NCBI GenBank assembly: GCA_002699585.1
Contig: PABP01000014.1
Span: 372,001-436,000 of the forward strand
Origin: Anaerolineaceae bacterium
GTDB lineage: Bacteria > Chloroflexota > Anaerolineae > Aggregatilineales > Phototrophicaceae
Direction: 5' to 3'
DNA: 64,000 bases
In this document: one piece after another, positions 1-64,000 of the stretch
How positions within the stretch are numbered: the first letter of the stretch is position 1
Layout: each line of letters begins with the position of its first letter
Notes under the pieces: model-generated
What the model saw: only the letters and a program-made list of their open reading frames with translations
Databases searched by the model: none
What the model was told of the DNA's origin: nothing
Made by a program: the position numbers and the translations under genes

Positions 1-40
1 CCTCTACAAAAACCCTTCTGAAATTAAATGTCGACATGTC

Positions 41-460
41 CTAGACTTCGACCACTTGCCCGCAGTTGCTACAAACGTAATGGTAGAGATAGACTTTTCC
101 ACCACAAACAGGACATGTCCATCGTTTTTGCTGATATTCGAGGTAATCGACTACACCGAGTTCCGCTAATTTGGCAAAATTCTCTGGAATCTCATGCCGA
201 TACCTGAACCTGGCGTCCCCAGGATGGGATTGAATGAGCTTTTTATTCACTTTTGCACACGGGAACTCAGAGCATTGCGCGCAGAAAGGAAGCTGCTTCT
301 GCTCAGTACAGCATTTCCGAATTTTGCAGCTCCATTTGCTTGTTCGTTTCTGTTCTTTGCTTTGAGAAGCACAGCCCAAGCAGGTCTTGCTGAACGATGG
401 ACACGCTCCACAGAATACACCGCATGGTGCTAGTTTAGGAGGAATGGTGTTCATACACAA
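41..460 (-). CDS. DUF3795-like Cys-rich protein
   Basis: Small cytosolic protein of 139 aa, very rich in paired cysteines. The N-terminal half carries CGVFCGACP, CLGC and CxxC-type clusters, as in the DUF3795 family, and the C-terminus has a zinc-ribbon-like pair, CPVCGG and CSNCG, about 15 residues apart. Metal binding is therefore likely. No enzymatic role is known for the family. No signal peptide or membrane segment is visible. It stands alone near the left edge of the window, with no partner gene visible. The family call rests on the cysteine pattern; the function is unknown. Confidence 0.7.
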   Translation of the reverse strand: MCMNTIPPKLAPCGVFCGACPSFSKTCLGCASQSKEQKRTSKWSCKIRKCCTEQKQLPFCAQCSEFPCAKVNKKLIQSHPGDARFRYRHEIPENFAKLAELGVVDYLEYQQKRWTCPVCGGKVYLYHYVCSNCGQVVEV

Positions 461-681
461 GCCCTTTAAACCAAATTTGCATAGGGTGGCCAGCTTGCCC
501 TGCTCCTGAGGCGATACCCACTGACGGGGCAGGTCTGCTCCCTTTCATCTTACGCTGACGTGCAAGCCAGCGATAGTGACGAAACTCCCCACTATACATA
601 AGCCCATCTGTTATGTATTCCCGCACATCCGTATCTGTGGGTTTATACAGCAAAAGACCCTAAAACGAGATCTATACGACT

Positions 682-1071
682 TTATGCCGTAATCTCAAAG
701 TAGGTTGATTTGCTGCCACGCAGACGGCCCATTAGCATGAGGGCCGTTTTCTGCCAGCCATATTTTTTGCTGAGCGCTTTGTCAGCTTGCTTGTACTCAC
801 TTTCTGGCAGAATGTGGGCCTGGGCTTCGATGGTTGTGGCCCCTTCTTTGGGATTGCCACGGGCATCACTGGCAATTAGCTCGACGCGGGGGGTATGGCG
901 CATGCGCTTGATTTTGCCGCTGTTGGGGCTGGTTGTAACGACCAGGCGGTCGCCATCCTGGGCGAACCAAACAGGTGTCGGCACGGGCTTGCCACTCTTG
1001 CGGAATGTGGTCAGCCGGATGAAATTCTCACCTTGCAGACTAGCAAAGCTGGCATCGGTTGTTGTACTCAT
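682..1071 (-). CDS. PPOX-class F420-dependent oxidoreductase-like protein
   Basis: A 129-aa single-domain split beta-barrel protein of the pyridoxamine-phosphate-oxidase-like superfamily. It opens with the typical 'FASLQGENFIRLTTFRKSGK' segment, followed by PTPVWF and the 'LVVTTSPNSGKIKRMRHTP' stretch that in F420-binding PPOX proteins contacts the cofactor phosphate. The length is normal for the family. Such proteins usually reduce small substrates with F420H2 or hold flavin or heme; the substrate cannot be told. It is divergent from the Nudix gene that follows. F420 use is inferred from family resemblance only. Confidence 0.8.
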   Translation of the reverse strand: MSTTTDASFASLQGENFIRLTTFRKSGKPVPTPVWFAQDGDRLVVTTSPNSGKIKRMRHTPRVELIASDARGNPKEGATTIEAQAHILPESEYKQADKALSKKYGWQKTALMLMGRLRGSKSTYFEITA

Positions 1072-1162
1072 GTTGCGCTCCTGGCAGTTGGATTGGATCT
1101 CATCTTGCCCTATTATGAGCGCATTGTATAAACGAAACGTAATCCCTACCTGAGCATTGCCT

Positions 1163-1735
1163 ATGACAACCTATCCTCTGCCAGAAAATACGCCCTTGAA
1201 AACACTCGACAGCCACTATGTATGGCAATCACGCTGGTACAGTGTGCGCCAGGATACGGTTCAGTGGCCGGATGGCAGCGTCGGGCCGTACAATGTGGTC
1301 GAAAAGCGCCCATCGGTTTTCATTGTGCCGATGACGACTGAGGGTGACATTGTACTCATCCAGAATTATCGGCATACGCTGGGGAAGTGGTGCTGGGAAA
1401 TGCCTGCCGGGGGCATCGAACTGGAGCAGACGCCGTTGCAAGCCGCCCAGGCAGAACTGCTGCAAGAGGTCGGTGGCACCAGTGACGACTGGCATTTTCT
1501 GTTTGCTGCGCCGACCATGAATGGCATCGGCGACAACATCGGCCATTATTTTGTGGCGAAGAACGTCCAGCTAGGCGAAACACAGCACGAATCCACCGAG
1601 GTCATTCGCGTATATACCGTTCCGCTGGACGATGCCCTAGCGATGGCCCGCAGCGGCGCCATGCAGGATGTCCTGACTATCGCGGGCCTGCTGGCCGCCG
1701 AACCCCTGCTGCGTATGGAATCAGCTTGCCGCTGA
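1163..1735 (+). CDS. Nudix hydrolase, ADP-ribose pyrophosphatase-like
   Basis: About 190 aa. The N-terminal 'YVWQSRWYSVRQDTVQWPDG' and 'VFIVPMTTEGDIVLIQNYRH' segments are typical of ADP-ribose/ADP-sugar pyrophosphatases. The Nudix box begins at GGIELEQTP and ends at ELLQEVGG. The conserved REUxEE core reads AELLQE, so the Arg and one Glu of the consensus are replaced while two acidic metal-ligand positions remain. Such enzymes cleave nucleoside diphosphates linked to a sugar or other moiety. I start at the ATG at 1163; an in-frame TTG lies 6 nt upstream. The 3' end overlaps the convergent AhpD-like gene by 15 nt. Confidence 0.8.
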   Translation: MTTYPLPENTPLKTLDSHYVWQSRWYSVRQDTVQWPDGSVGPYNVVEKRPSVFIVPMTTEGDIVLIQNYRHTLGKWCWEMPAGGIELEQTPLQAAQAELLQEVGGTSDDWHFLFAAPTMNGIGDNIGHYFVAKNVQLGETQHESTEVIRVYTVPLDDALAMARSGAMQDVLTIAGLLAAEPLLRMESACR

Positions 1736-2341
1736 GGGACTATTATCCCCGTTGGCGACGACTTGCTGCCTCTGCCGATAGTCTCTAGATAGCATCATCA
1801 TCGGTATCATCGCATACCAGGTCAGCAGGAAGAAGAACGCTTCAAACAGCACGCTGCTATCTTTAGCCGGGTTGCCTCTCAGGCGACTGACGATGGCATC
1901 CCAGGTATTGCCAGATAAATTGCCGAAGGTGATCATGCGGATAATGAGCAGAATTTGTGAAGCGGTCTCTTCGCCATAAAATGCCCGTAGCTTTTCGGTC
2001 ATTTCTGGCTGGGGATGGCGATTGGTTTCCGCATAGTGCTGGGCATAGAGCAGGGCGGGCAGCTCAAACTCGGAGGCGTCTGTTTCAAATTGCAGATTGA
2101 AGAGATTATGGACTTCGCTCGCGGTCAGACCGCTTTCAACGGCTTGCCTGGCGTGGAACCAACTGCAATACATGCAGCCATTAATCACAGTGACGACCGT
2201 CATCACCTTTTCGATAAATGCCTTGCTGATTTTCTCATTGCGGGACATCGCTTCGGCGCGGGGCATGCTGGCGGCTAAAAAGCCCATATCGGCTACTAAC
2301 GACTTGAACGTATAGATTCGCTTCTGAAAACCCGTATTCAT
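1721..2341 (-). CDS. AhpD-like / carboxymuconolactone decarboxylase-family protein
   Basis: About 206 aa. It carries the CxxC motif in the context 'INGCMYCSWFHARQA', the redox pair and nearby His typical of AhpD-type alkylhydroperoxidase proteins. The alpha-helical body and a hydrophobic C-terminal part ('FFFLLTWYAMIPMMMLS') follow. AhpD-family proteins shuttle electrons from dihydrolipoyl proteins to peroxiredoxins; others are decarboxylases. The start at 2341 is preceded by GGAAAG; longer in-frame starts exist upstream. The hydrophobic C-terminus suggests membrane association, which is unusual for the family. The precise substrate is unknown. Confidence 0.75.
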   Translation of the reverse strand: MNTGFQKRIYTFKSLVADMGFLAASMPRAEAMSRNEKISKAFIEKVMTVVTVINGCMYCSWFHARQAVESGLTASEVHNLFNLQFETDASEFELPALLYAQHYAETNRHPQPEMTEKLRAFYGEETASQILLIIRMITFGNLSGNTWDAIVSRLRGNPAKDSSVLFEAFFFLLTWYAMIPMMMLSRDYRQRQQVVANGDNSPSAAS

Positions 2342-2532
2342 TTTGCTTTCCATCAGAGACACATTCCAGTAGAGACACATTAAAGCTAAACCATAGAAAG
2401 GCGATTACAACACGACAAACATCATCACGAATAGCTCACATATAGCTTGCTATTGGCAAACACGATAATCTTACTCGTACAATACCCTCGGCTGCAGGGT
2501 GTCAAAGATTATTAGATTTCCAGGAAAACCTC

Positions 2533-3840
2533 ATGGATAAAAATACAAGCACCGACCTTGTACAGCATATAAATGCACTCCCCCTCATTGATACCCATGA
2601 ACATCTGCATAAAGAAGCGAAATACGTCAAAGACGGCCCTGACGTTCTGGCAGATCTCTTCGGCATGTATATTGGTGATGAACTGATTGTAGCTGGGGCA
2701 GCCTATGACAATGTGGTGCGCCTTCTAGACCCCACCTATGCTGATATTGAAGCCCGCTGGTCCGGGGTGGAAGCAGCATGGCAGCTATGCCAGTACAGCG
2801 GCTATGGCGAAGCGGTCCGCTATATGGCAAAAGCCGTTTACGACATCGACACATTGACCTTAGACGCGATTGAAGCAGCCGGCCCGCGCAATCAGGCTAT
2901 TCGTCAACCAGGGGAACGGCTGCGTTTGCTGCGTGATGTCGCCAATCTGGACCATGTCCAGGTCGATGATTTTGTATGGCCCTGTTTACCGGATGCATCG
3001 GGGCCAAGCTTCTTTCTATATGATTTTTCCTGGGTGGATTTTGTCAGCGTGCGTTTTGATGTCAACACTTTGGAAGCGGAAACGGGCATTGCCACGACGA
3101 ACCTCAAGACGCTGAAACAGGCAATGGAAGCTCTCACCGCCAAGTATGCACCAGTAGCCATCGCCATGAAAATTCAGCACGCCTACTATAGGACGCTAGC
3201 CTGGTCGGCGCGCGATGATGCCGATGCTGAAAAAGCCCTACAAAAGTATCTGGCGGACGAGCCACTCTCGGACGCTGAACGCCTTTGCCTGGGCGATTGG
3301 AACCTGGAACAAGGCATCGAGCTAGCGATCAAATACCACCTGCCAATTAAGATTCATACGGGTTTTCTGGCGGGGCATCAGCGCTACTTCACGCATCCAG
3401 ATCAAACCCGGGCGGGGCATCTTGCGCCGCTGCTGGCCCACTTCCCGGAAGCGACGTTCGTCTTGATGCACATCGCCTATCCCTACAGTGATGAACTGAT
3501 GGCCATCGCCAAGCATTTCCCCAGGGTGTATCTCGATATGTGCTGGGCCTGGAGCATCAACCCGCATCACGCAGCAGAATTCGTCAGAAAGGCGTTACAT
3601 GGCCTGCCCTTGAACAAACTGTTCGCATTTGGTGGGGATTGCGTGTGGCCGACTGAAGTCGTGGGTTTTGCCGCCCAGGCCAGACGCTGGTTGGCCTATG
3701 CCTTGCAGCAGGAAATTGATGACACCTATTTGAGCGAAGCCCAGACGATACAGATCGCCACACGCATGATGCAAACCAACCAGCGGACCGTGTTCGACAT
3801 AGAAGAGACACGTTCCACTATTGTGGCATTAGGGGTATAG
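2533..3840 (+). CDS. Amidohydrolase-superfamily metal-dependent hydrolase
   Basis: 435 aa with a TIM-barrel amidohydrolase layout. The first-strand metal motif is 'LIDTHEHLH' (His22 and His24). Further candidate ligands are a His in 'IKIHTGF' (about 274), a His in 'VLMHIAYPY' (about 313) and an Asp in 'FGGDCVWP' (about 369). Length and motif spacing resemble the amidohydrolase_2/uronate-isomerase-like branch. It probably hydrolyses or decarboxylates a small carboxylated substrate. The start has AGGAAAA about 7 nt upstream. No operon partner is seen: the AhpD-like gene upstream is divergent. Confidence 0.8.
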   Translation: MDKNTSTDLVQHINALPLIDTHEHLHKEAKYVKDGPDVLADLFGMYIGDELIVAGAAYDNVVRLLDPTYADIEARWSGVEAAWQLCQYSGYGEAVRYMAKAVYDIDTLTLDAIEAAGPRNQAIRQPGERLRLLRDVANLDHVQVDDFVWPCLPDASGPSFFLYDFSWVDFVSVRFDVNTLEAETGIATTNLKTLKQAMEALTAKYAPVAIAMKIQHAYYRTLAWSARDDADAEKALQKYLADEPLSDAERLCLGDWNLEQGIELAIKYHLPIKIHTGFLAGHQRYFTHPDQTRAGHLAPLLAHFPEATFVLMHIAYPYSDELMAIAKHFPRVYLDMCWAWSINPHHAAEFVRKALHGLPLNKLFAFGGDCVWPTEVVGFAAQARRWLAYALQQEIDDTYLSEAQTIQIATRMMQTNQRTVFDIEETRSTIVALGV

Positions 3841-3853
3841 AAGCGAGATCGCA

Positions 3854-4699
3854 TTAACTCAGGGTTTTGAGCCGTTCGTTCATATCGAGCATGGCATCAT
3901 ATTGCCAGCATTCTGTACTATCTACTGCATCACGAATGCCATTTGCTCTTTCAAGGACTGGAGCATACCAGAGTGATTTTTGCCAATATGTGAGCGCGCC
4001 ACCCATATTCCCAGCTTTGTAAGACGCTAATGACTTTAACATCACCATACGCTGCGCAAAATACTGTTGCTGGCCTAATTCAAACTTGTTGATCAGTACT
4101 TCAATTTGACTCAGATCAATAATAGCTGATTGGGCGTCACCTATTTCTAGATAGCACCAAGCACGCATCTCTAGTACCTCACATTGAGATGTCAAAGGAA
4201 GATGGCGTGTAGCGAGCGCTGTGTCACACTCTGCGATGGCCGCTTGATAATCCCCAATATCGACATATAAACTCGCGCGGTATTGGTGCAATAACATATG
4301 CTTGATTGCCAAATTCTCATCATTGGATTTAGCATTCTTTTGACGCTCAAGACGCAATCGTTCTTCAAATGCGTCACAATCCACGAAAGCCGCATCAGTG
4401 TTCCCAGAGGCTTGATAAGCTAGTGCGCGATCAATATAGTGTATCCACAAGTTCTTTGCCTTACTGAGTTTGCGAGTGTAATAGTCTATTGCGAAGTTGG
4501 CATCCGAAGCCAAACGACGATTGCGGCGTGCCACAACGACCAAATAAGCAAACATGGGCACTATTACAATTGACCACCAAATCCCCAGCACCAAGATCGT
4601 TGTTCCATCGAAACCAGAGCGAACAATCAGCGCCCCAAAGTAGATTGTGAGGATTGTAGTAATCAAATAAATGAGGGAACGTATTCTTGTTATTGACAT
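3854..4699 (-). CDS. Membrane-anchored TPR protein (tandem paralogue 1)
   Basis: 281 aa. Two hydrophobic helices near the N-terminus (roughly residues 8-27 and 33-53) are followed by a soluble TPR-like repeat region and the C-terminal signature 'YDAMLDMNERLKTLS'. The next gene upstream has the same architecture and nearly the same C-terminal tail ('LEAMLDLNERLKALA'), so the two are tandem duplicates. They are about 3 nt apart and very likely co-transcribed. TPR arrays bind protein partners; no catalytic motif is visible. Base composition is AT-richer than the enzyme genes around it. Confidence 0.75.
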   Translation of the reverse strand: MSITRIRSLIYLITTILTIYFGALIVRSGFDGTTILVLGIWWSIVIVPMFAYLVVVARRNRRLASDANFAIDYYTRKLSKAKNLWIHYIDRALAYQASGNTDAAFVDCDAFEERLRLERQKNAKSNDENLAIKHMLLHQYRASLYVDIGDYQAAIAECDTALATRHLPLTSQCEVLEMRAWCYLEIGDAQSAIIDLSQIEVLINKFELGQQQYFAQRMVMLKSLASYKAGNMGGALTYWQKSLWYAPVLERANGIRDAVDSTECWQYDAMLDMNERLKTLS

Positions 4700-4702
4700 T
4701 AT

Positions 4703-5791
4703 TTAGGCCAGGGCTTTGAGCCGTTCGTTCAGATCGAGCATGGCTTCCAAGCGCCATTGAGGGCCGATATGCGTCTCGCTTAGCTTTTCAGAATCACCAT
4801 TTTCTGGAATAGCGGCAATGGCTTGTCGCCATTGAACAAGCGCTTGCTCCATATCACCCTGGCGATAATAGGCCAAAGAACGCTGAATGGCTAATGTGCC
4901 GGTGCCACTTTGTTGATCCTTCGGACGAAAGTTTTTGAGGCGAATCTCTGATTCAGCAATATCATGCAATGCACTTTCTATGTCGCCTTTGTCAATATAG
5001 GCGACGGCCCGATTGCTGAATAGAAGAAACTCTTGCCAGGGCATGAGGTCACGAACAGCAAAACCATCATCGAATTCACTTAGCGCAACATCAGCATCTC
5101 CCATAGTGGTATAAAGTCTGCCGCGATTGGTATGCAGCGCAAACCGTGTTTGTTCAAGGTCCCCAGTACCGAATTTGGCATTCTTCGCTTTTTGATCTGC
5201 GATCATTTCAGCGACTGTCTCATAATCTGCACTCGCCATTTCAAATTGACCGAGTTGTTCGTAGGCATAGCCTCTTTGAAAGTAGTTATTCACATTATGA
5301 GGATTCAACTTGATTTGTTGTGTTATGTACTCAATAGCGAATTCAGGGCTTTTGTTTGCGCGGCGATTGATCCATCGCAGGTAAAGAAAAACACATGCAA
5401 GTAAGCTGCCAAGTGCGCCCACTATGGCCAGATAGGCCACATCAAAACCACTTGTAACCATAGATAGGAAAAACATGAGGACTGTAAAAAGAAACATTCC
5501 CCTGAACACCCACTGAACGCGCCAGGTCAGCCACAAGTGAAAATGACGACTATTATACAGGCCAAAGTAAACAAACCAAGCAGCGATCATTATCACCAGA
5601 ATGACACCAGCAGGTGTAATGATTTTTATATTAACAAATATACCTAAATATATCATAAGTGGAGCGGACCCAAATGCAACTAAAGATGTAAGTCGCCGCC
5701 GAACTGTCGCCGATAGTCGACCATAGATGAGCATTCCAGATATTGTAATGACGATAGCAACCAATGTTGCAAGGGTTCGATCTTGTATCAT
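4703..5791 (-). CDS. Membrane-anchored TPR protein (tandem paralogue 2)
   Basis: 362 aa, the first gene of the tandem pair. It has about four hydrophobic segments in the first 140 residues: one at the very N-terminus, then 'APLMIYLGIFVNIKIITPAG', 'GMFLFTVLMFFLSMVTSG' and 'IVGALGSLLACVFLYLRW'. A cytosolic TPR region follows (for example 'NNYFQRGYAYEQLGQFEMAS' and 'LLFSNRAVAYIDKGDIESAL'), then the conserved tail 'MLDLNERLKALA'. It has more membrane helices than paralogue 1. The role is probably scaffolding at the membrane; partners are unknown. Confidence 0.75.
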   Translation of the reverse strand: MIQDRTLATLVAIVITISGMLIYGRLSATVRRRLTSLVAFGSAPLMIYLGIFVNIKIITPAGVILVIMIAAWFVYFGLYNSRHFHLWLTWRVQWVFRGMFLFTVLMFFLSMVTSGFDVAYLAIVGALGSLLACVFLYLRWINRRANKSPEFAIEYITQQIKLNPHNVNNYFQRGYAYEQLGQFEMASADYETVAEMIADQKAKNAKFGTGDLEQTRFALHTNRGRLYTTMGDADVALSEFDDGFAVRDLMPWQEFLLFSNRAVAYIDKGDIESALHDIAESEIRLKNFRPKDQQSGTGTLAIQRSLAYYRQGDMEQALVQWRQAIAAIPENGDSEKLSETHIGPQWRLEAMLDLNERLKALA

Positions 5792-5957
5792 AATTGTCTC
5801 ACATCAAATTCATCAGCTTGGGCTACTATCCACCTTTCACACTATACATTATGGCTACAATTTGGTTAGAGAAGGCGTTAAGGCGCAAGCTTCATACACA
5901 TTAGCGCCAATTTCGGTTACAATCGGGGCAGAGAGGACCATTATTGGAGTCAGTAGG

Positions 5958-6344
5958 ATGGCCGTACGAGTAGGCTGGGGCGATGGTGAAGGTCGCTTCA
6001 TCTATATCCAGTTCATAACGCACTGCACCCCAGATGACTTAACCCAGATGCAGCAATCACTGGCGACCTTGCTTCAGGGCCAGCCGATGCCGCCCTTGGT
6101 GGTCAATCTGGTTGATGTTTGCAGCCCGGTTCCGGATCTGCTGTCCAGCTTCACGTCCCTGACTGAATCCCCTTACCAGCATGACGCCTTTGTCGTGCTC
6201 ATCGGCATGAACCCCTATGACCGCCTGCTGCTGCGCTTCCGCATGATGGGCGACTTGGGCCTTCAGCGGCAGTTGGGCATCTGCGACAGCCTGAGTGAAG
6301 CGCGTATGCTCATCGCGCCGGATGCTTACCGAACGGGCGTGTAG
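5958..6344 (+). CDS. Small STAS/SpoIIAA-like protein
   Basis: About 128 aa when started at the ATG at 5958, with GGAG about 12 nt upstream. In-frame upstream starts would overlap the divergent TPR gene and add a low-complexity segment. Features are 'GEGRFIYIQFITHCTPDDLT', a central 'PPLVVNLVDVCSPVPDLLS' strand-helix and a C-terminal 'ICDSLSEARMLIAP'. The pattern resembles that of the protein at 62536-62928 and fits the alpha/beta STAS-like fold. STAS proteins act in anti-anti-sigma signalling or lipid/nucleotide sensing; no phosphorylatable Ser can be assigned with confidence. Confidence 0.6.
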   Translation: MAVRVGWGDGEGRFIYIQFITHCTPDDLTQMQQSLATLLQGQPMPPLVVNLVDVCSPVPDLLSSFTSLTESPYQHDAFVVLIGMNPYDRLLLRFRMMGDLGLQRQLGICDSLSEARMLIAPDAYRTGV

Positions 6345-6370
6345 CAACAAGTAGCTTTCAGCAATCAACA

Positions 6371-6480
6371 AAACCCCCACCCCTAAATCCCCTCCCCGAA
6401 GGAGAGGGGACTTTTATTAGGCTGAAATAGTCGAAAAAAGGCATCCTTCCTCCTTCGGGGGAAGGACCGAGGATGGGGGC
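6371..6480 (+). repeat. ~110-bp structured intergenic repeat, copy 1
   Basis: Begins AACCCCCACCCCTAAATCCC, continues with a first hairpin (CCCCTCCCC against GGAGAGGGG), an A/T-rich spacer, a second hairpin (CCTTCC against GGAAGG around TCCTTCGG) and ends GAGGATGGGGG, which can pair with the CCCCCA start. Near-identical blocks lie at 10399-10509 (same strand) and 58960-59071 (opposite strand). It sits between two convergent genes, so it may act as a two-way terminator. Confidence 0.85.
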
Positions 6481-6491
6481 CTCGCGATTGC

Positions 6492-9269
6492 CTACCCTAG
6501 CTCATCAGAGAGCGTCTCGTATTCGGCGCGGATCGTATCGAGGTTGATGCGGTCGGTAGGTAGGTATTCTTCCCAACTGAGCACGAACTCGAAATCTCGC
6601 AGAGCGGCATGCAGGTCGTCAGCGCTGTTGGACTCGCGGCCACGTTCCAGCAGCAGTTGACCGCGCAAGGCACGCAGTTCCATGTTTTCGCCGATGTCAC
6701 CTAAGCGAGCGAGGGCTTCCAGACCATCGTCGTAGCGCTCTAAGGCCAGGAAAGCACGGGCGCGGTAGGCATCGGCAATGCGCCGCGATTCACCATCGAC
6801 CCCGGCCACATTGACAGCGCGTTCAATCAGGTTGAGGGCTTGCTGTGCTTCTTCGCCCGTATCCAGCAGAATGCGACCCATCACCAGCATGGATTGGCCG
6901 CTGAGATCGACATTTTCATCCGTGAGCGCCTGCAAATCAGCTTCAGCGACTTCGGCATTGCCGGATTCATAGGCGGCGATCATGCGCTGCAAACGCACAT
7001 CGGGATCATCGTTGCTGATAGCCAGCGCCTGGTCATAGTCAGCGAAGGCCAGGTCATAGTCGCCCTGGTCAATCAGGATGGACGCCCGCTTGAGCAGGGT
7101 CGGCAGGTAGTAGGGATCGCCGGGATCGCCATTCAGGCCGCGCGAATAGTATTGCAGTGCCCAGTCAATCTTGCCTTCCGCTAGATGGGCATCACCCCAC
7201 AGCATATAGGGCGCGACATGGCCCGGAATATAGAAGGCATAGGCTTCAGCATATTTGACTGCCCGACCCGGCTCGCCCATTTGCAGGGCGATTTCCACGC
7301 GACGGATATGGGCCTGTTCGACGAAGTTATCGGCTCGTAGGAGCGTGTTCAACTCAAAGAGAGCGGCATCGTAACGGCCCTGCTCTGCCAGAATATCCGC
7401 ACGCTTGAGACGAATCTGGCTGTCGCCCAGCAAATCGCCACGCAGGGTATCCCGATAGGCGCGCTCAAGGGCTTGCAGCGCGCGGTTTTCTTCGCCGCCA
7501 ATCATGAATCGATCCGCCAGCAGCAAATAAGCCTCCACGAAGCGGCCATCGCCATCACCGCCGCTGATGACATCCAGTAGCCGTTCTTCAGCATCTTCCA
7601 GCAATTCCGAACGCGGCCCCAGGTTATTTTCGGCTTTATAGAGTTCCACCCGCGCTTTAGCCACCTGGATGAGCGGGCGCGCATTCACGTTGATGCCGCG
7701 CTCCTGCCACGCCTCTTCACCCTCGGCAATGGCATCATCGGCATCGTCCACGCGGTCATCATTGAGATAAGCAATCGATAGCCAGTAATACGGCAGAAAG
7801 TTGCCCGTCGCGCGGGTAGCTTGTACACCCTGCAAGAGTAGGTCGACCGCCTCGTTGGTGCGGCCTGCCTGGATTAGTGGGATGGCCTCTTCAACTTCGC
7901 GCACGGTCAGGATACCCGGTGAGAGATAGTACTGGGTGGGCGGTGGGGCTAGCGTTGGGTCACCCAAGGGGAAGTTGGAAGGCAGCGTCGGCTCCGGTGT
8001 GAGTGTGCCGCGCGGGGTCGGTGAAGGTGTATGGGTGATGCCCGGTGTCGCGGTCGCGGTTGGCGTCGGAGTCGCAGTCGAGCGCAAGGCGCGGGCCACC
8101 GCCAACGGCGCGCCGGGGGCGTTCAGTAGCAAAATCACAAGGAACCCGACAAAAACCAGCCCGATGGCTGCCGCCGCACCGACCTGCATCCTGAAGATGA
8201 GCCAATCGCGCTCGCCACTGCGGCGACCTTCTTTAGGCGCGTATCGGATGGCGGGTTCGGCGGCACGCTCGGCCTCGACCTGCTGCAACGCTTGCTCTAC
8301 TTCCGGCAGCGCGGAAGCTACCAATTCTTTGCTGATAATTGGAATACCGCCGCGCCCCGCCTGGGGCATCTGAATGTTGGCAAACGTTTCACTCAGGTCG
8401 AGCGGCTCCAGCTTAACGACAGGTTCCGCCTCAGGTTCAGGTTCGATGTCGGGCAGGTCGGCCTCTTCGCCATCATAAGCATCAACGGCTTTGTCCTCGG
8501 CATCCGACACCGGCGCAGCATAAGTGTCATCTTCATCATCGTCTTCGTCAAAAAGGGCATCGTACAGGCTGCCTGGCCCCGGTTGCTCAGTAGGCACAAC
8601 ATCGCCAAAGTCATCATCGGACTCATCATATGCTGCCGATTCTTCATACAGGTCCGGCTCATCATCGATTTCATCGGCCTGATAGGATTCGAAAGCTTGA
8701 TAAGGATCATCGGCTGCGGGAACAGCTTCTATGGGTTCATCCTGGGACGCATAACTATCGACATCCAGATAGCTGCCGGCATCGACAGCATCTTCAGGTT
8801 CATCCTCGTCAACCTCATCCTCGTCAACCTCATCCTCATCGCCAAAGAGCGTGTTATACATATCATCCTGAGGCGTGACTTCTGGTTCTGTGGCATATGC
8901 ATCATCGATCTCACCCGTATCCGGCAGAGCATCAATCAGATCATCAACTGACCGCACGCTGCTAGCACGAGGCGGCTTTTCTTCTTTGGGTGGGGCAGCC
9001 TGCGCGCCAATATCGACCGGGGTCAAGCTCAGGCGGTCCAGTATCGCGCTGACCTTGGGGCTTTCTGGATACAGGGCATAGACACGGCGCAGTGCCAGAT
9101 GCTGCTCCTGCTGGTTTTTGGCGACCATCGCCAGACCCAGGAACGCGGTTTCGTTTTCTGGCTCCATTTGCAGCACTTTGAGATAGGCCCGGCGCGCCAG
9201 GTCTTTTTGACCACCGCGTATGGCTTTAAGCGCCCCATTCAGGAGTTGTTGGACGACTTCTTGCGACAC
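6492..9269 (-). CDS. Large acidic membrane-anchored TPR protein
   Basis: 925 aa, GTG start with AGAGG about 8 nt upstream. Order of parts: an N-terminal TPR-like unit ('GALKAIRGGQKDLARRAYLK', residues about 1-70); a long Asp/Glu-rich low-complexity region (about 75-300); one membrane helix ('AAAIGLVFVGFLVILLLNAP', about 365-385); a Pro/Thr-rich linker with TPTPTATATP-type repeats; then a long TPR superhelix to the C-terminus. The topology suggests an acidic cytosolic tail and an extracytoplasmic TPR array. Its N-terminal TPR plus acidic tract recalls the giant protein at 19021-24501. No catalytic domain is visible. Confidence 0.8.
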   Translation of the reverse strand: MSQEVVQQLLNGALKAIRGGQKDLARRAYLKVLQMEPENETAFLGLAMVAKNQQEQHLALRRVYALYPESPKVSAILDRLSLTPVDIGAQAAPPKEEKPPRASSVRSVDDLIDALPDTGEIDDAYATEPEVTPQDDMYNTLFGDEDEVDEDEVDEDEPEDAVDAGSYLDVDSYASQDEPIEAVPAADDPYQAFESYQADEIDDEPDLYEESAAYDESDDDFGDVVPTEQPGPGSLYDALFDEDDDEDDTYAAPVSDAEDKAVDAYDGEEADLPDIEPEPEAEPVVKLEPLDLSETFANIQMPQAGRGGIPIISKELVASALPEVEQALQQVEAERAAEPAIRYAPKEGRRSGERDWLIFRMQVGAAAAIGLVFVGFLVILLLNAPGAPLAVARALRSTATPTPTATATPGITHTPSPTPRGTLTPEPTLPSNFPLGDPTLAPPPTQYYLSPGILTVREVEEAIPLIQAGRTNEAVDLLLQGVQATRATGNFLPYYWLSIAYLNDDRVDDADDAIAEGEEAWQERGINVNARPLIQVAKARVELYKAENNLGPRSELLEDAEERLLDVISGGDGDGRFVEAYLLLADRFMIGGEENRALQALERAYRDTLRGDLLGDSQIRLKRADILAEQGRYDAALFELNTLLRADNFVEQAHIRRVEIALQMGEPGRAVKYAEAYAFYIPGHVAPYMLWGDAHLAEGKIDWALQYYSRGLNGDPGDPYYLPTLLKRASILIDQGDYDLAFADYDQALAISNDDPDVRLQRMIAAYESGNAEVAEADLQALTDENVDLSGQSMLVMGRILLDTGEEAQQALNLIERAVNVAGVDGESRRIADAYRARAFLALERYDDGLEALARLGDIGENMELRALRGQLLLERGRESNSADDLHAALRDFEFVLSWEEYLPTDRINLDTIRAEYETLSDELG

Positions 9270-9569
9270 GTCGCGCCTCTTTCTAATGTTCAGGCTTATG
9301 CTTAGCCTGGGTACAGGCTGGTAGCTGTAACGTTACTATCTAGGTTTCATTGTAGCGGAAAGTTATATGTCTATAAAAAAAGAAGTGCGCATCTTTGAAG
9401 CTAATTCCAGGGTTTGATGGACGATTTTTGCGGATGTATAGTGAAACGCAGCTTTAAGGGAGCATGAAGCCCGACACTTCCCTATTCACAATAGTCGCAG
9501 GATATGTTCAACTAGTGGGGCACAAGATTCCCTAAAAATCGTATATCCACGGCCACAGGAGGCAACCGC
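9270..9569. other. Divergent intergenic region upstream of rsmA
   Basis: 300 nt between the divergent TPR gene and rsmA. It holds a short hairpin (AGCCTG/CAGGCT near 9306-9321), an AT-rich stretch around 9360-9385 and an AGGAGG ribosome binding site just before rsmA. No small gene or known RNA was recognised. Promoters for both flanking genes are expected here, but none stands out clearly. Confidence 0.5.
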
Positions 9570-10397
9570 ATGAACCCCCGCGAACTGCTTGATGAATACG
9601 GCATCTTGCCCAAGAAAAGCCTCGGCCAGAACTTCATGCACGACCCCAACACGATTGAGAAAATCGTCGCTACGGCGCAGTTGATGCCCGATGATACCGT
9701 CATTGAAGTCGGGCCGGGAACAGGGCAGCTCACCGCGGAGCTGGCCAAGCAGGCGCGCCATGTGATCGCGGTCGAAGTCGATGAGCGTATGCAGCCCATC
9801 CTGGAAGATCGCTTCGCTGATACCAAAAATGTCTACTTTGTCTATGAGGACATCCTCAAGACGGATGTGCTCAAGCTGGTGGGCACGGATGACTTCGTGG
9901 TGGTGGCCAACGTGCCCTACTACATCACGACAGCCATCATCAGCCACCTGCTGGAAAATTACCGCCGACCCAAGCGCATCGTCATCACCATGCAGTATGA
10001 GGTCGCCCAGCGCATCATTTCGCCTGTCGGCGATATGAGCGTACTGGCAGTCAGTGTGCAATTTTATGGCAAGCCGAGCATCGTCAGCCGCCTAAAACCG
10101 GCAGTCTTCTGGCCGCGCCCGAATATTGACAGCGCCATTTTAGCTATCGATTGCTATGAGCGCCCTGCGGTGGACGTACCCTCAGATAAAGCTTTCTTCA
10201 AAGTGGTGCGGGCCGGGTTCAGCCAGAAGCGCAAGCAACTGCGTAATTCGTTGTCGAGCGGATTGGGCATCAAGAACAAAGTGGGCGGGACGCTTTTAGA
10301 GCACGCCGAAATTGACCCGTCACGTCGTGCGGAAACGCTCACATTACAGGAGTGGGCCGACCTGACGCAGGTAGCTTATGACGAGTTAGGGTGGTAG
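9570..10397 (+). CDS. rsmA: 16S rRNA (adenine1518/1519-N6)-dimethyltransferase
   Basis: 275 aa, the normal length for RsmA/KsgA. It uses S-adenosylmethionine to dimethylate two adjacent adenines in the 3' hairpin of 16S rRNA during small-subunit maturation. Visible motifs: 'KKSLGQNF' (about 15-22), the SAM-binding 'VIEVGPGTGQLT' (about 44-55), an acidic 'VEVDERM' strand end and the catalytic motif IV 'NVPYYIT' (114-120). The C-terminal helical domain is present. The start is set by AGGAGG 8 nt upstream. It is followed at once by the second copy of the 110-bp repeat. Confidence 0.97.
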   Translation: MNPRELLDEYGILPKKSLGQNFMHDPNTIEKIVATAQLMPDDTVIEVGPGTGQLTAELAKQARHVIAVEVDERMQPILEDRFADTKNVYFVYEDILKTDVLKLVGTDDFVVVANVPYYITTAIISHLLENYRRPKRIVITMQYEVAQRIISPVGDMSVLAVSVQFYGKPSIVSRLKPAVFWPRPNIDSAILAIDCYERPAVDVPSDKAFFKVVRAGFSQKRKQLRNSLSSGLGIKNKVGGTLLEHAEIDPSRRAETLTLQEWADLTQVAYDELGW

Positions 10398-10398
10398 A

Positions 10399-10509
10399 AC
10401 AACCCCTCCCCTAAATCCCCTCCCCGAAGGAGAGGGAACCTTTGCTTGCTGCTGCATGGCTAAGAAAGGCATCCTTCCGCCTAACTGGAGAAGGACCCCA
10501 AATAGGAGT
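10399..10509 (+). repeat. ~110-bp structured intergenic repeat, copy 2
   Basis: Starts AACAACCCCTCCCCTAAATC and shares with copies 1 and 3 the first hairpin (CCCCTCCCC/GGAGAGGG) and the GGCATCCTTCC segment. Its second hairpin is decayed (CTAACTGGAGAAGG). It lies directly after the rsmA stop codon and before the convergent permease gene. Confidence 0.8.
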
Positions 10510-10557
10510 CTAGCTAAGAAAATAGGCGCTAACCCATTTGATAGACTTCAACGTGTT

Positions 10558-11976
10558 TTAAGCACGGTTGGGCAGTTCATCCAGCAGTTGGGCACGGGCA
10601 GCGATGATGCGTACCGTTTTGTCGCCAGCCTGGGCCATGAACAATCGCACTCCCTGGGACATCAGGCTATTGAGGTGGATGCCATTGGCCTGCAAAGCTG
10701 CCTGGAGTTCAGCTTGCGTGCCGACGCGGAAATCGGCCCCGACCCAGCGCGACGGCACGTCCATATAGGCCACTCCGCTGAACTGAGCGTATAGCACATC
10801 CTGGTCACTCATCAGCCGCAAATGAAGCTGCGAGACATTGCGATGATATTGATACAATTCGACGCGCACTGTGTCGGCGTTTGGCAGATCAAAAATGTTG
10901 CTCGTGCCTTCGTTTAGCGTTGGCGTAAATGATGGTGGCGCAACTGTCGTTGTGAGTGCTTTGGCTGGACTAAGGGCTGTAATGCGGTCGACTTTGCGCT
11001 TACGCACATCTTCATAGCCGCTGCTGTTATTGATCCCCTGCCGGACTGCAACCATCGTTGCCAACCGCAGCGTGCCAATGGTCAAGCCCGTATAAAGCAT
11101 CATGCTAATCAGATGGCCAATGAGTACATTGACTTGGTTAGCGTATGGCGTATAGGAATCAAAATAAAAGGCGGCTGAAACAATGCCGTTGGCAAACAGT
11201 GAGCTTAAACTCGTCGCGGCAGCGACACGTACTCCATCAGATATGGCTGTTCTTCCGCCTAGTTCTTCAAATAAATGGCCAACCAGTAACACAAACATTG
11301 TGATAGCGACGGCCACACCGATCCTCGCAATGACAGACACCCAGGCCCCTGCCCGGTGTGACCAGCGAAACATGCCGATAAATATGCCTATCGCTGCGGA
11401 AAACCCCAGTTCAAGGAAGCCAAAGACCAGCAATAGTACAGCAATGAGCAGCAACCCATCCCAATTGATGACCACATCACTCAAAACAGATGAATGTCGT
11501 GCTTCCCAATTGACTTCATGCAAGCCCATCTGAGCGCTAGCCCACATCAACATGCCCACCCGCAAAAACCACAGCCAGACGTAATCGCGCAGCATAGCCT
11601 TCATAACGCCAGCCCACTTGCCCAGGACAAAGCGCCAATGACTGATACCTGTCAGTTGTAGCAGTTCAAAGGTGCGACCCGTGCGCTCACGGATGATGGA
11701 TTGATTGGCCGTCGATAGGGTGCTCATCACCACTTTAATGAACACAAAAAAGTTGATGACAGCTAATGCACCAACAGCACCGTTCAACTCATTGTAGAAG
11801 CGGCTGGTGTAGCCAGCTAATATCGGCCAGATGAAAGCAAAAATCGAAATAGCTACGGCAGCACGCCAAATCCATTTACCCCACCAGCCCCTGCGACCTC
11901 GCAGCAGCATGAGCGATTCCGCTTGTTGAATAGGATTACGGATGATGTGAGTACGTAAGGTAGGAACTGCGCGCAT
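10558..11976 (-). CDS. ABC-2-type permease-like membrane protein
   Basis: 472 aa with about eight hydrophobic segments. The stretch 'IIRERTGRTFELLQLTGIS' after the second helix is the coupling-helix-like signature of ABC-2 permeases (E-x-x-x-x-T-x-x-L-L-x-x-T). No ATPase gene is adjacent, so it would need an ATPase encoded elsewhere. The last ~130 residues form a soluble tail ('DTVRVELYQYHRNVSQLHLR'), unusual for a permease. The start has AGAGGG upstream. The transported substrate is unknown. Confidence 0.7.
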   Translation of the reverse strand: MRAVPTLRTHIIRNPIQQAESLMLLRGRRGWWGKWIWRAAVAISIFAFIWPILAGYTSRFYNELNGAVGALAVINFFVFIKVVMSTLSTANQSIIRERTGRTFELLQLTGISHWRFVLGKWAGVMKAMLRDYVWLWFLRVGMLMWASAQMGLHEVNWEARHSSVLSDVVINWDGLLLIAVLLLVFGFLELGFSAAIGIFIGMFRWSHRAGAWVSVIARIGVAVAITMFVLLVGHLFEELGGRTAISDGVRVAAATSLSSLFANGIVSAAFYFDSYTPYANQVNVLIGHLISMMLYTGLTIGTLRLATMVAVRQGINNSSGYEDVRKRKVDRITALSPAKALTTTVAPPSFTPTLNEGTSNIFDLPNADTVRVELYQYHRNVSQLHLRLMSDQDVLYAQFSGVAYMDVPSRWVGADFRVGTQAELQAALQANGIHLNSLMSQGVRLFMAQAGDKTVRIIAARAQLLDELPNRA

Positions 11977-12065
11977 AATAACCCTCTGGATATATTTATC
12001 CGAGCCTTCTTACGCAGTATATCATTGAAATCGCCCCAAAAATGGGTGATTAGAAATAGCGTTGC

Positions 12066-14816
12066 CTAAGCGTCGGGGATGACCGTATCCGGATGGTACT
12101 GTTCCAGCACGCTCAGGTCGAAGACATTGGCGCAGGACAATTCGCCAGTTTGCACAGCATCGATGTAGGGGGCGAGGATATCGGCTTGCGCGCTATTGCG
12201 TACACTATCCAGGTCGTTCTGCATGCGCTCACGATTGCCCATTTCTCCGGCGGCGCTGGCGCGCATCAGACGGGCGAAGGAAAAGGTCCGGTCGAAGTTG
12301 ACGACGTTGCTAAAGGCCAAGCTGGCCCGCGCATAATTGCCCTGGCCGCACTCAGCGATACCCGTCAATAGCAGCAGCGTTTCATCACCACCGAACAGGC
12401 CGGGGCTGCTGTTGCTGCCATTGAACTGCTCGGCAATGTCCGAGGCGGCACTGTACTGGCCAATCACCAGATTGCTGAAGATCCCCGGTATCAGGCTCTC
12501 AGGGATGGTAACGCCGATCAGCACATCGAACATGCGCGTGGATACGGTGTAATCCGGGAAATCAGTAACAATGGTTGCGACATAATCGTGGACTGCTACC
12601 AGATCGCCCTGACGCAGCGCCAGCAACAAGGCCGAGGTATAGGGCAAGGTCACATCTGGTTGGGACTCCAAAGCGCGGTCGATGTACTCACGCGCCAAGT
12701 CGATGTCACCCGATTTGTAGGCCAGTTCCGCACGGATATACAGCGGCGTCCAATCGTCACTACGTAAAGACACCGCTACTTCAATTTCGCTGACGTTATT
12801 GACGATAATCAGGTTACTTTTGCGATTGCCAACCGAGCTGCCATCCAAATGCGAGAACAGGGGCATCACCCAGTTATCCGGGCCAAGCCGCTTGGCTGTT
12901 TCAAAATCCTGGGCGACTGTCTCACGGAGGGTATTCAGTTGGGTCGGGGGCAACAGTTCATCGACGAATTCGATCAGGTACGTGCGGTTACGCGCCATCG
13001 CCCGCAGCCAATACAGAATGGCATTCCCCGGTTCGGCTCGGATGGCGGCATTGATACAGGTTACAGCGCTGTTGGGAGAGTCCATATACCGTTGGAAGTA
13101 GCAATGGGTATTCGCAGCGGAGGACTGCACGACAGTCGGCAGCGTGACGTCAGGGGGTATGATCGCGATCATGCGCGCCCAGTCGGCCAGGTTGCCATCG
13201 GCGCCATACATCATGCCAGCGACACCGGCCACATAAGGTGCGATGCTTTCTGTCTGCGGGTTATTCATTTCCAGGCGCACATTGGCCACGCGGTCGATGC
13301 TGGCCCGTGGGAAGTGTATCGTCGGGAAAAGCGCCATACTACCCGCCTGGACATCCAGCAACACGCGACTGTCATCATAAGTGCCCCAGACGATCACTGC
13401 CGCCTGTTCCTGATTGGCTACAGCCAGCGCTTCGTCCTGGTCATCAATCGCTTGCGAATAACGAACGATGTCCAGTTTGGTATGCGTATTTTCAATTTCG
13501 TAGCGCTGTTCCAGATCATCCACAATCATGCGCGTGACATCGCGCTGGGCTGCCCCGGAAAGCGGCTGAATATCGGCAATCAGCACGCGCAGGGGGTCAT
13601 TCGCTGAAGGCAGCACGATTTTACCTTCAGGATCATCGGCTTCTGCCGGGTTGAGCAACCCACTGGCCAGCAGGCTAACAAGCGCCAGAGCAACGACCAC
13701 AAGCGCCATCAACGCCATACCCCACACCGGGATACGACGCCCGGACGCGGCAAGCTCCAGCACCGTTTGGGATACATCCGTTGATTCAGGATGCTCATCT
13801 GTGGCGGGCATGTCCATCTCAATGTGTCGGGTTTTAGAATCGTTCGCTACATCAATGTCCTCTTTGGAGGCATTGGCAGTGAAAGCAGGCAGTTTCGTGT
13901 TGGTTGGGGTATTAAAGCGACTCTCTGAGGAAACTACCCCTGGATTGGCTGCTGTTAAGGAGGGCAAGACCTCAGTCGGGCTGTCGAGCGCATTCAGCAA
14001 ATTCTCTAGCTCGGCACCCACGCGACGGACGCTGTTGATACGCCGTTCGGGGTCTTTTTCTAGCATCTGCCGGATGAGTTCAAACACGGTGATGGGCACA
14101 TCATGGCGCAGTTGCGTTAGGTCGGGTACCGGACGTGTGAGGATAGCCGTCACCCGCGCTGTGACCGTCTCGCCTTCAAACGGGCGCTGGCCCACCAGCA
14201 TTTCAAAGAGCAGGATGCCAAAAGCCCAGACATCCGTGCGCGCATCAAAAGGTAAGCCATTAAGCGCTTCTGGCGAGAGATAATTGACCGTGCCAACCAC
14301 TGCCCCGGTGCGCGTGACCTCCGGCTTATCGCTGAGATAGGCCACACCGAAGTCAGTCAGGCGTGGGGTGCCATCCTCGGCCAGCAAGATATTGGCCGGT
14401 TTCAAATCACGATGGATGATGCGCATCCGATGGGCGCGTGTCAGGGCATCGGCAATATCCAGGGCGATTTCCAGCGTACGGCGCAAGGGCAGTGCGCCAT
14501 ACTCATCCAGATAATCGCGCAGGTTGCCGCCGGGGACGTATTCCATGACGATGTAATGGTCGGGGGGCTGGTTAACCGATGCCAAAACCTTCACAATGTT
14601 CGGATGGTCGAGCCGCCGCAGGGCTTCCGCTTCACGGGCGAAGCGCTCCAATGTTTCCGGGCGATCCCGCACAACCGAACCCAGCAGTTGCTTGATAGCC
14701 ACCTGCTGGCCGGTCTGGGTATCCACGCCCAAATACACCGTGCCCATACCGCCGGTGCCAAGGATATATTCCGGTTCTGTATTTAGCTCAAACCGTTCGC
14801 CGATGATTACAGTCAC
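12066..14816 (-). CDS. Transmembrane Ser/Thr protein kinase with C-terminal repeat domain
   Basis: About 916 aa using a GTG at 14816 (AGGTGG 8 nt upstream); an in-frame upstream ATG would add 13 residues. The N-terminal Hanks-type kinase is complete: glycine loop 'GTGGMGTVYLG' (about 20-30), catalytic Lys42 in VAIK, 'HRDLKPAN' (135-142), DFG (155-157), 'GTVNYLSPE' and 'DVWAFGILLFEML'. A linker and one membrane helix ('MALMALVVVALALVSLLASG', about 362-382) lead to a large domain probably outside the membrane. That domain has TPR-like repeats ('AELAYKSGDIDLAREYIDRA') and a segment resembling a nucleotide-free TolB-like fold ('QAAVIVWGTYDDSRV'). It likely signals in response to an external cue. 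Confidence 0.9.
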   Translation of the reverse strand: MTVIIGERFELNTEPEYILGTGGMGTVYLGVDTQTGQQVAIKQLLGSVVRDRPETLERFAREAEALRRLDHPNIVKVLASVNQPPDHYIVMEYVPGGNLRDYLDEYGALPLRRTLEIALDIADALTRAHRMRIIHRDLKPANILLAEDGTPRLTDFGVAYLSDKPEVTRTGAVVGTVNYLSPEALNGLPFDARTDVWAFGILLFEMLVGQRPFEGETVTARVTAILTRPVPDLTQLRHDVPITVFELIRQMLEKDPERRINSVRRVGAELENLLNALDSPTEVLPSLTAANPGVVSSESRFNTPTNTKLPAFTANASKEDIDVANDSKTRHIEMDMPATDEHPESTDVSQTVLELAASGRRIPVWGMALMALVVVALALVSLLASGLLNPAEADDPEGKIVLPSANDPLRVLIADIQPLSGAAQRDVTRMIVDDLEQRYEIENTHTKLDIVRYSQAIDDQDEALAVANQEQAAVIVWGTYDDSRVLLDVQAGSMALFPTIHFPRASIDRVANVRLEMNNPQTESIAPYVAGVAGMMYGADGNLADWARMIAIIPPDVTLPTVVQSSAANTHCYFQRYMDSPNSAVTCINAAIRAEPGNAILYWLRAMARNRTYLIEFVDELLPPTQLNTLRETVAQDFETAKRLGPDNWVMPLFSHLDGSSVGNRKSNLIIVNNVSEIEVAVSLRSDDWTPLYIRAELAYKSGDIDLAREYIDRALESQPDVTLPYTSALLLALRQGDLVAVHDYVATIVTDFPDYTVSTRMFDVLIGVTIPESLIPGIFSNLVIGQYSAASDIAEQFNGSNSSPGLFGGDETLLLLTGIAECGQGNYARASLAFSNVVNFDRTFSFARLMRASAAGEMGNRERMQNDLDSVRNSAQADILAPYIDAVQTGELSCANVFDLSVLEQYHPDTVIPDA

Positions 14817-15084
14817 CGCTGCCCACCTGTGACGATTATGGAGGCGTTTGTACACGCCCTGGTGCCAGGAGCACCTTTAAGTCACTGTCCGTTTTAATTA
14901 CTCTTCGTTTTAATCACTCTTATTGTACTGTCGTATCGTGCTTTTACAGACTTAACATGCTTGAGAGTTGACAATGATTTTGTATTTTACCTGGCACGTA
15001 TCATGACTAGCTAGCAATTTATTACTATTCATTATCATTTGCAAGCAAATCGGGGACATTTTGCAGGGGGCTATTACTGTAGTA

Positions 15085-15702
15085 CTAGCGATTTTCTAAG
15101 TAGCGGGCTTCGTCCTCCACAAAGCTGACCGCCGCGCTGATAGTCGCATCCGGGGATAGGTTGGGCGGCATGTCCAGCACAGACTGGGATTGGAGTTGTG
15201 GTTCGCCCTTAAGGTCAATCGTGACGATCCCAAGCTGGCGTTTTTGAACAGATTGCAGATGCAGGACACGATCTTGCAGGGTGGTGGCAGGTGTGGATGC
15301 CAACACAATGTTGAGGCCAATGGCGGGCGTCGGCTGCAAACTGACCACCATGTCATCATCCTGAACAGGTGGGACGTTGTAGCGCCAGCTATAGCGAGCA
15401 TCAACCAACCCCAGGCTAATGGCCCCACTGAGCTTATAACGTTCGCCTTCCGCCAGCACACCTTCGACATTGGCCGCATGATAGCCCATGCCATCCAACA
15501 CAATCAGCGTGCTGCGCCCCCCGGTGATGCCACACGGCCACACATCCGGCGTACACGATTCGCCCAGGTCGAGCAGCAGTGGCTTCACGCCCAGGGTCGT
15601 TATCTGCTGCTGAATGAAGGTATACAGGCGCGGCAGCAGCGCTAAGTCACCTTGAATATGGGATGTGTAAAAAATCGTGAGATGGGATAGGGCGTTTGGC
15701 AT
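15085..15702 (-). CDS. Conserved hypothetical protein, weakly 5'-nucleotidase-like
   Basis: 205 aa. The N-terminus 'LTIFYTSHIQGDLALLPRL' resembles the first strand of calcineurin-like 5'-nucleotidases, but the usual DxH...D metal motifs are absent. Middle segments 'LLLDLGESCTP' and 'RSTLIVLDGMGYHAANV' look like alpha/beta strands ending in acidic residues. No signal peptide is seen. If derived from a phosphoesterase it has probably lost the metal site. No function can be assigned. Confidence 0.55.
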   Translation of the reverse strand: MPNALSHLTIFYTSHIQGDLALLPRLYTFIQQQITTLGVKPLLLDLGESCTPDVWPCGITGGRSTLIVLDGMGYHAANVEGVLAEGERYKLSGAISLGLVDARYSWRYNVPPVQDDDMVVSLQPTPAIGLNIVLASTPATTLQDRVLHLQSVQKRQLGIVTIDLKGEPQLQSQSVLDMPPNLSPDATISAAVSFVEDEARYLENR

Positions 15703-15732
15703 GCAGATTACATCTATCTCTCATTTAGGCGG

Positions 15733-15760
15733 GTAGGGGCACAATATATTGTGCCCCTAC
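15733..15760. repeat. 28-nt perfect palindrome, GTAGGGGCACAATA type
   Basis: GTAGGGGCACAATA followed directly by its reverse complement. An identical 28-mer lies at 44998-45025 and a shortened copy at 58834-58857. It sits between two minus-strand genes and would fold into a long RNA hairpin on either strand. Confidence 0.9.
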
Positions 15761-15794
15761 GAGATGCAAATTGATTGAGTCGCGTAAAACTCGC

Positions 15795-16625
15795 TTACGC
15801 TAAGGGCTGCCAGCGATAGGCATCCTCGCCGATTTGCTCGACGGTCCCCAGGCCAGGGAACGGCAAATGGTAGACCTGCAAGAGCATATTTTCCTCAGCG
15901 GCACGTTTGAGGATCGCCTTGCGAGTTTCTACAGCCTTTTCCTTATCGACATCAAAGATGATGTGCCAATCAGGATGGGCAAACTGCGGCAAACGCAGCA
16001 GGGTATCCGATAGATAGAGCAGTTGCTCATCGCCACTGTGAACATGCGCCAGATAGTGCCCCGGTGAGTGGCCACGAGCATCGACGACGGTGACACCGGG
16101 CAACAGTTCATAACCGGGTTCGATGAAAGTAAAGCGATCTTTGAGCGGCGCGAAGCCTTTTTTGAACTGTTCGGTGCGTTCTTCTGACATTTGCGGCCAG
16201 GGCGAGCGCGGCAGCCAGATGTCCCATTCGACTTCGGCGGCGTAATAATGCGCGTTGGGGAAAACCACCTCACCCGCTTCATTGACCAACCCGCCAGTGT
16301 GGTCGCCGTGGAAGTGGGTCAGGAAAATCATGTCAATGTCATCAGCGGTCAGGCCAGCTTCCGCCAGGGATGCCAGCAAATGCGACCGGGAATTGTCGCC
16401 GACGCCAGTATCAATCAGTAGATTGTGTTCGCCATTCTGGATCAGCAGGCAGTTCATGGCGTCGATGCCCGTCGGGCCTTCGCCGAGGTCATCCAGGGCA
16501 GCGCGGATCTCGTCCCAGGGTGCGCCAACCATATCGGTCGTGGCCGGGTCATAGGCATACGGTGTGGTGGTATCGTTGAGCACCGTACAGGTGAGGTCGC
16601 CAACGGTCAGTTGGTGAATAGGCAT
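15795..16625 (-). CDS. MBL-fold metallo-hydrolase (tandem paralogue A)
   Basis: 276 aa with a full metallo-beta-lactamase fold signature: 'LLIDTGVGD' (about 69-77), the zinc motif 'THFHGDHTGG' (103-112), a further His in 'DARGHSPGHYLAHV' and a late Asp in 'LLYLSDTLL'. Both metals should bind. Members of this branch include lactonases (AHL/quorum-quenching type) and other small-ester hydrolases; the natural substrate is not clear. A close paralogue lies 58 nt upstream in the same direction. The start is chosen at 'MPIHQLTVGD', preceded by GGAG. Confidence 0.85.
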   Translation of the reverse strand: MPIHQLTVGDLTCTVLNDTTTPYAYDPATTDMVGAPWDEIRAALDDLGEGPTGIDAMNCLLIQNGEHNLLIDTGVGDNSRSHLLASLAEAGLTADDIDMIFLTHFHGDHTGGLVNEAGEVVFPNAHYYAAEVEWDIWLPRSPWPQMSEERTEQFKKGFAPLKDRFTFIEPGYELLPGVTVVDARGHSPGHYLAHVHSGDEQLLYLSDTLLRLPQFAHPDWHIIFDVDKEKAVETRKAILKRAAEENMLLQVYHLPFPGLGTVEQIGEDAYRWQPLA

Positions 16626-16683
16626 AACATGACTCCACAGAAACTACAGTGTACTTATCTGGATCGGTCTAATTTGGATGAGT

Positions 16684-17511
16684 CTAACTATCGATGGGCT
16701 GCCAGCGGAAGGCATCGCCCACTCGCTTGACGTGCCCCAAACCAGGGAACGGCAAATGGTAGAACAGTGTGAACTGGTCGTCATCGGCGGCGCGGGTGAG
16801 CAAGGCAATGCGCGACTGGACGGCCAGGTCTTTGTCGGTATCGTAGACGAAATGCCAGGTTGGGCGAGCAAGCTGCACCACACGATGCAGCGTATCCACC
16901 AGGAACAGCAAGCTTTTGTCACCGCTGGACAGGTACAGCCCGACGTGACCCGGCGTATGTCCGGGGGCATCAACGACTTCCACGCCAGGGATGATTTCGT
17001 CACCCGGTTCGACAAAGCTAAACTGGTCCTCCAGGGGCAACAACCCCTTTTTCAAGCCATCGATACGCGGACCGCCCTCAGCCAATTTTTCCTCACTGAG
17101 CCAGAATTCCCACTCAGCGCGATTGATGACATAGCGGGCATTAGGGAAAGCGGGTTCGCCATTTTGCAGCAGGCCGCCAAAATGATCGCCATGTAGGTGG
17201 GTAATGAATACAATATCGATCTGGTCAGGGGCGACGCCTGCTTCCGATAGTGCGCCTAGCAGACCCGACACCTCCGGGTTGCCGATGCCCGTATCGACCA
17301 GCAGATTGGTATTGCCACTCTGGATCAATAGCGGGTTGATGGCGTTGGTCAAATGGTCGCCCTCGCCGACTTCATCAGCAGCCGCGCGGATTTCCTCAAA
17401 CGTGGCGGTGATGAAGAAGTTGGTCAGGTTTTCATCATATGGCGCCTGAGACTCTAGTTCACTGAGTACGGTGCATTGTATGTCACCGACTGTAAACGCA
17501 TGAATGGGCAT
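16684..17511 (-). CDS. MBL-fold metallo-hydrolase (tandem paralogue B)
   Basis: 275 aa, colinear with its neighbour from 'MPIHAFTVGD' to 'WQPIDS'. It keeps 'LLVDTGIGN', the zinc motif 'THLHGDHFGG' (104-113), 'DAPGHTPGHVGL' and 'LLFLVDTLH'. In that last motif the Asp is kept while the preceding Ser of paralogue A is Val. GGGAGG precedes the start. The two genes probably arose by tandem duplication and have diverged enough to suggest different substrates. Confidence 0.85.
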   Translation of the reverse strand: MPIHAFTVGDIQCTVLSELESQAPYDENLTNFFITATFEEIRAAADEVGEGDHLTNAINPLLIQSGNTNLLVDTGIGNPEVSGLLGALSEAGVAPDQIDIVFITHLHGDHFGGLLQNGEPAFPNARYVINRAEWEFWLSEEKLAEGGPRIDGLKKGLLPLEDQFSFVEPGDEIIPGVEVVDAPGHTPGHVGLYLSSGDKSLLFLVDTLHRVVQLARPTWHFVYDTDKDLAVQSRIALLTRAADDDQFTLFYHLPFPGLGHVKRVGDAFRWQPIDS

Positions 17512-17614
17512 AATTATGCCTCCCTAAATCCTAACTTAGTCAGGAGTATACCGAATCCCCGCCCAATACCTTTTCCAGTCTCACGCCAGTCTCAAGATAT
17601 TCTCATCAAGAATT

Positions 17615-18769
17615 TCAATTCCAGGCCAGCACATAACGACCGCGCGTGCGCTGATCGGTGGCGGAATACAGGTAAGTCACACCATCGAGCACGATAACAT
17701 CCGCGTGGCCAATACCCCAGTTAAAGGCGACATCCTGAATGATGGGATTGCCGGGGAACAACTCCCAGGGACCGTCGATCGCATCCAGCGGGGCACGGGC
17801 AAAACCCAGCGCGAACTGCGTATCCATACCGCGTTCGAGTTCATCCGGCCCACGAATGCCTTCGTAAAACATGTAGAGATAATCGCCATCGGCCAGGAGA
17901 TCGGCACTGCTGATATAGCGAAAATCAAAATAGGGGTTGGCATCCGCACCGGAAAGCGCCACAGGGCCGTATTCGGTCGCGCCGGAAAAAAGCGGGTCAG
18001 TGTCGCAGAGCTGTAATTCATCCAGTGGGCCGTGACGGGCACCTTTGTAGCAGCGCATATGCGCCGGGGCTGACCCAGCCGCCACGAACACGTACAGAAT
18101 ATCGCCATCAACGTACAATCCGGGCGGCGCACCCACCAGGCAGCCGTCCGCCTGCCCACGGATGAAGGGGTGCTCACCAATACGCTCAATGTCACTGCAT
18201 GGATCGTAGCTCATCGGCCAGGTACCACCGGGTACACGCAGATAGGCCCAATCCGACCAGTTGAGACCATCTTCCGAGGTGCGCAGGATAGTCTGGGCAT
18301 GCCATTCATAAGCCATGTAGAACAGGTCGTCAGTGGCCACCACGCGCGGGTACTGCTGGGCCGTGATGTGGTCACGCTGGTCATCGCAGGGGCAGGCTTC
18401 ACAGGTCATCATGCAAAAAGGCGCGGTCAGCGAGAAGGATTGACCGTTGTCTTCGCTTTCCCATAGGGTAGTACAACCGGGGAACTCGACTGGCTGGCCG
18501 CACTGGTCGAGGATACCGCTCGACTCATAACTGGCGTGCAGATACGACCAGAGCACGCCCTCGCCTCTATCCAGGGTATCGCTTTCGCCAATAGGCAGTC
18601 CAACATCAGCCAGATCGACCTGCCAATGGGCGCGCCCTTCCCAGAAATCGAGCAACGTGGGCGGGGCATCCTGGGCATGCAGGCCGATGCCTACCACAAA
18701 CAGCCCTATATATAGGAACAGTACGGCCCATTGCGACTTTTTTGTAACGAAATTGCCTATAAGTTTCAT
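17615..18769 (-). CDS. Exported beta-propeller protein, glycosidase-like
   Basis: 384 aa. The N-terminus has a charged start and a hydrophobic helix ending in 'IGLHAQDAPP', a likely signal peptide. The rest shows repeated beta motifs such as 'TTLWESEDNGQSFSLTAPF', 'ILRTSEDGLNWSDWAYLR' and 'DYLYMFYEGIRG', the pattern of sialidase (Asp-box) or five-bladed glycoside-hydrolase propellers. A Cys-rich loop ('CMMTCEACPCDD') may hold disulfides or a metal. The probable role is binding or cleavage of extracellular glycans. The exact family is uncertain. Confidence 0.6.
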   Translation of the reverse strand: MKLIGNFVTKKSQWAVLFLYIGLFVVGIGLHAQDAPPTLLDFWEGRAHWQVDLADVGLPIGESDTLDRGEGVLWSYLHASYESSGILDQCGQPVEFPGCTTLWESEDNGQSFSLTAPFCMMTCEACPCDDQRDHITAQQYPRVVATDDLFYMAYEWHAQTILRTSEDGLNWSDWAYLRVPGGTWPMSYDPCSDIERIGEHPFIRGQADGCLVGAPPGLYVDGDILYVFVAAGSAPAHMRCYKGARHGPLDELQLCDTDPLFSGATEYGPVALSGADANPYFDFRYISSADLLADGDYLYMFYEGIRGPDELERGMDTQFALGFARAPLDAIDGPWELFPGNPIIQDVAFNWGIGHADVIVLDGVTYLYSATDQRTRGRYVLAWN

Positions 18770-18952
18770 CGCACATCTCGCGCAATCAGTGTAAAGTATG
18801 AATCAAACAAAGGGAGCAAGCACCGCCTGCCTTTCGCCATCATGATACGGTCATCGGCCAAGGGTGACGACCCATACATCAACCCATGTATAGCATTTCC
18901 GTTAATATTATGGCGTGCAAGTGATTCTTGATTAATACTATCATGCAGGTTG

Positions 18953-18961
18953 TGTTATAAT
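18953..18961 (+). promoter_or_regulatory. Extended -10 promoter for the giant acidic gene
   Basis: TGT followed by a perfect TATAAT gives an extended -10 (TGnTATAAT). The start codon at 19021 lies about 60 nt downstream with AGGGA before it. No good -35 hexamer is seen, which is common for extended -10 promoters. Confidence 0.55.
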
Positions 18962-19020
18962 TCGCTTGCACTTTTGACCAGCAAGTACGGCAAATAACCA
19001 GCACCCATTAAGGGATCTTC

Positions 19021-22000
19021 ATGGCGGAAATCAACCTCAGAGATTATCTCAGGCAGATTGATACATTCGTCCGGCGCGGCAATCTGGATGAAGCTGTCGC
19101 CCATGCGCGGCATGTGCTGGCGAAGTACCCTAAAAACGGGGCAGCGTATCGCAACATGGCCCGCGCTCTGATCGGCCAATCGCAATGGTCGCAAGCCCTG
19201 GACGTGCTGCAACGGCTGGCTACAGCCCATATCGACGACCCCTGGGTACAAGCACACCTGGGTTATGTGTATCGTCGCCTGCAAGACTTAGACAAGGCGC
19301 TGTATCACTATGAACGTGCCTTTGACCTCTCCCCAAATGATGCCAACGTCATCAAAAACCTGCGTGAGCTTTACCAGGAGCGCTACGACAAGCCCCTGGA
19401 ACGCATGCATCTGACAGCCGGCGCGGCTGCCGGGCAGTTCATCCACAACGAGCTTTACGACCAGGCAGTCAATACCATCCAGCAAACGCTGGACCAGACG
19501 CCCAATCGACCAGACCTCAAGCTGATGATGGCCCAGGCCCTGTGGCAAAGCGGTCGGTATGTGGATGCCGCTGAACAAGCCTTTGATGTGCTCAAACAGT
19601 TGCCCTACTGCGTGACAGCCAACAGCATGCTGGCTGAATTATGGTTGCAAGAGCAGCGTCCGACCGACGCCCAGCGCTTCTTAAGCCGCGTAGAAGATGT
19701 GGAGCCGTATCTGGCGGTGGAAATCGCCACCGATGCGCGCGCCGATGATGACCTGTTCCATATGGAAGTGCTCAATTATGAGCAGTATGCCCAGCAAACG
19801 CTGGCCGAACAACGGCCAGAATGGTTGGAAACGCTGGATGAGGCTGAAGAAGATGCCCAGCGAGTGGCAGCAGCCGAAGCGGCTGATATCGAAGCCGAGG
19901 TACCGGACACAAGCGACGATCCAGAACTCGCCGATGACGCGATGGATTGGCTGGCAGACCTGGAACCGGAAGAAGAAGATGCCAGTGTGGATCTTCAGCA
20001 TTTGTTTGACGATATGGACGATGGCGAGCAAGTCATCAGCGAAACGCCAGTTGACGAATTCCAGCGTACCCCAACGGGCTTAACAGGCATGTTGGGTGAA
20101 GATGTTGCTGATCTCGATTTAGCCGACATCCTGGGCGAAGAAGACGAGCGTTTCCGGTCCCGTAAGACTGAAAACCTCTCCGGCATGCTCAACCGCGTCA
20201 CAGATGAACTTGAAGACGAAGATGACATTTTTGACTTGGAAAGCGGCGATGAGCATGTCTCGACTGGCCTGACAGGCATCCTCAGTAAGTTCGATGAAGA
20301 CGAGGATGATGACCTCAGTTGGCTGGCCGATGCCCAAACGGGCCGCTTCGATACGGGGCCATTGGAAGAAGCCGACGCCATCATCGAAGAAGAAACAGGT
20401 GAGCAGCCTGTTCCTGAGCCAGAAGCCGAAAGTCCAGAAGAACCGTCTTTTGAAGAACCCTCCTTCGAGGACATGTTCGACTCGCAAATGCGGACCGAGC
20501 AAGGCATTGTTGAGAACGAGAGCTACGAGTTTGAAGACTTTGAGCAGTTCCAGCAAACCGTGCCCGGCGATAATGAGTTAGCCTTCGCCAAAGATGACAT
20601 GGCCGACGATATCCCGGCTGAAGTTGAGGATAACGCACCTCCGCCCATCCTGTTTGAAGACAGTGATGATGCCGAAGAAGGTGACGTCGTCGAGCAAGCG
20701 GAAATCGACACGAGTTGGTTCGAGTCGCAGCTCAGTATCAACGAGGAAGCCGATGAAGTAACCGACCAACCAACCGATACAGCCGACGAACCCATCACCG
20801 GAACAGGTTCACTGGACTCGATGGCCTGGATGCATACCAGCGGCGTCGAATTCAACGAAGAAGCCGAGGCGGAGCAACCCAAGTTCTACGAAGAAATTGA
20901 TGACGACGAAGTTGGCATTAGCGGCTCTGAACAGAACGCGATGGCCTGGATGGAAGATAGTGGCATCGAATTTGAGACGGATGCTGATGTCGACTACGAT
21001 GAAATCGCCCAGAACTTCATACCGACTTCGCGGCTGGATGAACAAGACGACGAATCCATGGCCTGGATGCGGGACAGCGGCGCGGAGTTCATTGACGAGC
21101 TGATTGATAATATGCCTGAGGTTGAACCGGATCAGCCAGAAGCTAACCTTGAAACAGCAGCCAATATAGAGGCAGACACCAGCTCGGAAGAAGCCAATTT
21201 AGACGATCTCGATTGGGCTGATGAATCCGCGCTGGAAGAACTGCTTGAAATGGAAACCCTGGCGGAAACAGGTAGCCTTTCTTCAAATGCTGTCGATGAC
21301 TACGAAGGCTTGCTTGACGAGGACAATGCAGACGAAACAGAGTCTGAAGAAGCTCCCAGCGCGCCATCCGACAGTGAGGAAGACGACCCCGATTTTTTTA
21401 GCATGACCGATGACGATGAGGGCAGCTCGACCTTCGGCGGGGATGTGCGCGAAGCCGATTTTGATTTCGAGACAACGCCCGAAGAAGAAATCATCGACGA
21501 GCAAATCATTGACGAACAAAACATTGATGAGCAGGTAATCGACGAACAAGATATTGACTTTGATGCGTACGACGAAAACCTGTACGACGAAAACACATTT
21601 GATGAAAACATATTTGATGAGAGCGAGCTGGGCGACGAAACAAGCGACGCCGAGCAGTTTATTCAACCCCTATCCGACGACATATCCGAGACGATAGATT
21701 GGCAGGACACGATGCCCGATCAACCAAATTCGAAAGACTGGGAACCCGAAGATATGCAGCCAGATGACGAGAACATCGACCCGTTTGACGAACTTTTCAA
21801 TGACTTCGGTGATGATGACCCAGAAGACGCGGATTCAGAGCAGGATGCGGCCCTGGAATTAGATGAAAACTGGTTGGAAGAAGTCGCATCGGATAGTGAC
21901 ATTGAAGATGAAGAGAAATTGGCCACAGCCGATGCCGACTGGTTAAGCGAAATCGGTGCCCCGGACCAGAGTGATCTGGTTGATGAAGATGCGGTTTCCG

Positions 22001-24501
22001 ATATGGATACCCTGGAAGATGTCGCTGAACTTGAAGGGGCCGATCTCGAAAATGCCGATTGGCTGAGCCAGATAGACTTCGACAGTGATGAGGGCGACGA
22101 AGACTTTGAAGATGTCGAATTGGTCAACAGCACCGATGACCTCGTCACAGAGGGCAATGAGTGGCTGCAAGGCCTCAGCGGCGATACAGGCGATACAGAG
22201 GAAGAAGCCGCAGGCGATTTCAGCGACATTGACAACGCCTTTGCCGACCTGGAATTTGACGAAGAAGACGCTGGCGAAACGCTCAGCGAAGTTGAGATGG
22301 TTGAGAGCAAAGATGACCTCGTCACCGAAGGCAATGATTGGCTGCAAGGTATCAGCAACGACCTTGAAGACACCGATCAAGATGCCTTTGAGGACATCGA
22401 TAAAGCCTTTGCTGACCTGGAATTTGACGAAGAAGACGCTGGCGAAACGCTCAGTGAAGTTGAGACGGTCGCTAGCGAAGACGAACTCGTCACAGAGGGC
22501 AACGAATGGTTGCAGGGCATCAGCAACGACTTTGAAGAAACTGGCGATGAAAACGCTGATGACGACTTTGGGGAATTCAACTTCGACGAAGAACAGGCTG
22601 AAGAATTCCTGGGCGAGCTAGAAATGGTCGAAGAAGCGGACGATCTGGTCACAGAGGGCAATGACTGGCTGCAAGATGTCAGTAATGACCTCGAAGAAGA
22701 GACTGAAAGCAGCTTGGAAGCCTTCGATAGCTTTGACGAAGCGTTCGGTGACTTCCAGACAGACACCCAAGAGGATAGCGACGAGCTGGCCGCAGAAGCG
22801 TCGCTCGATGGCTCGACGATGTTCCTGGATAACCAGCTCACGACCGAAGGTAGCGACCTCACGGAAGAAGAGGAGCAACCGTCGTCTGAGATCGAATTTG
22901 AGGACCCCTTCGCGGAAACGTTCGACGATGACCTACCGCGTCCCAGTGGCATGACGGGCCTGCTGGATAACATCAGTGCCAATGTCAACAAAAGCGACAC
23001 AGCTGATGATCTGCCCGATTGGAACGCACCGATGGAAGAAGGCGAGTTCGAGGAACCGGACTGGCTATCATCGCTGGATGCTGATGAAGAAAGCAGCTCG
23101 GAAGAACCCGAATGGCTAGCCGAGATGGACGTTGACGATACCGAAGTTGAAGACTTCGAGTTTGATGAAGAAGAGCAAGATGCCATCGCCGCCAGCGTCG
23201 GCGCGTCGGATGACAGTGAATCCGATGACAGTGCGGCTGACCCTGATTGGCTGAGCGGCATGGTCGAGGACATCGAAGCCGAGGAGTTACCCGAAGAACT
23301 CACCGCCAGCGACCCCGATTGGCTGGCTGACATGGAACCGCCTGATCCAGAGGCGACCGCGGCAGAAGAAGAAGCCTTCATGTCTGAGCTGGAAGATGCG
23401 CTATACACCGAGGAAACCGGCGATGAGGTCATGACCGATGACGCCGAGCCAGGTGCCATCTTGCCGCATGATGATGAGAAAGAAGACATCCTCACGGGTG
23501 TTGAGGCCGGTGCCGCCGCACTGGGCATGGTTGCTGTCAGTGGCGACGAGGAAAGCGACGACGCAGACAACATTGTTGAAGAAGAATTTATCGCTGAGGA
23601 TAGTGAGCCAGTCTACGATTACGAAGAAGGCCGCTATACCAACCGCAACACCGACGACGCCAATGTTTACACAACCGCTGAGATTGATGCGGTCATGGGC
23701 GACGAAGACGATATTGCGGATGCCGATGAACTGGTCGCAGGCATGGAGTTCGGCGTTGATGATGCTTACCTGGACGAATACGCCGATGAATACAGCGAAG
23801 TATCCGGTGACGATGCCGAAGAAGATGCCGATCTGATCCCGGCGGACAACGCACCGGACTGGTTAAACCAGATGGTCCCCGGCCTGGACCTGGACTTTGA
23901 AGCGCGCGACGAGGACGACGAGGGTGCCGATAGCGATGTCGATAGCAGCCACCGCCGCCGCGAAGCCGTTGGCGAGGTCCCCTCGGAAGATGATTATGGC
24001 TGGCTGGAAGACATCGTCGAAGAAGAAACCCAGGCGGGTGCACCGCCACCGATCCCGACCAGCGTCCAACAAGCGGTCGTGATTCCGCCGCGCTTTAACT
24101 TCAGCCAACCGCCTGTCTGGGCACGCGGCGACAATGGCGAATCCAACGCGGGAGCGGCTGCTGCGGTAGCCACCTCAGCCGGGAGCGCTATCGCCGCCTC
24201 CTGGATGGATGAAGAAGTAGAAGAAGCTGTCGAAGATGACGTCACCGACGCCATGACGGATGCCAGTGACGAGTTGGACTGGAACGCCGAAGGCATGGAA
24301 GATGACTTCCAGAGTGACTTCCAGGATGAAATGGCCGACAACGAGATGCGCTTCGATGACCTGGGCGATTATGAAGACGGGTTCGACGAGGACGACAGCG
24401 AGGAAAGCGAAGGCACGGTCGATGACCTACTGGACGACCTGGGGCTTGACCTGGACCTGGAGAATTTTGACTTCGACGACCTGGACGACGACGATGACTA
24501 G
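19021..24501 (+). CDS. Giant acidic TPR protein with repeated W-L motifs
   Basis: 1826 aa. Residues about 1-215 form a clear TPR-type superhelix ('DEAVAHARHVLAKYPKNGAA', 'ALYHYERAFDLSPNDANVIK'). The remaining ~1600 residues are dominated by Asp and Glu and predicted to be disordered. Within them about twenty short motifs of the form W-[LM]-x-x-hydrophobic recur (DWLADLEP, AWMEDSG, DWLSQID, EWLQGLSGD, PDWLSSL, PDWLNQM). Three copies of the MAWM-x-x-SG-x-EF type and a four-fold block at 22111-22700 show internal duplication. No signal peptide, membrane helix or enzyme domain is seen. It is probably a cytosolic multivalent scaffold or sponge. The next gene encodes a protein of the same style. 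Confidence 0.85.
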   Translation: MAEINLRDYLRQIDTFVRRGNLDEAVAHARHVLAKYPKNGAAYRNMARALIGQSQWSQALDVLQRLATAHIDDPWVQAHLGYVYRRLQDLDKALYHYERAFDLSPNDANVIKNLRELYQERYDKPLERMHLTAGAAAGQFIHNELYDQAVNTIQQTLDQTPNRPDLKLMMAQALWQSGRYVDAAEQAFDVLKQLPYCVTANSMLAELWLQEQRPTDAQRFLSRVEDVEPYLAVEIATDARADDDLFHMEVLNYEQYAQQTLAEQRPEWLETLDEAEEDAQRVAAAEAADIEAEVPDTSDDPELADDAMDWLADLEPEEEDASVDLQHLFDDMDDGEQVISETPVDEFQRTPTGLTGMLGEDVADLDLADILGEEDERFRSRKTENLSGMLNRVTDELEDEDDIFDLESGDEHVSTGLTGILSKFDEDEDDDLSWLADAQTGRFDTGPLEEADAIIEEETGEQPVPEPEAESPEEPSFEEPSFEDMFDSQMRTEQGIVENESYEFEDFEQFQQTVPGDNELAFAKDDMADDIPAEVEDNAPPPILFEDSDDAEEGDVVEQAEIDTSWFESQLSINEEADEVTDQPTDTADEPITGTGSLDSMAWMHTSGVEFNEEAEAEQPKFYEEIDDDEVGISGSEQNAMAWMEDSGIEFETDADVDYDEIAQNFIPTSRLDEQDDESMAWMRDSGAEFIDELIDNMPEVEPDQPEANLETAANIEADTSSEEANLDDLDWADESALEELLEMETLAETGSLSSNAVDDYEGLLDEDNADETESEEAPSAPSDSEEDDPDFFSMTDDDEGSSTFGGDVREADFDFETTPEEEIIDEQIIDEQNIDEQVIDEQDIDFDAYDENLYDENTFDENIFDESELGDETSDAEQFIQPLSDDISETIDWQDTMPDQPNSKDWEPEDMQPDDENIDPFDELFNDFGDDDPEDADSEQDAALELDENWLEEVASDSDIEDEEKLATADADWLSEIGAPDQSDLVDEDAVSDMDTLEDVAELEGADLENADWLSQIDFDSDEGDEDFEDVELVNSTDDLVTEGNEWLQGLSGDTGDTEEEAAGDFSDIDNAFADLEFDEEDAGETLSEVEMVESKDDLVTEGNDWLQGISNDLEDTDQDAFEDIDKAFADLEFDEEDAGETLSEVETVASEDELVTEGNEWLQGISNDFEETGDENADDDFGEFNFDEEQAEEFLGELEMVEEADDLVTEGNDWLQDVSNDLEEETESSLEAFDSFDEAFGDFQTDTQEDSDELAAEASLDGSTMFLDNQLTTEGSDLTEEEEQPSSEIEFEDPFAETFDDDLPRPSGMTGLLDNISANVNKSDTADDLPDWNAPMEEGEFEEPDWLSSLDADEESSSEEPEWLAEMDVDDTEVEDFEFDEEEQDAIAASVGASDDSESDDSAADPDWLSGMVEDIEAEELPEELTASDPDWLADMEPPDPEATAAEEEAFMSELEDALYTEETGDEVMTDDAEPGAILPHDDEKEDILTGVEAGAAALGMVAVSGDEESDDADNIVEEEFIAEDSEPVYDYEEGRYTNRNTDDANVYTTAEIDAVMGDEDDIADADELVAGMEFGVDDAYLDEYADEYSEVSGDDAEEDADLIPADNAPDWLNQMVPGLDLDFEARDEDDEGADSDVDSSHRRREAVGEVPSEDDYGWLEDIVEEETQAGAPPPIPTSVQQAVVIPPRFNFSQPPVWARGDNGESNAGAAAAVATSAGSAIAASWMDEEVEEAVEDDVTDAMTDASDELDWNAEGMEDDFQSDFQDEMADNEMRFDDLGDYEDGFDEDDSEESEGTVDDLLDDLGLDLDLENFDFDDLDDDDD
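22111..22700 (+). repeat. Four-fold coding tandem repeat inside the giant protein
   Basis: Four degenerate units start near 22111, 22291, 22459 and 22615. Each encodes a [VE]-x-[LMT]-V-x-x-x-D-[DE]-L-V-T-E-G-N core, then [ED]WLQ and an acidic spacer. Units 2 and 3 also share the spacer 'FADLEFDEEDAGETLSEVE' exactly. DNA identity between units 2 and 3 is high, pointing to recent duplication. Confidence 0.85.
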
Positions 24502-24544
24502 ACGTCCCACGGTGCAGATCTGATAACGAAACCTGTCATGTGCT

Positions 24545-24575
24545 ACGGCCTGGATCACAAAATACCCCAGGCCGT
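24545..24575 (+). other. Intergenic stem-loop between the two acidic genes
   Basis: ACGGCCTGG pairs with CCAGGCCGT around a 13-nt loop, about 45 nt after the first gene's stop codon. There is no T-run after it, so it is probably not a classic terminator; it may protect or separate the two transcripts. Confidence 0.5.
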
Positions 24576-24680
24576 ACCGTGTCATCACACACTTAACGCT
24601 CGTGATCTGTGCAAAACGGTTATTATTAGACTAAGGAAGCCGCTGGGCCGCCGTTAAAAGCGACAAGAAGGATAAGCAAT

Positions 24681-27600
24681 ATGTCCGATACGCCCGATTT
24701 CGAAAACATGTCTCCAGAGGAGATGATGCGCTGGATGGAATCCCTGGCCAAACGGCAAGGGGCCGATCCGACCAGCTTCACGACCGATGCAGACCTGGAA
24801 ATCGAGGAAGTCAGCGAAGACGATAGCCGCCTGGAAGAAACAGGCGAGTATATTCCCTATGGCTGGACCAAAGAAAAATGGGAAGCTCATCTGGCCAAGG
24901 AAGCCGAGGAAAAAGCATCGCGTGCGGCCAGCAGCCCCGCTCCGGCAGAGCCTACCCCAGCAGAGGAAGAAGAACATACCACGCCCATGTACACGCCGGA
25001 ACCCATCGCTGAGATGGATGATGAGTTCGCGGAAGAGATGGACGAAGAGCTAATCGGTGAGGCCATCGGCGATGAGATGCCTGATTTTGATAGTATGTCG
25101 CCGGAAGAAGCCATGCGCTGGATGGAATCCCTGGCCAAGCGGCAGGGCGCCGATCCCAGTAGCTTCTTGACCGAAGCCGATATGTCGGTTGCTGAGGTCA
25201 GCGCTGATGACGAGCGCCTATCCCAAACAGGCGAGTATATCCCCTATGGCTGGACCAAAGAAAAATGGGAAGCCCATCTGGCCAAGGAAGCTGAAGAAAA
25301 AGCCGCCAAGTCCTCCGCCAGCAGCGACGATATGCTACCCGGTTTCGACGATGTCGATGCATCCATGTACGAAGAAACCAGCGAAGATTTTGAATTCGTT
25401 AGCGCGGACGATGACGACGATCTGACCTACGAAGCCGATGACGACGACATCCCCTACGATTTCGACGAAGATGACGCCATCGATCTGGATGCTCTCGACG
25501 AAGAACCTGACATCCTTGATGAAGCGACCGAGGAACCCGAAGAAGCACCAATCTGGTCGGCAGTCACCAGCGATGACGACGAAGAGGAATTCCACCTCGA
25601 AGAACTGACATCTTCCGACGAAGCGGACTATGAAGATGAAGTCTACGAAGCGGATTACGAAAACGAGGAAGAACCCGTCGGCGCTGGCGAAAATCCCATG
25701 TCCTGGTTGCAAAACCTGGCCAATGACGACGAATCGGCTGAAGAAATCGACCTGAGTGCTTTAGAAGAAGTTCAGCAACAAGAGGCACCCGGCACGCTCG
25801 ACCCAATGGGTTGGCTGGCGGAACTAGCCGCAGAGAACAAGGCCGATACGGTTCCTGACCTGCAAAATCTGGATCTGGGCGACATCGGCGATAATCTGAC
25901 TGGTTTGGATGAAATCGCCACCAGCGCTGCCAGCGAAGACGATGGTGAAAATCCGATTGCCTGGATTGAAAGTCTGGCCCGTGACCAGGGCGCACCTTCC
26001 GAGGAATTGACGACCTCCGCTGATATGGATATCGAGCGGCCTACCAATTTCATCCCGGATGGCCCCGGCTACGAACCCTATTCCTTTGAAACAGGCGGCA
26101 AGCCCCCTGTTGAGGAAGAAGAAGCGCCACCTGAGCCAGCGATTGACGAAGAAACTGTCGCCGATATGGATATGAGCGACCCCAGTGCCTGGTTAGATGC
26201 CCTGGCCGCAGGCGTTTCCGGCGGTAAGGGCGAAAGCCGCGTCCCTGATATGGACGACGACGAAGATGAAGAAGTCGCCACAGAGACGATCTCACGCATC
26301 AACGCAGGCGAAGACGTGTCACCAGAAGAAGTCGAGAACTTCTTCGACGCCATGTTCAAGCAGGCCGAGCAATACGCCGACCGTGATGAAGACATCGACG
26401 AGGACGAAGACCAGCCCTCCGATGCCATCCCGGCGGAAATCCCCGATTGGCTGCAAGCCCAGATGGCCAGCGACACAGGCGAAGTAGAAGCTGTCAGCGG
26501 CGAACCGGAAATGTCCGCCGACGAAGCCAATGCCATGTTGGAGAAGATGTTCGGCACCGATGAGGTCGAAGCGGTCTCAGTCGATGACTTCGAGATGCCA
26601 GCCGATATGATGCTGGAAGAAGTTGATGATGAATTCGCGCTGGAAGACGAGGGTGGCGAGTTTGTGCTGGACGCAGCCGACGACTTCGCCATTGATGAAG
26701 ACCTCGACCTGTCCGGTGAGGACATCCCCGATTGGTTGACAGAAGAAATTGGCGATGAAGCTAGCGATCTGGCGGATATATTCGCGACCGACAGCGATGT
26801 CGAAGATGATGCGCCATTGACTACAGCGGACGAACCGATTGGCGTAACTGCCTCCATTGAAGCCATTCCCATGGACACGGACGACAATTGGGTCCAGGCC
26901 TTTGAAGCCGAAGCCGATCCATCCCGTCAGCAGGAATTGGCCGCCTGGTATGCCCAAAGTACTGGTGAAGAAGCCCCGGCCAACGCGCCAGTCCTACAAG
27001 CTACCGAACTACCGCTGGAACGCAACTTGCCGTTGGGTCAGGCGGAACTGGTTCCTGACTGGATGGTGGGCGAAATCGAAGGCGACGTCGCGGTGGCAAG
27101 CAGTGTCGCAGCTATCGAATCGGTCGATTTCGAGATGGAAGACGAAGCATTCGCAGCCTCTACTGATCCATTTACATTGGACGAAGACGAGTTGGTCGAG
27201 CAAGATCTGCCCGATTGGCTGGCTGATAGCAGCCCGGCCAGCGATATGCCTGACTGGCTGCAAACCGATACGGTCGAATCCGTAGACGATGAAGACCTGC
27301 CGGAATGGCTCAATATTGATGCGGATGTCGAAGTCGGCGAGATCCCCGACTGGCTGCGCGAAACGATGGACGAGGAAGACGAAACCCAGGCCATCACGCT
27401 GGAAACAGCCGAAGAGGAACCCGAAGAAGCAACCGAGGTTGTATCCGAGGAAGCAGCACCTGAACTGGAAGACGCGCCTGTTCCGGCTCCGGCGGTACAA
27501 CAGCCCGCCGCGATTGTCCCGGCACAGGAACAGCGCTCACCGGCGCCGATTCCGGCGGCAGCAGCCCAGATTAATGTGGCCGCTATCCTGGAAAATGCGC

Positions 27601-27830
27601 GCACCAAGGTCAGCAGTGGTGCGGTCGATGACAGCCTGAATGACTATGAAACCGTCATCCGCGCCAATACCGCCCTCGACGAGGTCGTCAACGACCTTAA
27701 GAAGCTGTCTGAGGACAAAGAACAGAAAAAGAACACGGCTGTCTACCGTGTGCTGGGCGATGGCCTCATGCGCCAGGGCAAGCTGCAAGACGCCCTGGAA
27801 ACCTATCGCAAAGCGCTCAAGATGCTGTAG
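24681..27830 (+). CDS. Acidic W-motif protein with duplicated N-terminal module and C-terminal TPR
   Basis: 1049 aa, start preceded by AAGGA. Residues 1-80 and about 133-210 are two copies of one module ('MSPEEMMRWMESLAKRQGAD', then 'TGEYIPYGWTKEKWEAHLAK'). A third, partial copy appears as 'PIAWIESLARDQGAPSEELT'. The middle is acidic and probably disordered with W-[LMI] motifs (PMSWLQNLA, PSAWLDALA, IPDWLQAQM, IPDWLTEEI, LPDWLADSS, IPDWLRETM), about thirteen in all. The last ~80 residues are helical and TPR-like ('GDGLMRQGKLQDALETYRKA'). It shares the motif style of the gene upstream with the TPR at the opposite end. Function unknown. Confidence 0.85.
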   Translation: MSDTPDFENMSPEEMMRWMESLAKRQGADPTSFTTDADLEIEEVSEDDSRLEETGEYIPYGWTKEKWEAHLAKEAEEKASRAASSPAPAEPTPAEEEEHTTPMYTPEPIAEMDDEFAEEMDEELIGEAIGDEMPDFDSMSPEEAMRWMESLAKRQGADPSSFLTEADMSVAEVSADDERLSQTGEYIPYGWTKEKWEAHLAKEAEEKAAKSSASSDDMLPGFDDVDASMYEETSEDFEFVSADDDDDLTYEADDDDIPYDFDEDDAIDLDALDEEPDILDEATEEPEEAPIWSAVTSDDDEEEFHLEELTSSDEADYEDEVYEADYENEEEPVGAGENPMSWLQNLANDDESAEEIDLSALEEVQQQEAPGTLDPMGWLAELAAENKADTVPDLQNLDLGDIGDNLTGLDEIATSAASEDDGENPIAWIESLARDQGAPSEELTTSADMDIERPTNFIPDGPGYEPYSFETGGKPPVEEEEAPPEPAIDEETVADMDMSDPSAWLDALAAGVSGGKGESRVPDMDDDEDEEVATETISRINAGEDVSPEEVENFFDAMFKQAEQYADRDEDIDEDEDQPSDAIPAEIPDWLQAQMASDTGEVEAVSGEPEMSADEANAMLEKMFGTDEVEAVSVDDFEMPADMMLEEVDDEFALEDEGGEFVLDAADDFAIDEDLDLSGEDIPDWLTEEIGDEASDLADIFATDSDVEDDAPLTTADEPIGVTASIEAIPMDTDDNWVQAFEAEADPSRQQELAAWYAQSTGEEAPANAPVLQATELPLERNLPLGQAELVPDWMVGEIEGDVAVASSVAAIESVDFEMEDEAFAASTDPFTLDEDELVEQDLPDWLADSSPASDMPDWLQTDTVESVDDEDLPEWLNIDADVEVGEIPDWLRETMDEEDETQAITLETAEEEPEEATEVVSEEAAPELEDAPVPAPAVQQPAAIVPAQEQRSPAPIPAAAAQINVAAILENARTKVSSGAVDDSLNDYETVIRANTALDEVVNDLKKLSEDKEQKKNTAVYRVLGDGLMRQGKLQDALETYRKALKML

Positions 27831-27858
27831 CGATCATCACGAAATTCGCATAAGAAGC

Positions 27859-27889
27859 AAAAAGGGCACAGCATGGTCGTGCCCTTTTT
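27859..27889 (+). terminator. Terminator after the acidic W-motif gene
   Basis: AAAAAGGGCAC pairs with GTGCCCTTTTT around a 9-nt loop. The flanking A and T runs make it effective in both directions. It is followed by a second hairpin for recA. Confidence 0.85.
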
Positions 27890-27924
27890 ATATTCGCCCC
27901 TAAATGACACCATATGCCAACAAA

Positions 27925-27950
27925 AAAAGGACACCCTGGGGCGTCCTTTT
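27925..27950 (-). terminator. recA terminator
   Basis: AAAAGGAC and GTCCTTTT form the stem. On the minus strand the stem is followed by a run of seven T. It lies about 20 nt past the recA stop codon. Confidence 0.8.
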
Positions 27951-27971
27951 CGCTTCTAAAATCGTGCTGTA

Positions 27972-29039
27972 CTAATCGACCATATCCGCGTTCATTTCAG
28001 CCAGATTGGGCAGTCCAAAATGGGTGCGAATCTGATCTTCGAGTTCTAGCGCAAGGTCAGTATTTTCCCTGAGGGTTTGTTTGGCATTTTCACGGCCCTG
28101 GCCAATCAGCTCGTCGTTGTAGCGGTAGAATGCGCCGCGCTTCTCGATCAAACCAATGGACTCGCCCAGGTCGATGATCTCGCCCGTCTTGCTGATGCCA
28201 TTCTCAAGGAACATGATGTCGAACTCAGTCTCGCGGAAAGGCGGGGCGACTTTGTTCTTCTTGACCTTGATTTTAGTACGGTTACCGACCACATCACCAC
28301 CGGATTTGATCGACTGGGTGCGGCGGATGTCCAGACGGACGCTGGAATAGAATTTGAGCGCACGACCACCCGGTTGTGTTTCCGGGTTGCCGAACATGAC
28401 GCCGATTTTTTCACGAAGCTGGTTGGTGAACATCAGCACCAGGCCGGACTGCTTGACAATACCGGACAGCTTACGCAGCGCTTGGCTCATCAGGCGGGCT
28501 TGCAAGCCGACATGGGAATCGCCCATTTCACCTTCGATTTCCGCACGCGGGACCAGGGCAGCCACACTATCGACCACGATCACATCCAGCGCACCAGAGC
28601 GCACCAGCGTTTCCGTGATTTCCAGGGCTTGTTCGCCCGTATCCGGCTGCGTGACGTACAATGCATCAATATCGACGCCGATACGCTGGGCGTAGGCCGG
28701 GTCGAGGGCGTGCTCCATGTCGATGAAGGCACACAGGCCGCCGCGCTTCTGCGCTTCTGCGATCACATGCAAACAAAGGGTCGTCTTACCGGATGACTCC
28801 GGCCCGTAGATTTCGGTGATACGGCCCCGTGGGATGCCGCCGACACCGACTGCAATATCCAGGCCCAACGACCCGCTGGGGACCACGTCAACATTCATAT
28901 GGGCGGCATCCCCCAGGCGAATGATGGTGCCATCGCCATAGCGTTTGGTGATGTCGCTTACAGCGGCGTCCAATGCTTTGGCGCGGCCTTCGTTCTGTAC
29001 CTGAACCACATCGTTTTTCTTGGTTCCACGTTTCGCCAT
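27972..29039 (-). CDS. recA: Recombinase RecA
   Basis: 355 aa, the usual length. RecA forms filaments on single-stranded DNA, drives homologous strand exchange with ATP and stimulates LexA self-cleavage. Walker A is 'GPESSGKTT' (79-87); a Walker B-like strand '[13 protein letters not shown]' and the L2-region '[19 protein letters not shown]' are intact. The N-terminal polymerisation helix and a C-terminal acidic tail ('[10 protein letters not shown]') are present. AGGACAG precedes the ATG. No recX or lexA is adjacent. No LexA box could be recognised upstream by eye. Confidence 0.98.
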
Positions 29040-29340
29040 AATTTTCTGTCCTGTACTCCAAATGATCTAGCCGGGCGTTCGCGTGATGTTCACGACAAAA
29101 TAGGGTTTGTTGCTTCTTCGGTGATGTGCTTGGTTCGTTCAGTGTAGTACGCTTAGTGTATAACGAATCGCCACAAATGCCATCTCCAGAAGGACACATA
29201 GGGTAGCACAAAAGTTCTACAATGGCAATCAGGAAAATAAATTTTTTAGTAGAAAGTTATGGGTTTTTAGCGATTTGCAGTCTGCTATAAATACAGACTT
29301 ATCGTTATGGCCGTGCTTGTGTAAACTTATGTGCTGTCAG

Positions 29341-29435
29341 GGGAGTGAATGTGCCCCGGTGGGTGCCACAGTCTTCAAAACTGCTGGTCGGCTGTAAAGG
29401 CAGGCGACGGTGGGTTCGACTCCCATTCACTCCCG
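29341..29435 (+). tRNA. selC: tRNA-Sec (anticodon TCA)
   Basis: A 95-nt tRNA with the features special to bacterial selenocysteine tRNA. The acceptor stem is 8 bp (GGGAGTGA with TCACTCCC). The D-loop region CCCCGGTGGG matches the known selC pattern. The anticodon stem CAGT/ACTG holds the loop CTTCAAA with anticodon TCA at 29375-29377, reading UGA. A long variable arm and a T-arm with GGTTCGACTCC follow. The discriminator base is G and CCA is not encoded. A short T-run follows. selA, selB and selD are not in the window. Confidence 0.95.
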
Positions 29436-29476
29436 TTTTTGAAATCCTTGCTGCCAGTGTCTAGATAAGTAAGCCG

Positions 29477-30013
29477 ATGGCCATTCATGAGATCATACAG
29501 CGAGTACGTATAGAGCTAATCGAGACTTTTGATCGTTTGGATGATTATTTTGATCTTCCAGAGAAGACGCGTGCAATCAAGCCTAGCTCGGACGGATGGT
29601 GTATAGACGAGATTCTTGAGCACATCACGCTTACCAATCATTTTTTGATGATTACACTTAAACAGAGCCTAGAAAAAGTGCTTCTTCGTACTAAAGAACA
29701 GCCGATTCCTGAAGTTGCTAGTCGGTTGGACCGAATAAAGGTCATAAGTGATCCTGATGCCTTTGGCTGGATACGTCCAGAGCACATGGAACCAACTCGG
29801 CAAGTTAGCAGTGATGATGTGCAAAGGAAATTGCATACTCAAAGGGAAGAATGCCTGAACATTCTATCTCAAATAGAAAATGGCGAAGGGTCACTGCATA
29901 AGGTCCGCATGTCTGTGCAGGAATTGGGCAAGCTCGACATGTACGAGTGGTTGTATTTTCTCATTCAACACGCAAAGCGTCACTGTATTGAAATGGATCG
30001 CATCTGCGAATAA
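29477..30013 (+). CDS. DinB-family protein
   Basis: 178 aa, all-helical four-helix-bundle pattern of the DinB/YfiT-like superfamily. The expected metal-binding His residues are visible in 'LEHITLTNHF' and near the C-terminus in 'FLIQHAKRHCIEM', in the H...H-x-x-x-H arrangement. Members include thiol-dependent transferases (bacillithiol or mycothiol S-transferases) and maleylpyruvate isomerase relatives; the substrate is unknown. It starts 41 nt after selC and is AT-richer than most neighbours. The role is not tied to DNA damage despite the family name. Confidence 0.75.
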   Translation: MAIHEIIQRVRIELIETFDRLDDYFDLPEKTRAIKPSSDGWCIDEILEHITLTNHFLMITLKQSLEKVLLRTKEQPIPEVASRLDRIKVISDPDAFGWIRPEHMEPTRQVSSDDVQRKLHTQREECLNILSQIENGEGSLHKVRMSVQELGKLDMYEWLYFLIQHAKRHCIEMDRICE

Positions 30014-30024
30014 GCAATCTTGGT

Positions 30025-30052
30025 GTAGTGGCAAGGCATGCCTTGCCACTAC
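30025..30052. repeat. 28-nt perfect palindrome, GTAGTGGCAAGGCA type
   Basis: GTAGTGGCAAGGCA followed by its reverse complement, 11 nt after the DinB gene stop codon and followed by GTTTTCTCC, so it may terminate transcription. It has the same length and GTAG...CTAC ends as the palindromes at 15733 and 44998. Degenerate copies lie at 32339-32357 and 59972-59995. Confidence 0.85.
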
Positions 30053-30238
30053 GTTTTCTCCGCGCCCTAAAGAAAAACATCTACTGCGCCCATTTTAATA
30101 GCCGGCTGATCCTAATTTTCCCGGCCAACTCAAACTGGATTCCTACCTGTGGTGCTTTACCCTCGCCCCAAAGAGGTGTATAATAAGAACACTTGTTCAA
30201 CTCGTTTCGGTCATGTATCTCTGAAAGGATGCAGCACC

Positions 30239-30688
30239 ATGAGTGGAACCCTCATTAAAGATGTTCAAATTGAAAAGCTGGCCCCCATGCGCGTCGCCAG
30301 CCTCGCCATCACCAGTGAATCCCCGGAACACGAAGCCACTGAAAAACTCATCGCCTGGGCACGTCCACTGGGCCAGCTCGACCGTCCGTTTCGCTTTTTC
30401 GGCTATGATAACTGCCAGCCGCACCCGAACCACAAGTACACCACCTGGGTCACGGTCGAACCCTGGGTGAGGGCCTCCGGCGACGTTGAGATCATCGACT
30501 TCAGCGGCGGATTGTATGCCACCATCGACTGCTTCAACGTCGAGGAGATCAGCCCCGGCTGGGGCCACCTCGTCGAATGGCTGAAAGCCAGTGACTATCA
30601 GTTTGGGGAGCAGCCCTCGCTAGAGGAGCACCTCAACGTGCTCGGTGAGACGCCACGCTTTAAGCTATATTTGTCGATTAAGCCATAA
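30239..30688 (+). CDS. GyrI-like small-molecule-binding domain protein
   Basis: 149 aa, single SHS2/GyrI-like domain as found in the C-terminal part of AraC- and MerR-type regulators such as Rob and BmrR. Signature segments are 'DVQIEKLAPMRVASLAITSE', 'FGYDNCQPHPNHKYTTWVTV' and a C-terminal 'FKLYLSIKP' strand with the family's acidic 'GGLYATIDCFNVEEI'. There is no DNA-binding domain, so it is a stand-alone ligand-binding protein or hydrolase. The start is set by AAAGGA 8 nt upstream; a longer in-frame start exists but lacks a binding site. Confidence 0.75.
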   Translation: MSGTLIKDVQIEKLAPMRVASLAITSESPEHEATEKLIAWARPLGQLDRPFRFFGYDNCQPHPNHKYTTWVTVEPWVRASGDVEIIDFSGGLYATIDCFNVEEISPGWGHLVEWLKASDYQFGEQPSLEEHLNVLGETPRFKLYLSIKP

Positions 30689-30709
30689 AAACGCCATATA
30701 TCACCCTTG

Positions 30710-30729
30710 GGGGCACGACGCCGTGCCCC
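30710..30729. terminator. GGGGCACG hairpin after the GyrI-like gene
   Basis: GGGGCACG pairs with CGTGCCCC around a 4-nt loop. It is a relative of the GTAG...CTAC palindromes. It lies 22 nt after the gene and may mark the transcript end, although no T-run follows. Confidence 0.5.
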
Positions 30730-30798
30730 TTATCTATAAGGCATAAACTCGCCCTACGTCCTGACGACGCTCCATAGGCACGCCCGTTACTTTTTGTT

Positions 30799-32325
30799 AT
30801 GCTACGATCCATGATGATACGTCGTGCGCTTGGGGCTTTTTTGCTGCTCATCAGCCTGCTGATGGGGCCGCTTAACGCTGCCACATTTGCTCAGGACGAC
30901 ACGGGCGAAGAGCTAGACATCGACAGCGAGACCATGCAGCCTGGTAACGCCATCAATGGCACGCTCAACGACAGCACACCGCGTCAGGTATGGTTCTTTG
31001 AAGGCTCGCGCGGGGAAGTGATCCGTTTCCGGCTGACGGTTGGCAGCGGCGACCTCGACCCCATTCTGACGGTCTTCGATAGCCGAGGCACACTGCTTTT
31101 CCGGCGTGATGACCAGGCCGGAGGGCCTGACCTCGACCTGACGGTGACGCTCGCTCGTGATGAACAGTATTATGTGGCCGTGTCGCGCTTTGGCGGGGCG
31201 CTGGGCAGCACGCAGGGCACCTATGATCTGCTGCTGGAGCGCGTCGGCGTGCTCAGCCAGCAGGGCAGCACCCTACGCTACGGCGATCCGGTCATCGACC
31301 GTATTTCCAACGAGCAAGCCGAAATCTATTACACGTTCCGCGCCCAGGAAGGCGACATCATCAATATTGAGATGCTGCGCAGTTCCGGCAACCTCGACCC
31401 CTATCTGATCGTGGTCGATAGCGAACGCTTCCAGGTGGCTGATAACGACGACTTCGATGCCACCACGCGCAACGCCATCATCAGCAACCTACTGATCGAG
31501 CAGACAGGGACCTATGTGGTCATCGCCACCCGCTATGGGCAGGCAGGCGGCGATACTGCCGGGAATTTTGTGCTGACAGTCAGTGAATCCGACGGCAGCG
31601 GCCTGGGCAACTCCATATTGGCCCCGCAGGCCATCACCAGCGGACAGACCGTCGAGGGTGTCATCAATGACAATCAATCTTCGCGCTTCTTCACCTTTAG
31701 CGCCGCCCAGCACGATCTGGTTACCGTGGCGATGGACCAGACCAGCGGCCAGCTCGATGCCTACCTCAAGATCGTCAATCAAAGCGGGAACGTGCTCTTT
31801 GAAGACGACGACGGCGGCAGCGGACGCAATGCACGCATCAGCCAATTCCGCATACCGGAAGCTGGCACCTATACCATTGAAGCCACCCGGCTGGATGGCG
31901 AAGCCGGCACATCCCAGGGCGGGTTCCGTCTGCAATTCCTGCTGGACGGCAACGCCTTCGCCAGCATCAACCCCGGTATTCCGCGCCTGATTTACGGCAC
32001 ATCGCTGCAAGACAGCATCTCTGACGCCGACCCGGATTCGCTGTTCGTGTTCTGGGGCTACACGGGCGATACCATCAACGTGTTTATGAACCGCATTGAC
32101 GGCAGCCTCGACCCGGTGCTGGAACTGCTCGACGCCCAGCAGCAGCGCATCCTGCGTAATGACGATGCCATCGGTGGCGGCACAACCAACGCCCGCATTG
32201 AAGGCTACAGCCTGCCCTATACGGGCGTCTACTACCTCCGGGCTATGCGCTATGATGGCAATATCGGCGATGCCAACACCGCCGGACGCTATTCACTGAG
32301 TTTGCAGCAAGTTCCTGGGGGCTAG
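30799..32325 (+). CDS. Secreted protein of repeated PPC-like domains
   Basis: 508 aa. An N-terminal signal peptide ('LGAFLLLISLLMGPLNAATF') precedes four beta-rich domains of about 110-120 residues. Each begins with a 'GNAINGTLNDSTPRQVWFF'-type strand and contains 'LDPILTVFDSRG', a D/N-rich turn and 'YYVAVSRFGG' or 'YTIEATRLDG'. This is the bacterial pre-peptidase C-terminal (PPC) domain pattern, normally an accessory of secreted proteases. No catalytic domain is attached, so the protein is a stand-alone PPC array that may bind polymers or other secreted enzymes. Several Met codons near the 5' end leave the exact start open by a few residues. Confidence 0.75.
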   Translation: MLRSMMIRRALGAFLLLISLLMGPLNAATFAQDDTGEELDIDSETMQPGNAINGTLNDSTPRQVWFFEGSRGEVIRFRLTVGSGDLDPILTVFDSRGTLLFRRDDQAGGPDLDLTVTLARDEQYYVAVSRFGGALGSTQGTYDLLLERVGVLSQQGSTLRYGDPVIDRISNEQAEIYYTFRAQEGDIINIEMLRSSGNLDPYLIVVDSERFQVADNDDFDATTRNAIISNLLIEQTGTYVVIATRYGQAGGDTAGNFVLTVSESDGSGLGNSILAPQAITSGQTVEGVINDNQSSRFFTFSAAQHDLVTVAMDQTSGQLDAYLKIVNQSGNVLFEDDDGGSGRNARISQFRIPEAGTYTIEATRLDGEAGTSQGGFRLQFLLDGNAFASINPGIPRLIYGTSLQDSISDADPDSLFVFWGYTGDTINVFMNRIDGSLDPVLELLDAQQQRILRNDDAIGGGTTNARIEGYSLPYTGVYYLRAMRYDGNIGDANTAGRYSLSLQQVPGG

Positions 32326-32399
32326 GACCATCATCGTTGGCAAGACACGCCTTGCCCCTATCTAAGCGCTTTTCAACGGTAAGTAAAGAGAGGGAAGCT

Positions 32400-32888
32400 A
32401 TGGACACGATATTCATGCGCCAACGGCAAATCAGCCAGTTGGAAAAAGACATTGCGGTAGCGCGTTTCATCGTTGATGCCGCCGGACCAGACGCCATGCG
32501 CACCTATCGCGATGGTGGCGATGGCTGGACAGCGCTAGAGGCACTCTGCCACCTGCGCGATTTTGAGGAAATCTTCATCGCCCGGGCCACAGTCACGCTG
32601 GAAGAAGACAACGGCTCCTTGCCGCGTCCCAATCCCGATGAATTGGCTATCGAGAAGCACTACAATGACGATGATCCGCAGGCGGTGCTCGATGAGTGGC
32701 AGCAGTACCGTGACCAGTATCTGGCGCTCGTCAGGAGCCTGGGTGATGATGAAGCCATCTGGGAGCGTGTGGCTATTCACCCCATTAGTGGGCCGCTATC
32801 GTTGAACCAGCAGATTGTCATGCTGGTCTGGCATGTAACCAACCATCTTGAGCAGATGACGCGCACCCTAACTGAAAAGTGCATCTAA
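32400..32888 (+). CDS. DinB-family protein
   Basis: 162 aa, starting at the ATG at 32400 with GAGAGGG just upstream. The helical-bundle DinB pattern has His residues in 'ALEALCHLRDFEEIF' and 'MLVWHVTNHLEQM' placed as metal ligands (H...H-x-x-x-H). It is a second, divergent DinB member 2.4 kb from the first. The substrate is unknown. It ends 21 nt before a MITE-like element whose hairpin also serves as a terminator. Confidence 0.75.
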   Translation: MDTIFMRQRQISQLEKDIAVARFIVDAAGPDAMRTYRDGGDGWTALEALCHLRDFEEIFIARATVTLEEDNGSLPRPNPDELAIEKHYNDDDPQAVLDEWQQYRDQYLALVRSLGDDEAIWERVAIHPISGPLSLNQQIVMLVWHVTNHLEQMTRTLTEKCI

Positions 32889-32909
32889 GGAAATTCGCAT
32901 AACCGCAAT

Positions 32910-33020
32910 ATGAGTCATATTGAACATGAAAAGCCCTGTTCCGGTAAACTCAGTTTCGCTAGAAATGAGAATCGGAACAGGGCTTTTTCTACTGTCATCT
33001 CAAATTTCAGGATGACTCAT
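32910..33020. repeat. MITE-like hairpin element and terminator
   Basis: A 111-nt block bounded by inverted ends ATGAGTCATATTGAA and the complement of ATGAGTCATCCTGAA (13 of 15 match). Inside, AAAAGCCCTGTTCCG (32929-32943) pairs perfectly with CGGAACAGGGCTTTT (32973-32987), followed by T-rich DNA. It lies between two convergent genes and can stop transcription both ways. No second copy was found in this window. Confidence 0.6.
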
Positions 33021-33067
33021 GTTTCTTTTCAATAGGAAGCTTATGCTCCAAACGAGCGTAACTGCGA

Positions 33068-33481
33068 TTAGCCCTGAGGACCACTGGTCAGCCGGCGCAA
33101 CCCCTGGTATTGGGGATGGCCCTGGATGTCTTTCCAGCGTTCTTCGCCGCTGTCGGTATGGAATTCATACACGAACAAACCATCAGAATCCTGATAGGCG
33201 AAGGTGGGCTTGAGGCCAAACAAAATCTGGCGGATGGTCCCGATGATGTCTTTGCGTTCTTCGCCCATCCGTAGGATGAAGTACAGACCGGGTTCCCACT
33301 CAAACAACAGCGGCATCCCATTTAAGGCACCTTCCATCTTGATGGGGTTGGCGGCCTGGGTGCAGCTCATGAACACGCTTTGAATACGATGATTCCATAG
33401 CGTGTGGTTGACGCGCTCTTCAATGTAATATGGGCGCGGCTCTGGGCGGGAGTAAAACCATGTACGCGAGTTGGTAGCCAT
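33068..33481 (-). CDS. Conserved hypothetical protein
   Basis: 137 aa, from the ATG at 33481 with GGAGG about 12 nt upstream. Small soluble alpha/beta protein with 'RTWFYSRPEPRPYYIEERVN' near the N-terminus and a C-terminal 'SGEERWKDIQGHPQYQGLRR'. No motif points to a family or reaction. It is convergent with the DinB gene across the MITE-like element. Residue choice and codon use look normal for the window, so it is probably a real gene of unknown role. Confidence 0.6.
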   Translation of the reverse strand: MATNSRTWFYSRPEPRPYYIEERVNHTLWNHRIQSVFMSCTQAANPIKMEGALNGMPLLFEWEPGLYFILRMGEERKDIIGTIRQILFGLKPTFAYQDSDGLFVYEFHTDSGEERWKDIQGHPQYQGLRRLTSGPQG

Positions 33482-33738
33482 AGGGCCGTTTTGCCTCCGC
33501 AACTTGCCACAAGCGGCGCATCGTTGGCACGGCTTGTGATGAAATACGCAATGAACTAAGTGTACCGCATCACCTCCGGTCGATACCAGTGGTGATTTGT
33601 GACGTGAGCATAGCAATCGAGCTTCGAATCTGTTTGCACAGGTTACTTGATCATCGTTTGTGGGCTACGAGTAAGCATGTTAGCATAATTTTGACATTTG
33701 TTTTACATAAAAGTCCTAAAATATGCGAGACTTAGACA

Positions 33739-34836
33739 GTGAAAATCATTAGGGAATTCACCAAGCATTTATTTCGTACTTCTACCTTGGTGGCTACACT
33801 CTTTGCTTTAGTTTTGGCCGGATGTAACCAAACGTATGGAACCGATTTTTCTTCAGTTACTCCTTTCCCCAATGAGTTGATTGCTATTGACAATCAACAT
33901 ACGGCAACAGAGTTTCTTGAAACGGTTAAAATCCCACTTGAAAATTGTAACGGTAGCACTCCAGTCAGCGTCAATATCAACCGTGAACGCTCAACTACAA
34001 CAACAATCGAGCTTAGTGTTGCGGGGAATGTAGAAGTTGGGATTACGGATGTTGCAAAAGCTGTGATCGAAGCTTCGTTGAGCGTAAAAGAAGGTGAAAC
34101 TAATTCGTTTGGCATAGATGTTCAGGTTGGAGTTGAACCAGGAACATTAGTCACATACGAGCTAATGTGGTATGAGACTTGGCAGGTTGGAGAAGTTGTT
34201 ATTGATGCGCACAATCTGCGGATTCCATACCGCGTCCGAACCGGTCTTCAGCCAGACTTACAAAGCGGAGATCAACTCTTATGTGATTTGCCAACTGTGA
34301 CAGACTTAAATATCATGCAGTCAACACAAGTTGCTACAAATACTTCTACAATGCTGCCGACTGCCGTGTCTACTTCGACTATGCTGTCACCAGCTACGCT
34401 GATACCCAATCCTTCTACAATTGCGAAAGTAGTGAATAACGTCACAATGAACATAGCATTGGGTGAAAACAGAACAACAGCTTTTAGTTTTGAGCAAGGA
34501 CAGAATATATTAGTAGGTGATCCAGTCGATATTGTATTCAGAGATTGCTACGTGCCTTCAGCGAGTGAAAGTGTTATTTGTGCCCTAGATGCTCAACAAG
34601 TCTGGCGCTTGGGTGAAATTCCACTATTAAACTCAAACCAAATTGAGTGGAATCTCGGTTGTGAGGAATCTTATGGAGGGAGATACAATTTGGCTAGAGG
34701 TAAGACTTATGCTCTGCGAATGTATATTGGAAGTGTTGCAATTTTCAGAGTAACTGGAATTCACAATATTTCCGGCACAAGTGTTGACCTCTCACTCGAA
34801 TGGATCTACTACTCAGATGCACTCCCAAACACTTGA
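33739..34836 (+). CDS. Predicted lipoprotein of unknown function
   Basis: 365 aa, GTG start. A lipoprotein signal peptide ends in the lipobox 'LVLAGC' with the lipidated Cys at about residue 29. The mature part has an N-terminal beta-rich domain, a Ser/Thr-rich linker ('VATNTSTMLPTAVSTSTM') and a C-terminal domain with four cysteines. It would be anchored outside the cell membrane. It lies in an AT-rich stretch with different codon choice from its neighbours, suggesting recent acquisition. No known domain was recognised. Confidence 0.65.
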   Translation: MKIIREFTKHLFRTSTLVATLFALVLAGCNQTYGTDFSSVTPFPNELIAIDNQHTATEFLETVKIPLENCNGSTPVSVNINRERSTTTTIELSVAGNVEVGITDVAKAVIEASLSVKEGETNSFGIDVQVGVEPGTLVTYELMWYETWQVGEVVIDAHNLRIPYRVRTGLQPDLQSGDQLLCDLPTVTDLNIMQSTQVATNTSTMLPTAVSTSTMLSPATLIPNPSTIAKVVNNVTMNIALGENRTTAFSFEQGQNILVGDPVDIVFRDCYVPSASESVICALDAQQVWRLGEIPLLNSNQIEWNLGCEESYGGRYNLARGKTYALRMYIGSVAIFRVTGIHNISGTSVDLSLEWIYYSDALPNT

Positions 34837-34850
34837 AGAAATCAATACTA

Positions 34851-35573
34851 TCAATGAGTTATTGGAAAATGCCATTTTGCATTCTGAATTCTTGAAATCT
34901 CGCGAACAGCAACAATGATTTCGGTCACTTGTGAATTGGTGATGTTGCCTTTAAGGAACAGTCGGTGCCCTTCGCAAAACACTATACGTTCCCCTGGATC
35001 GATTAAGTTCTGGGTTGGACGGCAGCCAAACGTACCGGGTAACTGGTGAAAGTGTGGATCTGTAAAGTGGTTGCCTAAATTGTCAACCGCTGTAAACGTG
35101 TCCATAGGAAACTCAAAAATGAGAGGTGATGTTGTTTCGTTGCGAAATTCAAATTGCATGTGAAAATCGCCATAGTAACTACCAGGACTTAGGACAACGT
35201 CAGTCAAAGTAAGACTTGCACCATCTTGGTACCATGTCTCGCCTACTTCTAGAATAGTACCAGGCGGTGTGTTGGCTCCTTCTTCTCGTGTTGCTACAGA
35301 AGTTATGCTTGGAACTACCTCACTTTCCAATGCGGTAATTGTACCTTGGTAGCTTCCTGAATCCAGCGTTGCCTGAAACGATAAGTGCTGGTATTCAATC
35401 ATCATAGCACTAATAGTGGCCTCTTGCGCAAGGCAAGGATTATCGTTTTGTGCATTAGCAATGTTTGCATCACAAATTATAGCTGTGTCGAAGATTAAAG
35501 GGATACCAATCAAAAGAATCAAAACAATAATCAAAGACGACACTACGATTCTCAGAGTGTTTTTTGCCAACAT
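34851..35573 (-). CDS. Exported protein with N-terminal membrane anchor, DUF4352-like
   Basis: About 240 aa. An N-terminal hydrophobic helix ('LRIVVSSLIIVLILLIGIPL') acts as anchor or signal. The C-terminal half ('GETWYQDGASLTLTDVVLSP', 'MQFEFRNETTSPLIFEFPMD', 'VDNLGNHFTDPHF') follows the immunoglobulin-like DUF4352/telomeric-repeat-binding-like beta pattern found in many exported lipoproteins. It is convergent with the lipoprotein gene 14 nt away. It shares that gene's AT-rich composition, so both may have arrived together. Function unknown. Confidence 0.6.
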   Translation of the reverse strand: MLAKNTLRIVVSSLIIVLILLIGIPLIFDTAIICDANIANAQNDNPCLAQEATISAMMIEYQHLSFQATLDSGSYQGTITALESEVVPSITSVATREEGANTPPGTILEVGETWYQDGASLTLTDVVLSPGSYYGDFHMQFEFRNETTSPLIFEFPMDTFTAVDNLGNHFTDPHFHQLPGTFGCRPTQNLIDPGERIVFCEGHRLFLKGNITNSQVTEIIVAVREISRIQNAKWHFPITH

Positions 35574-35666
35574 CAAGTTGTTTTCCTGACAACAACTATA
35601 TAATAGCTTAACGCATTATACGAAATTAGCTGATTTGAGACAAACTGATTGCTGCTATTGGGTAAT

Positions 35667-36794
35667 TTAGTTACCCGTCAACAAATCGACATTCAGCGCA
35701 TCCAGTACGGCTTGGATGGGGCTAAAGATCGTCGAAACGCCAGAGCCAGCAAACAGCAGGCCGACTGCATTCGCTGAGTCTTCTGCTACGATCAATGAGC
35801 CAGAGTCGCCACCTGCGCTCATGTTGGTCGTCAGCACCTGCCCTGTAAAACGCGCTGTCTTGCTGCCCTCAAGCGTAGCATACGCCACATCGACCGTGGC
35901 ATTCACCAGCGTCACCACGCCGGTGGTAAAGCCTGTCGTCCGCCCGGATTTACGCACGCGCATACCTAACGTGGGTTCCATGCTGCCTGCAATTGCCCCA
36001 ATGTTGAGGATTTCCCCACTGAACATCGTCGGTTCGATCAGGCTGGCAACTGCGCAATCGACAGCATTGGTGGGTATGGCGGCCTGTGCCGAAACGCGAT
36101 CAACCACCACAGGTGCTTCAACCGCGGAGGCAGATGCTTTCAACTGCTTTTCGGAGCCAACCGCTCTGGCCATGAAGTTACCCAGGGTTACGACCAGATC
36201 GACAACATCGCAGCCAGTTTCGTTTGTGGGCGGCGTTCCAGTACCCGGACCCGGGTCTTCCGGTTCATCGACTGGATCGCCGATGTACTTCAAAGGCACC
36301 CAGCGCTCCAGCCGTGCGACCATATCCGCCGGGTTCTGGCCATGATCGGTGGGGCCGGGTTGCAAAATCGCATCCCCGACCAGGGCGTCGTTGCTATTGG
36401 CCATGACGTGATTGTTGCTGAGCATCATGCGCTGGCCCGTGTCGCGGTCAACGACGATGGTGCCTAATGTGCCCGCTGTCACTTTGGTATGCCCGATGCT
36501 GACGCCGCTGGGAATGATAGGCCGCCAGCGGCTGCGTGGCGTTAAGGATTCCTGCGCTACCAGATGCCCGACTTCCACAACGTCGGTAATCGCGCCGTCC
36601 ATCTCCCTAGGGACTAGATCCGCCGGGTCCAGTGCTTCGATGGGCTTTTTCTGTTCGACCATTGCCACAAGCGCAACCTCGTCAGTAGGTTCCCCCATGT
36701 AATCACGGTAGCCGACAGCCACACCCACCACGTTGGCCTTGGACAGGAGAATGTTCTGAAAGCGTTGTTGTGCATCGAGCATTTGTTTAATCAT
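35667..36794 (-). CDS. Trypsin-like serine protease domain protein
   Basis: About 375 aa from the ATG at 36794 (AAGGA upstream); an upstream in-frame start would add 17 residues. The chymotrypsin-fold triad can be placed: His in 'MLSNNHVMAN' (about 130), Asp in 'NAVDCAVASL' (about 245) and Ser in 'SAGGDSGSLIV' (about 333). The GDSG motif is exact. The N-terminal 'NVVGVAVGYRDY' segment is typical of bacterial proteins annotated as Nal1-like or trypsin-like. There is no signal peptide, so it acts inside the cell or is exported by another route. A Pro/Gly-rich insert lies near residue 185. Confidence 0.75.
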   Translation of the reverse strand: MIKQMLDAQQRFQNILLSKANVVGVAVGYRDYMGEPTDEVALVAMVEQKKPIEALDPADLVPREMDGAITDVVEVGHLVAQESLTPRSRWRPIIPSGVSIGHTKVTAGTLGTIVVDRDTGQRMMLSNNHVMANSNDALVGDAILQPGPTDHGQNPADMVARLERWVPLKYIGDPVDEPEDPGPGTGTPPTNETGCDVVDLVVTLGNFMARAVGSEKQLKASASAVEAPVVVDRVSAQAAIPTNAVDCAVASLIEPTMFSGEILNIGAIAGSMEPTLGMRVRKSGRTTGFTTGVVTLVNATVDVAYATLEGSKTARFTGQVLTTNMSAGGDSGSLIVAEDSANAVGLLFAGSGVSTIFSPIQAVLDALNVDLLTGN

Positions 36795-37276
36795 GGGGCC
36801 GTTCCTTTGATAGGGTATTGAGTGATGAAAGGGCCGGATATGCACCGTCTAGTCTATTACCTGGCGCATCCGCTGCGGACCGCATCTCAAAATTACAGTC
36901 TACATTGTAATCCTAATTGTATGACGAAGTCAGATATTCGCATATCACAAAAACGAAATTGTTCGCATGAAGTTTAAACCCCTGTAAATGGTGTATTGGC
37001 GAAAATGTAACAAGAATGTATTAAAAATTAATTTCAATATTGATTACAAACGATTCATTAACTGTAATGCGTATATTCATATGAATCTTGTTACATTGAT
37101 GATTTTTGCTACGATAATCGTTGTTACGAGCGTTTTTCGAAAAAAACAAGCAAAAAAGGGGGGTAATTAGGCCCAGAAAGCTTGACATTCCTTTACAAAA
37201 TTTCATATAATGCAGCGAAGATGAGCAAAGAATTAAGTTTGCTTGTCGCGCACATATTCGCATAAGGTCTCGTTCT
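36795..37276. other. AT-rich divergent intergenic region
   Basis: 482 nt between the protease gene and yceD. It is strongly AT-rich from about 36890 to 37150, with a short inverted repeat GTTTTTCGAAAAAAC near 37133 and the yceD promoter near its right end. A 60-codon frame at 36988-37170 ends in a hydrophobic helix and a Lys-rich tail but has no ribosome binding site, so it is not called a gene. Confidence 0.5.
37182..37211 (+). promoter_or_regulatory. Near-consensus sigma-70-type promoter
   Basis: Perfect TTGACA (37182-37187), 18-nt spacer, perfect TATAAT (37206-37211). The yceD start codon is 66 nt downstream. It is the strongest promoter seen in the window and probably drives yceD and perhaps the sigma factor gene. 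Confidence 0.85.
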
Positions 37277-37813
37277 GTGAAAACCAACAATACCAGCGCA
37301 CTTAACAAGCGCGTACTCAAGATAAATGTTGGTTTTTTGTTATCTGATGGCCCAGGTCACAGCCACGATTCTCGTCTGGACATCGCTGAACCGATTAAAG
37401 TCGCAGACGATCTGCTCATTAATAAGATAGATGGTAAGCTCAGACTGAGCCGGATGAAAGAAGGCATCCTCGTTCAGGCTGACTTGACCGTTGTCGTCGA
37501 TACGCAGTGCAATCGTTGCCTGGATACCTTTGAACAGGAACTCAACATCCAACTGGAAGAGCTTTACGCATACCCGCGTCCCATCGGTCAATCCGAGTTT
37601 TACGTGGGTGCCGATACCATGCTTGATCTGGCCCCTCTGCTACGGGCGGAGGTCTTGATCCAGATGTCGCATAAAACACTATGTCGCCCGGATTGTAAGG
37701 GCTTGTGCCCTACCTGTGGCGTCAACCTCAATAATGAGCAGTGTGATTGCGACCATGAGTATATTGATCCGCGATTGGCGGATCTTAAAAAATTGCTGGA
37801 TTCTAGCGATTAA
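37277..37813 (+). CDS. yceD: DUF177/YceD-family protein
   Basis: 178 aa, GTG start. The YceD family takes part in 23S rRNA accumulation and is usually encoded just before rpmF. The signature is the Cys-containing stretch 'VDTQCNRCLDTFEQELNI' and the C-terminal 'LCRPDCKGLCPTCGVNLN' with 'CDCDH', a likely zinc site. Here rpmF is not next: a 266-nt spacer and then the sigma factor gene follow. The gene has the best promoter of the region. Assignment is by cysteine motif and length. Confidence 0.85.
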   Translation: MKTNNTSALNKRVLKINVGFLLSDGPGHSHDSRLDIAEPIKVADDLLINKIDGKLRLSRMKEGILVQADLTVVVDTQCNRCLDTFEQELNIQLEELYAYPRPIGQSEFYVGADTMLDLAPLLRAEVLIQMSHKTLCRPDCKGLCPTCGVNLNNEQCDCDHEYIDPRLADLKKLLDSSD

Positions 37814-38079
37814 CACCGTGAGTGGTTAACGCGACCAGCAGGTAGCGCGACATCAGCGATGTGACAAGTCTAAGCTGTGGAATAATGACTGGGCATTGCG
37901 GTGTAACGCGCTCGAACAACCTAGGGGAAGCTGTCGGCTGGGGGAGCCGGCTTATAGCAAAATATTATTTGGCAAGCGTCACAACTAAATTGCATTTGGC
38001 GACCCATAAAGCGTACACGATCCGGGTAGTTAGCTTTTCCTTCATAACTACCAACTAGACCGAACACTGGGGGTTCATT
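37814..38079 (+). promoter_or_regulatory. Structured leader region before the sigma factor gene
   Basis: 266 nt with several inverted repeats: ACATC/GATGT near 37850, CGGCT/AGCCG near 37935-37950 and an 8-bp perfect stem GGTAGTTA (38025-38032) with TAACTACC (38045-38052) that ends about 27 nt before the TTG start. A GGGGG ribosome binding tract lies at 38069-38073. No known riboswitch class was recognised. It may be the 5' leader of the sigma gene. Confidence 0.45.
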
Positions 38080-39180
38080 TTGACGACTTACGATAGTTTT
38101 CTAGAAGATTCTTTTGATCGTGGTTTTGGTAGTAATGAGCGTACCTACAGCAAAAATTCCATCGACCTTGAGGAAAGCGACGACTTCGATGATTACTTCC
38201 TCACGTCAGACATGGACTACGATGAAGCTGATGACGATTTCGATGAAGACGATGATGATGATTACGATCTCAGCGAAATCGCTAGCAGCGATACCATCGG
38301 TCTCTACTTAAAGGAAATGGCCCGCGTGCCCTTGCTCGATGAAGTCGAGGAGGTGTCCTTGGCCAAGCGCGTAGAAGCAGGTCGCAAGGCGCACAAGCAG
38401 CTCAACAAAAGCCCGGAACACGAATGTGCCGATGAATGGCGCTTCTTCATCCAAGATGGCCAGGATGCTCGTGAGCATCTCATCAAGGCCAATACCCGCC
38501 TGGTTGTTTCAATTGCTAAAAAATATATGACGCGCGGCGTGCCCTTCCTCGACCTGATTCAGGAAGGCAACCTGGGCCTGATGAAAGCCGTCGAGAAGTT
38601 CGATTACAAGCGCGGCTTCCGCTTCAGCACCTACGCCACCTGGTGGATTCGTCAGACCATCACCCGCGCCATTGCCGACCAGAGCCGCACCATCCGCGTC
38701 CCGGTCCACATGACCGACCGCATCCGCCGCCTGTTCCGTATCGCCCGCGATCTGGAGCAAGAACTCAGCCGTAAGCCCACGGTCGAGGAATTGGCGGAAA
38801 AGATGGAGATGGAGCCGCGCAAAGTCCAGTGGATGCTGAAAGTCTCCTGGCAGCCGCTCAGCCTGGAGCGCCCGGTGGGTGATGACGAAGACAGCGAACT
38901 CGGCAGTTTCATCGTCAATGACAGCGAGCCGACCCCGGCAGAAGCTACTTACGACACCATGCTCAAGGAAAAATTGGAAGAACTGCTCACGACGCTTACC
39001 CCGCGTGAAGCCCGCATTCTGCGCTTGCGCTTTGGTCTGCAAAATGGCCGCAGCTACACATTGGAAGAAGTCGGCCAAAAGTTCGGCCTAACCCGCGAAC
39101 GTATTCGCCAGATTGAAGGACGTGCATTGCGCCGCCTGCGTCATCCACGCCGCAGCCGGAAATTACGCGACTACCTCTAG
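38080..39180 (+). CDS. rpoD: Primary sigma factor of RNA polymerase
   Basis: 366 aa from a TTG start. It directs RNA polymerase to housekeeping promoters. A short acidic N-terminus replaces the longer region 1.1 of other bacteria. Region 1.2 ('[20 protein letters not shown]'), the region 2 core ('[19 protein letters not shown]', '[20 protein letters not shown]'), region 3 and region 4.2 ('[20 protein letters not shown]') are all intact. The '[12 protein letters not shown]' part binds the -10 element. It follows yceD and its structured leader, and is closed by a strong terminator. Confidence 0.95.
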
Positions 39181-39258
39181 AACGCACGGATGAGCACAGC
39201 TCATCGGCGACGCTAGGGTCAGTTGCCTTTACGGGAAAACGCAATCACGGGACTTAAG

Positions 39259-39289
39259 GGACACGTCAGATAACGTGTCCTTTTTATTT
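39259..39289 (+). terminator. Terminator of the sigma factor gene
   Basis: GGACACGT pairs with ACGTGTCC around a 6-nt loop, followed by TTTTTATTT. It lies about 80 nt after the stop codon. Confidence 0.9.
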
Positions 39290-39305
39290 GTTCGTTTGCG
39301 AGGGG

Positions 39306-40511
39306 TTATTCGTCGCCATCCTGGCGCAGGTGCAACAGACGCAGCACCTTATCGACCACACTGAGCACGCGCGTCCACAAAATCGCCGCGATGATCTCGC
39401 GCACGGCCTTGTCATTTTCCAGTGCACGTTCAATATCCAGCGCGGAGGTGAAGGCGGCAATCGCTGCATCATAATGGCTCATGATACGTTCTGTTGCCGC
39501 CAATTGCTGTAACGCCTGACTTTCGAAATACGGATTCATCGCCCGGTGGGCGATGTCCGCCGCGCGCCGTTGATAATCAACAGCAAGGATCGGCTCGCGC
39601 TGGTGCAAATGCAGGATCGCGATATGCAGTGACGCTTGCGCCTCGATGATCGGCGTGTTGGTATCATCGCTCTTGCGCACGACGGCATCGTAGCATTTAC
39701 GCGCCTCCGCGAAATCGTCCTGCGCGATGTACGTTTCACCCAAGTGCAGCATGACCGCGGACTCCAGGGCTGCATAATGGGACTGCCTCGCGATTTCATA
39801 AGCACGTCCAAAATAGCTCAGTGACTTTGAGGGCTGTTTCATCGCCAGATGCAGTACGCCGATGGCATCCAGCACATAGGCCTGCAGAATTGCGAATTTA
39901 TGATCCATCGCCCGCGCCAGGGCATCGCTCAAGGCTTGCAGTGCCAGGTCATGGTTGCGGACTTCGACATAATACAAACCGAGCACATGCAGCGCCTCGA
40001 TTTGTAGGGTCGCATCGTCTATTTCAGTTGCGATGTCCAGCGTTTCCCGCGCATAGGCATGGACCGTCCCCGTTTGGCCCACCGCCAGCATGACGGCCGC
40101 CAAGCCGCATAACGCCTGACTGACCCCGGCCACATAGCCAATATCATGCGCCAGATTGAGCACCTCACGATAATCATCGCGTGCTTCGTAAAATTGCAAA
40201 TGGCCCGTATGCAGGATAGTGGCGCGTTCCAGCAGGGCATTACACGTCACTTCCGCGACGCCTGCGCTGCGGCTCTGGTCAATCGCTCCATTCGCCAGGA
40301 TCAGGGCATCCTTGTATTTGCCCAACCCGCGATGGCTGGCCGCTAACCCCACCAGCGACATGGCTTCCGTGATCGGATCATGGGCATCGCGCGCTGCCAC
40401 TAGCGTTTTTTTGCATATATCGATGACGCGCTGGAAGTCGCCCAGGGCCATCATATCAACGATGCCCGTTCGTAGTTGTGCGCCTGACCGATTGATCGTC
40501 TGTCGATTCAT
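39306..40511 (-). CDS. Soluble TPR-repeat protein
   Basis: 401 aa made almost wholly of TPR-like helix pairs ('LVGLAASHRGLGKYKDALIL', 'ALHVLGLYYVEVRNHDLALQ', 'VMLHLGETYIAQDDFAEARK'). Repeats are of the 'tetratricopeptide, MalT/AfsR-type' spacing, as in regulator sensor domains, but no DNA-binding or ATPase domain is attached. There is no signal peptide or membrane helix. AAGGAAG precedes the start. It probably binds a partner protein; none is evident nearby. Confidence 0.8.
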   Translation of the reverse strand: MNRQTINRSGAQLRTGIVDMMALGDFQRVIDICKKTLVAARDAHDPITEAMSLVGLAASHRGLGKYKDALILANGAIDQSRSAGVAEVTCNALLERATILHTGHLQFYEARDDYREVLNLAHDIGYVAGVSQALCGLAAVMLAVGQTGTVHAYARETLDIATEIDDATLQIEALHVLGLYYVEVRNHDLALQALSDALARAMDHKFAILQAYVLDAIGVLHLAMKQPSKSLSYFGRAYEIARQSHYAALESAVMLHLGETYIAQDDFAEARKCYDAVVRKSDDTNTPIIEAQASLHIAILHLHQREPILAVDYQRRAADIAHRAMNPYFESQALQQLAATERIMSHYDAAIAAFTSALDIERALENDKAVREIIAAILWTRVLSVVDKVLRLLHLRQDGDE

Positions 40512-40862
40512 CGTGTATCGCTTCCTTACGTTCTTATGCTATTCATCTTAAACGAACGCACGAAACGACACAATAAGCAGTCATCCAGCTATAGCGAGGT
40601 CCAATCTGCTGCTCATCTGCGAACCGGGTCGCCATGACCCATATAAACAAGAAGGCGACCCGCAGGCCGCCTTCTTGAGTGTCTCGATTGCTTTACTTAC
40701 GAAAAAGCGAGTTTACGAAAAAGTGAGGACTCGCACTACCGGGAGGACGAGTCCGACAACTATCAAGACGACGAACCGGCCAGAAAGCCCTACTGATAGC
40801 GGGCTAAATATGGTACAGTGTCGGCCAACATCGACTGTCGCTTGTGGTGATCTTATCGGACT
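40512..40862. promoter_or_regulatory. Divergent regulatory region with repeats
   Basis: 351 nt between divergent genes. It holds a 10-bp stem CAAGAAGGCG (40648-40657) with CGCCTTCTTG (40668-40677), a 16-nt-period direct repeat TTACGAAAAAGCGAG / TTACGAAAAAGTGAG (40697-40711, 40713-40727) and a 7-bp stem GGACTCG/CGAGTCC (40727-40754). The direct repeat looks like a tandem operator for the redoxin gene downstream. Confidence 0.45.
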
Positions 40863-41492
40863 ATGACCCAAACACACCCTGAAAAACAGAAAAATCATCT
40901 TGCACCCAACAAACCGTCCCCTGTGCTGGTGATTTTTGCCATCGTGCCGCTGCTGGCAATATTGGCCGCCATGCTGATGGTCGCTTTGCAACCTACCCAG
41001 GCCACAGTAACCGCCGATACGGTCAACAGCCTGAACTACAGTGCCAATAATTATCTGGATAAAGAAGCGCCCTTCTTTGAGCTGGTTACGCTCGATGGAG
41101 AGGTTGTCACGCTCGATGACTATGCCGGGAAGACGCTGTTCCTCAACTTCTGGCAGACAACATGCCCACCTTGTGTCCGCGAGCTGCCCGCTTTTTCTGA
41201 GTTCGCGCATGACAAAACCAGCCAGGACATCGAAGTACTGGCCGTCAACTTCGACGAAACCAGCGAACGCATCACCAACTTCTTAGCAGAAATTGATGTC
41301 GTGGGCCTGCCGGTCGCGCTCGACCCGACCAGTGACGTCCGCCGTACCTATGGCGTCCGGGATATTCCGGTGACATTCATGATTGATGGGGATGGCATCG
41401 TCCGCTATTGGAAGCTCGGTGCGATGGATTACTTCGAGATGGAAGAATACGCCGCCCTCATGTTGACCAGTGCCGCTGCCAACGAGGGATAG
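40863..41492 (+). CDS. Membrane-anchored TlpA-like thiol-disulfide oxidoreductase
   Basis: 209 aa. One N-terminal membrane helix ('VIFAIVPLLAILAAMLMVAL', about 23-42) anchors a thioredoxin-fold domain facing outward. The redox motif is CPPC (101-104) in 'NFWQTTCPPCVRELPAF', and the cis-Pro loop is 'VRDIPVTFMID'. CPPC and the alpha/beta insert are typical of TlpA/ResA-type reductases, which reduce disulfides in apocytochrome c or other exported proteins. No cytochrome biogenesis genes are adjacent. Confidence 0.85.
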   Translation: MTQTHPEKQKNHLAPNKPSPVLVIFAIVPLLAILAAMLMVALQPTQATVTADTVNSLNYSANNYLDKEAPFFELVTLDGEVVTLDDYAGKTLFLNFWQTTCPPCVRELPAFSEFAHDKTSQDIEVLAVNFDETSERITNFLAEIDVVGLPVALDPTSDVRRTYGVRDIPVTFMIDGDGIVRYWKLGAMDYFEMEEYAALMLTSAAANEG

Positions 41493-41502
41493 GGCACCAC
41501 TC

Positions 41503-42012
41503 TCAGGGCCGATGTGTGCCCTGCAAAAATTGCCTAACGATTTGGCGCAGCGTGATAACCTGATCTTCGTCGTGGATGGATGCCGTCGCCAGGGGTAGCC
41601 GCCGACCATCGCGCAGGGCTAAAAACAGGCCAAACACCCTTACTTCATCGTTCTTTTCCACAGCCAGATGCGAAACCGCGTACAGCGATAGCTCAATCGT
41701 TTGCATGCTCCAGCCGCGTGGCTGTTGCAACGTGACCGTTTCTGTGACGCGATTGAAGGTGCAGCGCGTCCCGCGCAAGCTGGCGTTCAGTGCGAGGCTG
41801 CCGAAGCCTATCAAAAACAGTGCCACCAACAGCCACATAATCCAGCCGACCCAATCCATCAAGTCAAACGTGTCCAATCGCCCCAATCCCTGCAAGGTGA
41901 TGCTGACCAGTGTCAGCGTACTAAGCAGCGTGAACAGTGCCATGATAACTGCCATCATGGACCGTCGCTTTTGCAAGACCAAGCGCGTGGATGTGTGCTC
42001 GACAATGTGCAT
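41503..42012 (-). CDS. Two-helix membrane protein of unknown function
   Basis: 169 aa. Two hydrophobic helices ('AVIMALFTLLSTLTLVSITL' and 'GWIMWLLVALFLIGFGSLAL') are followed by a soluble C-terminal domain with a PH-like beta pattern ('GTRCTFNRVTETVTLQQPRG', 'VFGLFLALRDGRRLPLATAS'). The layout matches small bacterial membrane proteins with a PH-like tail; the protein at 56505-57011 has a similar plan. It is convergent with the redoxin gene, 10 nt away. Function unknown. Confidence 0.6.
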   Translation of the reverse strand: MHIVEHTSTRLVLQKRRSMMAVIMALFTLLSTLTLVSITLQGLGRLDTFDLMDWVGWIMWLLVALFLIGFGSLALNASLRGTRCTFNRVTETVTLQQPRGWSMQTIELSLYAVSHLAVEKNDEVRVFGLFLALRDGRRLPLATASIHDEDQVITLRQIVRQFLQGTHRP

Positions 42013-42147
42013 AGGATTCTCTTAAACAAGCTATTTCATCAGTGTACTGTACCTCAAACAGCCTTGCTTGACGCTCATGACGTAAAAAATGACGGGTTCC
42101 CTGCGTCTATAAGGTATAAGCTCGCTCCTATAAGAAGAGGAATCCAC

Positions 42148-42873
42148 ATGCCCGTTTTTGACACACCGATCACAACCGATAGCAACAACCTATCGAAAAT
42201 TCTCAAGCAAGACCTGCCTGTGCTGCTCCTGCTGCACGAAGGTCAGCGTGATAAACCGCTGGAAGATGCCCTCAACAAAGTCGCTCGCAAGCAAAAAGGC
42301 GACCTGCTGGTCGTCAAAGTGGATGTGCGCGAGAATCCTGGCATCCATAGCGACTACAAAAATATCGCCACGCCAGCCATCATCAGCTTTGACGCTAAGG
42401 GCAAGGCCCAGGCTGAGATCGATTATGCCCGTCCGGGTGATGTTCGCAGCCATGCGGCTTTCCTGGTGAATGGCAAGCCGCTGCCGCAAGATAAGCCCAA
42501 GGCGCAGGCATCAACCAGTAATGGCAGTAGCAACGGTAGCAATGGCAAACACAGCGGACCCATCCAGGTCAGTGATAAAACCTGGCGTAACGAAGTGCTC
42601 AAGAGCAAAGTACCTGTGCTGGTCGATTTCTGGGCGCCCTGGTGTGGACCCTGCCGCAGCATCGCGCCTTATGTTGAGCAGCTTTCCAAGGAATACGCGG
42701 GGCAGATCAAGGTGGTTAAGCTGGATACCGATCGCAATCAGGTGATGGCCCGCCGCTACGACATCCGCAGCATCCCGACCTTCGCCGTCTTTGATAAGGG
42801 ACAGCAGGTCGCCCGGATGAGTGGGGCCAACCCCAGCGGCATCAAGCGCATGGTGGAACAGGCCATTTCCTAA
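42148..42873 (+). CDS. Double thioredoxin-fold protein
   Basis: 241 aa from the ATG at 42148 (AAGAGG upstream). Residues about 1-110 form a thioredoxin-like domain without a CxxC ('LLLLHEGQRDKPLEDALNKV', cis-Pro in 'NIATPAIISFD'). After a Ser/Asn/Gly linker a complete thioredoxin domain follows, with WCGPC at 165-169, 'KLDTDRN' and the cis-Pro 'SIPTFAVFDKG'. The second domain should reduce disulfides; the first is probably a binding or structural domain. There is no signal peptide, so it is cytosolic. A longer in-frame upstream extension is not supported by a binding site. Confidence 0.9.
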   Translation: MPVFDTPITTDSNNLSKILKQDLPVLLLLHEGQRDKPLEDALNKVARKQKGDLLVVKVDVRENPGIHSDYKNIATPAIISFDAKGKAQAEIDYARPGDVRSHAAFLVNGKPLPQDKPKAQASTSNGSSNGSNGKHSGPIQVSDKTWRNEVLKSKVPVLVDFWAPWCGPCRSIAPYVEQLSKEYAGQIKVVKLDTDRNQVMARRYDIRSIPTFAVFDKGQQVARMSGANPSGIKRMVEQAIS

Positions 42874-42885
42874 TCGGGAAAACCA

Positions 42886-43398
42886 TTACAGGTCATCGAA
42901 TGCAGGGTGGTAACGAACGAAGCCGCCCTGCATTTTTGTTTCCTCATGCAGGGGCAGCACCATAAAATAGGGATGATCGCCTTCGCCTTCGGTATATACG
43001 CTCTGGTAGCCTAGTGGCACTGCCGGAACAAAGCCGAAGCGCGGGTAGTATTCCGTGTGGCCCAGCAGAAAAACCAAGTCATAACCCAGCTTACGGCAGG
43101 CGTCGATGCCTGCCAGTACCAGTTGGCCGCCAAACCCCTGCCGCTGGATATCGGGTAGCACCGCCACCGGGGCCAGCCCAATCGCCTTTAGATGGCTATC
43201 AGCGCCTTCCATCGTCATTGGCGAAAAAGCGATATGCCCGACAATCTGCCCCTCATGCTCGGCCACCAGTGAAACAGCCAACGCTCCCTGATCGCGCAAG
43301 GCATCGACCAACTCGGCCTCGGCTTCTGTTGGGAATGCAGCTGCGTTCACCGCATAAATAGCGGCTATATCCTGTGGTTTTTCAGGTCGTACTGTCAT
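42886..43398 (-). CDS. GNAT-family N-acetyltransferase
   Basis: 170 aa. GNAT motifs are 'GQIVGHIAFSPMTM', the acetyl-CoA pyrophosphate loop 'IQRQGFGGQLVLAGIDACRK' (R-x-x-G-x-G/A) and 'LVFLLGHTEYYPRFGFVP', typical of the YhbS-like branch. The acceptor substrate is unknown. Its ATG overlaps the TGA of the upstream SRPBCC gene (ATGA), so the two are translationally coupled. It is convergent with the thioredoxin gene. Confidence 0.85.
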   Translation of the reverse strand: MTVRPEKPQDIAAIYAVNAAAFPTEAEAELVDALRDQGALAVSLVAEHEGQIVGHIAFSPMTMEGADSHLKAIGLAPVAVLPDIQRQGFGGQLVLAGIDACRKLGYDLVFLLGHTEYYPRFGFVPAVPLGYQSVYTEGEGDHPYFMVLPLHEETKMQGGFVRYHPAFDDL

Positions 43399-43820
43399 TG
43401 ATTAGCCAACTCCATCAGTTGATCCATCGCCTGCTGAAAGAAACGGCGGCGTTGTCCGCGTTCGGCGGCGCTGCTCAGGTGCTCCTGATGGAACGCAATC
43501 GTGCAGCGGCCATCATTGGCCAGCACCCGCACCTGGATCGTTGAGGTGCGCACTGCACCAGGCGGGTCAAACGTCAGCCGAATATGTGACAGCGGCTTAA
43601 ACACGCGGATTTCGCCCGTTGTGCCATCTTTAAGCTGGTATGGCTCGCCCTTAGCGAAGGTGATATTTACCGGATCTCCCAACCATACTTTGAGACCCCC
43701 ATCAGAAAATAGCAAATCCCAGGCATCTTCGACTGACATTGCCACCGTCCGGCGCACGCCAATCTGCCAGCCGGCGTCTTTTGTCAATCCCACTGGCCGC
43801 TTCAAATCAGGATCAGGCAT
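43395..43820 (-). CDS. SRPBCC (AHSA1-like) domain protein
   Basis: 141 aa from the ATG at 43820, set by GGAGGAACC just upstream; a longer frame adds an unsupported N-terminus. START-like helix-grip fold pattern: 'VRRTVAMSVEDAWDLLFSDG' opening strand-helix, 'HIRLTFDPPGAVRTSTIQVR' central strands and a long C-terminal helix 'RRFFQQAMDQLMELANQ'. Such domains bind hydrophobic ligands or act as Aha1-like co-chaperones. It is the first gene of a two-gene unit with the GNAT protein. Confidence 0.75.
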   Translation of the reverse strand: MPDPDLKRPVGLTKDAGWQIGVRRTVAMSVEDAWDLLFSDGGLKVWLGDPVNITFAKGEPYQLKDGTTGEIRVFKPLSHIRLTFDPPGAVRTSTIQVRVLANDGRCTIAFHQEHLSSAAERGQRRRFFQQAMDQLMELANQ

Positions 43821-43868
43821 GGTGGTTCCTCCAAACAAATGTTCTCTAAAAAGTATAGCATAGAAATC

Positions 43869-43899
43869 AAAAAGCCGACTCACTGGGGTCGGCTTTTTT
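43869..43899 (-). terminator. Terminator of serA
   Basis: AAAAAGCCGAC pairs with GTCGGCTTTTT around an 8-nt loop. It lies just after the serA stop codon and works in both directions, separating serA from the SRPBCC gene. Confidence 0.9.
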
Positions 43900-43920
43900 G
43901 ATGCAATGTCTGTATCTGTT

Positions 43921-44886
43921 TTAGCTCTCTAGCACAGCCTTGTTGACCACATTCTCCGGCTTGTTGTGCAGCAGGGTATCGATGACCAACTGGGCTGCTT
44001 CCACAGCGACCGTTACTTGGGCATCGCTGGTACTGGCTGCCAGATGTGGCGTATGAATCACGCCATCCAGACCGATGAGCGGGTTGTCCTCGGCGGGTGG
44101 CTCCGGCTCATAGACATCCAGCGCGGCTCCGGTGACCTTGCCGGACTTAATGCCCTCAGCCAGGTCGGCATCATTGATGAGGCCACCACGGGCTGCATTG
44201 ACGATGCGCACGCCGTCTTTCATCTTGGCGATGGCCTCGGCATTGATCATGCCGCGTGTTTCGTCCGTGATCGGCGAATGCAGGCTGATGAAATCCGCAT
44301 GGGCGAACACCCCATCCAGATCGAGCAGGACGACGCCTATTTCACTGGCGACATCTGCCGGAAGGTAAGGGTCATAGGCGACGACGTTCATCTCAAAGGC
44401 CTGGGCGCGTTTGGCAATCGCTTGGCCGATGCGACCTAGCCCGACCAGACCGAGCGTCTTACCCTTCAGTTCTACGCCTACATATTTTTTGCGATCCCAA
44501 CGACCGGCACGTAGAGAGGCATCCCCTTGGGGAATGTGGCGCGCGAGGGCAATCATCAGGCCAAACGTGTGCTCGGCGGTGGAAATGGTATTGCCGCCCG
44601 GTGTATTGACCACATAGACGCCGTGTTCAGTGGCGGCATCCAGGTCGACGTTATCCACGCCGACACCAGCGCGGGCGACGATCTTGAGATTGGGTGCAGC
44701 AGCAAAGACGTCGGGTGTGATTTTCACGCCGCTGCGGATAATCAGCGCGTGGGCATCGCCCACCTGCGCAACCAATTCTTCCTGGGTCAACTTGCCAGGG
44801 AAAACGACATCCAGGCCGTCAGCCGCGTCGATCAGATCAACCGCTTTCTGGTCTACGTTATCGGGAATCAAGACAGTATAGCTCAT
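43921..44886 (-). CDS. serA: D-3-phosphoglycerate dehydrogenase (short form)
   Basis: 321 aa. It oxidises 3-phosphoglycerate to phosphohydroxypyruvate with NAD+, the first step of serine synthesis. The NAD-binding loop is 'LGLVGLGRIGQA' (146-157); the catalytic triad is Arg233 ('NAARGG'), Glu262 ('VYEPEPP') and His281 ('IHTPH'). 'ARAGVGVDNVD' is present. The ACT/ASB regulatory domains of long SerA forms are missing, so classical serine feedback is not expected. The aminotransferase gene upstream is co-directional, 154 nt away. A related glycerate or hydroxypyruvate dehydrogenase activity cannot be ruled out. Confidence 0.88.
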   Translation of the reverse strand: MSYTVLIPDNVDQKAVDLIDAADGLDVVFPGKLTQEELVAQVGDAHALIIRSGVKITPDVFAAAPNLKIVARAGVGVDNVDLDAATEHGVYVVNTPGGNTISTAEHTFGLMIALARHIPQGDASLRAGRWDRKKYVGVELKGKTLGLVGLGRIGQAIAKRAQAFEMNVVAYDPYLPADVASEIGVVLLDLDGVFAHADFISLHSPITDETRGMINAEAIAKMKDGVRIVNAARGGLINDADLAEGIKSGKVTGAALDVYEPEPPAEDNPLIGLDGVIHTPHLAASTSDAQVTVAVEAAQLVIDTLLHNKPENVVNKAVLES

Positions 44887-44997
44887 GGAATTGCCTCATA
44901 TTTGGGTGAGTGGATGGGCTTGTTTCGGTGGGGCGTGCTAATGCCCTCATGAATTGATGTTTTCGTAGGCAAACTGCGTCCGCTTTCAAAACATGAT

Positions 44998-45025
44998 GTA
45001 GGGGCACAATATATTGTGCCCCTAC
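44998..45025. repeat. 28-nt perfect palindrome, second identical copy
   Basis: GTAGGGGCACAATA plus its reverse complement, identical to 15733-15760. It lies between the aminotransferase gene and serA, about 15 nt after the first stop codon, where it could weaken read-through or protect the upstream mRNA. Confidence 0.9.
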
Positions 45026-45040
45026 GGTCGTTGTATGGGA

Positions 45041-46129
45041 TTACTTGCCCAGGAAAGCATCCAGGCCGTCGAAGACCTCTTCCAGGACAGCCGGTTGCAG
45101 GTCGCCCATGTGCGGGATGCGGAACGTCGGGCCTTTGATCTTGCCGTAGCCCTTGTCCATCGCAAAGCCGCGTCCGGCCATGAACTTGGCCATCTCGTTG
45201 ACGTCGATGCCGACTTCGCGGTTATCGACAGTGGTCACGGTATTGGAGCGATAGGCTTCGTTGGCATACAGGCCAAACCCGCGTGATGTCGCCCATTCGT
45301 GGGTCATTTCTTTCATGGCGATGTGCCGCGCCCAGCGATTTTCGATGCCCTCGGTCAGGATGTCATCAAGCTGCTTGTCGGCAGCATACATCAGGCTGAC
45401 GGGCGGTGTGCTGGGGGTATTGTTCTTGGCAGCGGATTTCGCAATCGACAGGAAGTCGAAGTAATAGCCGCGATGCTCAATTTGCTTGGCGCGTTCTAGT
45501 ACGCGTTCGCTGATGGCGACGAAGGCCATTCCTGGCGGCAGTGCGAAGGCTTTCTGGCTGCTGGTCAGCACCAGGTCAAGGCCCCACTCGTCGACGCGCA
45601 TTTCTGTCCCTAAAAAGCCGCTGACGCTATCGACCATAATCAGCGTATCCGGTGCTTGCTCACGAACAACGGCGGCGATGTCTTTAACGGGGTTGGTGAC
45701 GCCTGTGCTGGTTTCGTTATGTACCAGGGCGATGGCATCATAGGGGCCGTTATCCAGGGCTTCAGCGACCAGTTCCGGCGTGTGGGCTTGGCCCCATTCG
45801 ACCTGCACGGTATCGACCTGTTTGCCATTCGCTTGGCTGATGTCGGCCCAGCGCTCACTGAATGCGCCGCCTGTCAAATGCAGGACTTTCTGGTCGTCGC
45901 GGATGCAATTGCGCGATGCACCTTCCCAAAAGCCCGTGCCAGATGCGCCTATCATGAGCACCTTGTTCTCGGTGAAGAAGGCTTTTTGCAGTTTTTCATG
46001 CATGCGGCCATACAGGTCTGCAAAGGCAGACGAACGGTGGCCGATCATCCACTGGCTTTGTGCTTCTAGGATTTCCTTACGGACCTCAACTGGCCCCGGC
46101 AAAATCAAGTACTGATGGTCACGACTCAT
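45041..46129 (-). CDS. Class V aminotransferase (alanine-glyoxylate / phosphoserine type)
   Basis: 362 aa, PLP fold type I. 'YLILPGPVEVRKEI' opens the family pattern; 'GASGTGFWEGASRN' forms the phosphate-binding turn. Asp167 ('MVDSVSG') and Lys193 ('SSQKAFALPPG') are the expected PLP-contacting and Schiff-base residues. Related enzymes act as alanine/serine-glyoxylate transaminases, and some as phosphoserine aminotransferase. Being placed directly before serA, it probably supplies the second step of serine synthesis. The start has GGGAGG upstream. Confidence 0.85.
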   Translation of the reverse strand: MSRDHQYLILPGPVEVRKEILEAQSQWMIGHRSSAFADLYGRMHEKLQKAFFTENKVLMIGASGTGFWEGASRNCIRDDQKVLHLTGGAFSERWADISQANGKQVDTVQVEWGQAHTPELVAEALDNGPYDAIALVHNETSTGVTNPVKDIAAVVREQAPDTLIMVDSVSGFLGTEMRVDEWGLDLVLTSSQKAFALPPGMAFVAISERVLERAKQIEHRGYYFDFLSIAKSAAKNNTPSTPPVSLMYAADKQLDDILTEGIENRWARHIAMKEMTHEWATSRGFGLYANEAYRSNTVTTVDNREVGIDVNEMAKFMAGRGFAMDKGYGKIKGPTFRIPHMGDLQPAVLEEVFDGLDAFLGK

Positions 46130-46244
46130 AAATGGGTGCCTCCCTGCTGGATGCGATCATAATCGGTTGAATGCTATTACAAATTGCCTTGTATAAATGT
46201 CTTTTTGATTAATTATCGGCAAATGTGGACGGTGCAGATATTTT

Positions 46245-46751
46245 CTAGTCCAATGGGCCTGCTTTGGCCAAGAGAGCGTCCATTTCTTCAATAAATGCCA
46301 GCGTGCCGCGCTCTAATTTTTCGGTCAACAGGTTCAAATCGCTGAAGTCAGGGTCATTGACGAGGACATGCTCCAGAATCGAATCAACGAACCTTCCTTG
46401 TGGCACGACTGGATATGTGTCCCAATCGCTGGCTTGGATGCGTTCGCAATATTCGGCCTGCACGCGCTTATTCATGCCCGATAGCCAGACCTCAAACCGA
46501 AACGCTTCATGCTGGAACACAATCGGTATTTTTAGCTTGTTTGCCTTGAGTGCTGCCGGAAACACCGAAAAATACGTCATATCCATATAGCCGTAGTAAA
46601 CACTACGCGACACCTCAAGATCAGGATATGATTTCGCGAAGTGCGTTCTGAAGCCCATGATATAGTCCATCAACCCACGATAGGCCGTTTGAATCGTGCC
46701 TCTTTCGAGTTGTGTTTTGTATTCCACCATGGATTCTTGTAGCGATGCCAT
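46245..46751 (-). CDS. Conserved hypothetical protein under the duplicated promoter
   Basis: 168 aa, GAGGTG before the ATG. Helix-rich, soluble; 'YRGLMDYIMGFRTHFAKSYP', 'FQHEAFRFEVWLSGMNKRVQ' and 'ERGTLAFIEEMDALLAK' are the most regular segments. No catalytic motif could be assigned. Its promoter region is a near copy of the one in front of the nucleosidase gene upstream, so the two are probably controlled by the same regulator. Function unknown. Confidence 0.65.
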   Translation of the reverse strand: MASLQESMVEYKTQLERGTIQTAYRGLMDYIMGFRTHFAKSYPDLEVSRSVYYGYMDMTYFSVFPAALKANKLKIPIVFQHEAFRFEVWLSGMNKRVQAEYCERIQASDWDTYPVVPQGRFVDSILEHVLVNDPDFSDLNLLTEKLERGTLAFIEEMDALLAKAGPLD

Positions 46752-46784
46752 GTTTCACCTCGCTGCCAATTTCAAAACGCACGC

Positions 46785-46837
46785 ATTGTAGTGTAGCTCA
46801 GAAAGGTTGCACAGGGGAGTGTTGTACAAAGCCTGTG
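46785..46837 (-). promoter_or_regulatory. Duplicated promoter/operator, copy 1
   Basis: On the minus strand: TGTGCA (46808-46813), 17-nt spacer, TACAAT (46785-46790). The inverted repeat CACAGG (46810-46815) / CCTGTG (46832-46837) overlaps the -35. A 51-nt core (46808-46858) matches 47691-47741 at 46 positions. Confidence 0.7.
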
Positions 46838-46891
46838 ACGAAATGCACAAATACCGCCGGATGTCCGTTATATCTGTGCGTCGTTAGGATG

Positions 46892-47596
46892 TCATTGTTG
46901 GGACCAACTGCCAACGTCGTTTTCGTCTAGATCAAAAAACAGTTCCACAATGAGCGTCCACAAGGATGCGCTAACCGCTGCCAGGTTTTTTGCGAAATCG
47001 GCCCTGGCATCGCCATCAGAAACGTCGGTTATTTGTCGCATCACGACGAAGGGCGTGTGATTGAGTTTACTCACAATGGCCGCTGAATAGCCTTCCATCT
47101 CGATACAGTCACCGCTGAACGCCTCAACTAATGTGCGCTTTTCTTGCTCGTCCGCAATCGATTTATCACCCGTAAGGATGGAACCCAGTTTGTAGGTTTT
47201 GCCGTCCTGTTTGGCTTGTAAATGGGCCAGGGTCTGAGGATAAACCTTAGTCCAGGGTTCGCCTTTGTAGCCGTCTATCGCCAAAGCCGTGATGTCAAAG
47301 TCGAACTGCTTAAATTGTGTGCCAATCACAATATCGCCAACAGCCAGCTCCGGTGACAATGCCCCAGCCGCGCCGACGAAGATCAGTAAATTGGGTTGAA
47401 AATGGTCGATGACCCATTGCGTCCTGGCCGCTGACAGCACTTTGCCTTCCCCGGTAACGACCGTGATGATGTGGTGATTTTGTACCGCACCCTGCACCGC
47501 TTGATGGTAACCATAGTCGGTCACAGAGGGTTCTTCGATCATCTGCCGGATGGAGCGCATCTCGTCTTCCATGGCGGCCAGGATGGCTATTTTCAT
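46892..47596 (-). CDS. MTA/SAH nucleosidase-like nucleoside phosphorylase family protein
   Basis: 234 aa. It opens 'MKIAILAAMEDEMRSI', with Glu12 matching the catalytic base region of MtnN. 'VVTGEGKVLSAARTQWVID', 'FVGAAGALSPELAVGDIVIG', the ribose-binding 'CIEMEGYSAAIV' (Glu168) and 'MRQITDVSDGDA' (Asp191) match the MTA/SAH nucleosidase pattern. The family cleaves adenine from methylthioadenosine or S-adenosylhomocysteine; related members act on other nucleosides or futalosine. Its start follows TGAGGC. Promoter and operator are the second copy of the duplicated block. Confidence 0.85.
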   Translation of the reverse strand: MKIAILAAMEDEMRSIRQMIEEPSVTDYGYHQAVQGAVQNHHIITVVTGEGKVLSAARTQWVIDHFQPNLLIFVGAAGALSPELAVGDIVIGTQFKQFDFDITALAIDGYKGEPWTKVYPQTLAHLQAKQDGKTYKLGSILTGDKSIADEQEKRTLVEAFSGDCIEMEGYSAAIVSKLNHTPFVVMRQITDVSDGDARADFAKNLAAVSASLWTLIVELFFDLDENDVGSWSQQ

Positions 47597-47667
47597 TTGT
47601 ATGCCTCACACATCAGTACGAAAAAGCTAGAAACGAATTGCCTAAGGTACAAATTCAAAACGCACAT

Positions 47668-47720
47668 ATTGAATTGTGACTTAAACAGCATGCACAGGGG
47701 AGTATTGCACAAAGCCTGTG
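47668..47720 (-). promoter_or_regulatory. Duplicated promoter/operator, copy 2
   Basis: Minus strand: TGTGCA (47691-47696), 17-nt spacer, TTCAAT (47668-47673). The inverted repeat CACAGG (47693-47698) / CCTGTG (47715-47720) is conserved with the same 16-nt gap as copy 1. It lies about 70 nt before the nucleosidase start codon. Confidence 0.7.
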
Positions 47721-47799
47721 ATAAAATGCACAAATAACGCCCGATGATCTGTATATGAGATGGACACCATCACAAATTACTGGCTCTCAATACTTATCT

Positions 47800-47837
47800 C
47801 CAGAATTATGTTCTGGTTCATAGAATTCCGATATAAT
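47800..47837 (+). promoter_or_regulatory. Promoter with operator-like palindrome
   Basis: Perfect TATAAT at 47832-47837. Upstream, CCAGAA (47800-47805) and TTCTGG (47811-47816) form a palindrome where the -35 would be. The ATG at 47846 is 8 nt after the -10, so a leaderless transcript is possible. Confidence 0.5.
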
Positions 47838-47845
47838 GTGTGTAA

Positions 47846-48124
47846 ATGGTTGATACAGAGATCATTGCTATGAGTAACATATTGCGGGCTACCATACTGA
47901 CAGTAACTTACATTGTCAGTGTTATAATAACTATATTCTTAATTGGTTTTGTGTTGTGGCTTATCGCACCTAAATGTGGTATGTCATGTCTTGGATGGAC
48001 GCCAATAGCACCTATGTTTCTTGAGACAATCGTATTCACAATAATAATTGTAGTGCCTATACTGATAACTTTCCTTATAAACCGACAACTGGATACGAAG
48101 GTGGTAGTGAAAGCCAAGAGCTAG
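47846..48124 (+). CDS. Small two-helix membrane protein
   Basis: 92 aa, or 84 aa from the internal ATG at 47870. Two clear membrane helices ('TYIVSVIITIFLIGFVLWLI' and 'ETIVFTIIIVVPILITFLIN') enclose a short loop with 'PKCGMSCLGW'. The C-terminus is positively charged ('TKVVVKAKS'), so both ends probably face the cytosol. AT-rich, no homologue recognised. It could be a small regulator or toxin-like peptide, but there is no partner gene. Confidence 0.5.
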   Translation: MVDTEIIAMSNILRATILTVTYIVSVIITIFLIGFVLWLIAPKCGMSCLGWTPIAPMFLETIVFTIIIVVPILITFLINRQLDTKVVVKAKS

Positions 48125-48346
48125 TATGTATTGAAGTCAAACAGCATCATGCTTGCTAGTTTTAATTTACAATAATGAATATCTGCGACAGACTGTATCC
48201 AATGCAAACTTCAACACCTGATGTGCCCTCATTTGTCCTTCTTCACCGTCGGTTTAATTGACCCTTTCTAGCCTTTTATATCTTCTACCTAACCAGTATC
48301 ATTCCTATAGACAAGAATCCTATTCCCAACCAAGCGAGCAAAAAAC

Positions 48347-48865
48347 ATGATGTTTGAAACCGAGCGCCTGTATGCGCGTCATATGGGGCCGCAAGACCTC
48401 GACGGATTGGCTGCGCTGTGTGCCGATCCCATCGCTATGCAGTACATGGATGATGGCAGCACGCTCACCCGTGAGCAGTGCGACCAGTGGATTGGCATCT
48501 GCCAGGTGAAATATGCGGATCGCGGCTATGGCACATCGGCCATCATCGAAAAAGGCACGGATGCCTATGTCGGCTTCTGCGGCGTCGTGCGCACGCCGGA
48601 AAACGACTTTGATGAGATTATCTATGCGCTGGGCCAGGATTACTGGGGCAAGGGTTACGCAACGGAAATCGCCAGGGGCATGCTGGATTATGTCTTCAGC
48701 GTATCCAAGTTGGATGCCATCTGGTCGACCATCAACCCGGCCAATACGCCATCTATCCATATCATGGAAAAACTCAACATGCGTTTTGATCGTGATGGGA
48801 TTAATGAGGATGGCAGCATCACCAAATATTACGTCATCACGCGCGAGGAATGGGCCGCTCTGTAG
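48347..48865 (+). CDS. GNAT-family N-acetyltransferase, RimJ/RimL type
   Basis: 172 aa. 'FETERLYARHMGPQDLDGL' opening, 'YVGFCGVVRTPENDFDEIIY', the acetyl-CoA loop 'GQDYWGKGYATEIARGMLDY' and 'INPANTPSIHIMEKLNMRF' give the ribosomal-protein-alanine-acetyltransferase-like pattern. The natural substrate may be a protein N-terminus or a small amine. It ends 25 nt before the minus-strand terminator hairpin of the convergent tRNA-Phe gene. Confidence 0.85.
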   Translation: MMFETERLYARHMGPQDLDGLAALCADPIAMQYMDDGSTLTREQCDQWIGICQVKYADRGYGTSAIIEKGTDAYVGFCGVVRTPENDFDEIIYALGQDYWGKGYATEIARGMLDYVFSVSKLDAIWSTINPANTPSIHIMEKLNMRFDRDGINEDGSITKYYVITREEWAAL

Positions 48866-48885
48866 CCAAACGTACTGTAGGAAAC

Positions 48886-48908
48886 AAAAAACCCGCCAGT
48901 GGCGGGTT
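48886..48908 (-). terminator. Terminator of tRNA-Phe
   Basis: ACCCGCC (48891-48897) pairs with GGCGGGT (48901-48907). On the minus strand a T-run follows (complement of 48886-48890). It sits 5 nt after the tRNA 3' end. Confidence 0.85.
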
Positions 48909-48912
48909 AGTG

Positions 48913-48985
48913 TGCTGAGGCCCAGACTTGAACTGGGGACCCATGCATTTTCAGTGCATTGCTCTACCAACTGAGCTACCTCAGC
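48913..48985 (-). tRNA. tRNA-Phe (anticodon GAA)
   Basis: 73 nt on the minus strand. Acceptor GCTGAGG/CCTCAGC with discriminator A; D-arm AGCTCAGTTGGTAGAGC; anticodon stem ATGCA/TGCAT with loop CTGAAAA; T-arm CCCCAGTTCAAGTCTGGG. CCA is not encoded. A terminator hairpin follows directly. Confidence 0.97.
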
Positions 48986-49048
48986 GAAGTAGGCCGATTG
49001 TATATGGCGACCCACTTGCATGTCAAGTGTGGCATAGGCAAAATAACC

Positions 49049-49759
49049 TTACCATAGCCACGGAACCAGCCGATAGCGCGTTTCCTGGGCATAGTCTGTG
49101 TAACCGGGTAGTTCTTTTTGCAGCGCACGATCTTCTAACCCTGTACGGATGACCATTACTACCCCGCCGATGACTGCCGGAATCACCGCATAGACTGAAT
49201 TTAGCAGCAGGGGCATCCCAATGAAGAAGGCGATAATGACGCCTACATAGCCCGGATGGCGCACATAGCGATATGGGCCATCCGTGATGACCTCATGGCC
49301 GCGATCATCCTGCACGCGTACCAACGTTTCAAAATTGCGATTGACCACCATCGCCCAGGTCATAATACCGAAGCCGGCCACCATGAGCATCGCGCCTTCG
49401 CTAGCCAACCACGCTGGGAACGCACCTGTCCAACCATAGCGATAGTCCAGCGCGCCCACGACTACCACCCCGATCCAGGCCATCCCATACAACGATACCA
49501 GCACGAAATCCCAGAACTTGAAGCCTGCGGCTTGCCGGCCACGCGCATTCAGCAGGTCGGGGTTTGTCCGAATGAGCACGAGGGTCATGCCAACCCAGAC
49601 GAGGGCATGCACGATATTAAAGACCCATCCCCAGGCCCAATCGGTCGTCCCTGCTAACAGGAAAACGACAACGCCCAGGATGATGGGCGCAAAAATCTGC
49701 TTGGCGATGGTGTTGTATCCCCAGATGTTGAGCTTTGAACGAGAGGTTTCTGTCGACAT
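49049..49759 (-). CDS. Isoprenylcysteine methyltransferase-like membrane protein
   Basis: 236 aa with about five membrane helices. The C-terminal signature 'DGPYRYVRHPGYVGVIIAFF' and 'RTGLEDRALQKELPGYTDYA' is the SAM-binding region of the ICMT/PEMT-like integral methyltransferase family. In bacteria these methylate lipids, isoprenoids or other membrane substrates. GGAGGTG gives a perfect ribosome binding site. It is a stand-alone gene. Confidence 0.85.
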   Translation of the reverse strand: MSTETSRSKLNIWGYNTIAKQIFAPIILGVVVFLLAGTTDWAWGWVFNIVHALVWVGMTLVLIRTNPDLLNARGRQAAGFKFWDFVLVSLYGMAWIGVVVVGALDYRYGWTGAFPAWLASEGAMLMVAGFGIMTWAMVVNRNFETLVRVQDDRGHEVITDGPYRYVRHPGYVGVIIAFFIGMPLLLNSVYAVIPAVIGGVVMVIRTGLEDRALQKELPGYTDYAQETRYRLVPWLW

Positions 49760-49850
49760 AGCACACCTCCACGTGATGCTATATCGTCTATTATATGGAT
49801 ATTTTGGCTTTCAGCGTGCGTATGCCCAGAAATTGCGAACAGTCCTGAGT

Positions 49851-50213
49851 TTATGATTCGGCTTGTTCGATGAAAAACCGCAGTTGCTTCTCGGTCACAT
49901 CGGCTTCCGATTTGAACTTTAAGTGACGGCGGAACTCACCGGAGCCTTCCAGTAGATTTTCTGGATCGTCCAGTTTGTACCCCTGCGTGAAGTCGAACTT
50001 CACGTGATGTTTTGACACGAACAAGCCGCCAAAATCCTCATCCAACGCGAACAGAATACCGCCGTACTTGATGGTTTCATCAGCCTGTGGATGGCAGGCT
50101 AACATGATGTGCCGCGCCTGCTGCACGATCTCGTATTTGTCGATGTCCGTCGCCATCAAGTCGTCAAGGAACTGCTGAACTTGCTCATTCTCAGATACGG
50201 CGTAATCCGTCAT
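49851..50213 (-). CDS. DUF1801-domain protein
   Basis: 120 aa from the ATG at 50213, with AGGAGGC 6 nt upstream; a longer frame is unsupported. The DUF1801 pattern shows in 'EIVQQARHIMLACHPQADET', 'KYGGILFALDEDFGGLFV' and 'HVKFDFTQGYKLDDPENLLE'. Proteins of this small domain (YdhG-like) have no settled function; some relatives are linked to frataxin-like or CoA-related folds. Soluble, single gene. Confidence 0.8.
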   Translation of the reverse strand: MTDYAVSENEQVQQFLDDLMATDIDKYEIVQQARHIMLACHPQADETIKYGGILFALDEDFGGLFVSKHHVKFDFTQGYKLDDPENLLEGSGEFRRHLKFKSEADVTEKQLRFFIEQAES

Positions 50214-50468
50214 TTGCCTCCTTTTTAGAACATGCGTTCCGTCTGCATTATAGCGGCATCCGTTCTTTACTGCAATCGAGCGATGCTGTGGCACCCATTT
50301 TGCTTGTGATTACTGTGTACGAGCATCTTCGTAGCGGCTTCTCCGATGATCCGCATGGTTTTTATCATTATATCAAGTGATTGTTACGTTCCTTATCGGT
50401 AATTAGGTGTAATATAAAGCTATGGCGGGTTGCTTACTGATGAAGTACCCAACCCACAGGAGTCTAAT

Positions 50469-52310
50469 ATGAAGCAACTTTTCGTTTTTTCCCTGATGGT
50501 TGCTCTGTTATTGGCTCATCCTCCGTCTTTGGCACAAGATGAAACCGACTGTGACCCCGCCATACTCCGTGAGTGGATGATTGCTCGTCAGGCCTGGCGC
50601 AATGAAACCACCAAAGTCTGGAACGAAGGCGACGATGTTCTTGAGGTTGCCCTCATTTTCCATGAGCATCTACAGGCCATTTCTGAATTGGAGCGCCCCA
50701 AATGCGCTGACGAAGCCATGCTCTGGACCTACTATTACTATCATATCACCCAACATTATCTGCTCTGTTACAATTCCGAGCGTGCCGATTGTAACGACAC
50801 CGTTCTCCAGGAACAATCCGATGCCTATGGGGCACATATTGTCCCTATCATAGAAGATTTAGAGGCCATTGCAGGCATTGACCTAGATGATTATGTTGGC
50901 ACGATTTTCGTTGAGGACTTGTCAGCGGTGGGAAGCGTTGCTACTAATGTAGTAGAAGGTGATGACGAACGTATCGCTGAGTATGAACAATCGCCCTTCT
51001 TCATATCGGGCGAACTCGAAATCGATGATGAAGATGGCGATGGTATCCCTCACTATGCATATTTCCTTGAGCCGATAGAAGTCATACCGGGTGTTAGAGT
51101 CATACAGGCGGCATCGTTAACCCCTGGTTCATCCAGTGGTAGGGTGACATTAGGCATATTCAATAATACGGATCAGGTACAACAGATTGAATACGTGCTG
51201 GACATTCCCAAGTCTTTTGCTGCCGATGTCAGTGATCTAACGTTTTCATTGGAACCTGCCCAGATCATCAACGCGGATCCGGTTGTGGTATTCAACGTCA
51301 GCACCGATCCAAACGATTTTACCCTGATAACGGGTGATTCAAGCAATGTACAGCCCTTCAATGACGATATGACAGACGTGCTGACGATTCTCAAATCATT
51401 TGAATATGAACGCAACCGTCGTTACTGTGATGAGCAAAATGCAACTAACCAGGCCTATTGCTACCGGTCTTTGATGACTCACTTCCCCAATCATGTCACT
51501 GATGTTGATTGTGATCGGCTTGGTCAGGCGATTGATGTGACTAACCCGAATCGTGAAGCCTGGTACCTGGCTTGTCGAGCCATTGTCACCCATGATGGTT
51601 GGGAATGCAGCCGTCTGGATGACACCTTTGCCCAGGGTGAATGTCGTGCCAATGTCGCAAAAGCTCTGACCGGATGGTGTGAGAATCTTTCTGGAGAAGC
51701 GGAAACATCATGTCTAGTGGATGCGGCAATTACATCCGGTGTAGAGCTTGTCTGTAGCCAGATTCCGGCTGATTATGCGGCCCTAAAGACGGCTTGTCAG
51801 GCGCAGGTGACCTCAGACCCATCTATTTGTAAAACGCTAGAAGAGACGGCGAGCCGTCTCGCTTGTTGTGAAACGTTCGCGGGTACAGATGCCTATGATC
51901 AGTGTGCTGGTGACGCTGCCAGCAGTTCGGTACCGGTTGCTACTGGGCTACCGCGCGAAGGCTATTATCATGTTGTGTCGACAACATGGGGTACCCTCTA
52001 TGATGGTGAGACCCAGCATGATGATTATTACGTGGCGCTCAAGGTATGTGATGAAGGTGAACGCATTGACTATGTGGGCGCATTTGATCCTGATAGTCTC
52101 AATTCCCTCTGTATCCGCCGGGACCAATATGGGGGCCTATTCTGGCGTGTCACTCCGGGCGAGTATGAATCGACATCAGAAGAAGGCTTTGCTCAGATAA
52201 GTGTGGAGTCCGAGACACAACTTCATTACTACCGGGAAAACATGAGTCATGGCTATAGCAGTTATACGGATTCAGTGTTCGAGTGGTATAGCGAGTTTGA
52301 ATCGCCATAG
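50469..52310 (+). CDS. Large secreted Cys-rich protein of unknown function
   Basis: 613 aa from the ATG at 50469, after CAGGAG. The signal peptide 'LFVFSLMVALLLAHPPSLAQ' is cleaved after Ala-x-Ala-like LAQ. The N-terminal third is helical; a central beta domain includes 'GRVTLGIFNNTDQVQQIEYV'. Residues about 320-490 contain many evenly spaced cysteines ('CEETFAGTDAYDQCAG'-type loops), suggesting disulfide-knit repeats. The C-terminal domain begins 'REGYYHVVSTTWGTLYDGET'. No known family is recognised. It is closed by a long hairpin. Confidence 0.65.
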   Translation: MKQLFVFSLMVALLLAHPPSLAQDETDCDPAILREWMIARQAWRNETTKVWNEGDDVLEVALIFHEHLQAISELERPKCADEAMLWTYYYYHITQHYLLCYNSERADCNDTVLQEQSDAYGAHIVPIIEDLEAIAGIDLDDYVGTIFVEDLSAVGSVATNVVEGDDERIAEYEQSPFFISGELEIDDEDGDGIPHYAYFLEPIEVIPGVRVIQAASLTPGSSSGRVTLGIFNNTDQVQQIEYVLDIPKSFAADVSDLTFSLEPAQIINADPVVVFNVSTDPNDFTLITGDSSNVQPFNDDMTDVLTILKSFEYERNRRYCDEQNATNQAYCYRSLMTHFPNHVTDVDCDRLGQAIDVTNPNREAWYLACRAIVTHDGWECSRLDDTFAQGECRANVAKALTGWCENLSGEAETSCLVDAAITSGVELVCSQIPADYAALKTACQAQVTSDPSICKTLEETASRLACCETFAGTDAYDQCAGDAASSSVPVATGLPREGYYHVVSTTWGTLYDGETQHDDYYVALKVCDEGERIDYVGAFDPDSLNSLCIRRDQYGGLFWRVTPGEYESTSEEGFAQISVESETQLHYYRENMSHGYSSYTDSVFEWYSEFESP

Positions 52311-52333
52311 GGTGAGGCAAATGAAGTGATGAT

Positions 52334-52373
52334 ATGTGGGCCTGGTTTAGCAGATAGCGAACCAGGCCCATAT
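52334..52373. terminator. Long hairpin between convergent genes
   Basis: GGGCCTGGTT (52338-52347) pairs with AACCAGGCCC (52360-52369); the stem extends outward by about four pairs, including one G-T. It has no T-run but is well placed to end both the secreted-protein and aminotransferase transcripts. Confidence 0.65.
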
Positions 52374-52376
52374 CAA

Positions 52377-53573
52377 TTAGCTCGTAACCAGCATCCCCGC
52401 TGCGGTTTCGCCGATGGTCTGTATCGCCTGATCGATGACATCCCCTGTCACCATCGTGAAGTTGAGGCGCATCGTGTTCTGCCCGACACCCGGCTCGAAG
52501 AAGAAATATTTGCCCGGTACAAAGGCCACGCCGCGTTCCACACAGCGATGATACAGTGCCTCGGCATCAAAACCTTCTGGCCCGACCAACCACAAGAACA
52601 TACCGCCTTCCGGGTGCGTCCAGGTGAAGCCCTCCGGCATATGTGTTTGCAGCGCGGTCAGCATGGCATCCCGTCTCGGCTGATACAGCTCAATGATGCG
52701 CGGTAGATGGTCTTTCAAATAGCCGCCCGTCAGATACAGGGCCGCAATCGCCTGACCAAAGGACTGTGTATGCAGATCCACGCCCTGCTTGGCGATAATC
52801 AGCCAGCGCATGAGCGCCTTGGGCGCAACTGTAAAGCCAATGCGCAGCCCCGGTGCCAGAATCTTGGAAAAGGTACTGCTGTAAATCACATGCTCGGGTG
52901 CGTAGGATTGTAATGTCGGTAGGGCCTCGCCACTGTAGCGCAGGGCACTATACGGATCATCTTCCAGCAGCAGCACATCATACTGCTTGAGCAGCTCCGC
53001 CACCCGCTGCCGCCGTTCCAGCGATAGGGTGCGCCCGGTCGGGTTCTGGAATGTGGGCACCAGATAAATCAGCTTGATGGTGTGCTGTTTGAGCACGTCT
53101 TCCAGCGCGTCCGGCAGAATGCCATCGTCATCGGTCGGCACGGAAATATAGTCGGGTTCATAGGCGTTAAACGCACTGATCGCTCCCAGGTAGGAGGGCG
53201 CTTCAATGGCGATTTTATCGCCGGGGGAGATCAGCACCTTGGCGACCATGTCCAGCGCACTTTGCGAACCGGAGAAAACGCCCAGCGTTTCCGGGGCGAC
53301 GTTGACCAACCCGCGCGAGGGCAGGTAATTCACTAGCGCCTGGATCAACGGCTCGAAGCCCTCGGTCTTGTCATATTGCAGTGCTGCCGGACCGAACTCA
53401 TCGAGCACATCGTTGGTAATCTGGCGAATGATCTCAATCGGGAAGCTCTCCGGCGCGGGGATGCCGCCCGCTAATGAAACCATGCCCGGTTGCGCCACCA
53501 CTTTCAAAATTTCGCGGATGGCACTGGCCTGCATCATGCGGGTACGGGTACTCAGTTTGGAAGAAATGTCCAT
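52377..53573 (-). CDS. PLP-dependent aminotransferase, LysN/2-aminoadipate type
   Basis: About 398 aa from the ATG at 53573. Class I/II aminotransferase: 'VSLAGGIPAPESFPIE' start, 'QYDKTEGFEPLIQALVNYLP', 'GSQSALDMVAKVLISPGD', the aromatic/Asp region 'VLLLEDDPYSALRYSG' and the Schiff-base Lys in 'YSSTFSKILAPGLRIGF' (about 236). This matches the 2-aminoadipate/MocR-like branch, which transaminates aromatic or branched amino acids and 2-aminoadipate. The N-terminal GntR domain of MocR regulators is absent. The natural substrate is open. Confidence 0.85.
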   Translation of the reverse strand: MDISSKLSTRTRMMQASAIREILKVVAQPGMVSLAGGIPAPESFPIEIIRQITNDVLDEFGPAALQYDKTEGFEPLIQALVNYLPSRGLVNVAPETLGVFSGSQSALDMVAKVLISPGDKIAIEAPSYLGAISAFNAYEPDYISVPTDDDGILPDALEDVLKQHTIKLIYLVPTFQNPTGRTLSLERRQRVAELLKQYDVLLLEDDPYSALRYSGEALPTLQSYAPEHVIYSSTFSKILAPGLRIGFTVAPKALMRWLIIAKQGVDLHTQSFGQAIAALYLTGGYLKDHLPRIIELYQPRRDAMLTALQTHMPEGFTWTHPEGGMFLWLVGPEGFDAEALYHRCVERGVAFVPGKYFFFEPGVGQNTMRLNFTMVTGDVIDQAIQTIGETAAGMLVTS

Positions 53574-53730
53574 AAGGCAGCTCGCATCAAGGATTATTTG
53601 GGTGAAAGTGTCGGGAAAAGCGACCCGGCCAACGCATAGTCGTCCCCACTGTGCCGCAAAGTGAGGCCCCAATCATAGCACCATAGCAGACCAACAACAG
53701 CCTCGTGAGGTGGAAAACTCGCTTTGATTA

Positions 53731-54819
53731 TCATGGTCTTGGTCGCCATTGCACAACAGAGTCATTGAGTTCAGAGTCGGTGAGACGCTGTAGATAAGTT
53801 ACTTCTTGGTCTACCATATAAATGCTAGTATGTGAGTCATACGGATTATTTTCTCGATAACGACCTGTAAGGGCTATTTGTGTTCCATCGGGTGACCAAA
53901 CAGCTCGCGTAATGGCTGCTAATGGCTCCAAAGCGCCTTCCCCAACGTGATAAGTATCAAGTCTGTTTGTCTCAATATTGACGATAGCGAGTGTAGGGGA
54001 CCAACCACCAGCGGAATCTGTAATGAACAATATCTCTTTGCTGTCAGGAGACCAACTTACATGTCCAGCTAGCCCGTCTGTATCTAAAAGGCGTAGATTG
54101 CTGCCATCTGGCCCAAAAACATAGATACCTGTGCCCAAACTTCCAGAGCCTGTCCCTGCGAGCATCGTTCCATCTGGGGACCACGACAATAAGCCGATTC
54201 GTATCGGCACATCCAAAGTCGTTGGTTCACCCCCGTTCGCTGGCAGCTTGTATAAACGGCCATCCTGAGTAAAGATGATCTGGGAGCCATCAGGCGCGAT
54301 AGCTAACCCTCCATTTCGGGCAGTATGTTTCGTCAATCTGCGTGTTGGGCTACCTGTCACAGGAACATCATAAATCGCCCACCTAGGCTGTCCGACTACA
54401 ACTTGGAGATCAATTCCCCAGAAGATAATACGTGTACCATCTGTCGACCAGGCGGCTGTACCTGGATATACATCATATGAATCCGTTAGTAACCGATGAT
54501 TTTGGCCATCACCATCCATAACCAGCAGTCTGGCATCGGGAAATCCATCGTCACGAAGTGCTTCAGAAATAAGAATACGACTGCCATCAGGAGACCAGTT
54601 CCTTGCATTATGTAAATCTGGCGTAAGGCGCGTTTCTTCTCCTGTAGCAACGTTATATGTCCATACGGAACCAGATTTCTCCCCTGTCAGCCGATAGAAA
54701 AGGATGAGGTCTGCATCTGATTCTGTAGGCTGCACAAATGGTGCTGACATGAACTGGCTCCAAATAACCAGCATCACGAGGCTAATGAAACCACTCAATC
54801 TATACTTCTGTTTCTCCAT
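53731..54819 (-). CDS. Exported TolB-like beta-propeller protein
   Basis: 362 aa. An N-terminal hydrophobic helix ('SGFISLVMLVIWSQFMSAPF') serves as anchor or signal. The rest has the WD40-like PD40 repeats of TolB: 'NARNWSPDGSRILISEA', 'TAAWSTDGTRIIFWG', 'GLAIAPDGSQIIFTQDG', 'LSWSPDGTMLAGTG', 'VSWSPDSKEILFITD' and 'AVWSPDGTQIALTG', giving a six-bladed propeller. The role is probably binding of peptides or glycans outside the cell. It is AT-richer than neighbours, with no adjacent tol genes. Confidence 0.8.
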   Translation of the reverse strand: MEKQKYRLSGFISLVMLVIWSQFMSAPFVQPTESDADLILFYRLTGEKSGSVWTYNVATGEETRLTPDLHNARNWSPDGSRILISEALRDDGFPDARLLVMDGDGQNHRLLTDSYDVYPGTAAWSTDGTRIIFWGIDLQVVVGQPRWAIYDVPVTGSPTRRLTKHTARNGGLAIAPDGSQIIFTQDGRLYKLPANGGEPTTLDVPIRIGLLSWSPDGTMLAGTGSGSLGTGIYVFGPDGSNLRLLDTDGLAGHVSWSPDSKEILFITDSAGGWSPTLAIVNIETNRLDTYHVGEGALEPLAAITRAVWSPDGTQIALTGRYRENNPYDSHTSIYMVDQEVTYLQRLTDSELNDSVVQWRPRP

Positions 54820-54891
54820 GGTTTGCTCTCTGCATGAGCTTGCACTAAGAGCCTATATCGGTTTGTATCAAATTCAAAGTCTAGAACTACT

Positions 54892-55833
54892 TTACTGCCC
54901 TGTGACTGACCGCACATTGCGGAAAATGTGCTTGAGCCGCGCGACTGTTTCCGGTGGCAGCGGTGGGCGCTGTAGCGAGGCGATGTTTTCCTGCAAATGC
55001 TTGGGATTGCCTGTGCCGGAGAGTGTCACATGCACGCCCGGTTCGTATCGGCAAAAGCGATAGGCCGCATCGGGAATGCTCTCAGCGATGCCATCGGCGG
55101 TAAGGAAGCCCAGCGGGTCAGTCATGTCGATGTCTGCCGGGTCTAGTTCGCCGCTTTCGACGAGTCCTTGTAGCACCTCTTTGAAGTAATCCGGCAGGCT
55201 GAGCGCGCGCCGTACGACGAACATCATCAACGTGCCGATGTTCTTCTCGATGCACGGTTGCAGCACCGTCTCGCGGGCGCTCTGGTTCAGCAAGTTAAAG
55301 CCCACCATGAACACATCCCAGATGTCATCCTGTAGGGCACGTTGCAGCATAGCGTGTTCTTTATCGCCGTTCCAGGCTTCGGTCACGCCAATATAGCGAA
55401 TCTTGCCTTGTTGCTGCATGTCTTGCAGCACGGGAACAATGTCCTGAACGTAAGCGTCGTATTGCTCCAGGCGCAGGCCGTGCAGGTGGTAAATATCGAC
55501 ATAATCTGTGTCCAGGCGGCGTAGGCTGTCTTCCAGGCTGCTGATGACCACCTCGCGTGACATAGGGCCATCTTCCCAGGTGGATTTTTTCGTAGAAATG
55601 ACGATGTCTTCGCGCTTGTGGCCCTTAATCGCTTTGCCGACGATGTCTTCTGTGCCATAGACTTCGGCGGTATCGATGAAGTTGACGCCCGCATCCAGGG
55701 CTTGCTTTACAATCGCTATCGATTCGGCTTCTTCGATGCCATTATCACGGCTGCCCAATCGGCTGGGACCGCCGCCGCCCATGCCCATGACCGATACTTC
55801 CAGATTTGTGCGTCCGAGTGTGATGGTGTCCAT
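54892..55833 (-). CDS. Aldo/keto reductase
   Basis: About 313 aa from the ATG at 55833; a TTG four codons upstream is in frame. AKR TIM-barrel motifs: 'DAGVNFIDTAEVYGTEDIVG' with catalytic Asp and Tyr, Lys in 'VISTKKS', 'SLRRLDTDYVDIYHLHG' and the NADPH-binding C-terminal 'VTLSGTGNPKHLQENIA'. It reduces small aldehydes or ketones with NADPH; the substrate is unknown. The N-terminus 'SVMGMGGGGPSRLG' is glycine-rich. Confidence 0.9.
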   Translation of the reverse strand: MDTITLGRTNLEVSVMGMGGGGPSRLGSRDNGIEEAESIAIVKQALDAGVNFIDTAEVYGTEDIVGKAIKGHKREDIVISTKKSTWEDGPMSREVVISSLEDSLRRLDTDYVDIYHLHGLRLEQYDAYVQDIVPVLQDMQQQGKIRYIGVTEAWNGDKEHAMLQRALQDDIWDVFMVGFNLLNQSARETVLQPCIEKNIGTLMMFVVRRALSLPDYFKEVLQGLVESGELDPADIDMTDPLGFLTADGIAESIPDAAYRFCRYEPGVHVTLSGTGNPKHLQENIASLQRPPLPPETVARLKHIFRNVRSVTGQ

Positions 55834-55998
55834 GTGGTGTCTCAATCTGTGCCAACGAATTCGATTCCCAGTATAGCCAATTACTGGGCCACCTGCCGCA
55901 GACCATCACGCATATTTGAGATGGGACCAGGGTCAGCTTGTCCTACGGACCAGTCAGCCTATAATGGCGCTGTTGGCTCAAAACAGTCTGGAGATCGT

Positions 55999-56487
55999 AT
56001 GATCCACGAGCAGGTCGATTTTTTGCAGCATCTCATCGGTACCTGGGAGGGTTTCGGCCATGCGGAGTATCCGACGATTGCGCCGACGCGCTATCGTGAG
56101 GTGCTGATCTTCCGTGTGCATCCCGATAAGCCCATGCTGCAAGTCGAGCAGAAAACATGGCGGCAGCATACCGACCTTAGCGAGAGCCTGCTGCACTGGG
56201 AATTTGGCTTTATGCGCCAAGCTGACGAAGCGCATTATGATTGGACCAACACCCAGAACAATGGCCGCATTGAGGTCATGCGTGGGCATTTTGGGCTGAA
56301 TGGTCAGCAAGTCATCGGCGACTTTTCAACGGAAACTTTTGCCAACGATCCGCGTATGATTGAAGCGACAAGGCGGCTGGTGCTGGATGGTGACCAGCTT
56401 CGTTACACGCTCTCAATGGCCACCAACGCCCATCCCTCGCTGCGCATCCACCTCGAAGGCGATTTGCGCCGCACGATCAGCCCGTAG
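55999..56487 (+). CDS. Nitrobindin-like heme-binding protein
   Basis: 162 aa from the ATG at 55999; longer frames upstream are out of context. The nitrobindin (THAP4-like, DUF1794) signature is clear: 'LIGTWEGFGHAEYPTI' (G-x-W-x-G-x-G, 14-20), 'YREVLIFRVHPDKPML' and a C-terminal 'ATNAHPSLRIHLEGDLRR' whose His is in the position of the axial heme ligand. The family forms a 10-stranded barrel with ferric heme and handles nitric oxide or peroxynitrite. It lies 17 nt before a membrane protein gene in the same direction. Confidence 0.88.
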   Translation: MIHEQVDFLQHLIGTWEGFGHAEYPTIAPTRYREVLIFRVHPDKPMLQVEQKTWRQHTDLSESLLHWEFGFMRQADEAHYDWTNTQNNGRIEVMRGHFGLNGQQVIGDFSTETFANDPRMIEATRRLVLDGDQLRYTLSMATNAHPSLRIHLEGDLRRTISP

Positions 56488-56504
56488 AATAAGAGTCACA
56501 CCGT

Positions 56505-57011
56505 ATGGAAGAAGCCAACAGACCCGCTCATCCCGTCATAGCCATCTGCCCTAAGAGCAAGTGGGCCATGTTTGGTATGCTGTTCGTGCTGATACCCTTG
56601 ATAGCCTTCACGCTACTAGTGGTGGCAGCTTGGTTACGAGGATGGGGAAGATCATTTCCTGCTCAGTTCTTCATTGCATATCTTATATTGGGATCAGCTT
56701 GGGGACTTCTCAACTTCTTTTACCGCTCGCCAACGCTCTGGCTCCACGAAGATGGTATCACTGTGTTGCTGCCTTTCCAGCGCGTGTTTGTGAAATGGGA
56801 GCAAATCGCTGAAGTCCGTCGGAGACAAAGTGAAATTTCCTTCTATCAACTGTCTCCTATCAGTCGTCTTCTCGCGTTCCTGTCATTTCGGCGTCGTCCG
56901 TTTATTCGGGTGGGAACAAGGCGCAAGAACTATCCTATTTTGCTTGAATCGGTCCTGGCCAACATCCCAGAGCGGGTCCAGGGGCTTGGCCACAACAAAA
57001 AACAAAAGTAA
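56505..57011 (+). CDS. Two-helix membrane protein with PH-like tail
   Basis: 168 aa. Helices 'GMLFVLIPLIAFTLLVVAAW' and 'FFIAYLILGSAWGLLNFFY' are followed by a beta-rich domain ('WLHEDGITVLLPFQRVFVKW') resembling bacterial PH-like tails, and a basic C-terminus. It has the same plan as the protein at 41503-42012. It lies in a likely three-gene run (nitrobindin-like, this gene, PPOX-like) with short gaps of 17 and 30 nt. Function unknown. Confidence 0.65.
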   Translation: MEEANRPAHPVIAICPKSKWAMFGMLFVLIPLIAFTLLVVAAWLRGWGRSFPAQFFIAYLILGSAWGLLNFFYRSPTLWLHEDGITVLLPFQRVFVKWEQIAEVRRRQSEISFYQLSPISRLLAFLSFRRRPFIRVGTRRKNYPILLESVLANIPERVQGLGHNKKQK

Positions 57012-57041
57012 GCTAGGATATCGAGACAAGAGAGGAACGTC

Positions 57042-57602
57042 ATGGCAAAGTTTTTCGAGTCACTCAGTGAACAGCACCAGGATTTCATCCGCGCACAAAA
57101 GATATTCTTCGTGGCAACGGCCCCACTGGCGGCTGAGGGCCACGTCAATTTGTCGCCGAAAGGCCATGATTGCATGCGTATCCTCGGCCCCAACATGGTC
57201 GCCTATCTGGATTTGACGGGTAGCGGCAATGAGACATCGGCGCACATCATGGAAAATGGCCGCGTGACGTTCATGTGGGCCGCGATGGAAGGTCCGCCCA
57301 ATATCATGCGCACCTATGGCCGCGGTGAGGTCGTGCTGCAAGGCAGCGAACGCTGGCAGGAACTCGCGCCTCTGTTCGATCTGCTCCCTGGTGCACGCCA
57401 GATCATCGTCAACCATGTGGAAAAAGTGCAAACGTCTTGTGGCTTCGCTGTGCCCTTCTTCGACTACAAAGAAGAGCGTATGTCTTTGCAGAAGGATGCG
57501 CTGCACAAGGGCGAAGATGGCGTCAAGGCCTACCAGCAGGAGAAGAACCAGGTCAGCATTGATGGCCTGCCGACCCCGCTTTCCGTGGGCGAGGGTGACT
57601 GA
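57042..57602 (+). CDS. Pyridoxamine 5'-phosphate oxidase-like protein
   Basis: 186 aa, AGAGGAA before the ATG. Split-barrel flavin-binding pattern: 'QKIFFVATAPLAAEGHVNLS', 'YLDLTGSGNETSAHIMENGR', 'RTYGRGEVVLQGSERWQELA'. The segment 'VEKVQTSCGFAVPFFDYKEE' matches the branch of PPOX-like proteins often annotated as pyridoxamine oxidase-family. FMN is the likely cofactor; the substrate is unknown. It is the third gene of the short run. Confidence 0.8.
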   Translation: MAKFFESLSEQHQDFIRAQKIFFVATAPLAAEGHVNLSPKGHDCMRILGPNMVAYLDLTGSGNETSAHIMENGRVTFMWAAMEGPPNIMRTYGRGEVVLQGSERWQELAPLFDLLPGARQIIVNHVEKVQTSCGFAVPFFDYKEERMSLQKDALHKGEDGVKAYQQEKNQVSIDGLPTPLSVGEGD

Positions 57603-57734
57603 TTATGTTGTGCCCATGTAGGCCTTGCCCCTGCTTACCCAACTGATGTATAGACATCAGCGCAGTCGACTGACTCATGCTATAATCGGCGGCTGGTCTT
57701 GAATGAGTCTGAATGCAACACTATGGAGCGTGTC

Positions 57735-58748
57735 ATGCTGCGAGGTCGGTCATTGCGTTGGGTGAGTGTTGGGCTGCTGCTGTTGAGCGTGGCGCTGGTC
57801 GGTTGTGAACCGCTGGCCCCCTATGAGCCATCTCCGGTAGCGATAGTCATCACCAACACGCCGACCCTGACGCCAACCGCGACCTTCACGCCAACACCAC
57901 GCCCAGCAACTGCCACGCCGTCCCCCACGCCAACAGTAGAAGCCGCGCCCACAGAGACGGTCGAACCCTGTTTGCAAGAGGGCGGCCAGTTTATCGACAT
58001 TACCGATAATTTGAGCGAAACGGCCAACGAGAACCTGCGTTACCGGGTCTATGTGCCGCCGTGCTACTTCCAATCGCAGAAGCGCTACCCGCTGGTGATC
58101 CTGCTGCATGGCCTCAGCTACCGCGAGCAGCAGTGGGACGAGCTGGGACTCGATGAGACGCTCGACGCGGGCATCCTGAGTGGGCAGGTCGCGCCTATGA
58201 TTGTGGTCAATCCCTATATGGGGACCATCGGCCAGAATAATATTTTCCCGCCGCAGCCGAGCTATGAGACGGTCATCGTGGATGAACTGTTGCCAGAGAT
58301 TGAACGTAACTTCTGCGTGTGGGAAGACCGCGACCATCGGGCGATTGGCGGCATTTCGCGCGGTGGCTTCTGGGCCTTTGAGATCGCCATGCGCCACCCG
58401 GAGCTTTTCCGCACGGCAGGCGGACACAGCGCCTATTTCCCCAATATCAACGAAGTTCCCGCTGAGTTTAACCCGCTGGAAATTGGCCAGGATACCAGTG
58501 CCATGATCGAGGCCGACCTGCGCCTGTACATGGACAACGGTGCATCCGATAGTAGCGGCCCCAGCCAGCAGATCATGTCCTCGCTATTGAGCGAACGCGG
58601 CATTCCGCATACGTATCAGGTGCATGCGGCAGGCGAGCACAATAACGATTACTGGGCGGCCCACGTCGCGGAGTACATGCTCTTCTATGGCGATGACTGG
58701 CCCAAGTCGATTGATGCGCTGCCAAGTTGCGCCGAACCCAGCCCGTAG
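57735..58748 (+). CDS. Lipoprotein esterase (alpha/beta hydrolase, esterase-D type)
   Basis: 337 aa from the ATG at 57735 with GGAG 6 nt upstream; an ATG 12 nt earlier is possible. Lipobox 'VALVGC' with Cys24; then a Pro/Thr-rich linker of TPTPRPATATPSPTP type and a PF00756-like esterase domain. The nucleophile Ser lies in 'IGGISRGGFWAFEIA' (about 208), and the oxyanion region is 'LVILLHGLSYREQQW'. A late His in 'HAAGEHNNDYW' (about 302) completes the triad with an Asp between. It would hydrolyse esters or feruloyl-type groups outside the cell. Confidence 0.85.
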   Translation: MLRGRSLRWVSVGLLLLSVALVGCEPLAPYEPSPVAIVITNTPTLTPTATFTPTPRPATATPSPTPTVEAAPTETVEPCLQEGGQFIDITDNLSETANENLRYRVYVPPCYFQSQKRYPLVILLHGLSYREQQWDELGLDETLDAGILSGQVAPMIVVNPYMGTIGQNNIFPPQPSYETVIVDELLPEIERNFCVWEDRDHRAIGGISRGGFWAFEIAMRHPELFRTAGGHSAYFPNINEVPAEFNPLEIGQDTSAMIEADLRLYMDNGASDSSGPSQQIMSSLLSERGIPHTYQVHAAGEHNNDYWAAHVAEYMLFYGDDWPKSIDALPSCAEPSP

Positions 58749-58775
58749 GGCAAAAAACGAATTTCGCTGTCGTAG

Positions 58776-58803
58776 GGACGCAGCACGCTGCGTCCGTTTT
58801 TTT
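58776..58803 (+). terminator. Terminator of the esterase gene
   Basis: GGACGCAG pairs with CTGCGTCC around CACG, followed by G and a run of seven T. It starts 28 nt after the stop codon. Confidence 0.9.
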
Positions 58804-58833
58804 GCACAGTCGGGATTCACTATAAACTTCACC

Positions 58834-58857
58834 GTAGGGGCACAATACATTGTGCCC
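58834..58857. repeat. Shortened GTAGGGGCACAATA-type palindrome
   Basis: GTAGGGGCACAATACATTGT is followed by GCCC and TTTTT, so the right arm is truncated but a 9-bp stem remains. It lies just after the esterase terminator and can act as a second terminator. Confidence 0.75.
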
Positions 58858-58959
58858 TTTTTGCGTAATGAACCCCACTTTTGAACAGGCAATTGCCTAA
58901 ATCTAGCCGACTTATGAACAGATCGCGTATTTGGGGCTGACTTATGAACAGGCAAGATT

Positions 58960-59071
58960 AAACCCCCATCCTCAGTCCTTCCGCCGAAGGGGGAAAGATG
59001 CCTTTCTTCGACCATTCCGGCCTGTAAAAGTCCCCTCTCCTTCGGGGAGGGGATTCAGGGGAGGGGTGGTT
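58960..59071 (-). repeat. ~110-bp structured intergenic repeat, copy 3 (inverted)
   Basis: Reverse complement of the repeat at 6371-6480. Both hairpins are well kept (CCTTCCGCC/GGGGGAAAG-type and CCCCTCTCC/GGGGAGGGG). The outer ends are AACCCCCATCC and GGAGGGGTGGTT. It lies between the convergent esterase and GNAT genes. Confidence 0.85.
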
Positions 59072-59929
59072 TTAATCCCCCTCAAAAGCGATCATGCTCA
59101 TGTCTGTGACGGGACGGTAGCCGATCTTCTGGTAGATGCTGTTGCTGGTCGGGTTGGCCAGGTCCGTATACAGGAAGCAGTAGCGCCGTCCGCTGTCGAG
59201 CATCATCTGGCTGACGGCGGCGACGTTGGCGCTGGCATAGCCCCTGCCGCGCTGGTCCGGCGGCGTGTAGACCGCATTCACACGGATGCCATTTTCAGTC
59301 GGGCCGCTGACGCCGCACATCGACACCGGCTGGCCATCGACTTCCCACACGTACAACATGGAAGTGGGCGTACTGATGCGGCGCTCGACGAACTGCACCG
59401 CCTGATCGTGGCCCCACTGATGCCCCATTGCCTCATCATTGAAATCAATAATCCAATCGGCCAATAGCGAAACATCGGACGATGTCGCCTGCCGGGCCAT
59501 TCCCACAACAGGTCGACCGGGCTGCACGGCGGTCAGCTCATACACGCGCTGGGACATACCCATCGTTAGCTTGCGCTTTTGCCCGCTGACATCACACCAG
59601 CGATGGGCAAAAGCCGAGGCCACATTTACCGGACCGCCCACAGCCGGAATTCGCGGATACTCACGGCGAATATGGGCGATGAGCAGTTCAATGGCGTCCT
59701 GGTTCATCAGTGAAAGTTGCAGCGGGTGGGGCAGCGTCATCATGGCCGAGCCAACGACCTGGCCATCGACCTGTATGGCTGCCAGATAGGCTTCGTCATA
59801 GCGGTCGGGCACATTCAGCCAATCCGCGATCACGCCCAGTTGAATGTTGTGAACAGCTTCATCGTGCAGCAAAAACGGAAAAACCGCTTCCTTAAACTGC
59901 ACTGGCGTCTCATAGCGGATGACGGACAT
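59072..59929 (-). CDS. GNAT-family N-acetyltransferase
   Basis: About 285 aa from the ATG at 59929 (AAAGGG upstream); the longer frame is unsupported. The C-terminal half is a GNAT domain with 'SMCGVSGPTENGIRVNAVYT', the acetyl-CoA loop 'RGRGYASANVAAVSQMMLDS' and 'LYTDLANPTSNSIYQKIGY'. The N-terminal half is a degenerate second GNAT-like domain. This two-domain plan is common in family members annotated only as GNAT. The acceptor is unknown. Confidence 0.85.
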   Translation of the reverse strand: MSVIRYETPVQFKEAVFPFLLHDEAVHNIQLGVIADWLNVPDRYDEAYLAAIQVDGQVVGSAMMTLPHPLQLSLMNQDAIELLIAHIRREYPRIPAVGGPVNVASAFAHRWCDVSGQKRKLTMGMSQRVYELTAVQPGRPVVGMARQATSSDVSLLADWIIDFNDEAMGHQWGHDQAVQFVERRISTPTSMLYVWEVDGQPVSMCGVSGPTENGIRVNAVYTPPDQRGRGYASANVAAVSQMMLDSGRRYCFLYTDLANPTSNSIYQKIGYRPVTDMSMIAFEGD

Positions 59930-59971
59930 AACGTGCCCTTTTGCTAAATAATTTTCCAAGTTTTTTTGCGA

Positions 59972-59995
59972 AGTGGGCAAGGCGTGCCTTGCCAC
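59972..59995. repeat. Degenerate GTGGCAAGGC-type palindrome
   Basis: AGTGGGCAAGGC and GCCTTGCCACT pair, with one bulged G. A member of the palindrome family at 30025-30052, placed between the rhodanese and GNAT genes. Confidence 0.7.
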
Positions 59996-60008
59996 TCCTG
60001 GGTGATGT

Positions 60009-60335
60009 CTACTCGGTCGGTAGGCCGCGCATCATCCAGCCCATGGTGCCATCCAGCAGATTATACAGATTTTCCCAGCCGTGGGGGGCCAGGGCTTGCG
60101 CCAATTGCGCACTGCGATTGCCCGTTGCGCACACGATAATAACATCTTTGTCCTGGGGGATGTCGTCGATGTTGCTGTTGATCGTGCTCAGGGGCATGTT
60201 CACGGCATTCGGAATGTGGCCGCCTGCATATTCAAATTCCTCGCGCACATCGAGAATCACATAATCGTCGCGCTCGGCATCCACGTAATCGCTCTGGAAT
60301 GTTTCGATGTCGATGTCCTGGTAAAGCTCATTCAT
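60009..60335 (-). CDS. Single-domain rhodanese-like sulfurtransferase
   Basis: 108 aa. A rhodanese domain carries the persulfide Cys at residue 69 in 'VCATGNRS', with 'YVILDVREEFEYAGGHIPNA' as the conserved N-terminal motif. It can carry sulfane sulfur; single-domain forms serve many pathways such as thiosulfate use or tRNA thiolation. The active loop has the six-residue length typical of sulfur-handling rhodaneses. It stands alone, 80 nt before the GNAT gene in transcription order. Confidence 0.9.
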   Translation of the reverse strand: MNELYQDIDIETFQSDYVDAERDDYVILDVREEFEYAGGHIPNAVNMPLSTINSNIDDIPQDKDVIIVCATGNRSAQLAQALAPHGWENLYNLLDGTMGWMMRGLPTE

Positions 60336-60542
60336 AGGGAAAGTGTCCTCATCTTATGGGGCGATCCTTGGAAGATCGCGCTATAGGGATAGAAATTGCC
60401 AACGGGGAGCATTATAGCGTCCGTGCCCAGTTTTGTTAACGAAGCACCTCATGAGTGAGCATTGCAATTCGCTAATGGGTCGCATAATTTGTGTTTACGG
60501 GTCCAGGTCAGAATTGTATCTTTTGCGGTTCACAACAGGTCA
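60336..60542. other. Intergenic region with palindrome remnant
   Basis: No gene seen. It holds a hairpin-like GCGATC...GATCGC at 60361-60379, which looks like a decayed palindrome of the GTAG...CTAC family, then unremarkable sequence before the ABC-F leader promoter. Confidence 0.5.
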
Positions 60543-60571
60543 TAGACAGCCGCAGGGAAGTATGGTATGCT
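60543..60571 (+). promoter_or_regulatory. Promoter of the ABC-F leader
   Basis: TAGACA (60543-60548; 5 of 6 to TTGACA), 17-nt spacer, TATGCT (60566-60571). The leader ORF starts at 60579, 8 nt beyond the -10, so the leader transcript may be leaderless. Confidence 0.6.
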
Positions 60572-60578
60572 GTTGCGC

Positions 60579-60650
60579 ATGATCTACTTGACGAACGGCC
60601 TCATTTTTTCTCTCTCCATGCTTTCGTGTGGGCAGGGCGCAACATACTAA
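60579..60650 (+). CDS. Predicted leader peptide of the ABC-F gene
   Basis: A 23-codon frame, beginning 'MIYLTNGLIFSLSML' and ending 'CGQGATY', with stop at 60648-60650. It has no ribosome binding site, but its ATG sits at the expected transcription start. Its last codons overlap the first arm (60633-60641) of a hairpin that competes with an antiterminator. By analogy with leader peptides of ABC-F antibiotic-resistance genes, ribosome stalling here would relieve termination. The peptide sequence itself is not known to me. Confidence 0.5.
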   Translation: MIYLTNGLIFSLSMLSCGQGATY

Positions 60651-60718
60651 CTGCGCCTGATTCTCAGTAATACCATTTGGTAATATGTATATGTGACGGG
60701 CGCTGCGGCCCGTTTTTT
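60633..60718 (+). promoter_or_regulatory. Putative transcription attenuator of the ABC-F gene
   Basis: Arm 1 (60633-60641, CAGGGCGCA) pairs with arm 2 (60652-60659, TGCGCCTG), leaving arm 3 (60696-60701, ACGGGC) free to pair with arm 4 (60708-60713, GCCCGT), followed by six T: a terminator. Alternatively arm 2 (60653-60659, GCGCCTG) pairs with 60697-60703 (CGGGCGC), which destroys the terminator. The terminator ends 85 nt before the ABC-F start. Confidence 0.65.
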
Positions 60719-60802
60719 GCGTTTGCTGGTGATATGTCTGTATGATGATGCCAAGCTGCCAAGCGGTGGGTTCGCAGAGCCTGCCAGTAAGGAGCACAAG
60801 AC

Positions 60803-62446
60803 ATGCACATCATCGAGCTACATCACGTCAGCGCCAACTACAACGCGCGCGAAGTTTTTAAGGACATTACCTATGCTCTGGGCGACCGCGACCGCACGGG
60901 TCTGGTCGGACCTAACGGTGTAGGCAAATCCACCCTGCTCAAACTCATCCTGGGCATCGTTCCGCTGGAAAGTGGCCAGATCGTCAAGCACAAACGCACC
61001 CAGGTCGGCTATCTGCCGCAGGATATTGAGCTACCTGTTGGCCAAACTCTATTGGAGGTCGCCATGACGCTGCCACCACAGTTGGTCGCGGTCGAGGCGG
61101 AGTTAGCGGCTGTCGAAGCCAAAATGGCCACGCCGGAGGTTTACAACGACAGCGACCGCTTGCAGGCAACCCTGGCCGAGCAAGAAAAAATCCTGGCGCG
61201 TTATGATCGCCTGAATGGACCGCGCCACGCCAGCGAAGTGAAAAAACTGCTGGCGATGCTGGGCTTCACTGCCGAGGACTATGACCTGCCTGCCGAATCG
61301 CTCAGTGGTGGCCAGAAGAAGCTAGTTAAAATCGTGCAACTAGCGGTGGCTGCGCCGGACGTCTTGCTGCTGGATGAGCCGGATAATCACCTTGATGTCG
61401 ATGGCAAGCAGCACTTAGAGCGCTTCATCAACCAATATCCAGGCTGTGTGCTGATCGTTAGCCACGACCGTTATTTGTTGGATGAAGTCGCTACCAAAAT
61501 CGTCGAGATGGAAAATGGCAAGCTGACCGAGTACATCGGCAATTACACGGCCTATACGACCGAGCGCGAATTGGCCCGCCTGCGGCAGCAGCAGATGTAT
61601 GTCGCCCAACAGAAGGAAATCGCGCGCATCGAGGCGGCTATCGCCCGGTTTGAGCTGTGGGCCAGCATGGTCATCGACGAACGTCACATCCGGCAGGCCC
61701 GCAGTCGTCGCAAGATGCTCGACCGTATGGAAGCCAACGGCGAGATCATCGAGAAGGTTTACGAGCAGCGCACCATGAACCTGTCGCTGCAAGGCTCGCG
61801 CGGCAGCAAAGAAGCGGTTGTGCTCAAAGACTTGGCGATGGCTTTCGATGAGGATTTGCTGTTCACCGATGTCAACTTCCTGCTGCGGCATGGCGAGCGC
61901 GTTGGGCTGGTGGGGCCGAATGGCGTCGGCAAGAGTGTGCTGTTCAAGCTGATCCTGGGCCAGTTGCAGCCCTATGATGGCACGGTGAAGATCGGCCCAA
62001 GCTGTACCGTTGGCTACTACAGTCAGGAGCATCAAACGCTGGCGCGTTGGTGGAAGCAGACCCCGCTCGACCTGGTGCTGGATCATAAAGTCGGCAATGA
62101 AGGGCAGGCCGTTTCGTTTTTGACCAATATGCGCTTTAGTTACCAGCAGGTGCGCCAACCGGTGCATACGCTCAGTGGTGGGGAACGCAGCCGTTTGCAG
62201 CTTGCTTTGCTGATGCTACAAGAACCCAATCTGCTGCTACTTGATGAACCGACCAACAATCTGGACATCAAATCTGTCGAGGTGTTGGAAGAAACGCTCG
62301 ATAATTTCCAGGGTAGCATCCTGACGATTTCGCATGATCGCTACTTTCTGGATCGGGTTGTGGACCGCATCATCGAACTGCGGGATGGCACGCTGCATCA
62401 CTATGTAGGCGGTTATACGGATTATGCCAGTCAACGTCCGCAATAA
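60803..62446 (+). CDS. ABC-F subfamily ATPase
   Basis: 547 aa with two ABC ATPase domains and no membrane part, the ABC-F plan. First domain: Walker A 'GPNGVGKST' (36-44), signature 'LSGGQ' (about 165) and Walker B 'VLLLDEPDNHLD', where Asp replaces the usual Thr. Second: Walker A 'GPNGVGKSV' (about 371), signature 'LSGGE' (about 458) and 'LLLLDEPTNNLD'. A long charged linker (about 245-330) would reach into the ribosomal E site or peptidyl transferase region. Known members act as translation factors or protect ribosomes from antibiotics. AAGGAG gives the ribosome binding site. The upstream attenuator fits a ribosome-linked role. Confidence 0.9.
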   Translation: MHIIELHHVSANYNAREVFKDITYALGDRDRTGLVGPNGVGKSTLLKLILGIVPLESGQIVKHKRTQVGYLPQDIELPVGQTLLEVAMTLPPQLVAVEAELAAVEAKMATPEVYNDSDRLQATLAEQEKILARYDRLNGPRHASEVKKLLAMLGFTAEDYDLPAESLSGGQKKLVKIVQLAVAAPDVLLLDEPDNHLDVDGKQHLERFINQYPGCVLIVSHDRYLLDEVATKIVEMENGKLTEYIGNYTAYTTERELARLRQQQMYVAQQKEIARIEAAIARFELWASMVIDERHIRQARSRRKMLDRMEANGEIIEKVYEQRTMNLSLQGSRGSKEAVVLKDLAMAFDEDLLFTDVNFLLRHGERVGLVGPNGVGKSVLFKLILGQLQPYDGTVKIGPSCTVGYYSQEHQTLARWWKQTPLDLVLDHKVGNEGQAVSFLTNMRFSYQQVRQPVHTLSGGERSRLQLALLMLQEPNLLLLDEPTNNLDIKSVEVLEETLDNFQGSILTISHDRYFLDRVVDRIIELRDGTLHHYVGGYTDYASQRPQ

Positions 62447-62535
62447 TGCGTAATAACTACGTATTTGCCCTCATATGCAGGGCGTCGTTTCATCATATAA
62501 TTAAGGCGTGTTAAGGTTAGCAGGGCTTGACGACT

Positions 62536-62928
62536 ATGGGCTTTGAAGTGAACTGGTTGATTCCAGAGCGGGTGATTGGGATCGAGGCCAGCGGTACAAT
62601 CACAGAAGCAGACTTGATGTGGCTCAATGACGTACTCTATGACAGCATGGAAGAACAGTCATTACACATCGTCTATGATGCATCCGCTGTGCAAAAACCG
62701 TTTCTCGATCTGGAACGCCGCGCCCAGTTGTTACCAGCCTTAACCGATGAACGAATGGGTTGGATGGTCATCGTCAATACCGTGTCGCCAGTGCTTCACT
62801 TCCTGACGACGTCTTTTGCCTCCAAGATTAAACGACCGATTGCTGGAGCAACCAATATAGAAGAAGCGATGGCCACCCTCTCCCATCTCGATGCCACGCT
62901 TGCGACATCGATAGAAGACATCGCCTGA
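62536..62928 (+). CDS. STAS/SpoIIAA-like protein
   Basis: 130 aa from the ATG at 62536; a TTG three codons upstream is in frame. The pattern 'VNWLIPERVIGIEASGTITE' (first strands), 'SLHIVYDASAVQKPFLDLER', 'RMGWMVIVNTVSPVLHFLTT' and 'IAGATNIEEAMATLSHL' fits the SpoIIAA-like STAS fold seen in many environmental bacteria. The fold plan recalls the protein at 5958-6344. It probably binds a lipid or a regulatory partner; no kinase or phosphatase partner is adjacent. Confidence 0.65.
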   Translation: MGFEVNWLIPERVIGIEASGTITEADLMWLNDVLYDSMEEQSLHIVYDASAVQKPFLDLERRAQLLPALTDERMGWMVIVNTVSPVLHFLTTSFASKIKRPIAGATNIEEAMATLSHLDATLATSIEDIA

Positions 62929-62959
62929 TTGGAACCAGTCCATACAACCTGCTATAATG

Positions 62960-62990
62960 AAAAAGGGCGCTAAGGCGTCCTTTTTGCTTT
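62960..62990 (+). terminator. Terminator after the STAS-like gene
   Basis: AAAAAGGGCGC pairs with GCGTCCTTTTT around a 4-nt loop (one G-T pair), followed by GCTTT. It starts 32 nt after the stop codon. Confidence 0.9.
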
Positions 62991-63099
62991 CAATGACATT
63001 TGTCTGCTTTCGTCGTGCAGGCGTCGGTTGCCAGTTTAGGCTGTTTTTCGGTATGCTGATTGTGGTGATCTGCATCAAGTTGGCAAGCGTCTGGATAAA

Positions 63100-63867
63100 A
63101 TGATGAACAAACAACGTCTGACACTCATGATTGCGCTTTTGATTTTGCCGCTGATTCTGGCGGCGTTGGCGTCGTATTCGATCTGGGGATACTTCATTGC
63201 GCCCCCCGCACCACTGACGGATGGTATGGCCTCTGTGAGCAATATGTCGTTGGTATCCTTGCGCGAAGAACTCACCGACAAGGTGCGCATCCGCACGACA
63301 ATGGATAATGCCAATGACTATTATTTTTCGGCTTTTGATGTTGATACGATGCATCACTTGTACGCTAATTCAGCCAATGATTATCAGATTTTCCGGGGTG
63401 TAGATGCGCTATATGAACAGATACCTGCTTCTGTTGAACAGGTCGATCCACAGGAACAGGCTGCCTTCAGCGACTTCCTGACAGAGCAGCAAGACGCATA
63501 TGCGGCACAGACAGGCGAGAGCTTCCTGGGTTGCAATGGTACCGATTTCCGGGGGCATGCTGTTTTGATGGAAGGCTATGATGCCAACGGTCAGCCACTA
63601 CTGTATGCAACAGTCAGCAGCAACCAACTGCACAATGATGACTATCGCTTGCTGGAATACGTCTTCGCTCAGACAAACGATGGCCTGGAACTGCTGAAAT
63701 CGCAGCAGTTTATCTATCATGTTGCGGGCATGGAAGGTTTCGACTTCCGCATCTTGTGGCCGCTGTTCACCCTGGCGATGCTGCCCTTTATCCTCGCCGC
63801 CTGGTGGCTGACGCGCCGACCCCAAAACAAGCGCAAGCGCGACGAGAGCCATCTGGTTGTCGGCTAA
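63100..63867 (+). CDS. Membrane protein with large extracytoplasmic loop
   Basis: 255 aa. An N-terminal membrane helix ('LMIALLILPLILAALASYSI') and a C-terminal one ('FTLAMLPFILAAWWLTRRP') enclose a soluble domain of about 180 residues, probably outside the membrane, with a single Cys in 'SFLGCNGTDFRGHAVLMEGY'. The C-terminus is short and basic ('NKRKRDESHLVVG'). Two adjacent ATGs leave the start open by one codon. No family recognised. A terminator follows. Confidence 0.65.
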   Translation: MMNKQRLTLMIALLILPLILAALASYSIWGYFIAPPAPLTDGMASVSNMSLVSLREELTDKVRIRTTMDNANDYYFSAFDVDTMHHLYANSANDYQIFRGVDALYEQIPASVEQVDPQEQAAFSDFLTEQQDAYAAQTGESFLGCNGTDFRGHAVLMEGYDANGQPLLYATVSSNQLHNDDYRLLEYVFAQTNDGLELLKSQQFIYHVAGMEGFDFRILWPLFTLAMLPFILAAWWLTRRPQNKRKRDESHLVVG

Positions 63868-63896
63868 GGTTGTAACCGGCACCAAACAATGTCTAT

Positions 63897-63932
63897 AAAC
63901 AGGTCATTTGCACAGTAAATGGCCTGTTTTTT
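63897..63932 (+). terminator. Terminator after the last gene
   Basis: AAACAGG-T-CATTT (63897-63909) pairs with AAATG-G-CCTGTTT (63917-63929), with one G-T pair and a 7-nt loop, followed by T. It lies 30 nt after the stop codon. Confidence 0.9.
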
Positions 63933-64000
63933 ATGGAGCAATCGCTGCTGTTAGCAGGACATGCGTCAGGTATTGTCATGTAAAGGGCTGTGCTATACTG

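Follow-up and report, generated by a model that had tools for sequence, protein, structure and literature searches.

Disordered scaffolds with arrays of short motifs have received much study in eukaryotes and less in bacteria, and TPR domains are peptide binders. In kinesin light chain, a W-acidic cargo motif binds the TPR groove, and in the MglA/MglB polarity module the effector SgmX is a TPR protein. The bacterial scaffold PopZ has, to our knowledge, neither a W-motif array nor TPR ends. PEX5, the peroxisomal import receptor, carries WxxxF/Y motifs in its disordered half, joined to a TPR domain (accessible part of PMC8086558). Chloroflexi have MglA proteins of groups 1 and 5 (accessible part of PMC4316618), and for Chloroflexus aurantiacus a table lists an MglA together with its Roadblock partner (accessible part of PMC3000849).

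We focus here on a pair of adjacent genes, A and B, in a window of 64,000 nucleotides (the whole stretch of DNA analysed), and on how their products differ from these systems. Like PEX5 as described in the accessible text of PMC8086558, the pair appears to combine long, predicted disordered regions and repeated W-x-x-x-hydrophobic motifs with a TPR domain. PEX5, on the other hand, is eukaryotic, has eight motifs and has PEX14 as its partner, whereas in A and B the fifth motif residue is Leu, Met, Ile or Val and not aromatic, a Leu is added at +1, Pro-Asp often precedes the Trp, and TPR or TPR-like domains stand at both ends of the pair. The likeness to the PEX5 TPR itself is generic TPR similarity only: among the matches listed, a sequence search of solved structures returned generic TPR proteins, as did a fold search with A, PEX5 TPR structures included. 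Kinesin light chain also combines a TPR with tryptophan motifs in an acidic context; the motif here differs in its Leu at +1 and hydrophobic residue at +4, and groove conservation (see below) argues against the same mode of binding. Condensate scaffolds of the PopZ/SpmX type, going by the accessible part of PMC8849385, resemble the pair, as read from its sequence, in being bacterial, disordered and multivalent. An open-access literature search found no description of this protein family among the titles and opening lines of abstracts listed.

Organisation of the gene pair

The two genes are co-directional on the forward (+) strand, as are all features given below, and the coordinates and lengths of the initial annotation are exact: protein A (19021..24501) has 1826 aa, an N-terminal TPR domain followed by an acidic W-motif linker, and protein B (24681..27830) has 1049 aa, an acidic W-motif linker followed by a C-terminal TPR-like domain. 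The N-terminal TPR array that had been proposed for A is well supported. Residues 1-240 (19021..19740) hold about six TPR according to Pfam, AlphaFold2 and a 36-sequence alignment; Pfam TPR_19 matches at 8.5e-19 and 68.1 bits, above the curated cut-off of 25, and AlphaFold2 gives a helical array with helices at 6-223 and ten-residue pLDDT means mostly of 76-93 up to residue 200. The corresponding proposal of a TPR array at the C-terminus of B stands in part. There is a domain of about 95 residues (27537..27827), conserved across the 21 orthologues aligned and homologous to the C-terminus of single-chain proteins described below, but it is short and TPR_2 matches it (3.7e-4, 20.8 bits) under the Pfam cut-off of 27, and we thus describe it as TPR-like only. 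In the homologous C-termini of two homologues (L130 and L139), this region is the best stretch for several TPR models.

The linker of A (residues 241-1826, 19741..24498) contains 27 Trp, with W sites spaced about 50 residues apart (median), the first motif (W268, 19813..19836) lying soon 3' of the TPR domain. A second short motif, [ST]G[LM]TG[MIL]L, occurs three times (20074..20094, 20263-20283 and 22945-22965), and near the C-terminus lies a conserved block, NAPDWLNQMVPGLDLDFEA (23848..23904), found in 12 of the 20 A orthologues searched. The motif array of A has grown recently, by way of a tandem repeat of a 168-bp unit (22225..22538; 1.9 copies, 86% matches) with DLVTEGN-[ED]-WLQ units inside. 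B contains a unit, PDFENMSPEEMMRWMESLAKRQGAD ... GWTKEKWEAHLAKEAEEKA (24693..24917), of which a copy follows at 25080..25304, and a cluster of PDWL-type motifs runs from W590 to W891 (26433..27365).

Both linkers fall on the disordered side by charge-hydropathy, in agreement with the disorder first proposed. The chains had also been called mostly Asp/Glu, which overstates their composition: the Asp/Glu share is 33% in A and 30% in B. The Asp/Glu fraction of the linker ranges among homologues between 0.11 and 0.37, and charge may therefore not be what matters. Neither protein has a hydrophobic stretch that reaches the usual membrane threshold of about 1.6, the best 19-residue hydropathy means being 1.53 and 1.11. 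With two-row alignments, AlphaFold2 gives pLDDT values nearly all below 50 in A after residue 305 and a poor model of B throughout, with no confident structure around any motif in either. That the motif belongs to a folded domain was considered and set aside for A, where pLDDT is mostly below 50 outside the TPR in this two-row model; the B model is too poor to bear on it.

The motif array and its conservation

About 20 and 13 copies of a W-L/W-M motif had first been noted, and counting W-[LMI] gives 21 in A and 13 in B; in 2000 shuffles of the same composition the count averages 4.2 (A) and 2.8 (B) and never exceeds 12 and 9, respectively. The excess is larger for W-[LMI]-x-x-[LMIV] (15 and 6, against shuffled means of 0.7 and 0.5) and for PDWL (4 and 5, against 0.01). 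It extends to the orthologues: in 18 of 20 A linkers (all but L085 and L086) and 19 of 21 B linkers (all but L073 and L078), W-[LMI]-x-x-[LMIV] is commoner than in any of 300 shuffles. A WLESLA-like motif is found in 18/21 B linkers and 0/20 A linkers, and two single-chain homologues (L128 and L129) have two copies each.

The tryptophans are also kept in position, which was the point on which the initial annotation had staked its proposal. Compared with the other sampled genome of the same genus, 25 of 27 linker Trp are retained in A and all 20 in B, while other residues are identical at 40% and 59%, respectively. When each Trp was shifted by 2-15 residues the match was lost (means 1.9 in A and 0.5 in B), and when Trp was masked during alignment, 21 (A) and 20 (B) still coincided. 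Tryptophan generally changes slowly, and part of this conservation is thus expected. Identity around the Trp in A is raised at −1 and at +1 to +5 (0.48-0.84), compared with 0.32-0.52 elsewhere within 10 residues; in B identity is raised over a broader span, from about −7 to +5. Judged from these alignments, the motifs are short conserved islands within a fast-evolving acidic linker, whose length among A orthologues ranges from 523 to 1702 aa.

The motif is not constant across the family. In one clade, which we call FSL-type, a PFSLEEL-like motif occupies the slot of the W motif, yet the end domains are homologous. In six of the 19 distant linkers measured, neither of the two motifs is numerous. 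Searched against its own genome, a 69-residue segment of B matches itself only (E up to 1), and against this genome plus 15 relatives, 19 of the 27 matches listed lie at A/B loci, the other eight having E of 0.02 to 0.9; so specific a query may miss single motifs scattered elsewhere. A single pattern scan, the one search to reach outside Chloroflexota, had two loci as hits: L068 and a locus of an alphaproteobacterium (28% identity).

One chain in many other Chloroflexota, two here

The initial annotation had proposed that the two proteins may bind each other or a common partner, and a tie between them in function gains support from genomes in which they form one chain. In 56 of the 65 other Chloroflexota genomes with the C-terminal domain, both end domains lie in one frame, with an N-terminal TPR, a motif-rich linker and a C-terminal TPR-like domain. 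A and B thus appear to be two halves of a protein that is a single chain in many other Chloroflexota, the 179 bases between them (24502..24680) marking the chain break. They are separate in all 22 near loci; one further genome within the order looks fused, which makes a single fission event less secure. Among 61 genomes of the order, counting A at E <1e-30, 48 have both, five have A alone (three of them, G021, G058 and G060, cut at a contig end), none has B alone and eight have neither. In one genus (g19), B is missing from both genomes and the A linker is short. The N-terminal profile matches 105 of 201 sampled Chloroflexota genomes, the weaker matches of which may be other TPR proteins.

A proposed multivalent scaffold and its alternatives

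On balance, we consider it somewhat probable that the pair is one Chloroflexota multivalent motif scaffold in two halves, with the motifs as docking sites. Between the TPR or TPR-like domains at its two ends, the long acidic, presumably disordered linkers would present dozens of short motifs, of the form [DE]xPD-W-L-x-x-[LMIV] and, in B, also W-L-E-S-L-A. Each motif could dock with low affinity and take up a helical turn on binding its partner, and many copies would provide avidity and a high local concentration of that partner. The two ends may link A with B or bind a further client, and the negative charge may keep the linker open. The different motif of one clade points to motif and partner changing in step. 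A wider reading, which we hold only tentatively, is that of a class of giant acidic Chloroflexota scaffolds in which docking motifs are swapped wholesale between clades (W-L-x-x-hydrophobic or F-S-L-x-E-L) and the chain is cut in two in another clade, while the end domains stay homologous; such a hub may be tied to a Roadblock switch, with motif and receptor co-evolving. With its motif array, a clade with another motif, a clade with a two-piece chain and genomes missing a half, the family is a natural experiment, and these data give a first way into a protein family that has no name. The binding site of the partner should have changed along with the motifs if these are docking sites.

The pair could alternatively be sufficient to itself, the TPR groove of each chain binding W motifs of the other to build a network or condensate of the two, with no further partner. 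TPR domains and motifs do occur within the same pair, and all 21 A orthologues read, that of the window included, have a Trp at residue 267-278, soon after the TPR of A, a place that would suit a latch. We nevertheless regard this as unlikely. At TPR positions 2, 5, 9, 12 and 13, which we take to face the groove, conservation is lower (0.52) than at other non-structural positions (0.63 and 0.60), which makes it less likely that A holds a conserved peptide in its groove. Docking of the motif in a TPR groove, as originally proposed, was therefore set aside as unsupported. The AlphaFold2 models, which give no confident structure at the motifs, also argue against such self-assembly, as does the FSL-type clade, which pairs homologous end domains with another motif.

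A more specific proposal is that the linker motifs bind Roadblock/LC7 dimers and that an MglA-like GTPase module is organised around the protein, its GTP supplied by the nearby ndk. In 9 of 20 distant loci the A homologue has a Roadblock/LC7 gene beside it, in eight of them in the order A-Roadblock-ndk, which recalls the MglA/MglB module, where a TPR protein likewise belongs with a Roadblock protein. Of five neighbours scanned, four have a match to Pfam PF03259 (best 4e-17), the Chloroflexi MglA proteins cited above, including that of Chloroflexus aurantiacus with its Roadblock partner (PMC3000849 and PMC4316618, accessible parts), are consistent with such a module, and of the four order genomes (of 61) that lack Robl_LC7, two, both from one genus, lack B and have a short A, one has neither and one has both. 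Against this, none of the 22 near loci (window included) has a Roadblock gene, and the link is thus one of distant synteny only; the genome of the window does have three such genes, all of them away from A and B. The MglB model matches weakly (0.003-0.006, below its equivalog cut-off of 200 bits), no MglA gene or cognate small GTPase was noticed on reading the gene lists of the loci, and ndk, a neighbour in 17/20 distant and 15/22 near loci, is a housekeeping gene. We therefore find the full GTPase module rather improbable. Within the preferred scaffold reading, if one partner or client had to be named it would still be a Roadblock/LC7 regulator, given its place beside the homologue in those nine distant loci, although it is a guess that we hold loosely.

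A third possibility, quite unlikely in our judgement, is that the chain acts at RNA polymerase as an acidic regulator resembling sigma region 1.1. Five FSL-type homologues contain a linker segment like sigma-70 region 1.1, which matches PF03979 in 4/4 scanned (best 5.7e-8) and whose profile hits a solved RpoD in its region 1.1 (7e-4); directly upstream of the L128 homologue lies a gene for a sigma-70 factor with regions 1.1 to 4. The segment is, however, absent from the proteins of the window, from the other near proteins and from W-type single chains, and the sigma neighbour comes from the sole locus scanned for sigma domains 2 to 4. Finally, the recent tandem repeat in A and the variable length of its linker would suit a passive acidic filler or charge reservoir with motifs as unselected leftovers of repeat expansion, which we consider very unlikely, as the Trp are kept in a linker just 40% identical and the moved-W control matches at only 1.9 of 27.

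A pair of acidic proteins with a repeated W motif

Genes A (19021-24501, 1826 aa) and B (24681-27830, 1049 aa) run in the same direction, 179 bases apart, and encode proteins with 33% and 30% Asp/Glu and only 3% and 4% Lys/Arg. A carries a TPR domain at its N-terminus (Pfam TPR_19, 8.5e-19; AlphaFold2 helices 6-223) and B a short TPR-like domain at its C-terminus (TPR_2, 3.7e-4, below the cut-off). The stretches between these end domains, here called linkers, are disordered by composition: 36 of 40 charge-hydropathy windows of B, and nearly all of those of A beyond its TPR, lie on the disordered side of the line.

W-[LMI] occurs 21 times in A and 13 times in B, against means of 4.2 and 2.8 (maxima 12 and 9) in 2000 shuffles, and PDWL four and five times, with shuffle means of 0.01 (2000 shuffles). 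The loci fetched comprise 22 near ones (the window, L069-L088 and L068 from the relative Anaerolineae bacterium UWPOB_ANAER4) and 20 distant ones. Among the near loci, W-[LMI]-x-x-[LMIV] exceeds the maximum of 300 shuffles in 18/20 A linkers (not in L085 and L086) and 19/21 B linkers (not in L073 and L078). The consensus, drawn from 621 W in 20 A linkers and 313 W in 21 B linkers, favours D/E at -4, P at -2, D at -1 and a hydrophobic residue at +4, with L at +1 in a fraction of 0.61 (A) and 0.65 (B). B linkers have an additional second form, W-L-E-S-L-A-x-x-Q-G, and A holds three copies of [ST]G[LM]TG[MIL]L.

Constraint on the W positions

Compared with G001, the sole other sampled genome of the genus, in which the A TPR is 75% identical, the A linker retains 25 of 27 W against 40% identity at its remaining residues, and the B linker 20 of 20 against 59%. 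When each W of the second protein was shifted by 2-15 residues as a control for alignment bias (30 trials per protein), W-W matches dropped to a mean of 1.9 in A (maximum 4) and 0.5 in B (maximum 3); when W was masked for the alignment, 21 (A) and 20 (B) still coincided. In A, identity is elevated at -1 and +1 to +5 of W (0.48 to 0.84, against 0.32-0.52 at other positions within ten residues), and in B over a wider stretch, about -7 to +5. A W at residue 267-278, shortly past the TPR domain, is present in all 21 A orthologues read (L087, where A is broken, left out), and a NAPDWLNxMVPGLD-like block lies close to the A C-terminal end in 12/20. The W positions are therefore conserved in orthologues, and the loss of conservation that the initial annotation had named as speaking against its scaffold proposal is not what we find. 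Because tryptophan is generally slow to change in proteins, some of this conservation would be expected anyway. These alignments show that the short motifs are under constraint.

Split and single-chain forms

Of the 61 genomes sampled up to order level (own genome, genus, family, order), 53 have a strong A match (E below 1e-30) and B was found in 48; 48 have both, five A alone, none B alone and eight neither, and in three of the five (G021, G058, G060) A is cut at a contig end. In a sample of 201 Chloroflexota genomes, the window's own among them, 105 match the A-TPR profile (E up to 1e-12) and 66 the B C-terminal profile (1e-5); some of the weaker matches could stem from other TPR proteins. 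Both genomes of g19, a genus within the order, have an A of about 460 residues with five W[LMI] and ndk directly downstream (L158, L159), and a search of both found neither B nor a Roadblock/LC7 gene. This natural miniature form is shared by the two genomes and probably reflects a single loss event, not two.

The two end domains lie in separate frames in 22/22 near loci, adjacent in 21; at L087 (G047) a break in the A frame, through either sequencing error or decay, leaves 309 codons that contain the TPR, and B lies about 4 kb downstream. They share a single frame in 16/20 distant loci and, with contig and frame length paired by hand between the two match lists, in 56 of the 65 other Chloroflexota genomes with a B C-terminal match. 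Of the remaining nine, seven have the two matches on separate contigs, G115 has a sole, weak TPR match elsewhere and G260 has none; L161 and L162, the two of the nine that were read, are cut by a contig end. WLESLA is absent from all 20 A linkers; it occurs in 18/21 B linkers and also in L128 and L129, which are single chains, so that their parts follow the same order as A followed by B. The A/B pair is thus homologous to the single-chain protein. In the N-TPR tree, a branch (91/94) sets the 20 split forms apart, and next to them stand single-chain proteins of the same class. L160 (G060), within the otherwise split order, combines motifs of the A type and the B type in an unbroken frame, which a contig end cuts off before any C-terminal domain could be seen, and groups with the split L081 (100/99). 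Either the chain split once and was re-joined once, or it split twice. The persistence of the protein in both cut and whole form argues for joint action of A and B.

Motif exchange in distant homologues

Motifs were counted in 19 distant linkers (L128-L132 and L134-L147). L128-L132, L139 and L140 hold 5-10 W[LMI]xx[LMIV] copies and lack any [FL]SLx[ED][LIFW]-type motif. This second, PFSLEEL-like motif occurs in 11-25 copies (shuffle maxima 1-3) in L134-L138 and L146, beside 0-1 W[LMI]xx[LMIV], and neither motif is numerous in L141-L145 and L147. The FSL group forms one branch of the tree (98/87), with L147 within it.

A segment resembling sigma-70 region 1.1 lies inside the acidic linker of five FSL-type TPR proteins, those at L134, L135, L136, L137 and L146 (for example residues 1111-1174 of the protein at L137 5281-10497). 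PF03979 matched in 4/4 scanned (best 5.7e-8), and a profile of the segment finds all five chains and has no match in any near locus. Its one further match is a sigma-70 factor gene with regions 1.1 to 4 (L128 4228-5520), directly upstream of the L128 homologue, the only locus covered by this neighbour scan.

Candidate partners and gene neighbourhood

The initial annotation had noted that TPR arrays bind short peptide motifs and had proposed that A and B may bind each other or a common partner through the W motifs. The A TPR points the wrong way for binding in its groove, with a mean conservation of 0.52 at groove positions (n=30) against 0.63 in helix B (n=66) and 0.60 at other non-structural positions (n=60); the groove is lower (Mann-Whitney p 0.02 against helix B, 0.04 against both sets together). 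Since the groove is not specially conserved, we prefer, from sequence, a W-motif partner external to A and B. Each W motif may form a docking turn, many copies would provide avidity, and the pair would act as a scaffold. We file the pair under a known kind, the multivalent motif scaffold; among the open-access papers listed, we found no description of the family. PEX5, in which a disordered W-motif half is joined to a TPR (PMC8086558), is nearest in working, but we do not class A/B with it because the fifth motif residue is aliphatic in A/B and the TPR similarity is only generic.

Synteny makes a Roadblock protein our best guess for the partner, albeit a doubtful one. In neighbour counts on loci some of which also supplied sequences for the profiles, ndk (PF00334) follows in 15/22 near and 17/20 distant loci, and a Roadblock/LC7 gene adjoins A in 9/20 distant and 0/22 near loci, sitting between A and ndk in eight of the nine; PF03259 matched in four of five such neighbours scanned. 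Neither gene stands next to A or B in the window, where recA (PF00154) lies downstream on the opposite strand, and the three Roadblock genes of this genome are all away from the locus. Chloroflexus aurantiacus, which is filamentous and moves by gliding, has an MglA together with a Roadblock partner (PMC3000849).

Upstream of A, a divergent gene (17615-18769, minus strand, 384 aa) without a Pfam match in its window copy has a counterpart of about 380 aa in 9/22 near loci. About 4 kb upstream of A lies a large serine/threonine protein kinase (12066-14855, minus strand; PF00069, 1.7e-57), whose C-terminal half weakly matches TPR. A further TPR gene occurs near A/B in 7/22 near loci (L068 at 1215-3530, L071, L074, L077, L082, L083 and L086), as grouped by clustering and identified by Pfam on the L068 copy.
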